From assembly GCA_024181965.1 (NCBI GenBank), contig BQXS01012585.1, forward strand, positions 1-36,956: DNA of 36,956 nucleotides. Direction: 5' to 3'. The translations under genes and the position numbers were made by a program. The stretch is from Aduncisulcus paluster (Eukaryota; Fornicata). Below are positions 1-36,956 of the stretch, piece after piece. The first letter of the stretch is position 1, and each line of letters begins with the position of its first letter. A model generated the notes under the pieces. The model did not search any database, had not been told where the DNA came from, and saw only the letters and a program-made list of their open reading frames with translations.

Positions 1-412
1 CCACAGCAAGAATAAAACATGACATTTGAAGATTGATGATCTTCAGGATTATCTGAGATTGAAGATTAAATGAAGTGCCGTTTATTAGAATAGCGATAAT
101 TATCTGAAATAATAAAAAATTTATCTAGATATATTTATTAATAAAACGTTTAAACAGTGCAGGGCTTAAATTTGAAATAAAAGATAAAATCAGATTTAAG
201 TTTACAAAATATCAATAACTTTTATTTACCATTATAATTTTTTTATTTTAAAAAAATTCGGTGAGTTGGGACACTCTGTTTTATTGTTGTAAAATGAGTA
301 TAATATCAAGTAAAAATCATTATACTGGGCCATATTAGATTAAATACTTATCGTTTCATTTTGATGCCACTAAAAATAGATTATCCAAAAATAGATTTCG
401 GAAAAAGTAATA
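1..412. other. AT-rich non-coding stretch beyond the transposase stop
   Basis: I see no gene here. It is very AT-rich and follows the stop codon of the hAT transposase, so it is probably the 3' end of that element plus flanking DNA. A CAGGG at 160-164 is the only partial match to the opposite terminus (CAGGGATGTAC when read inward). Its 8-bp neighbour does not match the 8 bp outside the right terminus, so I do not call it the left end. Confidence 0.4.
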
Positions 413-2872
413 TTAACCGTCATCTTCTATACTCTGAATCTCATTCTGAGATTCATCAGACAAAGAACTAGAGGAATCAGATGAGGTTGATTTAGGTATA
501 AGCGGGAAAAAATCATCAATACTGCCTTGATTTTTCTGAGAATGACATAACTTATGTGAAGACTTACCAACTGCTGTAATAGAGTGCTCTTTGTCTTGGG
601 ATTCCTTCTCAACACTCACAGACTGAGAGATCTCAGACTGTTTTTTCAAGGGACCAGATTGGAGCTCATCATGAGAACTTCTCATCTTTCCTGCTTCTTT
701 ACGTCTTGGAATTTTTTCCCTTGTTTTCCGCCCCTTCACTGGATTAATCGTAGTCCAATGATATTTCAGAGTACAATAAAGTGCAGCATTTTCATTTGTG
801 AGTCTTGAACGTTGAGGGGTCAGAATAAGTCCATAAGCAGAGAAAAATCTTTCCACTTCGGCCCCAGACAGAGAAATAGTAAGTAGAGGCTCCACAAATT
901 TGAATGCAATATCATGATTTTTCCAATAGTTGTAATATTTCTCTCTCTTTTCATCAATGTTCAATTGTGAGAAATCAAGAACATCTTCTTGAGCATAACA
1001 ATGGAGTTGATACTTAAGGTTCGCATTGCTAAGGCCATCCATTCGGTTATTGTAGTCATATTTCTTCAAAATAGCAAGCAGTTGTTTTACATTCTTTCTT
1101 GGAGAGTGGTCCGGCAAAAATTCCACCACATCTTTGTACAAATCCAAAGCTTTTTTAATATTTGCCTCTCTCTTCGCATAATTTGGGGGAATAGAATACC
1201 TATTCTTTCGCATCTCATCAATACTGAAAAGGAGACAATCAATATCTTTGATTGCAAAATCGACTTCTCTTCCCTGTACACAAATAACAGCTCTTCCAAG
1301 ATTAGTAAAGAAAGGCGCCATTTTTTCCAATTTTTTCCTATTACCCTCTGAAAACAAATTTTCCACGACATATTTTTTTTCCTCCTCATCTTTTATATAT
1401 GTTTCACAAAACAACCGATAATTTAGCCATTTAGCAAGAATGTGGAGAGTGCAGTCGACATTTTCCACCCACCGGGTCATACACTTGGTTACAGATTTAA
1501 TTTGATATTTGGTTAACTGATTTTTGTGATGCATCTGTGCTAAAGATATCTTTGTAATGAGCTCCGAAATGAACCGATTCTCTTTAAGTTTCATAAAATC
1601 ACCCAATAACAAATCTAATTGATGTGCAAGACACCAAACATGGTTGATAACTAATGGTGCCACCGTATCCAGTGGGTCTATTGACTCCTTTGATTTATAC
1701 TCTTGTAGCCTTTTTCCCACATTCAACATCAGAGCTTCCCCATCAGTAATAATGAATCCAGGTGCAAATGAATATTCCTCTATTAATTTAGTAAGTTTAT
1801 CAGCTATTTTATCAGCTAGTATTCTTCCTTTCTTTTGTTTATCCTTATCCTCTTTATCATTTTGAGATTCCTTTTTTCTAGAATCCTCTTCAGCTGAGGA
1901 TTTAACAAGTTTCTCCAGCTCAGATCGATTATCCCAATATTTTAAAAATAAACTCTCAAGACTCATCCCCATTGAACAAGCTTTCTTTTGATACAACGAC
2001 AACTTTTTCTCGTCCTTATCAAGAACTCTAATTTGCCGTTCAATTGCACTTTTCCTTTTGTTTGACTCCTCGATCATTCTCTCAACATTTATGATATTGT
2101 CATTATACTGCTTTCTTGTTATTTTCGTTAAAGTTATTTCTTTCTCATCCTCTAGTCTTTTCTTTTCCTCTTCAGGGCTCTCTTGAGCCAGAGAGGCAAG
2201 AAGGTCAGGATCCAATTTTTCTTCTTCGGGAAGAATATGCGCCAATTTCCTATACTCTTGCTTGGCATTAACACCAATGATTGGTAACATGCCACATCTG
2301 TATTTAGAACCTTTATCAATGATGAAACTAACACATTGTCCCTCCCACTCTCGACACAAATCATCCTCTTGTTTTTCTATCAATCTTTTTGCTGTCGTTT
2401 CTACTATCCTTCTTGTTACAATATTCCCAGTTCCTGCTTGATACATTAAAGATTGAAACTCTGGTGTCAAAATCTTACTGATCATCAGAGGAGAAAGTCC
2501 TAACCCAAGTAAATAGCCTATACACCCATCTTTAGCATCGGAAGGAGATATTTCCCCCGTCTCAATACATTCATCAATGGTTTTCTGCTCCTGACAAGCG
2601 TCATATTTCGAAAGGTGTTGCTCTGACTTGAGATGAGAACATAATTTCTTTACAGTCCTCTCGATCCGGCAATGACAACATTTACATTGCAAATAATACC
2701 GTTTTTTTAATTTACCAGATATTTGCTTTGTTTCTGTGATGGGTTCTGTCCAATCAAAACTGCAATCAAAATTCTCTTCAAATTTCTCCTTATCTTCAAA
2801 TTTTTCTTTACCCTTTTCATCAAAAGAATCCCAAACGTTTTGTAAAAAGTAAATTTTGTTACAATCACCCAT
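413..2872 (-). CDS. hAT-family transposase with C-terminal PIP-box
   Basis: An intact 819-residue transposase that should cut and paste its own element. The ATG at 2872 is chosen because further upstream the frame has only a TTG start and runs into the terminal repeats. Residues 63-86 form a BED-like zinc finger (paired Cys, then H80 and H86). D186 (in IIDKGS) and D377 (in ITDGEA) are candidate RNase H-fold aspartates. The CLAHQL motif at 414-419 is the usual hAT C-x2-H, and the C-terminal dimerisation block (about 660-708, SGAEVERFFSAYG) holds candidate glutamates E672 and E674. Between D186 and D377 lies an unusually long charged, coiled-coil-like stretch (about 215-360). The tail is basic then serine/acid-rich and contains QGSIDDFF (782-789), a PIP-box. 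There is no frameshift or internal stop, so the gene may be functional. Confidence 0.88.
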   Translation of the reverse strand: MGDCNKIYFLQNVWDSFDEKGKEKFEDKEKFEENFDCSFDWTEPITETKQISGKLKKRYYLQCKCCHCRIERTVKKLCSHLKSEQHLSKYDACQEQKTIDECIETGEISPSDAKDGCIGYLLGLGLSPLMISKILTPEFQSLMYQAGTGNIVTRRIVETTAKRLIEKQEDDLCREWEGQCVSFIIDKGSKYRCGMLPIIGVNAKQEYRKLAHILPEEEKLDPDLLASLAQESPEEEKKRLEDEKEITLTKITRKQYNDNIINVERMIEESNKRKSAIERQIRVLDKDEKKLSLYQKKACSMGMSLESLFLKYWDNRSELEKLVKSSAEEDSRKKESQNDKEDKDKQKKGRILADKIADKLTKLIEEYSFAPGFIITDGEALMLNVGKRLQEYKSKESIDPLDTVAPLVINHVWCLAHQLDLLLGDFMKLKENRFISELITKISLAQMHHKNQLTKYQIKSVTKCMTRWVENVDCTLHILAKWLNYRLFCETYIKDEEEKKYVVENLFSEGNRKKLEKMAPFFTNLGRAVICVQGREVDFAIKDIDCLLFSIDEMRKNRYSIPPNYAKREANIKKALDLYKDVVEFLPDHSPRKNVKQLLAILKKYDYNNRMDGLSNANLKYQLHCYAQEDVLDFSQLNIDEKREKYYNYWKNHDIAFKFVEPLLTISLSGAEVERFFSAYGLILTPQRSRLTNENAALYCTLKYHWTTINPVKGRKTREKIPRRKEAGKMRSSHDELQSGPLKKQSEISQSVSVEKESQDKEHSITAVGKSSHKLCHSQKNQGSIDDFFPLIPKSTSSDSSSSLSDESQNEIQSIEDDG

Positions 2873-2952
2873 AATTATTGCGAAACGATGCAAAAAAAAG
2901 AGATTCAAATCACGAAATTTGTGGAGTTTATTTTCAAAAAAAAACGCAAAAT

Positions 2953-3023
2953 GCAGCCACTTGGCAGCCAATTGCAGCCAAATTTCTCGTTGGCAGCCAG
3001 CGGCTGCAAGATGTACATCCCTG
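2953..3023. repeat. hAT right terminus: inverted-repeat end and subterminal GCAGCC repeats
   Basis: The terminal CAGGGATGTACAT (read on the minus strand) occupies 3011-3023. Four direct GCAGCC copies and one inverted GGCTGC follow inward. The last pair (2993-3007, GCAGCC-AGC-GGCTGC) forms a perfect short hairpin. Subterminal arrays of this kind bind hAT transposases through the BED finger in known systems; that role is inferred here. Confidence 0.7.
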
Positions 3024-3073
3024 ATTTTCAATCCATATTGTGTTTTTTTTTTGTCGGATTGGAAGGGTATTCA

Positions 3074-4991
3074 ATGGAATTGAAGGAATTTACTGTTCAT
3101 AACTGTTTGAAAAAACTTACTTCATGTACTACTGAGGAGATTTCCACTGAATCACTCAAGTTGATTGATATCCGTCATGCTCAGTTGAAATCGGATAAGG
3201 AAGTTATGGTCGGAGATGATGAAGTGTTTTTATTTTCTTCTGAAGCCATTGATTTACTTATTTCAATCTTTGAAAGGGGAGATATTGATGAATCTAACGC
3301 TACAGAGCTATTCCGTTGTTTGTATCATTTATTATCGACAATCAGCTTTAAGATGGCTTCTAAAAATAAGGAAATTGAAGAGATTGAGAGCAAAATTGAA
3401 GAAATTGAAGCCCAAATGTGTGAGTGTGAGTGTGACGATGATCATTGTCATTGTGAAGACGAGGGTTGTGGATGTGAAAGCGAAGAAGGCAAAGAATCGT
3501 GTGATTCCAAGCATTGTCATGGACATGATGATGATGAGAAGAAGCAAAAACTCCGTAGTGAGATGGATTCTCTCACTCAGCTTCTGGTGACCAAATCCCA
3601 CCCCATCTCGCGTAATAAGCGTCGTCTCATTGATTTATTGATTCCTTTCCTCCATTACCCTGACACAACGCCGGTTCCAACCCTTTCTGCAGCTCTTGTA
3701 CTTGCCCTTGTTGATCCTGACTTTGTTACAGATGCTGGCTCATGTTTAACAATCGCCAAGGATATTTTGGGATCAAAATCAGAAGGTGAGAAAGTTAAGT
3801 TCGAGGATAATTCAATTGCATGCAATGTTGTTGCGTGTATTCTCGTACTTGGTTCTCCAGCTGACGATGCTCTCGATTCTTTACCTTCTTTCGTGCAGTG
3901 TGAGGATGTTGAAAGTCATATTCAACATTGTGTGTCGTCATTGGTGGATAGAATTTGTATGTTGGGCGAGAATGAAGATAAAAATAGAGATGGCGGTGAG
4001 AAACATGGTGAAAGGGAAGAAATTGAGTGTCTTTCATCATTATTCGTTGATCTCGTTGAAGATTTTGTGAATATATGTTGCAAAACTTGTGATGATTGTA
4101 AAGAAATGGTCGAAGCTGAATTAGCTGAAAATGAAGAAGAGGAAGAAGAGGAGGAGGAAGAGAAGAAGGAAGGAGAAGAAAAACCTCAACAATTCAGTGA
4201 ATTAGAAAAGAGAAATGGGATTGCTTCCAAAATATTAGCATTCCATATGTTACAAATGCCTTGTCTTCCTCTCTCATTGAGTGTTGCCGCATCCATCCTA
4301 AAAATAGGTTCTGAGAAACTTCAAAAGTTTATTCAATATTGTGTTCGTGTTACACCCTGTGACCTTGATTGGAATGGTGTCTCCAAGTGTCTCGGGAACT
4401 GTATGTTCCTACCTGTTACCGATATCAATGCCTTCTGTGCCTTCATGAGGAGTAGTTCTGGAACACATCATACCGATATTGGGGATATCATTGATCTTTG
4501 CGCTGCTTTCACTTGTGGTGCTGATTGTTTGATTGGAGCCACGAATGAAGACGAGGAGGAAGACGAAGGAGAGGGAGAGGAAGAAGAGGAGGAAGAGGGA
4601 GAAGAAGGAAAGAAGGAGAGTGAAAAGAAAACCATTAATGAAGCAGAAGAGGGAGAGGGAGAAGAGGGAAGAAGAAGAAGAAGAAGAAGAGTTCGAATCT
4701 TTCTCTGATGTTTACAATGCTTCTGCTCTCTTCCCCTTCATAGTTCTCTATAATACAGGGATTATCGATGTTTGTTTGAATGGTCTTGTGAAGGCTCTGG
4801 AAAGTGGTTTAAAGCCTGAAACTGGAGAACAAAAAGAGGATCTGTTGACATCTCTCACTGAGTCACTTGAAATGCTTGAGAAAGGAATGTTCAAAAACCC
4901 AGCTTTCTCAAAAATGAATGAAAATACAATTGAAATGATGAATGGGAGGAAGAAAATGCTCGTGAAGTGTATTTCCCTCGTTGGGAAATAA
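3074..4991 (+). CDS. Acidic hypothetical protein with Cys/His-rich insert; frameshifted
   Basis: I do not recognise this family. The ATG at 3074 is chosen because the open frame upstream of it crosses the hAT terminus. The N-terminal part looks helical and ends in a short coiled coil, followed by a striking metal-binding-like insert at residues 116-155 with CxC, HCHC and HCHGH clusters among Asp/Glu. A helical middle, possibly armadillo-like, is interrupted by poly-Glu tracts (4129-4170 and 4547-4690). At about 4664-4670 the reading frame shifts by one base inside the GAA tract. Without the shift the protein ends in an Arg run at 4708; with it, the acidic tract continues into a normal globular tail (FESFSDVYNA...) ending at 4991, giving 638 residues. 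An assembly or polymerase slip is most likely. It converges with the next gene, 38 bp away. Confidence 0.7.
4664..4690 (+). other. One-base frameshift in GAA repeat
   Basis: In the upstream frame the tract reads E-E-G-R-R-R. Removing one G from the GGG at 4666-4668 makes it all Glu and joins it to the conserved-looking tail that stops at 4991. The repeat makes a sequencing indel the simplest cause. Confidence 0.65.
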
Positions 4992-5029
4992 CGGTTATAT
5001 ATATCAACAAGATTGTCATGAATTTCTTT

Positions 5030-8011
5030 TTATTCGTTGAAATTCATATTGAAATTTAGATCTAAGTTCTCTTCAACAATCTCCATTCCACCAGGCGATG
5101 AATCCAAAGAGTCACCTTCTGAACTTCTTCTTGAACTGGTGTCTCTCGATTCTTCTACTTCTTCCCACTTTCTTCTTGACTCTTCGGAATGGCGATATCC
5201 TCCAAATAAACATGTCTCTGCATCGAACAAAGCCTCAACGCCACATCCTGTTTGTTCGATCAGATCATACACCGATTGTCTCAAAGATCTTTCCTCATCG
5301 AATGACATCTGGACAAGCATATGTTGAGGAGGAGTGTATTGGATGAGGGAAGAGTGTTTGACTCGGCGTGGATGGCATGTGAAATAAGGAGAATCTCTTT
5401 CATGATTTGTAGCATACATTGGGAAACACAATGGACCTCGTTTGAGATATTTGCAATTGATTTCTTTTCCAGTGATGAGATTATAAATCATCTTCCTCTC
5501 TCGTTTTCTGAATACCTTTATGGATGTATATGTAGAGTATGTAGATCTCGGAGTTTTCACGGGAACAAATTCAATTTCAGAATGAACATGAGCCATTTCC
5601 ATTCCTGAACAAATGTGACAGGTATAGTAAAACCCATCAGAATCGGGGGATGAAGATATTTCAATCGAAGGAATCATAGATATCATGGGAATCGAACGAA
5701 GAAGCTTCGGAAAATGGGAGGAAGCAATATAGGAAAACACATTGGAAGTGTATTTAAGGATATGCAAAATATTTGAAGTCCTAAAATCATCAATAGTGTA
5801 ATATTCTGCCAATTTATCATCATATTTAGGAGATAGGTGAGGAATAGCTGATGGGGCATTTGATAACATAGAAAGGAGGTAAGGCATAAGCCAAGCATGA
5901 TTCCTCGATCGTTTATATTTATCGCGTACCTCCAACCATTCACCAATGAGATCTTTGACACCTAAAAATACTTCGGTGGCTTGTTCCTGAAGACAACATA
6001 AATTGGCAAAATACCTCATAACTTCACAAGTAGCAGAGAAATTTCTTTCGGAAAAACTCATCCTCACCCCTTTCATAAATCTTCTCTTGTAATCAACAAG
6101 TATTGGCCGGAATAGGGGCCAAGATTCAATACACAGTGTTTTGTTGGGACACCTTTCTCTACCCATCCATGTAATATTTGCGAGGAGGTGAGAAATCGAA
6201 TTGATTCCAGATTTGTTTCCATATTTTTTCATCCAACACTCCACATATGGTTTAACAAGAGTCAAAATGGAGAAATTCGTTTTTGAGGGAATAGATGAAT
6301 TTTTTGAGATATTCGTAAGAGTTTGGAAGATATATTCCGGGATACTAAAATCCAATCTTTCTAAACATCCCCTCTCAAAAATTCGTTGGAAAGTGGGATA
6401 TACCGTGGGTAATAACTTTTCCCAATTGACATAAACAATAACTTCTGAATAATTAAAATAAATCAGACAATACTCTCTGTCAACTTCTCTTCCCAATACT
6501 TCCTCAATTTTACATAAATATTCAATGAAAGTGTCAAAGAGATGGGAAAAATACACCCGAGGAAGAAAATACGTCCCAAATTTTCTTTGATCAGTGAATG
6601 CTGACAAACACTGACAACACAAGATTATCTCTTTTCTATGCTCAATAATCTGACTTTTGGATTGGTATGCAAGAAACACGGACAAGATATCTTGATAATG
6701 ATCTTTGTAAAGTTTGCCAAGAGACAAAATATTTTCACATTCCTTAATGGCCTCAATTAATTCATACCACTTCTTGAAATGAACATGACAATTCCTTAGA
6801 TATTTGGTGTATTCTTTCTCGTTAAACAGATTATCCACACAAAACTTCATACAATCATCAAACTTTGGCGAGAGATGAGGAACAAGGCATGGAACATCGG
6901 AGAGAGTTGACACAAGATCACACCATGAGATAAGTCCAACAGCTTGGTTCCTGTCTTTTAATATTTCATACCAACTATCGAGAAGTTCATCTTTAAGACA
7001 AGCATGAATTTCGATTGCTTGGGCAGGAATACAACAGAGATTAGAGAAGAATGAAAGGCATTGTGATAACAAATGATAAACAAATTTTTCCTTCTCTTCA
7101 GCATCAAATGAGATCTCCGTGGAAACAATATCTTTAACTGCATTCAGAATAGGATGAAAGATAAACCACAGCTGTGAGCATCGGACTTTATGAGTGTGGA
7201 GAAGCTTTTCATCTTCAGCTCGAGAAATATTTTCAAGGATGCATACCCATCGCATAACACAATCATTGTCTGGATATTTTATCATCCAAGGTACCATGTG
7301 AGGAAGAAGAAGGGATAAAAGGGAGTCTCTTGTGGAGCTATCGTTTAAAAATGTAAGATATTCACATATTTTGAGGATATCTTCAACTATTGGGTTTTCT
7401 AACCTCTTGATTTGTCCAATAGAAAATATCTCAGAGAGAAGAGACGAAATTTGGGGATATATCGTTCGACGAAGAGAGTGGGAAAGAGTAAAAGAGAGCC
7501 GAATCATTCTAAGCAATAGAATCGTAATAGATCTTACTGCTTTCTCCTGATGGGAAAATTGAATAGTTGAGGAGTGGTGAGTCCTTCTTTTCCCGGTGGT
7601 TTCTTGAAATATGTCTTCTTCTTCTTCCTCCTTGTCTTGTTCTTTTGTTTTGTCTGCAGAATTCTCTCTTATAACAGATTCGACTCTGATCATAGATGAT
7701 AATAATGATTCAAAATGAGAATAGATATCACCGATATCAGATGAAGTCCACGTGAGGGATGAGGTGTTAAAAGGTGCAAAATAATCTTCTAAAAATAATG
7801 ACAAACACTCAAAGGAAAGAGTAAAAAGATCTTGATGCAACAAGATAGTTTCGGGTGATCGAGAGAATTCATCAAATAGAGCATTGATACGAGGGAAATA
7901 CAATTCAAAAAAATGCATCAAGGAGGAGATATCCTTCAGACATTTAATATCCCCCTTCAATTTCTCAAGTTCAGCTCGAGAAAAGGGCCCTTTATATTTG
8001 GTATTTTGCAT
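5030..8011 (-). CDS. Hypothetical 993-residue helical-repeat protein with internal duplication
   Basis: An intact ORF with ATG at 8011 that I cannot assign to a named family. It is rich in Leu and Ile with regularly spaced helices, suggesting a HEAT/armadillo-like solenoid. Two segments (DNA about 6850-7240 and 5818-6195) are clear copies of each other. Both run from an NI(S/T) start through (F/Y)F(S/A)NLCC and end in PHLSPK(F/Y)DD, about 130 residues each. After the solenoid there is a CHIC pair within a Tyr/Cys/His-rich stretch, a basic segment (RKRERK), and a Ser/Glu-rich tail ending NFNMNFNE. No signal peptide or membrane segment is evident, so it is probably an intracellular scaffold. 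It converges with the preceding plus-strand gene and no intron is evident. Confidence 0.75.
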   Translation of the reverse strand: MQNTKYKGPFSRAELEKLKGDIKCLKDISSLMHFFELYFPRINALFDEFSRSPETILLHQDLFTLSFECLSLFLEDYFAPFNTSSLTWTSSDIGDIYSHFESLLSSMIRVESVIRENSADKTKEQDKEEEEEDIFQETTGKRRTHHSSTIQFSHQEKAVRSITILLLRMIRLSFTLSHSLRRTIYPQISSLLSEIFSIGQIKRLENPIVEDILKICEYLTFLNDSSTRDSLLSLLLPHMVPWMIKYPDNDCVMRWVCILENISRAEDEKLLHTHKVRCSQLWFIFHPILNAVKDIVSTEISFDAEEKEKFVYHLLSQCLSFFSNLCCIPAQAIEIHACLKDELLDSWYEILKDRNQAVGLISWCDLVSTLSDVPCLVPHLSPKFDDCMKFCVDNLFNEKEYTKYLRNCHVHFKKWYELIEAIKECENILSLGKLYKDHYQDILSVFLAYQSKSQIIEHRKEIILCCQCLSAFTDQRKFGTYFLPRVYFSHLFDTFIEYLCKIEEVLGREVDREYCLIYFNYSEVIVYVNWEKLLPTVYPTFQRIFERGCLERLDFSIPEYIFQTLTNISKNSSIPSKTNFSILTLVKPYVECWMKKYGNKSGINSISHLLANITWMGRERCPNKTLCIESWPLFRPILVDYKRRFMKGVRMSFSERNFSATCEVMRYFANLCCLQEQATEVFLGVKDLIGEWLEVRDKYKRSRNHAWLMPYLLSMLSNAPSAIPHLSPKYDDKLAEYYTIDDFRTSNILHILKYTSNVFSYIASSHFPKLLRSIPMISMIPSIEISSSPDSDGFYYTCHICSGMEMAHVHSEIEFVPVKTPRSTYSTYTSIKVFRKRERKMIYNLITGKEINCKYLKRGPLCFPMYATNHERDSPYFTCHPRRVKHSSLIQYTPPQHMLVQMSFDEERSLRQSVYDLIEQTGCGVEALFDAETCLFGGYRHSEESRRKWEEVEESRDTSSRRSSEGDSLDSSPGGMEIVEENLDLNFNMNFNE

Positions 8012-8209
8012 TTCTTGTAAAAAGTGGGAAAACAGAGTTCCGTTTGAAAATCGAATTAAAATGGATAAAATTATAATTTACAACATCAATAAAACAATTC
8101 GAATATAGAAAACAACCCAGAGCTTGAAAACATACAAATCGACAAGATGTAAAAAAATCAATGAACTAGAATACAATGTATCCAAATATATGGAATTGCA
8201 ACACCTTTA

Positions 8210-9124
8210 GGCTATCCGCTGGAATGGACTCGGTCAAAATAATAGGTTTAAAACGACATTTTGTGTATCTCCAGCATTGGGGGTTATCCATGGCTCTTGG
8301 ACATTAATCTATTTGCGTAATGTTTGGACAAAAAATAATATTTCTTCCATATATACCCATGCTGTTTAAATTGGCAGTTAGAGAAGAAGGCTTCTTTTAT
8401 CCTTTAAAAGAGTCCAATTGTCTGTCTCTTCTGGAGTAGATAATATGGTATAAATACTATATTTCATGACTCATGGCCATTGGGTCGTTCTCATGTAAAT
8501 CACAAGCTCCAAAGAATTGCTGTGATTCGAAGATCGTTTTTGTTGCAATAGAGAGATTTTGGAAATCTGTGAATGGTTCCATTTCATCTTTTCATGGCGG
8601 AATTATTATGATCAGTGACTCTTTAGCCGTGTCAATATTGTATTTTCCTTGATATTTTTTTGGATTTCAAATCCGAGTGACTTGTCCAAGAAAATGTCCT
8701 AGAGTCTGGAGATTCTGAAGTCTGGGTCACGTTGGTTATTCAATCAATTTTATCAACACAACGATTCATGATGCTTCTTTATGGCTTCGTTTCAACTCTC
8801 TCTGACGAATGATTTGTTGGACTGAATTTTCTTTCCTCAAACGCCTTGGAATCATCTTGGGGTGCTATCCCTAAGAAATGGAATTATGGGGTGGCAATGC
8901 TGTCGTTTGGGTTTATTCTTTCACTTGCAATTATTTTATCAATTATCTTATGTTTGAATCAGCAATGGAGAGTGATTTTGTTCGAAAGTGATCATGCAAG
9001 AGCTGCCAGACTGGATAATGTCAAGGTATCACCACAGATAGAGGAGGATGACACCGAAGTTGGCGGACAGATATCTGATTGTGATGATTCTCATAGCAAT
9101 CATTCGAGGAAAGAATTGCAATAA
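8210..9124 (+). pseudogene. Decayed gene for a probable single-pass membrane protein
   Basis: This stretch has no clean ORF, but successive plus-strand fragments look like protein: one starting WNGLGQNNRF near 8213, one containing EEGFFYPLKES near 8380, one from ATG at about 8472 (MAIGSFSCKS...) to 8653, one containing INFINTTIHDASLWLRF near 8750-8803, and a last open stretch 8813-9124. The last has no early ATG; it encodes a hydrophobic segment (GVAMLSFGFILSLAIILSII) followed by an acidic, Ser/His-rich cytoplasmic-looking tail. The fragments lie in different frames separated by stops. The best reading is a broken gene for a surface protein with a C-terminal anchor. The family is unknown, and chance open frames in AT-rich DNA remain possible. 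Confidence 0.4.
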
Positions 9125-9308
9125 ATCTTCTCGAGAAATCAGTTAATCTTTCATTATGATCGGCATCTATCATCTTGGTAAATCATGGGATTAATATCAC
9201 TGATATCATATCAGACATCTGTCAAACGATTATTTCTGAGAAGACTGATAGACGCAAGGGAATAAAAGCACAATGTCCTTCTTTACAGACAATAGCATTA
9301 TCCTTGGA

Positions 9309-10388
9309 TTATTTCCATGGAAGTAGAGATAATCGTTCACCTGCAATGGTTTCCTTGGGCATAGTAAATACAAGGGAGAGGATGCAGAAATTTCGACTAT
9401 TCTTCCCATTCCACCTTCCTTTCCCTTCAATCTCACACAATACAACGTTATCCAAATCAATAGGAAGGAAATACCATTCAAATTGATGTTTAGGTTGTGT
9501 GAATTCATACTTCTTGCATGTCTTCTTATCATCACAATCTGTGAAAGTGAAGAGAAGATGAGGTGAACTACGATACCTATCCACACAGATATAAGCACCT
9601 TTCATTAGACTGGGTGATGGGAAAGGGATAGAAAGATGGGATAAAGCGACACCACATTCCCCTTTTAACATTGCTTGTGCTGCTGAACTCTGATCATACC
9701 ACTTAGATTCCTTACAAAGCGAATCATTCTTGCACTTAACCATTGAGAATGAAGGATCCACAAGCTTTGGATCATCACGTGGAATGGGAATAGAATCTTT
9801 ATCTCCTTTCTTAACAAACTCTGGTTTCACAACTGAAGCTTCAGCCCATAGTTTCTCTTTGGCTTCACGAGCTATAGTTTCTTCAGGGGTTTCTTTTCTA
9901 ATGAAAACAAGAGAGATGATTTTAAAATACTCTTTCTCTCTTCCTTTCCCTGTAATCTCACACAGAACAACATCAGGGAGATCAACAGGAAGGAAATACC
10001 AATGCCAACCTTTAAATCCATGAAATTCGTATTTCTTCGACGTTTTCTCACCCTTTGAAGATGTGAGAGTGAAGATAAGATGTGATGGAGGGTAATAATA
10101 CAAAAGACAGATATAGACACCTTTCATTGGGGAAGATGAAGAGAAAGGAATGGAGATATGGGTAAAATGCCCTGCATCGCCCTCTCCTTTCATCATATCT
10201 TGTGCTTTAGAACTCTGATCGTACTCTTCATCACCTTCTTCCTCGGTTCCATCTATTGCTTTGATAGTTGGAAACTCTGCACTCTTAATATTAGGGGCAT
10301 CTCCAGGAATTGGACAGCAATAGGCATATCCTTCATGAACAAACACAGGCTCCACAGTTTGAATAACAGCATCTGTGGATAAACTCAT
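9309..10388 (-). CDS. Two-module protein of a probable lineage-expanded family
   Basis: An intact 359-residue protein with ATG at 10388. It consists of two copies of a module of roughly 150 residues (about 25-170 and 200-345). Each copy reads YDQSS.AQ.M.KGE, then an IPF.S.S.MKG.YIC strand pair, HL.FT.T, K..KKYEF, WYFLP.DL..VVLCEI.GKGR and a SLVF strand. The alternating hydrophobic strands suggest a beta-sandwich, but I know no function. I recall similar modules in many Aduncisulcus paluster proteins, some fused to kinase-like domains; this is unverified. The linker KETPEETIAREAKEKLW follows module 1, whereas module 2 ends abruptly in KETIAGERLSLLPWK, so this copy may be truncated relative to longer members. 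No signal peptide is present. Confidence 0.75.
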   Translation of the reverse strand: MSLSTDAVIQTVEPVFVHEGYAYCCPIPGDAPNIKSAEFPTIKAIDGTEEEGDEEYDQSSKAQDMMKGEGDAGHFTHISIPFSSSSPMKGVYICLLYYYPPSHLIFTLTSSKGEKTSKKYEFHGFKGWHWYFLPVDLPDVVLCEITGKGREKEYFKIISLVFIRKETPEETIAREAKEKLWAEASVVKPEFVKKGDKDSIPIPRDDPKLVDPSFSMVKCKNDSLCKESKWYDQSSAAQAMLKGECGVALSHLSIPFPSPSLMKGAYICVDRYRSSPHLLFTFTDCDDKKTCKKYEFTQPKHQFEWYFLPIDLDNVVLCEIEGKGRWNGKNSRNFCILSLVFTMPKETIAGERLSLLPWK

Positions 10389-10965
10389 TTGAATAGAGAA
10401 GGAATATTATCTAAAAAAATAAAAATAAACAGAATAATTGTGAATTTCAAAGAGAACAGTCCGAGACATAGACACCACGACCCCGACGAACAAAACGAAC
10501 AAGAAACGACCACACAGCACAATAATGGGTATAATTAGAAGTCACCAATTAAAATATGTCTAAATGTATAAGTAGTAAAAGATATGGCATACAGTAAATA
10601 TATAATATGTTATTTACGCAGAAAAAGACGACGACCAAACTCACAACCCCCGTCTGACAATCACGGAAAGTGATATTGCATAATATATAAATAAATATGT
10701 GTTGACTTTTCCTTTGTTTCATATATTGTATGTCATCCTCGTGAATCCACTCCCGACACAAAATCGTTTCATAAGTCCGACATTTGTTTACATATTGGAT
10801 TATAAAGTTACAAAATATGATGATAAGTTGCAGTTGAAATCTGTGAATATTGCATATATATCATCGACTTCTTGGCAGAGCTCTGGTGTAAGTATCAGTT
10901 AGTTTAAGTATCATACTATCATAGTACAGTATAGTAAACTTTTATTAAATCACGCTATGATAAAC
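10389..10965. other. Intergenic region
   Basis: This lies between the start of the two-module gene and the 3' end of the CEP76-like gene. It is AT-rich. A 60-codon plus-strand stretch near 10720-10902 is open but lacks an ATG and resembles nothing I know. No RNA gene is recognisable. Confidence 0.4.
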
Positions 10966-13900
10966 TCATAACAACACAGCTCCTTCAATGTACGCATGTG
11001 TGATATAGCCAACATATACTATTGACACTTGCATATTGAAAGAAAGGGTCTTTACACAACTGCCGAAAGCATAAACGCATTTATCCATAACGCAATCAAG
11101 AATTCCGCTGTTCGAGATAATTCTAACAATTTCAGCAGCATCGATGGTCGGCAGGAAAAACGGTCTTCCATACCATAGACACTGTAAAGGTACAAGGGAC
11201 ATGAGTTCATAATGATATGGATGGAGCGCTTCACAGGGAAATTGCATTCCACGGCCAAGAGAACTATTCGCAACGGCCTCACAAATAGCTGGTGTGGCAA
11301 TATTTTGGAGGTATTTACACAAAGGAGCATGGAATTTCATTTTGGGCTGAAACACCATGTTTTGACGGTATGATACCATCAACTTGGTAAGCGAATGTGA
11401 CAACGCACGACTCAGTTCTCTATCTGTCGTTGTCATGAAATATGATCGCTTTTGGAGAGCAAATGAGGGAGGACACCACCAATAAAAAGGAGATGAGAGT
11501 GGAAGAATACCTCCAGAGCACTTATTTTGCATCCCTCGTCCAACTCGATTCCGATGCATGTTCTCGTATTTCTTTGTGGCATCAGTGAGCGACCTAATGA
11601 TTTGATTTGGATATCCGAGTAACCAGTCATTCAGATCATCAACGTCGAATCGGATCTCACCGATCAAATCATATTTCTGACGATTGACATACACTTGCTT
11701 ATGATTAAACAAACATCCAACACGCTTGAAGGGGAATTGGGGACTGTGAGTGTTGATAAAGGGCAAACCAATGTCCAAATGCCAATGAAGAACTTCACAG
11801 GAGGAAGACAACGTTAAGGAAGGAGCTTCTTTCGCAGGGGTTGTCACAACACGGCCAACAACCGTCCGGCGGAAGTTTCGAAGTTCGGTTGACGCCTGTA
11901 AATATGCCGTACGAATGTCATGGAAAGGAAGTCCAGAAAACAGAGATTTGTCAGACCGTACACCGTGGAGATCGCCGGAAGATGTGTTTGCTGCCAACTG
12001 TTTTGACTTACGAGGACTCAAATGGAATGCAAATTCACCGATATTTCCACTCAAATCAAGCCGTTTCACTTCACTGATTTCACTATCATCATCCGAATCC
12101 TCGAGATCGTGTCCCCCATGTCTTGAACGTATTTTCCCATGCTTGGACACACCTCCTTTCCCTCGCATATGCTTAATGCACGAAGCCCTCCCCTTCTCGA
12201 AGTCTTCCCATCCGTACCCAATCCTCATGCCACCTTTCCCATCCACAATCTCCTTCATGTGTCTCATATTGATGGAATATTCGGATATATACGTGAGNNN
12301 NNNNNNNNNNNNNNNNNCTGTTTTGACTTACGAGGACTCAAATGGAATGCAAATTCACCGATATTTCCACTCAAATCAAGCCGTTTCACTTCACTGATTT
12401 CACTATCATCATCCGAATCCTCGAGATCGTGTCCCCCATGTCTTGAACGTATTTTCCCATGCTTGGACACACCTCCTTTCCCTCGCATATGCTTAATGCA
12501 CGAAGCCCTCCCCTTCTCGAAGTCTTCCCATCCGTACCCAATCCTCATGCCACCTTTCCCATCCACAATCTCCTTCATGTGTCTCATATTGATGGAATAT
12601 TCGGATATATACGTGAGATAGGACAACATAAACGTGGGGTCAGAGCTTACAACAGATGGACGCGAGGCAGCAAGAGGGAAAGGGGAAGTAATGAAACACA
12701 TTCGACGCCAGACCTTATCATTGGGAAAAGTAACGCTTGACATACGTCTTAAAGCTGGTAACCGTTCAGTACGAGTCATCGGGAACGAACGGATATCGAT
12801 CTGGGTCTTTGCAATTCCGTTGCGTTGACCTGATGATAACTGTCCTGGTTTAGGAAGAACCAAATCTTTAAACCCAGAACCAGAAACACCATCGAGCATC
12901 ATACCTCCTGATCTATTTATAGAACCTCCTGATCTATTTATAGAACCTGCGGCATCAGGAATAACCCCGGCAGAGGAAGTCGTTGTCAGAGGCAGGGATT
13001 GATGATGAAGATCGGTGTCTGTTGTTAGAGAACTGTCCATGACAACTGTGGGATTGGAAGTAAGGGGTTGTTCAGATGTACCGGCAGAAGTACCGGCAGA
13101 AGTACCGGCAGAAGTACCGGCAGAAGTACCGGCAGAAGTACCGGTAGGATCTGTCGATGATGATGGAGGGATACCATTCATCGTATTGCGTTCCAATTCT
13201 TTTAATCTCTCTTTCTCTTCAGCCATAATGGTTTGGAATGGAGACATCATCTTTGCTGAGGCAGCATTAGGTAATTGCAATGATTTCTTTGGTTGTTTTT
13301 CTTCGCCTTCTTTTTTATAATCTCTTCTTTCTGCATCTTTCTTGCGCTGTTTACGTGATTTTTTCGAGGCAGAAGCATCGCCCCCAGATTCTCCAGTTTT
13401 CCGATGAAACACAGCTCTTTGCAAATGACTCGGCAAAAAAGATTCTTCAATCTCCAATATTTCTTCCCGTGGTCTATGAATATTTTTTTGCCACCCGCCT
13501 TCATCCTCATCATCTCTCTTATCGAAATTACTCAATTCCTCAGAGATGGAGGAGAGTTCTTCCTTCGAACGGGGCGGCTGGAGCAAAGCAGGTTTCTTGA
13601 TGGGTTTTGAATGTTTATGCATCGAGTAAGCCTGTAATTCTTCTTCTCCCAATGAAGCATCGATTGTAGATATTTTACCGCCCTTTTTCCTTTCCCATTC
13701 TTTCTGTTTTCTTCTGTAGCGACCTCTAAGGAGATGTCCACCGCCACAGACAGCTCCTTTATATAAAAGACACCCATCAATACACTCTCCCATCTCACTT
13801 TTCATCGATTTCTTGCTTCGATGACGAGTAACAACCCAGCAAGTTGGCTTATTGTTAGAATCGTGACCCAAAGCGACGTAAGCGTCTATTCCAAAACCTA

Positions 13901-16499
13901 AGAACAAAGAACACAGTGTGCATGCCTTTTCAAGCGCATGTCCACGTTTCCGAGCAAAAATGCTCATAGGCGATGAAATCTGCAGGGAAGGGGGTGGAAT
14001 GGATTCGTGAGGAGCATAAGGAAATTCATCGTGGTTGCGAATTAATCGCATAATAAATGCAGCCTCCATTGGGGAAGATAGGGAGGAAACTACAGGTCTG
14101 ACAAAAGCACAGGCAGGCCGAAAGACCCCAAACTCATCACACAACACGAGACAGAAATTCCTCCGTTTCAAAGTATGGCGGAATTGTCTCATATTCTTGT
14201 TATATACCCTGAACAGAGACTGCATTTCTTGTCTCTTTTCCATCAGAGCATGACTCAGCGAGGAAGTGGATCCTGAGTTTGAAATTGTACCAGCCGAGTG
14301 GGAGGTCTGGAGGGTTGGCACAAGAGGACTTGAACCGTAAACAATCTCACCTGAAGGAACAGGATCGATCTTTGCAAACATTGGACTGTGTTCTCTAATT
14401 GCTTCTCGAAATTCAAGCCTTTCCTGCTGTTTTTGGACCATAATTTCGGATTTCTTTTGTAAAGATTCCCTGACAAATTCAATGGGGGACTTGGAGTGTT
14501 TGGATCGCGATTTGGGAAGGTATTCTACAAATGGATTTGAACTTTTAGGTTTGCGAGCTTGTTCTTGAAACAATTCTTCCTCTTTTGTAAGCTCACTCTC
14601 ACCCTTTTCATATTTATAATCTTTAGGAATGGCGGAACTTTTCAATGGAGTGTACGTAGGAAATTCAATTGTCCCTGAGAAGTCTTGATGCTGAGTTGGA
14701 AGATCAGATTGAAGAGCACTATCATCATGACGGCCAGAGGCGGTACCAACACTTCCCCCGCCGGCAGAACCACCGGCAGAACCTCCGGCTCCAGATGAGT
14801 TCAGAGGAGGAGCGTGAGATGATCCTTTCAAAGCAGTGAGAGATGTTGATACGACACTTGAATCTGATTCGGTCACATCAATGGTATTTTCTATCTTTGA
14901 CAACGAAGATGAAGTGATTATTTTATCGATTGAAGCTCCAGATCCTCTTCTTTGTGCTTTTAGATGCCCATGTTTGTTACTTTTCCCCTTTTTCCCTTTC
15001 TTCCCTTTGCCTCCCTTATGACTGTTTTTACCCGTATCTTTGGCTCCTTTTGATCCTGATAATGACGACCCCACAGTTTCATCTTCACTATTAACAGGGA
15101 GATCAAAGCTCAAAATTGGATGGCCTTGACTATCCACAAAACTGTCTCCGTGGTGTTCACCATCAAAACCATGTTTCCTTGTTTCCTTGTCTTGGACAAC
15201 ACGCATCCACTCGTCAATGGAGATTTTGTGATCAATATGGAGGGTACTGTTTCGTTGCGAGGTGGCCAGTTCACGACGTCTTGCCGTGTTGATGCCGCCT
15301 AACTCATCAAGGGATCCATACATCGATGATAACGAGTGCATTAGAGGTGGATTGCGTTGTTTCTTTCTTCTTTTGAGCTCTTTCTCTCTCTCAAGAGCAA
15401 CCTGACTGTCAATCGAGTGGACTAAATGTTGAGCAATGTTGAAATCGGTCTCAATCTTCTTTCTATGCCTCTCGAAGAAAATATCTTGATCAAAACAGGT
15501 CCAGCAAGCAACGTTAGTATTGCTGCAACGGACAGAAACTTCCATAACGACGTCTGCACATCCATATGGCAACAAAAATGGAGAAGTCAGGAACATGGTG
15601 TGCGTTGACGTGTGGGGAGCATGGGCCAAAGCAGATAAAAGCGGTAAATGACAAGTTCCAATGAGTTCGCTGAAGGCACCAGAGGAGGTCGAGATAAGAT
15701 CATGCACAGAGATGTTCAAATATTGCGATTGCAGCCATATCATCAAGTCACTCACGTTGTCCGTGGGGAAATGAACTCTCATCTTCGAAGTTAAGCGAGG
15801 GAAAATCAGATTGGCATGACGAGCCTGGACATCGCGAATGACAGGCGTTTGAGTACGGGTGTATCCACAAGAAAGCCGGAAAAAGGGACTAATTTTACCC
15901 ATACTAATTCCAGACAATGGCATATATTTAGGTCTGCAGAAAAAGTTCAAGTTACCAACACTTTGAATCGTAACAACCAAATCAGTCCCACAAAACCCAT
16001 TTGGATCTAAAACACTCTTTTCTTTATCGTTCACATCATCATATAGTTTCTGGGCTTCAGAGAATTTGGATAAAAAGCCTTGGACTGTTAGGCTTTCGGT
16101 ACCCTTTGGGAAAAAATGCTTTAGTGTCGAGTTCACATCTTGGATTTGGAACCCTGTTTTACCTGTTTGTAAAATCCTGGCGAAAGTTTCTTCATCAAGC
16201 GCCCGGCCATATTTCTTCTTGAAATGGTCAAAAGCTCTGCGTGCTGCATCTCTCTTACCTTCGAGTATTTTTTCATAGTCTCCAATGAAAACAAGAAAGT
16301 CTTCAAAATCAAGACGAAAATCTCCATGCCTATCGTACATTTTAACATAAGTTTGAGCCTGTTCATGAGTTTCAAAGGGTCCAAAGAATGGTAACAATCT
16401 AAAGAGATCTGCCGCACCAATTTTACCATCACTTGAGGTTGTAAATTGCCGAAAAATCTCTTTAAACGAGCGAACCTGAAATTCTGATAAATGAGACAT
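10966..16499 (-). CDS. CEP76: CEP76-like ciliary protein (EF-hand, C2, transglutaminase-like); split by a false gap
   Basis: This is one gene. The part 16499-12318 continues in frame at 11997 once the duplicated 300 bp and the 20 N are collapsed; the joined length is 1738 codons including the stop. Residues about 10-75 resemble an EF-hand pair, and about 170-330 form a C2 domain. Residues about 850-895 hold the transglutaminase-like motif of CEP76/CC2D2A (LCSLFLGFGIDAYVALG, then CWVVTR). After a long Ser/Lys-rich insert the domain resumes near residue 1480 with HWHLDIGLPF and RVGCLFNHKQVYVN, close to human CEP76. CEP76 acts at centrioles, and the family belongs to cilia. Human CEP76 is only about 660 residues and lacks the EF-hands, so a CC2D2A-type relative is possible. 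The inserts contain TSAG and GSINRSG repeats. No intron is evident. Confidence 0.72.
11998..12617. other. False gap: 300-bp contig overlap left unmerged around 20 N
   Basis: Bases 11998-12297 are repeated exactly at 12318-12617 with 20 N between them (12298-12317). Removing one copy and the N run restores a continuous reading frame through the CEP76-like gene. This shows a scaffolding artefact, not a repeat or a real gap. Confidence 0.95.
12904..12945. repeat. Two tandem 21-bp units in coding sequence
   Basis: Two identical 21-bp units encode GSINRSG twice in the low-complexity insert of the CEP76-like protein. Confidence 0.9.
13078..13144. repeat. 12-bp minisatellite in coding sequence
   Basis: Five perfect copies of GTACCGGCAGAA plus a partial sixth encode a run of T-S-A-G tetrapeptides in the CEP76-like protein. 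The perfection suggests recent expansion and likely length polymorphism. Confidence 0.92.
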
Positions 16500-16663
16500 G
16501 TAATTCTAAAAGTAAAAGAATATATTCAAATAATATGGTTTAGTTAGGTAAAATAAAAGGAATTGATAACAATGAATATTGAATAATATTCTTATATTCA
16601 ATCAAAAAGACAAAACAAAATCAGGTGGAAGCAAAAATGCAGAGAATATAAATTTATGATCAT

Positions 16664-17275
16664 TTATTTGCTTAATGATGATGATATTTCTCGTTTGAAA
16701 CTTTCAACCAATGCTTTAGCTCTTTTCCCGATGGATTTGATGGAAGACTGAGAAAACTCCGATAGCTCCCCTCCAATCAATTTAAATTCTCCTTGAACAT
16801 ATCCACACACACAACTATATGTTTTATCACTTTCTACGTCGGATTCTTCTTCTTTCGGAGAAGGATTTGGAAGTATAGCAATTGGAAATCCCTTCATTTC
16901 AACACCAGCATCTATGAGAGCAAGGGAAACTGAATTAAATATGTGATCAAGCCTTCGCTCTCCCATTTCTATTATGTCAATTCTGATTGATATTTCTGAT
17001 CTAGGATATCTATCCAGCATAACTATGATTGAAAACATTTTTTCAATGAACAAACTGACATCTTCATTGGCCTTTTCAATTTCTTTTTCCATATCTAATC
17101 CAGAATATAACGTGTGATATGAAGAACACGCAATAATTCCCATATTAACTGAATCTATCTTTTTTATACTCGGAAACGGGCCAGTAACAGAGGTAATAAC
17201 TTTAGTCGAATCGGTTTCATAATAACATGAACCTGAAGCTCTATTATTTACGTTTAATTTAAAAGACAACTTCAT
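16664..17275 (-). CDS. RNase PH-like exosome ring subunit (Rrp46/Mtr3/Rrp41 type)
   Basis: A 203-residue protein and a likely subunit of the six-member RNase PH ring of the RNA exosome, which degrades and trims RNA in nucleus and cytoplasm. The N-terminal block (ASGSCYYETDSTKVITSVTGP) fits the family pattern GS..(Y/F).E..(N/D)T.V...V.GP. The segment YPRSEISIRIDIIEMGERRLD followed by N..SLALIDAGVEMKG fits the (Y/H)PR(S/T).I.(I/V)...NA..LAL.DAG.PM core. The ATG at 17275 gives a start and length close to Rrp46; the only upstream in-frame start is TTG. Which ring position it fills cannot be decided by eye. Eukaryotic ring subunits are normally catalytically dead. The left end of the Fanzor-like element lies 42 bp upstream of the ATG, inside its likely promoter. 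Confidence 0.75.
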   Translation of the reverse strand: MKLSFKLNVNNRASGSCYYETDSTKVITSVTGPFPSIKKIDSVNMGIIACSSYHTLYSGLDMEKEIEKANEDVSLFIEKMFSIIVMLDRYPRSEISIRIDIIEMGERRLDHIFNSVSLALIDAGVEMKGFPIAILPNPSPKEEESDVESDKTYSCVCGYVQGEFKLIGGELSEFSQSSIKSIGKRAKALVESFKREISSSLSK

Positions 17276-17317
17276 ATTTGTGTCCAAAACACTGATTTAT
17301 TGAGAGATGAATTTTTT

Positions 17318-17340
17318 TTGCGACTATGTCGCACTGCGAC
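17318..17340. repeat. Left inverted terminus of the Fanzor-like element
   Basis: It is composed of GCGAC TAT GTCGC ACT GCGAC. The arms are mutually complementary, so it can fold as a hairpin as well as pair with the right terminus. Confidence 0.65.
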
Positions 17341-17762
17341 CTTTTCAATATTCTAAAAACGTTAAAATTAATATCCTGTGATACCCTTATTCATTTATTA
17401 TTTTTTTATTTTTATCTGCTTGCTTAATAGCAAACTTGATGAATCCAAAATTCTTACACGCGGGAATGTGTATATTTACAATAGATCCATATCATGAGAA
17501 GATATCTCTCAGTAAATCTTCAGTTTTATCGCCAATTCCAAAAATAAATAATGTCTGGGGAGTGATTTTGGTTGGAGGCGAAGATACGCAACTCTAACAG
17601 AACTCTAAAAACCATTCTCTCTTGCTTCCATGGTCATAGCACCATTTCATATGATCGTAAAGAGCACATATCATTGGATTTTTGGGATAGAAATGCAAGG
17701 ATAATAGATACACGAGATGAGCCCACGGATCGAACTCCAAGGTCATTTCTAGAATGCCCTGA

Positions 17763-18146
17763 GATGCCGGGGAAGGCTATAAAAAGGCCTTTTCAGCTAC
17801 AGGAAAAGGACATCCAGCAACACCCGCAGTAAGAAAGGTTCCAAGAATAATGTCACATGTTGTAAAGAATATGGGTGGGATATTTATCAAAGTTGACGAA
17901 TATCACACTTCCAAATTATGTCCATGTTGTTACCAAAAACTTAGTACGATGAATCCGAAAACTCGTTTGAGAAAGTGTCCTGGTTGTCACCATGAAGGCC
18001 ACCGTGATTCTTTAGCTGCATTAAATATTGCTAATCTTGGTTATTATGAGTTTCTAGGTATCCCAAGACCTCCAGAATTTTGTTATTCCCAAGATCTTCA
18101 TCATCCTCGGCCACATCCAAGACAAAGACTTTCCTCTGGATTATAA
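17763..18146 (+). pseudogene. TnpB/Fanzor C-terminal fragment: RuvC-III plus zinc ribbon
   Basis: The frame is open from after a TGA at 17760. It holds the region before the zinc ribbon (F.ATGKGHPATP), then KVDEYHTSKLCPCC, a second CPGC pair, and HEGHRDSLAALNIANLG. This is the OrfB zinc-ribbon signature shared by IS200/IS605 TnpB and eukaryotic Fanzor proteins: DE..TS..C..C, C..C, then the RuvC-III aspartate in RD..AALNI. All four ribbon cysteines and the RuvC-III Asp are present. Upstream, RuvC-I and RuvC-II are not found in this frame. A weak IDP match in another frame near 17480-17500 (TIDPYHEKISLS) might be a ruined RuvC-I. The gene therefore looks dead, with the conserved 3' end surviving. 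The 3' tail continues past the family motif to a TAA at 18144-18146. Confidence 0.8.
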
Positions 18147-18225
18147 TTCTATTTTACCAATTTTACTATTTTTACTCACCGCGTGTTTTCACGATGGTGC
18201 AATTTGAACAATCTTTTTGCATGCT

Positions 18226-18247
18226 GTCGCTTTGCGACGCATCGCAA
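18226..18247. repeat. Right inverted terminus of the Fanzor-like element
   Basis: It reads GTCGC TTT GCGAC GCA TCGCAA. Its reverse complement matches the left terminus apart from the trinucleotide spacers and a one-base indel. Confidence 0.65.
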
Positions 18248-18295
18248 ATTGAATTTGTTCTTTATTGAGATAACTATAGATATTAAGAAAGTCTT

Positions 18296-18600
18296 TTAAA
18301 AGATTAAAACCATGAAAAACAACATAATTGCATTCCAAAATAAGATAACCAATCTGAGATATTGAAGAGCCTGGACGACAGAATGAATTTTTCCAGTCAC
18401 AGATTCAGGATCTGTCGACACGGGCTTGTTTGTAAGCTTTCCAAGATTTAAAATGGCTCCAGCGTTAACTATCATGGTACTAATAACAACATTACAAAAT
18501 AAAATTTCAAAATAAGAATAGATTCAATAAATAATAATACAAACTCATATCTCTGTTATACATACAAAAATAAGACAATATCTGATATTTTTGTAAACAT
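18296..18600 (-). CDS. SMIM7: SMIM7-like small membrane protein, two exons
   Basis: A spliced gene of 72 codons. Exon 1 is 18600-18566 and exon 2 is 18479-18296, separated by an 86-nt intron. The joined product starts MFTKISDIVLFF, continues through VNAGAILNL, and ends with QYLRLVILFWNAIMLFF. It aligns along its length with human SMIM7 (75 residues; from memory DILLFGTLLMNAGAVLNF and LRYFRIFIALWNIFMMF). The fit across the splice junction (DIVLF-F-T-M-I-V-NAGA) strongly supports the intron. There is an N-terminal hydrophobic stretch, a polar loop and a C-terminal membrane segment. SMIM7 is a conserved eukaryotic small membrane protein with poorly known function. It is divergent from TFIIE-beta, whose ATG is 112 bp away. 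Confidence 0.82.
18480..18565 (-). other. Spliceosomal intron of the SMIM7 homologue
   Basis: It is 86 nt, begins GTATGT and ends TTATTAG, and interrupts a Phe codon after its second base. Reading through it hits TAA within a few codons, so splicing is required. No CTAAC-type branch site is obvious. Confidence 0.8.
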
Positions 18601-18712
18601 TTTTCAAGTATAGTTTTAATAATCTGATATTTTGTTCAGTAATTTCTTCAATAGGATCAAATGAGACACTTCAATTTTTTCTCTGTGATGGACGAGACTC
18701 AGTTTGGTGGCA
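18601..18712. promoter_or_regulatory. Probable bidirectional promoter, SMIM7 homologue / TFIIE-beta
   Basis: The two divergent start codons are separated by 112 bp, which must contain both promoters. No named core element is recognisable. A second ATG at 18688 opens a frame of about 30 codons that overlaps the TFIIE-beta start, a possible upstream ORF. Confidence 0.45.
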
Positions 18713-20314
18713 ATGTCAGATGGAATAGGGAAAACATTTACGTACCTTGTCGTAAATGGCCATTATACTACCAAAAAATTTAAATTAAAAATCCCTGTTG
18801 CGCTCGTTCCATTCCATTTATATTTTCATCTTGTAAGGCGTTTAACAGCCCGTGCAAAAGTAGTATCAATATATGAAGAAGAGGCAAAAGATATAATTAA
18901 TTCATTTTTGAGGGAGAACGATGTTGATCTTTCAGTTTCTCCAGATACTGAATTCAGATCAAAGGTTAGAGAAGTAATACGGGATCTTCCCCACAATGTT
19001 AAGTCGAGAAGAAAAGATATAGAGATTCGTCCATCAATATATAGTGTTGATTCACTTGATTTTTCCCAGAATCCACAATATCCTTTGTCCCTTCTTGAAC
19101 ATTCCCTGAAATGTTTTCATGATGTTAGTATCTCGGGAAAAGAAGGGCATTCATCAAAGAAATTTAAAGTTACAGTTAATAGAAAAGCCAGAAAGACATT
19201 CTCTGGAGGAAAACCCGATGTTAAACCATCTGGTCACGAACGACACATTGTAACAATGTGTATAAATTATCTAAAGAGTCCAGAGCATCTTCATACCCCA
19301 TTATCGATATATACTCTTCGCTATATGGTTATTTCAGAATATATTAAGAATGTTGGGTGGAATCCAAGACCTCGCTATCTGGATTATCCTTTCCCATTTA
19401 TTACGGAGACTTTTGCTTCATATCCCAATGTAGATATCTTTTGCAGTGAACAAAGCTTTCGCTTCAGACCCAAATACCCGCTATATAAGGCCCCTCAAGT
19501 AGCCAGAGTTGTACCGCTGATTCAGAATGGAATATCGGCCAAAGAGCTCGAAGAAAGTTGCCCATCGACAAAATTGAAGTCCATTATTGCTAAACAAAGT
19601 GTTTGGGCCTTCGAGGAGCCTGGGAATGCTGCTGCAAATTTATTCAGTTTTGTTATGTTTCCCAATGAAGCACAGAGTCTATTTACGAAAGAAGAGTTGA
19701 AAACCGTTGCATTAAGCAAGCGTAGGGCCTCCAGTGACCATCGAAAGCTCTCTGCTCTCCTTAAGAAGAAGAGACCAGGTCAATCGGGTACATTATCCTC
19801 CTCATCCTCCTCATCATCATCCTCTTCCTCCTCCTCTTCAAAAAAACGGTCTGCGTCAAGTATTGGTGGGAGTGACCCGGGATCAAATGGAAATCCCAAT
19901 TCTACCCGTGGGATTGATTCAAGTTCTTCCTCCAGGTCTGAAGAAGATCCTGAGGACTCTAGTGATATGGATGGGAAAGAGGGAGACGATATTCCGGCAA
20001 TCTTGGATGTTGAGTTCGCTTCTGCATATACTCATAAGAAGGACAAACTCAAACCCCCAAGTTTAGTCGAAGAATTGGCACCAAAAGACCTTAGGGATGC
20101 TTGGGACTCCATAGGAGAAGTTAAGCGCATCAATCTACCTATTTTTAGAATCAATCGTGATGAGTTACTTCGGGAACAACGTCAGATTGGGAAAGATTCG
20201 TCAAAACGGAAACATGGTGCCAAATCAACTAAGTGCACAAATGATCATCTAATTAACAAAGATAGCGAAGAAGGAATACTGCTCGAAAGAGAATTTGCTC
20301 AATTTAAAGAGTAA
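18713..20314 (+). CDS. GTF2E2: Transcription factor IIE beta subunit-like protein
   Basis: A 533-residue protein. The ATG at 18713 is the first in frame; only TTG and GTG precede it. Residues about 173-250 look like the first TFIIE-beta winged helix (IVTMCINYLKSP..., ending in a PNVDIFCSEQSFRFRPKY stretch that matches the NP.IEV...Y.F.PKY core). Residues about 250-315 look like the second (gi...EL...CP, K..I......W). TFIIE-beta helps load TFIIH and open the promoter in RNA polymerase II initiation. The 170 residues before the core are unrecognised. After it come a basic segment, a Ser run coded by a TCC/TCA repeat (about 19797-19845), an acidic region and a basic tail. The protein is nearly twice the human length (291 residues). 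A divergent relative such as another winged-helix factor is possible. Confidence 0.65.
   Translation: MSDGIGKTFTYLVVNGHYTTKKFKLKIPVALVPFHLYFHLVRRLTARAKVVSIYEEEAKDIINSFLRENDVDLSVSPDTEFRSKVREVIRDLPHNVKSRRKDIEIRPSIYSVDSLDFSQNPQYPLSLLEHSLKCFHDVSISGKEGHSSKKFKVTVNRKARKTFSGGKPDVKPSGHERHIVTMCINYLKSPEHLHTPLSIYTLRYMVISEYIKNVGWNPRPRYLDYPFPFITETFASYPNVDIFCSEQSFRFRPKYPLYKAPQVARVVPLIQNGISAKELEESCPSTKLKSIIAKQSVWAFEEPGNAAANLFSFVMFPNEAQSLFTKEELKTVALSKRRASSDHRKLSALLKKKRPGQSGTLSSSSSSSSSSSSSSSKKRSASSIGGSDPGSNGNPNSTRGIDSSSSSRSEEDPEDSSDMDGKEGDDIPAILDVEFASAYTHKKDKLKPPSLVEELAPKDLRDAWDSIGEVKRINLPIFRINRDELLREQRQIGKDSSKRKHGAKSTKCTNDHLINKDSEEGILLEREFAQFKE
19797..19845. repeat. TCC/TCA trinucleotide tract encoding poly-Ser
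   Basis: An imperfect TCC/TCA run encodes a serine-rich linker of about 17 residues in the TFIIE-beta-like protein. Length variation is likely. Confidence 0.85.
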
Positions 20315-20824
20315 TTGTGAACCCAATGGATACTTCATTACTTCTCAAAAATATAAAAATAGTTTTATTCGAGAATATGTGGATAGTATCGGATTTAGTG
20401 GGGTTGTGTTAGTTCTCTTTCTCATGTTTCTATATTTAGGATGTCCATTGAACAAATATATATATATAATACAAAGTATTACTAGACAAAGAAGAAGATA
20501 TTCTGAAAAGAATGGAGGAATTTACTCGAACAGTTTGAATGTTGCCAACGTTGGTATTTCTTCACAACGGTCTTTGGTTTAATCACGAACCAAAAAAAAA
20601 AAAATTGATTGAAGTATTTTATTTTTTGGATACTTATGTCAACCACATCCTATTTATAGATACGCTGAGAAAGTCCTCGGTAGATCGTGATCTTTTTTTA
20701 TGAGGGATTCTAAATATAGATATTTATCGATATACTTTAATAAAACCATAGATATAATGCCAACAAAGCTGAAGTAGAGTTGTAATTTTGAAATACTGTT
20801 CTAAAAATAGACTTGGATCTAACT
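20315..20824. other. Intergenic region with an orphan open frame
   Basis: A plus-strand frame stays open from within the TFIIE-beta gene to a TAA at 20580-20582. It encodes a hydrophobic stretch (GVVLVLFLMFLYLGC) and a basic tail (RQRRRYSEKNGG), but has no ATG before the hydrophobic part. It may be a fragment of a membrane-protein gene or chance. The rest is AT-rich, with a short TA repeat near 20456-20470 and a poly-A run near 20588. The genes on either side converge here. Confidence 0.35.
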
Positions 20825-22180
20825 TTAACTATACTGATATTGCATGTATTGACCGGTGGCACTGAACTTTGAATAACCTTTAATCACCTTTTCTATAGCC
20901 TTGAGAAGATCTTTCTCAGATATTACTTTCCTTCTTTCTCTCACAGCGAACATTCCAGCTTCAACACAGACACTCTTGATATCAGCACCAGTTGAATTAG
21001 GGGTGAGACGAGCAAGAAGGTCGAACCTGACTTTCTTCTCAACGTTCATTGCCTTACAGTGGATACGGAAGATGTGAGCTCGTCCGACTTCATCCGGGAG
21101 ACCAAATTCGACCTGACGATCGATTCTTCCAGGTCTCAAAAGGGCTGGATCCAATGTATCGGGTCTGTTTGTAGCCATGAGCACCTTAATATTCCCTCTG
21201 GCCTCGAAACCATCCAGCTGGTTGATCAATTCAAGCATAGTTCTTTGAACTTCATTGTCACCACCTTCTCCATCATCGAAACGGACTCCACCAAAGGCAT
21301 CCACCTCATCGAAGAATATAATGCAGGCTCTCTTGGTCCGAGCGAGTTGGAAAAGCTCACGAACCATACGAGCACCTTCTCCAACGTAACGCTGAACAAG
21401 CTCACTTCCGATGACGCGAATAAAGGTAGCATCGGTACGATTGGCAATGGCACGGGCAGACAATGTCTTTCCGGTTCCAGGGGGACCGAATAAAAGAACT
21501 CCTTTCGGGGGGTCTATTCCGAGACGGGCAAACCTCTCAGGATGAAGCATGGGGAGTTCTACAACTTCTCGAAGCTTCAAAAGTTGATCTTTACAACCTC
21601 CAATATCTCCATATGTTACGTCAGGCTTGGCTTCCACCTCCATCATGGTCACAGAAGGATTGATTTTGGGAGGGAGGGCAATTCTGATATGATAACGAGT
21701 TCTGTCAACTCCAACACGCATTCCTTCTTCAATATCAGTAGGAGCAACATGTTGGGCACGCTTAACAACAAATTTAGCCTGTTGGGTGAGATCAATTAAG
21801 TATTTATCTGGTTCCCTCAAATCCTCATCAGGATCATCTTCATTTCCTGGAATACACTTTGTTACACGGGCAACTTGAAGAGGTCTTTCAGTCATCAAAC
21901 GTTGACGATCATGGGTTAACGTCCAAGTTGATGGAGGAGCAAGACCAGTATCACTTTCAGAAATACCACATGATAATTTTAATGCTGTTGCTAATTTATC
22001 AATTTTTGACTCGACCTTTTTTATCTTTCGACCAAATGGACCTTGACCCTTTTGAATAAGTTGATAAACTTGAATGTTAGAAAAAATGATTCGATTGATA
22101 AATTCAGAAGATACAGAAGAAAACAAATAACATACAAATAATTTAAGAACTGTAATATCTCGATGAGATAACTTTTCCAT
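20825..22180 (-). CDS. RPT1: 26S proteasome regulatory ATPase Rpt1
   Basis: An AAA+ ATPase of the proteasome base ring that unfolds substrates and feeds them to the 20S core. Visible motifs are the coiled coil ([10 protein letters not shown]), SDTGLAPPS, an OB segment ending [11 protein letters not shown], the Rpt1-type [16 protein letters not shown], Walker A GPPGTGKT, Walker [13 protein letters not shown], sensor [10 protein letters not shown], and arginine-finger region RPGRIDR. These distinguish Rpt1 from Rpt2-6. An 87-nt intron (22049-22135) has no in-frame stop; removing it gives VLKLF-GQGPFG, matching the plant and animal TYG(L)GPY segment. The spliced product from the ATG at 22180 is 422 residues, against about 433 in human; the acidic N-terminus is shorter. 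The final residues YMQYQYS match the family end. Confidence 0.96.
22049..22135 (-). other. In-frame spliceosomal intron of Rpt1
   Basis: It is 87 nt (3n), phase 0, starts GTATGT, has TTCTAAC about 30 nt before the 3' end, and ends CAAAAG. No in-frame stop is present, so retention would add 29 residues between the N-terminal segment and the coiled coil. Alignment of the flanking protein to Rpt1 families fixes the splice sites. Confidence 0.82.
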
Positions 22181-22670
22181 TGGGGGTGTGTTCCAAAAAA
22201 CGACAGAACTCAACTTGATCGTAACTGACAAGGAATGAGATATTATTAGTTAAGTATAGGAATAAATTTAATTTTGAATCTAGTTATATTATAAAATATT
22301 GTTATATTGGAGACGCAGATATTAAATATCGTCGATTTTGGTCTATATCTTAAATAGGCTGTATACGCAATTTATTTGCACATTATATCAATTGATTTTG
22401 GAATTTAAGATGTCTTTTGGCTATTAATTCTTTTGTTATTTTTAAGAATGACGACCCAGGAAATTTGAATAATTAACCCTTATAATTCGTTTTCATGTCA
22501 ATTAAAAAGCAAGAAAAAAACAAAAATATTCATATTTGTATTTATTTTATTCTAGATTTCCCTTCATTTTGCATTTTCTATCCCCTTTGTTGGGAAACTT
22601 GAAATGCGCATTCTTTGTTTACTGATAATACTGGATAATACTCATAGCTTAAACTTCTTGCCATAGAATA
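22181..22670. other. Divergent intergenic region upstream of Rpt1 and the CxxC-rich gene
   Basis: It must hold the promoters of both divergent genes. It is very AT-rich. No small ORF with an ATG, tRNA or known RNA motif was recognised. Rpt1 may have further 5' sequence here, since its N-terminus is shorter than in relatives. Confidence 0.4.
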
Positions 22671-23618
22671 ATGAACCCTTCTGAAGATTCGGTAATTGAA
22701 CCAGAAATGTTACGCCTTCAAGTATATATTGAGGGCGATTTCTCGTTTTACAGTTATACACACACACTCAGAAGTGTCAGTGATTATCATAAACAACTAG
22801 AAGAAGAAATGGGCGATCTTTTTCAGCATAAAGTATATATTAAAGTATTTTCAATTCAAGACTCGAAACGAAGTGACATAAATCCTAGATATCTAATGGG
22901 TGATGTATTCCAGAATAATGACTTTGTTTTTCCAATTAGGTCTCTATTGAATATAACGGCTGTCGACATTCAACCATTAGTTCTTAAAATCCCACGTTCT
23001 CTGACAGATGATTCCCACACACCTCGCGATGAGATATATGATCAGGCCGCACCTCCAAAACGCCAATCTCTTGGGTCATCAGGATTTGTTGAAAAGACTC
23101 CCATTCAATTTGAAACACAACCATCAACGAAACATTTGTCTCCAACTCAATTTGTACCCCCTGAGCCGAAACCTGTCGTTCTAAAGACTCATTCACATTC
23201 GTTTCCGCATGCTCACACGACTCCTATCATATCTGGAGGTAGATGTCAGCCATATTGTAGACCCCTCGCCCCTTTCGATGTTTATGATATGAAGTGTGAA
23301 AAATGTGGTGAAATTAAGGCGTTTTGTCCCAATAGTGGATCATATTGTACATCGTTATGTATGGCAGGTAAAAATAGAAAGATTAAATCTCAAGGGATGG
23401 ATTTTTGTTCCATATGTATTGGAAGGTACAGACAGAGCAAATATGAAAGTGGAATGCCCCATCAATGTAAGAAATGTAAACGTCCTTGGCTTATTTTAAA
23501 CGATGACGGCCATTGCAGGACCTGTCATACTTTTCTTAGTGGAAGAAGCAAACGTAGGAAAAGCGGAGAGCAGCTCGTCACTGATACTCCTTTCCGCCCG
23601 AGAAATAGAAAGAAATAG
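22671..23618 (+). CDS. Hypothetical protein with C-terminal CxxC zinc-knuckle region
   Basis: A 315-residue protein with ATG at 22671. The first 110 residues look like a compact alpha/beta domain (LRLQVYIEG, HKVYIKVFSI, MGDVFQNNDFVFPI). A Pro/Ser/His-rich linker follows (about 110-190, including HSHSFPHAH). Residues 192-285 contain a series of Cys pairs: CQPYC, CEKC, a lone Cys, CTSLC, CSIC, CKKC and CRTC, enough to bind three zinc ions. The tail is strongly basic (RSKRRK, RPRNRKK), suggesting a nuclear or nucleic-acid-binding role, which is an inference. I do not recognise the family. It is divergent from Rpt1. Confidence 0.72.
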   Translation: MNPSEDSVIEPEMLRLQVYIEGDFSFYSYTHTLRSVSDYHKQLEEEMGDLFQHKVYIKVFSIQDSKRSDINPRYLMGDVFQNNDFVFPIRSLLNITAVDIQPLVLKIPRSLTDDSHTPRDEIYDQAAPPKRQSLGSSGFVEKTPIQFETQPSTKHLSPTQFVPPEPKPVVLKTHSHSFPHAHTTPIISGGRCQPYCRPLAPFDVYDMKCEKCGEIKAFCPNSGSYCTSLCMAGKNRKIKSQGMDFCSICIGRYRQSKYESGMPHQCKKCKRPWLILNDDGHCRTCHTFLSGRSKRRKSGEQLVTDTPFRPRNRKK

Positions 23619-24126
23619 GATTAAATATCACAATAACATAATCAATAATATGCATTTTTCTTTCTTTATTAACTATTCTCCCGGTAGAGTTTATTCTACG
23701 TCTCTCATGTAGTTTACGGCGCTGATATCGTCCATTTCACACTGATAGATGCCTTATAACATATATATTCTTCCAAACTTCGATACTTTTCCATTTAATA
23801 TGATTGTATTATCCTTTCATCAGGTTCATATCGGTTGACCTCGGACTTTTGGTGCTGGTTACTCCAAAGGTGGAAATATTGGACATTTCATGGGATATTC
23901 ACTCCTAAATCTCTGTATGCACACAAGATTGTGTGTAAACAAATAAATGACCTGCTTTATTATCACTGAACGCGGCCTTAAACATGGTTTTTCTGGAAGT
24001 TCACCTCTTAGATCTAAGTTAGATCAATAAAATGTCAAATTGAGACGTTTATTTTTTAGTTACGCCCTTAAAATGTGGAAGTATATTGATATATTGGTGT
24101 TATTTAAGAGAAACATCTGCATACGC
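23619..24126. other. Intergenic region
   Basis: This lies between convergent genes. Around 23825-23945 the base composition is less AT-rich than its surroundings, with a small inverted repeat (ACACAA/TTGTGT, about 23930), so a non-coding RNA is conceivable, but no snoRNA, tRNA, snRNA or 5S signature could be matched. No credible ORF. Confidence 0.3.
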
Positions 24127-25029
24127 CTACTGAACAAAAGCTGTTACACTATCGGACCCAATAACGATCTGAGAATCCTCATTATCAGAGAGGGCGAGAT
24201 ATTCTAAGTAACTGAGAGTATTATCAACACCTCCAAGTTCAGCAGAATAATCGGCAATGGACGCAGCATACTGCTTGTTAACAACCCTGTTATAATTAGC
24301 CTTGTTAATGGAATCCTGCAGAACATAGATAGTGGATGTATTGGCATCATTCGCAATCACAGAAGCTTGGGCTGTGGCAGATCCTGTGGAGGTAGCCTGC
24401 TCGGCTTGAGCCAAAGCAATCTTCTGTGTATAGTTGTCCAGCTGTTGCGCCAATTGTTGTCCTTCATCCTTGGCCTCTTCGAAAGCATCAGGAAGATCCT
24501 GTTGAATGATGTTGAAAGCATCAATATTGATATAGAGAGAATCAGACAATCCAGCAGCTAACTCCTCCTTCATTTTTCCACCAATTGAGGAAATGTCATC
24601 AAAAAACTTAGAAGCGTCGTATTGTGCTGCAACATCACGAATAATATCTCTGACACGCAGAAGAAGCAGACTTTCGTAATCCATCAGAGCAATTGGGAAC
24701 AATTTGTTAACATTTTCACTTTGCAAAGAATATTGAACTGTACAGTCCATTTCAAGTTCTAATCCATCTTTGGTTCTTCCAGCAATATTCTTCGATCCAC
24801 TGATATCCAAAGTCTGTTGGGTCATTGGGAATTTGTAGAGAGCCTGGTAAAAACCAATGTAAGCTGGTCCGTTGGTATAAGTTTTCTCGTCAATATCTAG
24901 GGTGAAAACATTGTAACAAACTCCAACGTATCCGAAAGGAACAAATGTAAGAGAGCATGCAGCACAAATACCACCCACAAGTACAGCAACGCCTGCCCAG
25001 ACGAGGATAGCAATGACAAGTTCATTCAT
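24127..25029 (-). CDS. SPFH/Band 7 (stomatin/prohibitin-like) membrane protein
   Basis: A 300-residue protein with ATG at 25029. Residues 4-32 are a strong hydrophobic segment (VIAILVWAGVAVLVGGICAAC) that anchors it. An SPFH core follows: FVPFGYVGVCYN, GPAYIGF, TLDISGSKNIAGRTKDGLELEMDCTVQY with the typical T.DGL...D..(V/I).Y pattern, then LLLLRVRDIIRDVAAQYDASKF. The second half is an Ala/Gln-rich helix (EEAKDEGQQLAQQL..., LAQAEQA), as in band 7 oligomers. Such proteins form large membrane scaffolds. Which membrane this one occupies is not evident; no mitochondrial presequence is seen. A false partial copy of its 5' end (25319-25360) follows the second N gap. Confidence 0.8.
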   Translation of the reverse strand: MNELVIAILVWAGVAVLVGGICAACSLTFVPFGYVGVCYNVFTLDIDEKTYTNGPAYIGFYQALYKFPMTQQTLDISGSKNIAGRTKDGLELEMDCTVQYSLQSENVNKLFPIALMDYESLLLLRVRDIIRDVAAQYDASKFFDDISSIGGKMKEELAAGLSDSLYINIDAFNIIQQDLPDAFEEAKDEGQQLAQQLDNYTQKIALAQAEQATSTGSATAQASVIANDANTSTIYVLQDSINKANYNRVVNKQYAASIADYSAELGGVDNTLSYLEYLALSDNEDSQIVIGSDSVTAFVQ

Positions 25030-25628
25030 CTTTTAAATATTTTTTTCACGATAAAATTACAAGAGAAAAACTACAAAGAGAATCGTCTCGAATTTGAAAT
25101 GGGAAAATGGTCGATCTCACATAAATAATAATAAACTAACCGTTATGATAAAATGGATATTATTTTTTTTTAAGGTTTATTTGCACAAAATATCGATTTC
25201 ACAAAATCTGGGTAGAGTATCAAAAATAAAATCAACAATGTCAAAATAAATTCTCAAATTCGCCATAATTCACTTTCTTGCTGTTTTCTATGTTTGGANN
25301 NNNNNNNNNNNNNNNNNNACGCCTGCCCAGACGAGGATAGCAATGACAAGTTCATTCATCTTTTAAATATTTTTTTCACGATAAAATTACAAGAGAAAAA
25401 CTACAAAGAGAATCGTCTCGAATTTGAAATGGGAAAATGGTCGATCTCACATAAATAATAATAAACTAACCGTTATGATAAAATGGATATTATTTTTTTT
25501 TAAGGTTTATTTGCACAAAATATCGATTTCACAAAATCTGGGTAGAGTATCAAAAATAAAATCAACAATGTCAAAATAAATTCTCAAATTCGCCATAATT
25601 CACTTTCTTGCTGTTTTCTATGTTTGGA
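24989..25628. other. False gap: 310-bp contig overlap left unmerged around 20 N
   Basis: Bases 24989-25298 recur exactly at 25319-25628, with 20 N (25299-25318) between. The duplicated part includes the first codons and upstream region of the Band 7 gene. The real locus is about 330 bp shorter than shown. Confidence 0.95.
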
Positions 25629-25944
25629 TACAAACGGAATATCAGATAGAACATCTTCGAAACAGACTCGTTCATGGTCAATTCCCAGATTATGAAGAAT
25701 GCAAAAAGGTTACAACTCGCTGAAATTAAAACCGTTCCAGGTTACTCTCTGAATTGCGTCATGTGGTGATTCTCCACGCTAATTCGGAGTTCGAAATGTA
25801 TTTTTCTCCCTCATCGCAAATAGTCGGTTATTTCTACCAGATATATAAATATTGAACTTAAAGAGTTATGAATAGTTAATAGAGTTAATTTCCAATCAAT
25901 ATCAATGCTGAAAGAAATAAACTACAGTTGCACCAAGGCAAAAT
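25030..25944. other. Intergenic region (about 585 bp after collapsing the duplicate)
   Basis: It contains the Band 7 gene's upstream region, the false gap, and AT-rich DNA. Positions 25629-25800 are less AT-rich, but no ORF or RNA gene was recognised. Confidence 0.4.
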
Positions 25945-26502
25945 TTATCCCTCTCTACTATCAGATTCTTCAACAATTTCCACTTCTTTCTCACCGTCTT
26001 TGCGTCGTTTTTCTAAATATGTTTTTGTAATTTCTTCAACCTCTTTTCTTCTTTGAAGATAATTTTTATCACGTTCATCCCTAGTGATTCCGAGTTCCCT
26101 TGAAATTCCATATCCCTGCAATCCAAGAGCCTCACTTAATTGTGCTGCAAGTTGTAATGAGCGTTCAGAATCTCTTCTCCGAACAGAACGAATGAGTTTT
26201 CGTCTTGTATCCATATCTCGTTCAATTTGAGAAAATATGATAGATATTGTCCTTTTCTCAGCTTCTAGTTCATCAAATAATGCAGAACTACGAAAATCTT
26301 TGTCAAGTTTTTCAATAAGAGAACCATAATGCTTTTCGTATTTTTTTGATGCGTGGAGCAATTCAACCAATTGTGATTGCTTTTTCTCTGTCGGTGGAGA
26401 TTTCAAGTGTTTCTCCTGAATAACACGGAAAATTTGTTCATTTAATAATTCATTGGTTATTTTTTCGACGATAGAAGTGTAAAGCCCTTTTTCTATTTCC
26501 AT
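25945..26502 (-). CDS. Small coiled-coil hypothetical protein
   Basis: A 185-residue, highly charged and almost wholly helical protein with ATG at 26502. Heptad-like spacing is visible over about residues 45-120, followed by a short non-charged segment (ALGLQGYGISRELGI) that breaks the helix, then another helix rich in Lys/Arg/Glu and an acidic tail (EKEVEIVEESDSREG). No signal peptide, membrane segment or Cys motif. I do not recognise the family. It shares a 149-bp divergent upstream region with another coiled-coil protein, which hints at co-regulation but not at function. Confidence 0.65.
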   Translation of the reverse strand: MEIEKGLYTSIVEKITNELLNEQIFRVIQEKHLKSPPTEKKQSQLVELLHASKKYEKHYGSLIEKLDKDFRSSALFDELEAEKRTISIIFSQIERDMDTRRKLIRSVRRRDSERSLQLAAQLSEALGLQGYGISRELGITRDERDKNYLQRRKEVEEITKTYLEKRRKDGEKEVEIVEESDSREG

Positions 26503-26651
26503 TGTAAATATATGTGTAAATTAGTTGAAAATGATTGAATAAAATTCTATCAAAATAATCTAAGTATATTTTCTCAGATGGATATCTATGGTTGTGACAC
26601 AAGAAACATTTTTTTTTTTTTCGAAATTGCTTTTTTGGTCGAGGATTACCA
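26503..26651. promoter_or_regulatory. Short divergent promoter region between two coiled-coil genes
   Basis: The 149 bp between opposite start codons must serve both genes. It contains a poly-T run near 26609-26620 and no motif that I can name. Confidence 0.45.
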
Positions 26652-27377
26652 ATGGCAGAGCATTTAGAGATTTTAAAACAAGAAGATCTTAAACCATTAA
26701 GAACAAATCAAAAGAAAATAACCAATGATTTACATACAGCTTCAAGACAACTCCAAGAAGCAATAGATATTACTGGTGGTGAGATAAAGGAAAAATATTC
26801 TGAGATTAAATCATTAATTGGTGATCTAAATGGTTTGGGACAACAACTTAGAAGTGGAATTAAGCGTATTAGAGCTATCAGAAAGAGTTTGGCTTTTATT
26901 GGTTCTAAGATGCCGGATGATTCTCTTTTGCCAGAAGAAGACAAGGAATTCATGGAAAAACGGAAACAATGGCAAGAATTAAGAAAAACGTCACCAAAAA
27001 TGAAACCCGTTGACGTTTTTCTTAAAATGTTCGGTGAAGATATTGAAAAAGAACGTGAGGATAAAATTCGACAAGAAGAAGAAACAATGAAAGCAATTGA
27101 AAAGATGAAAATTGAAGAACAAAAAAAGCAGGCTGAAAAAGAGAAAGAATTGAAGGAAGACGAAAAGGTAGAACAACAAATAGCAGAAGAAAAGGAAGAA
27201 TCCGCGGGTGAAACGGGAGAAGATGCACATAAAGAGGAAGAAGATGCCCATAAAGAGGAAGAAGATGCTCCTAAAGAGGAAGAAGATGCTCCTAAAGAGG
27301 AAGAAGATGCTCCAAAAGAAGAAAAAGAAATTGATGATATCGATCAAGGTGAAGAAAAAATAACTCCTGATGAATGA
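26652..27377 (+). CDS. Coiled-coil protein, possibly KxDL/BLOC-1 related, with acidic repeat tail
   Basis: A 241-residue protein with ATG at 26652. Residues 1-100 are helical, with a TNQKKIT...L...L segment and RIRAIRKSLA near residue 75, which loosely resembles the KxDL (KXD1) family of BLOC-1-related lysosome/trafficking proteins. The diagnostic motif is not convincing, so this is only a suggestion. The second half is a Lys/Glu single-helix segment followed by five tandem 7-residue repeats of the type DA(H/P)KEEE and an acidic end. It is divergent from the 185-residue coiled-coil gene. Confidence 0.6.
   Translation: MAEHLEILKQEDLKPLRTNQKKITNDLHTASRQLQEAIDITGGEIKEKYSEIKSLIGDLNGLGQQLRSGIKRIRAIRKSLAFIGSKMPDDSLLPEEDKEFMEKRKQWQELRKTSPKMKPVDVFLKMFGEDIEKEREDKIRQEEETMKAIEKMKIEEQKKQAEKEKELKEDEKVEQQIAEEKEESAGETGEDAHKEEEDAHKEEEDAPKEEEDAPKEEEDAPKEEKEIDDIDQGEEKITPDE
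27219..27323. repeat. Five tandem 21-bp units encoding DA(H/P)KEEE
   Basis: Five nearly identical 21-bp units encode the acidic repeat tail of the coiled-coil protein. The first two carry His, the last three Pro, showing stepwise duplication. Confidence 0.92.
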
Positions 27378-27594
27378 TATCCTTTCAAATTTTTAAAGTG
27401 TGATCCTATTTCCAATTATCAATATATATAAATATCTTATTAACGCGAATTGATTGTTGAAATTTATTTGAGTATTTTTATGATAAATAAATACAATTTT
27501 CATTTTATAAAATCAATATCTAACAAATTTGTTTTGGCTTTTACTGCAATATATCTTTTCTAAAGCACGATTACCAATCCACTGTTTTGGACGA

Positions 27595-28953
27595 ATGTCA
27601 TTCCATAGACGCTCAAAAGATTATATAGGCGACTTTGTAGGTGTACCTCCGCTTACATCTATTCCCCCAAAAGCGTTTCCCGTCCCCCCCACACTTCCTA
27701 TCGTTCCTGATATTCCTATCCATGGTTCTTTATTACCTAACAAGGATGATACAGCTTTAAAATTTCGTCCATCTCTTCCACCATCATTGGGAATGATTTT
27801 GGAGGATGAAATTGATCCATCAAATCCTCGCTTATCAAAAATCAGTCTAAATCCCAATCCAAAGAGACAAGATGTTTCTCAAAGAGTTTTTGAATTACTG
27901 GCTGAAGCTCAAATAGCTCTTCCTGCCCCCAAACCTGAAGATGATACAAGATTGTATTTTTCCAAACAGAAGTTTTCCCAACCTGCCACTTCAGATGGTT
28001 CTGGTGGTAAAATGACTAGAAAGGCCATTGAAGAAGCAGTTTCAGAGGCTAGAGCAAACTTAAAAAGTATTAGAGCCTGGGATAGAGGTGCTCAAATTAG
28101 GAATATTCAAGATTCTTTTGCCTATGCCGAAAAGCCAAGCATTCCTCACCATCCAACAAAAAAAGATGAAAATGGAAATCCATTAGAATGCGAATATATC
28201 ATTCCTTTACTTCCTGATTTTACTCATTGGGAAGAAAAACTTGTTCACGTCAATTTGACCAGGCCAGGCAAGAAAGATGTTGGATTAATGCTTTTTAACA
28301 GCATAGAAGATGAAGGAGTTAGCTCGACAGCTGGTTTGGGTGAGTTTTTCTTAACATTCCCAGTCACTCCTCAAGAGCGTGTAAAAATCCATTCCAAGGA
28401 ACACCCAGTGGAAGAGGAAAGAGAGAGTCAACCTTCAGGCCCATCAACGCATCGTGAAGAAGAAGCTGAAGATGGTGAAGACTCAGATTCCGATTATACT
28501 CATATATCTCATGGCAAATTCTCTCTTCACACTGCACCTCTGAAGGACCCTAGCTTCTTGCTTCGATTCTCAGATTCAATTGAGGAAGGAATCTCTACTA
28601 TTAATGGCCAACAGCAAGAAAGCACGAGAGTGTGTCTGTACCGCCCTATTTCAGCCAAATATACGGCCCAATGGCGTGCACATGCACCGATGAAGATAAA
28701 CATATCCGAAAGACCGCTTGAAACCGATGAAATCGAACAAGGTAAGATGCGGAAACATGAACTGATGGATGAAGAACTCTCTGTTAAGGATGAGGAGGTC
28801 ATGGAATTGGTAGATGCTGAGAAAGAAGCTCAGGAAGAGAAGGAAAAGGAAGAACAGTTGAGATTGGAGGAAGAACAGTTTTTGAAAAGTATTCACGAAA
28901 AACATGATAAAGAAGAGGACGAAGAAGATACTGATGGACTTTTTGCTGCTTAA
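27595..28953 (+). CDS. PAF1: RNA polymerase II-associated factor 1 (Paf1) homologue
   Basis: A 452-residue protein from the ATG at 27595; the frame upstream has only a TTG. Paf1 is the core of the complex that travels with elongating RNA polymerase II and promotes histone modification and 3' processing. The best match is in the middle: IRAWDRGAQIRNIQDSFAYA followed by a Pro/His spacer and (I/V)(I/M)PLLPDFTHW, which corresponds to the R(D)..QI.AIE.TF..A ... PVFPDF..W block of animal Paf1. Further on, TRVCLYRPISAKY resembles the ETRVRLSKRRAK block, and the acidic Glu/Asp C-terminus is typical. The N-terminus is Pro-rich, with LPPSLGMILEDEIDPSNPR matching the PDLG..IDLI(D)P segment. It lies 217 bp after the preceding gene on the same strand. 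Confidence 0.75.
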   Translation: MSFHRRSKDYIGDFVGVPPLTSIPPKAFPVPPTLPIVPDIPIHGSLLPNKDDTALKFRPSLPPSLGMILEDEIDPSNPRLSKISLNPNPKRQDVSQRVFELLAEAQIALPAPKPEDDTRLYFSKQKFSQPATSDGSGGKMTRKAIEEAVSEARANLKSIRAWDRGAQIRNIQDSFAYAEKPSIPHHPTKKDENGNPLECEYIIPLLPDFTHWEEKLVHVNLTRPGKKDVGLMLFNSIEDEGVSSTAGLGEFFLTFPVTPQERVKIHSKEHPVEEERESQPSGPSTHREEEAEDGEDSDSDYTHISHGKFSLHTAPLKDPSFLLRFSDSIEEGISTINGQQQESTRVCLYRPISAKYTAQWRAHAPMKINISERPLETDEIEQGKMRKHELMDEELSVKDEEVMELVDAEKEAQEEKEKEEQLRLEEEQFLKSIHEKHDKEEDEEDTDGLFAA

Positions 28954-29192
28954 TAATTGATCAATAAATATTATAGGTGAGATACACTTGAGGGGAATTA
29001 ATCAATGAAAATTCGTCACTGGAAAACACTAATCCATGTCCTACAATTAATTTTTAACCAATATTTAGGTTCATATATGATATGCAGCGACGACAATCTA
29101 TGATTTTGAGCCGATCACAATTTTTCCGAATTCTGAGTGGTTTTTCTTGAAGTTCTTCAGTCAAGGACATTATTTTAACATTATCATTAAAA

Positions 29193-32100
29193 ATGGGAAC
29201 AAATCATTGTACTTTTGCACGGAGATTAATCCTATCGTTCTTTATTTTTCTTGTTTTCTTGTTTGCATTTCTCCCAGTCGTTTATCCCTTTATTTCACTG
29301 GATATCATTGGTAATTCCAATTCATCTCATTCTCTTAAAAAGCCTGCAACATTAAATAATATTTTTCTTGAGAATGGAGCCAATCTTGATATTATTGATG
29401 TTGATTCATTGACTAACTCATCTATCAACATTTTTATGCAAGAAGGAGCAAGGATTCAGTTATCTACATCTTCCTATGGGAGTGATTCAATCTCTACTAA
29501 GAACCAATTACTTACCGAACTTCCTGTATCCACCCCTGTTGTTTTCCCAAGCTCTTCTGACGAGTACACCTTAAATATCGTTGGATTTGCTTCTGAATAC
29601 CGCCTTTTAGAAATTAATTCTGACATTATTGATTCCTTGTCTTCATATTCAACGTCTTCTAATTCCTTCGAAGATGTTGTTCCCCTTGAGAGTCCATATG
29701 TCACTACCGTCAATGACAGTGAAGTTTACCTTACAGAAAAACTTACATGCATTGAAGAAATTGATGAAGCCACAGCACAAGACTGCCTTTGTGTAGATTT
29801 CCGTTCAGGAGTTAACGAGAGCATCAGCCGCGTTTGTTTCTGTGGAGATCAGGCATATGTTACCTCTATCACATTTAAAGTTGAAGAAGAAGAAGCCACA
29901 GGAATGTGTACCCATATTTTTGCCGATGAAGACTATTCTTTGGCTATCTTGAGTGTATGTGTAGATAAGCTTGGAACTCTGACGACTTCGAGTTCTTATG
30001 ATTGCACCATGAGCATCTACTCCTTCTTTGACCATGAAGGAAGCCAATATAAATCGTCTTCTCTCCCTGGCTTTTCTTCTCTCTATTCTGCTTCAAGTGC
30101 CACCATCCCTGATTCTTCTGATTGTACGGCTGCCGCCCCATGTGTCATGTCCTTTGAACGAGTGGATGGCAGAAGTTCATTCACCGAGCCCCATGTTACA
30201 TACTTGTCCTGTCTCTCTGATGCTGACTCTGATGCCGATCTCCAAGACTCTTTGATTTCCAGCATTGGACTCACAACAACCTCTGCCACTGTTATCTCTG
30301 ACTTCTTTTTGCTCAGTTCATGGTCAACTGTTGGCTCAAGCGGAACATCTCTCCTCAATCCGATTGATATCCCCACTCCCAATGGTCTGACATATGCCAG
30401 GTCATTGTCTGCATCGGCAAGTACATCGTCAACTCTGACAGCCGTGTCTGTGTTCCATGAACGTGATGATAACACAGATTCTTTCACTCTGTATGGCTCC
30501 AACACCAATATCTGGTCTCCTGATGCTGTTGTCCTCACCATAGACATCATTGCTGAGGATGATACCAGGCTTGCCGATTCCTCTACCGTCATACGAATGT
30601 ACAATCCTTCGGCTGACGTTTTTGGAATCGGTTTATTCTCATCCGATTATGCCCATCTCTACTCTTTCTTCACAATCGATGCTATCTCTGGCACCATCAA
30701 CATTGCCTCTCGAATCCCCATCGCAGACTATTCTATTTTTATCCCTGGAATGCACCATCGGTTAGAGTATTCTGCCACACCGCCTTCTTTACCTTCTTCA
30801 ACCACCGAGATGTGTTCCCTCCTTCACGTTGATTCTGTGTCCATTTCGGGTGGGATTGTCTCAACAAAAGCTTTTCCTTCTGTTCTGGCAACTACCTGGA
30901 CGGAAGATGAGTATCTATTGCCCGTTTCTGATGAGTATTATATCAACATTAATCCTATACCCATTGGAACAGTGTTGGGTCGTAAGTTCCCCATCGGATG
31001 TGAGGTTATCAATGTGGATGACGAAGGGAATGATATTGACATCTCGGAGGCTTCTGTTGGTGCCGAATATGGCAAAGTGTCATGCTATGACAATTCCTCT
31101 GATCCTGATAATGTCCCTGATGCCGATGGGTTCATTATTGAAATAGAAATGGGTAGCATCGCTCTTGATGATCTTGAGTCGACTGATGGTATCGTTGGTA
31201 TCTTAGCTATCCATGGTACGTGGAGTGATGCTTCCTTGCATAGTTGTGCCGATGTGGACCCAATCTGGGAAATCAAAGAGGAAGACCTCCAGTTCTATGG
31301 GACATGTGAACTTTTCTTTGATGATACCGACGGCGAAGAGACCTTTGGTGTCGTTGGACCAGGTATTATCTTCAATCTTTCCTCACTGGGAGATTTCTAT
31401 GTTGCCTTCAATCTTGGAGGCAGTGATGATGAGTATCCTGATCTATCTGACTCCTCTTCTCATTTATCGGATATGTACACGGCTCCTTTCTCCATCGTGA
31501 ATAAGGTTGTCTTTTCACAGACCAACGTTGTGGATGATCTTATGTGGACTGGACCTACGGGTGCGAACGATGGGAATGGGTTCACGTCTGGTGTATATCT
31601 CTTTGGATCTGCCCTTGAATATGATTCTGACAATAGTTCCACTTCTGAGTGTGTTCTTGCTCGAGTTCCGTTATACAAAGAGCTTAGTTCAATTGTACAC
31701 CATCCGGGAATGAATGTGCAGCCATGGTTTGTGCAAATGAATTCTTATGTCGTATCTTACGTTGATTTTAAGAAACCTCTGCTCTCGGCTGAGCTCGAAA
31801 ATGGATGTGTTGATGATGTAGATGGGAATTGTGTGAGCTTGATCTCCAATGTATCGTCTTTTGCCAGTAATCACACATCATATAGTTCCTACGCCTATTC
31901 TACAACATATACTGATGAAACGAACGGTACATACGGAATCAAGTTCATTCTTGGTACCATTGAAACCGACCCTAACGATTCTTCTGTTGAAGTGTGGGTT
32001 GTCAGAGATTCTCTGATCATTGAAGCCCCCTTTAACAATGGTTCCAGTACATTCGCCAACAAATATACGTATAATCTCGAAAAAGGAGATGTGATTGAAG

Positions 32101-35100
32101 AGAACAACCACGTATTCTCATTCTTTTCTTCCTCTGCAAGTAACTCATCACCAGGAATTGTTATCAAGATCAACACTGATGGATTTATCTCAGTGATATG
32201 CTCCCGTGTGAGTGAAGGATTTACCATAACTTCTGGTGATATCACTCTGACTACTTTTGACTACATGGGATATACACGCAATTTACTTGTTAGCTCGCTT
32301 GATATTGTTCTATTTGAAATTATTCCTGTGAGATACAGCGAATACTATTCAAATAATGCAATTGTACTCAACTTTAATGGGTGTACAGCTGCTGCTTCAC
32401 AGGAATCTGGTTGTAAGTTTGGAGTATGTGGAAATACCATCTCTGGTGGAACATGTGTGTGTTCTGATGGATATTCCCTCGATGAGAACGCTGTGTGTTC
32501 CCTGTCTGTTGGTGTGTGTAGTGATCTCATGTTCTCTTCACCTTCCATTGTTATTGATGAATCAGACACCACTACAACCTCGACTACCATAACTTATCAA
32601 GCTACTGCTGGTGAAATTGATACAATTTCAATGTACAATCCATTACTCGATGACACATCTCAACTTCTCCTGGAGAATGATTCTAAGGTGGATCTGCTTG
32701 ATTTACACACCATCTCTCACGAAACTCCGTTGATTGTCATGGCCGGACAGAGGAGCCGTCTTCGTATTCCAATATCATCCTCTTATTCAGACATAGCCAG
32801 TCTCCCTACCTCCTCATTCTTGTACTTGTCAGACGTTCAACTTGAGACTGACACACAATCTGAGTTCGATCTCCTTTATATCCCTCCCATAGGTGGCTAT
32901 ACTGACTGGGATCTGATGATTGTGGCTGCAACTTCAGGAATCAGTGGTAAGATGCCTGGAACTGGGAGTTCTTCTGTTGATACTGACCACTCTGAACATG
33001 TTCTTATTCCGTCAACTTCATTTGGTGACTCTAGTTCTGCCTTGAACGTTTCTCTATCTCCCCCCATCGTTGTCAACAATGGTTCTGTCGTCTATGCTCG
33101 TGAGGTTCGAACAAGCAGTGTGATTGAGCAATATTATGATTCTGAAATCGGTGTCGAATTGCTTGATGATTCCAAGACCGTTATCCTGTCTTTCTCTTTC
33201 TCTGCCCTGATGGACCCTGATGTATATGATTCTCTTGGTCAGTTTGTTGTGTTTTATGGACAACCAACTGCCTCCTTCGTATCTGCTTGCGGTGGGATTG
33301 GCGATACTCCAGGTATTGACATCGAGGGATACTGGTTTGGTTTACGGTCAGAATTGGATGATAGCAGTAGTTCAAGCTCTGACGATGAGTCCACAACTTA
33401 TGGTTTCCAATTGCTCTTCTTTGTCTCACTCTCTGGTGCCCAATGTTCGTTGATAGCCCTGAATAACGACACTATCCCCTCAATCTCAGTGTCTGCTCTG
33501 AGCCAGCCCACTCTCAACGGGGACTTGCTCACGACTGAAAACTGTGGATTTTCTTCCCCTTCAATGTCTCATTTGGTTTCTTCGGCCCGTTATCCATCAC
33601 CCAGCGCTATTACTGACTCTGACCTTAGTGAACTCTCAGTGCTAAGTTTGGCAGATTTTGAACAAGGTGGCTGTGTGCATGGGGTCTGGAATATCGATTC
33701 TGAGGATTGTGAATGCTCCCTTGCATATACGAATGATATTTGTTCTTATGATAACTGTTCCAAGGTACCTTACGCCGTTTGGTTCATGTCTCAGCCTGGT
33801 TTTGCCCCTTACACGTGTCAGAGCATGTACAATACTGTCTATATGAAACCAAACGTGTCATCAACGATGGTGGTCTCAAGTTCGTCAGTGATTGGTAGGG
33901 AAGATTCCTTGGCATTTGCTGTTGTTGGAGAAGGCAAGAGACTGACTCTTTTGGGAGGACAGACTGATAGTATGTTTGTGTATGTCACAAAAGGGTCAAA
34001 GATTGCCATGGTTGGACATCGTTTCCTTTCTACTGAATATGCTAGTATGGGCTGTGGTGTCTATCTGCACTCATATGCAGCCGTAGAAACTATTAACTAC
34101 AAAAAAGAATGGGTGAACGTGTGGCTTATACCCGCAGCAAGTTCATACACAATCACAGAGACTACTATGGCAGAGGCTGATCTACCCACGATTGAAACAT
34201 TTGATCTTGATGATCCTTCACAAAAGTTTGAGATTTCAAGCCCAATTAGTCTTGGAGGTGTCTTTGTTAATGAATTCATTGTGACTCCTCGAGGCGACTT
34301 ATGTGCAGCATCTGTGTATAGTACTGTTGATGGTGGAATCGATGTTGATAACTGTAGTATTGGATTACTGGGTATTCTTAATGACTCTACAACTGAAAGT
34401 ATTGAAGACGCTTTCATGGATGCTTCCAGTGAGGAGTATTCAGTGACTAAAGTGACTCTTGGTGTTGAAGGGGATGCGCTGTTTAGCGTCTTGGAGACTT
34501 TCCACATTCAAATATACGGACAGTTGGGTTCCTCAACCTCTCCTGATGTTGTTGTCCACATTAGCATCTCTAACTGTGGTCAATATGAGGTGGTGATTGT
34601 ACAGTCCAACTCTTCCTCTTCAACTACTCTGACAATGAAGAAGTCAACGACTACCCTTGCTTCTTCTACTTTTGCTCACGATTTAGGTACATCCATAACA
34701 TTTGCAATAGTTCCCGTGACATACACATTGGAAAAAGACTATCTTACTTGTGTGAATGGAACTGTGGTCGTAGATGAGGGTACTGTCTCCTGTGAGTGTG
34801 ATGATAGATGGACGGGAGAGACATGCAATACGTGCTCTCTTGCTTACTGGGGAGATGAACTGGGTGGATGTCGTAAACCCAATTGTAGAGGTCGTTGTGA
34901 TGACTCTCGTTGTATTGCTCTAACTGACGATGCCGCTGTATGTAGCTGTGTTGATGATACACTGGAGTATCTGATCAATAGTGGCTCGCACCGATCTATA
35001 TTCTCTCGTGAGCTTGCACTGATTACTGCAGATGACTCCGATGAAGATTATCTTGATCTTGTTGACACTCATGGAGTTGATGTAGATATCTGCAATGTTA

Positions 35101-36956
35101 CTCTAAACCCACATAGTATCCTCTCCTTGAATAACATTGGTGTCAGTGGAAGTGTGATAGCTGGGAGCTCCAGTACGATCAATGTGACCGGAAATGTCTT
35201 CACTCTTGACAATTCTGTCCACATTTTCTCAAAGTCTCCAATCCAAAACACCACTGCCAAGGCTGAGATTTCTTCCCCAGCTTCGACTGACCTCATATGG
35301 GAGAGTGTGAGTGCTGACTTAAACGAGAGTAGAACTTTCTCTGCTTGTTTGATTGGGGAGGTGAGTGCATATTCTGCCAACATTTGTGATGTCAACACTG
35401 ATGATGATTCATGCGTTGAGGATTCTTGGCTGAGTTTCTCCTGCGATGACAGTTATTCCACAAAGATTATAGACACTAGTGTTAAGGAAAGGGGTTCTAT
35501 CATCGATGAGGCTATTAGTTCACTCACCAGTTTCTCCTCTTCCGAATGTTCTGATGCTGAGTCTGACTCTGATTGTCTTGTGGAGCTCAGTGTGTGGCCA
35601 TTCCCTTTGTATAGTTATAGAATTGTCTATTTACAGTTCAGTGCCGGTCAGATTCTATTTTTAGATGAGGATATGACATATATCGGTGCTTTCACACTGA
35701 TTAACGAGGAAGTAGATGCTCCTTATGATGTTTATTTCGATGATCTCGATGGTGATGATTCTGTTGAGTGTAAATGCTGTTCCCATCGCATTATTGTTCA
35801 AACATCTATTGAGACTTTGTCCTTCGCGGCTGAAGTTCAGGTTTCTCTGTACCGTGACGGGCGGATTAACGTGGATTATTTCCTCGAAGAACCAGTCGAC
35901 ATTGAAAGCAAGGTGAGGCCTGAACTTGTCGTTTCTGGCCGGTCACCGCCGTCTTTCTCTGTTCCTGATTCAAGCCTTATGTTTGATTACTCTTCTCACG
36001 AAGGATGTGAGGACTCTGATTCGCCCTATGTTGAGTTTAGTATTTCCTACATCCCTTCTCAATCATATTCTCTCAATCTTGCTGCAGATGAATGTGATAA
36101 TGTATGTTTGTTTGGAGAGTGTTCAGAGAACTACAATGGGGTCAACGGATGTGAATGTGGAGTGAGATTTATTGGAGACTTTTGTGAATCATGTGCTGGT
36201 GGCTGGGAAACTGAATCCAACACCGATATAAACGTTGAGCAATGTACCATTCCAACCTGTTCATTCTTCTCTGAATGTAATGACAATGGGACCTGCAGCG
36301 GTGATGAGTTATCCGGTGTCCAGGAATGTCTGTGTGATTCCGGATACGTTGGAATAAGCTGTGAAACTGCTACACCCAGTGTCGAATGTGCCTCGACTTG
36401 TCTTAACGGAGGATCATGTTTCTCTGGTGCCTGTGTGTGTCCAGATGGATATACGGGTGATACCTGCAGTGATCTTATCTGTTCTGATGGCTGTTCTGAA
36501 GATGTCGAGGGTGGAGAGTGTAATTCCTCCACGGGATTGTGTGAATGTAACACCAATTGGAGTGGTGACACTTGTAGTGAATACACCCCTGATGGATCTT
36601 GTCTATACGGTGTCAGTAATGGGTCTGGATGCACTTGTCAGCTGAACTACAGTGGAGATTACTGTCAATGTAAAAACAATTGCTCACTGCATGGTCTGTG
36701 TAACGAATGGGGATGTGAGTGTGAGGATGGATTCTCCGGTGGTGATTGTTCCGAAGCTAGAGTACCTGAAATCGACACTGATTCTATTTATATCGATTAT
36801 GCTGAAGCTGTCATCGGATTTTCATTCCTTTATGAGGTCACTATTTCCGGAATCAATGAAACTGATGTGACATTTGATTGTTCACTCTTAATTGAGGAGT
36901 ATGGTGAATCTGGCTCCTTTGGTGCCACTGTGAAGTACTTTGACTCGAGTTCCATC
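29193..36956 (+). CDS. Giant EGF-like surface protein, C-terminus off the window
   Basis: One uninterrupted frame from the ATG at 29193 to the window edge (2588 codons, no stop seen). Residues about 8-34 are basic then strongly hydrophobic (RRLILSFFIFLVFLFAFLP), a signal peptide or signal anchor. The rest is Ser/Thr/Asp-rich with many N-x-S/T sites, as expected outside the cell. Cys-rich EGF-like or laminin-like modules appear near residues 1070-1105, 1495-1530 and 1850-1920, and as a run near 2300-2520 (patterns such as CLNGGSC...CVCPDGYTGDTC). The long segments between them are beta-rich and unrecognised. It is probably an adhesin or receptor; a transmembrane anchor would be expected beyond the edge. 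The function is inferred from domain type only. Confidence 0.85.
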   Translation, partial: MGTNHCTFARRLILSFFIFLVFLFAFLPVVYPFISLDIIGNSNSSHSLKKPATLNNIFLENGANLDIIDVDSLTNSSINIFMQEGARIQLSTSSYGSDSISTKNQLLTELPVSTPVVFPSSSDEYTLNIVGFASEYRLLEINSDIIDSLSSYSTSSNSFEDVVPLESPYVTTVNDSEVYLTEKLTCIEEIDEATAQDCLCVDFRSGVNESISRVCFCGDQAYVTSITFKVEEEEATGMCTHIFADEDYSLAILSVCVDKLGTLTTSSSYDCTMSIYSFFDHEGSQYKSSSLPGFSSLYSASSATIPDSSDCTAAAPCVMSFERVDGRSSFTEPHVTYLSCLSDADSDADLQDSLISSIGLTTTSATVISDFFLLSSWSTVGSSGTSLLNPIDIPTPNGLTYARSLSASASTSSTLTAVSVFHERDDNTDSFTLYGSNTNIWSPDAVVLTIDIIAEDDTRLADSSTVIRMYNPSADVFGIGLFSSDYAHLYSFFTIDAISGTINIASRIPIADYSIFIPGMHHRLEYSATPPSLPSSTTEMCSLLHVDSVSISGGIVSTKAFPSVLATTWTEDEYLLPVSDEYYININPIPIGTVLGRKFPIGCEVINVDDEGNDIDISEASVGAEYGKVSCYDNSSDPDNVPDADGFIIEIEMGSIALDDLESTDGIVGILAIHGTWSDASLHSCADVDPIWEIKEEDLQFYGTCELFFDDTDGEETFGVVGPGIIFNLSSLGDFYVAFNLGGSDDEYPDLSDSSSHLSDMYTAPFSIVNKVVFSQTNVVDDLMWTGPTGANDGNGFTSGVYLFGSALEYDSDNSSTSECVLARVPLYKELSSIVHHPGMNVQPWFVQMNSYVVSYVDFKKPLLSAELENGCVDDVDGNCVSLISNVSSFASNHTSYSSYAYSTTYTDETNGTYGIKFILGTIETDPNDSSVEVWVVRDSLIIEAPFNNGSSTFANKYTYNLEKGDVIEENNHVFSFFSSSASNSSPGIVIKINTDGFISVICSRVSEGFTITSGDITLTTFDYMGYTRNLLVSSLDIVLFEIIPVRYSEYYSNNAIVLNFNGCTAAASQESGCKFGVCGNTISGGTCVCSDGYSLDENAVCSLSVGVCSDLMFSSPSIVIDESDTTTTSTTITYQATAGEIDTISMYNPLLDDTSQLLLENDSKVDLLDLHTISHETPLIVMAGQRSRLRIPISSSYSDIASLPTSSFLYLSDVQLETDTQSEFDLLYIPPIGGYTDWDLMIVAATSGISGKMPGTGSSSVDTDHSEHVLIPSTSFGDSSSALNVSLSPPIVVNNGSVVYAREVRTSSVIEQYYDSEIGVELLDDSKTVILSFSFSALMDPDVYDSLGQFVVFYGQPTASFVSACGGIGDTPGIDIEGYWFGLRSELDDSSSSSSDDESTTYGFQLLFFVSLSGAQCSLIALNNDTIPSISVSALSQPTLNGDLLTTENCGFSSPSMSHLVSSARYPSPSAITDSDLSELSVLSLADFEQGGCVHGVWNIDSEDCECSLAYTNDICSYDNCSKVPYAVWFMSQPGFAPYTCQSMYNTVYMKPNVSSTMVVSSSSVIGREDSLAFAVVGEGKRLTLLGGQTDSMFVYVTKGSKIAMVGHRFLSTEYASMGCGVYLHSYAAVETINYKKEWVNVWLIPAASSYTITETTMAEADLPTIETFDLDDPSQKFEISSPISLGGVFVNEFIVTPRGDLCAASVYSTVDGGIDVDNCSIGLLGILNDSTTESIEDAFMDASSEEYSVTKVTLGVEGDALFSVLETFHIQIYGQLGSSTSPDVVVHISISNCGQYEVVIVQSNSSSSTTLTMKKSTTTLASSTFAHDLGTSITFAIVPVTYTLEKDYLTCVNGTVVVDEGTVSCECDDRWTGETCNTCSLAYWGDELGGCRKPNCRGRCDDSRCIALTDDAAVCSCVDDTLEYLINSGSHRSIFSRELALITADDSDEDYLDLVDTHGVDVDICNVTLNPHSILSLNNIGVSGSVIAGSSSTINVTGNVFTLDNSVHIFSKSPIQNTTAKAEISSPASTDLIWESVSADLNESRTFSACLIGEVSAYSANICDVNTDDDSCVEDSWLSFSCDDSYSTKIIDTSVKERGSIIDEAISSLTSFSSSECSDAESDSDCLVELSVWPFPLYSYRIVYLQFSAGQILFLDEDMTYIGAFTLINEEVDAPYDVYFDDLDGDDSVECKCCSHRIIVQTSIETLSFAAEVQVSLYRDGRINVDYFLEEPVDIESKVRPELVVSGRSPPSFSVPDSSLMFDYSSHEGCEDSDSPYVEFSISYIPSQSYSLNLAADECDNVCLFGECSENYNGVNGCECGVRFIGDFCESCAGGWETESNTDINVEQCTIPTCSFFSECNDNGTCSGDELSGVQECLCDSGYVGISCETATPSVECASTCLNGGSCFSGACVCPDGYTGDTCSDLICSDGCSEDVEGGECNSSTGLCECNTNWSGDTCSEYTPDGSCLYGVSNGSGCTCQLNYSGDYCQCKNNCSLHGLCNEWGCECEDGFSGGDCSEARVPEIDTDSIYIDYAEAVIGFSFLYEVTISGINETDVTFDCSLLIEEYGESGSFGATVKYFDSSSI

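Follow-up and report, generated by a model that had tools for sequence, protein, structure and literature searches.

A 955-bp element within the 36,956-nucleotide stretch of Aduncisulcus paluster DNA analysed here (contig BQXS01012585.1 of assembly GCA_024181965.1; hereafter the window) is, with high probability, a non-autonomous, 'ghost'-like derivative of a Mutator-type DNA transposon carrying Fanzor1. Rather than being a simple remnant, it is chimeric, combining a deletion with a captured piece of a host gene, and such host-gene capture is the most unusual trait of the Fanzor elements of this organism. The interpretation draws on the profile match of a truncated frame, on the DPG, TDG, Ealt (alternative RuvC-II glutamate) and Bao-Jurka patterns in the fuller sequences P0001 and C357, on sharp ends with duplications, on a mosaic structure with its donor gene, on the sense-strand folds of the right end, on a dN/dS of 0.26, on a MULE match and on proximity to the starts of open reading frames (ORFs). 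It is weakened by the absence of a transposase from the copies, the lack of a duplication at C81 and of a clear one at C370, antisense folds, a motif spacing of 177 and a CTDGC cysteine pair. A. paluster is a free-living single-celled relative of Giardia, and Fanzor is a eukaryotic relative of CRISPR nucleases. This reading places a family of Fanzor1-type nucleases among the Fornicata, which are anaerobic protists.

Ends, sister copies and mosaic interior of the element

The features of the element and its borders are as follows (positions in the window, strand, description).

17296..17305, no strand: left target-site duplication TTTATTGAGA (9 or 10 bp), exact copy at 18261-18270
17306..18260, +: whole element, 955 bp, with ends common to sister copies
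17306..17340, +: left terminal inverted repeat, imperfect, with GTCGCACTGCGAC
17306..17428, +: left-end module of about 123 bp (element 1-123), common to copies with differing interiors
17429..17760, -: captured, decayed host RRM gene fragment, antisense to Fanzor (element 124-455), matching C161:2117-2444 with 93.4% identity across 332 bp
17763..18146, +: Fanzor frame reduced to its C-terminal 127 codons, with PF07282 match; 92% identical to P0001 residues 431-559
17898..17900, +: Ealt codon, six residues ahead of the zinc ribbon (as defined in PMC10711439)
17919..17987, +: zinc ribbon, CPCC ... CPGC
18006..18008, +: RuvC-III aspartate codon (HRD)
18177..18199, +: hairpin 1 of the 3' module, found in six of the seven right ends folded and altered in C203
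18206..18260, +: terminal hairpin that closes on the final base of the element, possibly an omegaRNA scaffold, and that includes the right terminal inverted repeat
18226..18260, +: right terminal inverted repeat
18261..18270, no strand: right target-site duplication TTTATTGAGA, exact copy of 17296-17305

The inverted termini claimed in the first-pass annotation are real, though imperfect, but sister copies and the duplicated TTTATTGAGA set the ends at 17306 and 18260 and not at 17318 and 18247. DNA searches were run against 7.09 Mb of the organism's own genome in 397 contigs, with the best candidates scored, so that copy counts are lower bounds (the published assembly comprises 29.4 Mb at 39.1% GC; PMC9933649). 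The whole element returned 17 match rows including itself. The left end returned eight matches and the right end likewise eight, the window copy being included in both; seven of the right-end matches extend to the element end and that on C266 is internal.

Both ends are retained in six copies: C326 (the window copy), C137, C350, C81, C370 and C203. Target-site duplications of MULE or Mutator elements measure 9-11 bp, and duplications in this range flank four of the six, the direct repeats being exact over 10 bp in the window copy and over 9 bp in C137, C350 and C203 (T-rich in C203, whose right end lies one base off the blast match). No duplication was found at C81 and no clear one at C370. 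One-ended copies (C196 and C303, left end only; C357, right end only) fall outside this count. All six two-ended copies lie on the 5' side of an ORF of at least 100 codons that starts no more than 300 bp away, a proximity seen at 42% of the intergenic positions of the fetched sequence (34% for ORFs of at least 150 codons); the window element starts 31 bp upstream of the start of an ORF with an RNase_PH domain. The size of the duplications, the inverted ends and the insertion on the 5' side of genes are together consistent with a Mutator-type element, a type already described for Fanzor1s of fungi.

No transposase was seen within any element copy. The 7.09 Mb searched gave one match to a MULE transposase (PF10551, E 7.4e-7; L063, contig C39, 17267-17560), within an 809-codon open frame, the C-terminal part of which is presumably SWIM-like. 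This frame possibly represents an active MULE; as a partner of the Fanzor element it gained no support, since no ends related to those of the element were found in the 3.3-kb stretch searched.

The interior of the window copy is composite. Comparison with sister copies assigns element positions 456-955 to the 3' part of Fanzor and the 3' module, preceded by the RRM fragment. The stretch of C161 that matches this fragment falls within a 303-aa ORF (C161:2012-2923, minus strand) with a Pfam RRM_1 match (E 1.2e-6), and the fragment in the window is interrupted by in-frame stops; by sequence comparison, the gene on C161 is its intact donor. The possibility that C161 holds a further copy of the element was ruled out, as it does not appear in the matches to the left or the right end and holds the RRM ORF. 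A host-gene fragment enclosed between the ends, with its donor still present, is the hallmark of Pack-MULE-like gene capture, and the RRM fragment with its donor on C161 conforms to it. The initial reading as a Fanzor remnant holds for 17763-18146 but had overlooked the antisense RRM piece at 17429-17760.

The RRM capture recurs at different lengths in C137 and C196. In C350, 31 bp of it are retained, followed by a 1.5-kb piece related to a repeat-protein gene family (at least 84 match rows in 7 Mb including itself, several per contig, with the best 40 of 87 candidates scored). The best other rows among the matches listed for this piece reach 85-86% over 290 bp, and its exact donor was not found among the 40 of 87 candidates scored. 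The left edge of the RRM piece is common to four copies, which suggests a single capture followed by internal replacement, as would occur in gap repair with template switching. Microhomology at the junctions, judged by eye, followed no clear pattern. C81 and C370 have an interior that is common to both and differs from the RRM and Fanzor interiors; as no open frame of 90 codons was present at four of its 14 listed match places, a gene origin for it is without support.

Elsewhere in the window, a further member of the repeat-protein family represented in C350 lies at 9309-10388 (minus strand). An 872-aa frame at 413-3031 (minus strand) with a hAT dimerisation domain (PF05699, E 1.4e-5) constitutes a second transposon-like gene. 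In the frames at 10966-12267 and 12264-16499 (minus strand), the sequence that ends the 1411-aa frame recurs at the start of the 433-aa frame (MRHMKEIVDGKGG...), next to residues printed X, and this recurrence is either a duplication or an assembly artefact.

Fanzor frames in the window copy and its relatives

The open frame at 17763-18146 (plus strand; translation KVDEYHTSKLCPCC...CPGCHHEGHRDSLAALNI) contains VDEYHTSKLCPCC, then CPGC and then HRDSLAALNI. It matches Pfam PF07282 (Cas12f1-like_TNB; called OrfB_Zn_ribbon in PMC10711439) with 49.8 bits and E 4e-13 against a cut-off of 26.3, and NCBIfam guided_TnpB with 49.9 bits and E 2.8e-13, the cut-off of 100 for the latter not being reached because it applies to a whole protein and the frame is a fragment. 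The motif E-x6-CxxC-x(12-18)-CxxC-x(4-8)-D was found a single time across all six frames of the window and never in 200 first-order Markov simulations of it. The first-pass annotation of a Fanzor remnant with zinc ribbon and RuvC-III aspartate was therefore borne out, as was the OrfB_Zn_ribbon profile match that it had proposed for this frame. Nevertheless, the window copy, as read from its sequence, cannot produce a nuclease: everything ahead of the RuvC-II/zinc-ribbon part is missing.

Fuller copies with RuvC-I, which the same annotation had anticipated, do exist in the form of C357 (a frame of 489 open codons that includes VDPG and runs off the start of the contig) and the database protein P0001 (ADUPG1_012987, 559 aa, 93% identical to C357), but no copy with both ends and a complete Fanzor gene was found in the 7.09 Mb searched. 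P0001 itself is absent from the 397 contigs, where C357 is its best match at 93%. The partial protein P0005 starts 71 residues ahead of the P0001 start, so the natural protein may be longer than 559 aa. PF07282 scores are 45.2 bits for C357 and 37.7 bits for P0001.

Seven sequences were tested for the catalytic motifs. The full Ealt-zinc finger pattern is present in four (the window copy, C350, C357 and P0001); the C363 remnant has the Ealt glutamate with the first cysteine replaced, and the Ealt region is absent from P0002 and P0003. DPG at RuvC-I likewise occurs in four (P0001, P0002, P0003 and C357), the region being missing from the window, C350 and C363 frames. P0001 and C357 match the pattern D-X(125,275)-[TS][TS]xx-C4-X(5,50)-RD of Bao and Jurka, applied as a loosened regular expression; the match was printed from the TDG aspartate, and with the DPG aspartate as the starting point X amounts to 182 in P0001. 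DPG and Ealt lie 177 apart in both proteins, a spacing that falls outside the 120-160 of the TnpB pattern published in PMC10711439 and inside the 125-275 of Bao and Jurka. TDG stands at position 242 of P0001, 227 of P0002 and 173 of C357, its placement in the WED domain being putative; P0001 has a second TDG at 503, within the zinc finger, and its second cysteine pair reads CTDGC, with an extra residue, in place of the CPGC of the others. The combination of DPG and Ealt has been described as a Fanzor fingerprint, and TDG as characteristic of Fanzor1 (PMC10711439). By these motifs, some members of the family have a Fanzor frame with DPG, Ealt, the zinc ribbon and the RuvC-III aspartate.

C357 and C350 differ by 11 synonymous and 11 nonsynonymous changes over 486 bases (dN/dS 0.26, P 0.003), so the fuller copies look selected at the protein level. 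The pairs that involve the window copy (dN/dS 0.50 and 0.35) do not reject neutrality (P 0.18 and 0.12), and this copy is thus uninformative.

Among the best candidates scored, five proteins are significant relatives, all of them hypothetical proteins of A. paluster, in keeping with the fornicate-like genome that had been proposed from the window; the base composition is likewise similar to that of A. paluster. The protein is highly diverged: no significant relative outside A. paluster was found among the candidates scored (8000 and 7999 sharing most words; 1439), a search of limited sensitivity; two further matches with TnpB domains (E 0.72 and 2.1) are the sole non-Aduncisulcus relatives listed. 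A search of solved structures by sequence gave nothing significant: a synaptotagmin-like protein (E 0.14) and a FYVE domain (0.15) headed the list, and the non-significant rows also included the mimivirus TnpB-like L79 (E 0.16), Cas12f (0.24-0.64) and IS605 TnpB chains (0.34-0.68).

Divergent sequences were also encountered. C363 (L034 1278-1538, minus strand) represents another remnant that resembles Fanzor (EYRTSKL...RDVSAAMNIA), divergent and with a substitution at one cysteine of the zinc ribbon. P0003 (ADUPG1_012409) combines its own DPG-type RuvC-I stretch with a 39-aa piece 85% identical to the A. paluster Fanzor, and possibly represents another Fanzor subfamily or a chimera.

The 3' module, a proposed mechanism and competing explanations

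The last 84 bases of the element are predicted to form two hairpins, the second of which closes on the element end. The stretch 18147-18260 folds at -33.7 kcal/mol (z -6.03), and none of 200 shuffles was as good. Across seven right ends (100 shuffles each), sense-strand folds range from -26.8 to -34.5 kcal/mol (z -2.3 to -6.1), compared with -8.1 to -17.0 kcal/mol (z -0.8 to -4.1) in 12 folds of the left end, taken from six copies on both strands. In the C203 right end, 2 of 100 shuffles folded equally well. The last element base is paired in six of the seven right ends and unpaired in C370. In C81, the left end (z -4.1) equals the right end (-3.9) in structure for its composition, and for the window copy the left end, folded as antisense, gave z -2.5 and -3.13 in two tests. 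The antisense right end folds nearly as well as the sense strand (z -4.0 in C326 and -5.7 in C357), as would be expected of a DNA-level terminal repeat. The right ends are too alike for covariation, and Rfam gave no match in the window at the gathering threshold. In published Fanzor1 reRNAs, the predicted stem scaffold includes the inverted repeat and the duplication and runs about 15 nt past the latter (PMC10711439). The anatomy of the 3' module fits an omegaRNA scaffold, a role that is putative here; antisense folding and the lack of covariation leave room for a pure DNA-end role.

In the mechanism regarded as most likely, a transposase acting in trans would move the elements, and transcription of the 3' hairpin module would yield an omegaRNA with a guide part taken from the DNA to the right of the element, so that each right end would direct cleavage to its own insertion site. 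Fanzor from the fuller copies would then use this guide to cut the vacated or unoccupied allele, and repair after the cut would keep, restore or copy the element. The window copy, without a nuclease, could take part only as guide donor and substrate. A bolder extension, which we regard as rather unlikely, holds that metamonad Fanzor elements gave rise to live, guide-only, gene-capturing satellites, supplying omegaRNA and ends without protein, moved by MULEs, maintained by Fanzor in trans and reshuffling host fragments (here an RNA-binding domain) in front of genes. The gene-carrying derivatives make two ideas testable, namely that Fanzor-assisted maintenance feeds gene shuffling and that ghost elements serve as guide donors.

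The RNA step is also what separates the preferred reading from its most serious competitor, with which it otherwise overlaps: a plain, decayed MULE-type derivative, in which the hairpin serves solely as the inverted repeat bound by the transposase, the Fanzor part no longer functions and guide RNA is not produced. This competitor has a substantial chance of being correct, though somewhat short of even, given that the right end folds well on both strands, that C81, C370 and C203 keep both ends despite non-Fanzor interiors and that the window copy carries no sign of constraint. However, the sense right end is lower in energy in all six copies with both ends folded and lower in z in five of the six (the exception being C81), hairpin 1 lies outside the inverted repeat yet is kept in six of seven right ends, and the omegaRNA region is conserved in the ghost elements described in PMC10432273.

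The identity of the protein can be questioned as well. A bacterial TnpB acquired recently, a Fanzor2 of the IS607 type or one that a eukaryotic transposon has captured (Fanzor2*) would agree with the match of the zinc ribbon to TnpB models and with the TnpB-domain proteins being the only outside relatives listed (E 0.72 and 2.1). Inverted repeats and duplications do not exclude Fanzor2*, because PMC10711439 describes them for Fanzor2*s, and the probability of a protein other than Fanzor1 was raised slightly on this account. It is nevertheless improbable, as the TDG motif described for Fanzor1 is present, DPG plus Ealt argue against an ordinary TnpB, and the inverted repeats and duplications argue against IS607 (PMC3627910). 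An unrelated host zinc-ribbon gene, with which a short frame containing a zinc ribbon would be compatible, is of negligible probability and was ruled out by profile matches, that to PF07282 exceeding its cut-off, and by the position of the frame within a repeated element with ends and duplications. A non-autonomous derivative of a Fanzor1-carrying Mutator-type element thus remains the best explanation.

Comparison with known systems

Fanzor1, its MuDr association and ghost copies have all been published (PMC3627910, PMC10432273, PMC10711439). In the main texts of the open literature, no report of Fanzor in metamonads or Fornicata was found; nor was one that joins Fanzor with Pack-MULE or Mutator-like elements. 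To the extent of these searches, novelty lies in the metamonad host, in a lineage for which no relatives were detected and in the capture of host genes by derivatives of a Fanzor element.

Plant Pack-MULEs are MULE-type elements with host gene fragments; relative to them, the A. paluster elements add a Fanzor part and a protist host. Spizellomyces SpuFz1 and its 'ghost' loci (PMC10432273) share with them the inverted ends and the Fanzor-less copies that retain the ends and the right-end region. Unlike SpuFz1, the A. paluster elements are known from sequence alone, and no full two-ended element was present in the 7.09 Mb searched. The host-gene fragments in the A. paluster copies may be set against the further genes, including Gypsy/Ty3, described within 11 Fz loci (PMC10432273). 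The SfAV Fanzor1 element (PMC10711439) is similarly non-autonomous, with Fanzor as its sole gene and predicted right-end RNA stems that include the inverted repeat; unlike the A. paluster element, it sits in an insect virus and its reRNA has been sequenced.

Close parallels are also found in the MuDr-like Fanzor1 elements of fungi, for which Bao and Jurka (2013, PMC3627910) described 9-bp duplications and the absence of a transposase. As in the mucoromycete elements ROr-4, PBl-3 and MCi-4 of that work, a Fanzor1-type pattern is combined in A. paluster with inverted repeats, 9-bp duplications and the lack of an encoded transposase. In contrast to these fungal elements, those of A. paluster have no significant outside relative among the candidates scored, reside in a fornicate and carry host-gene fragments in some of their copies.
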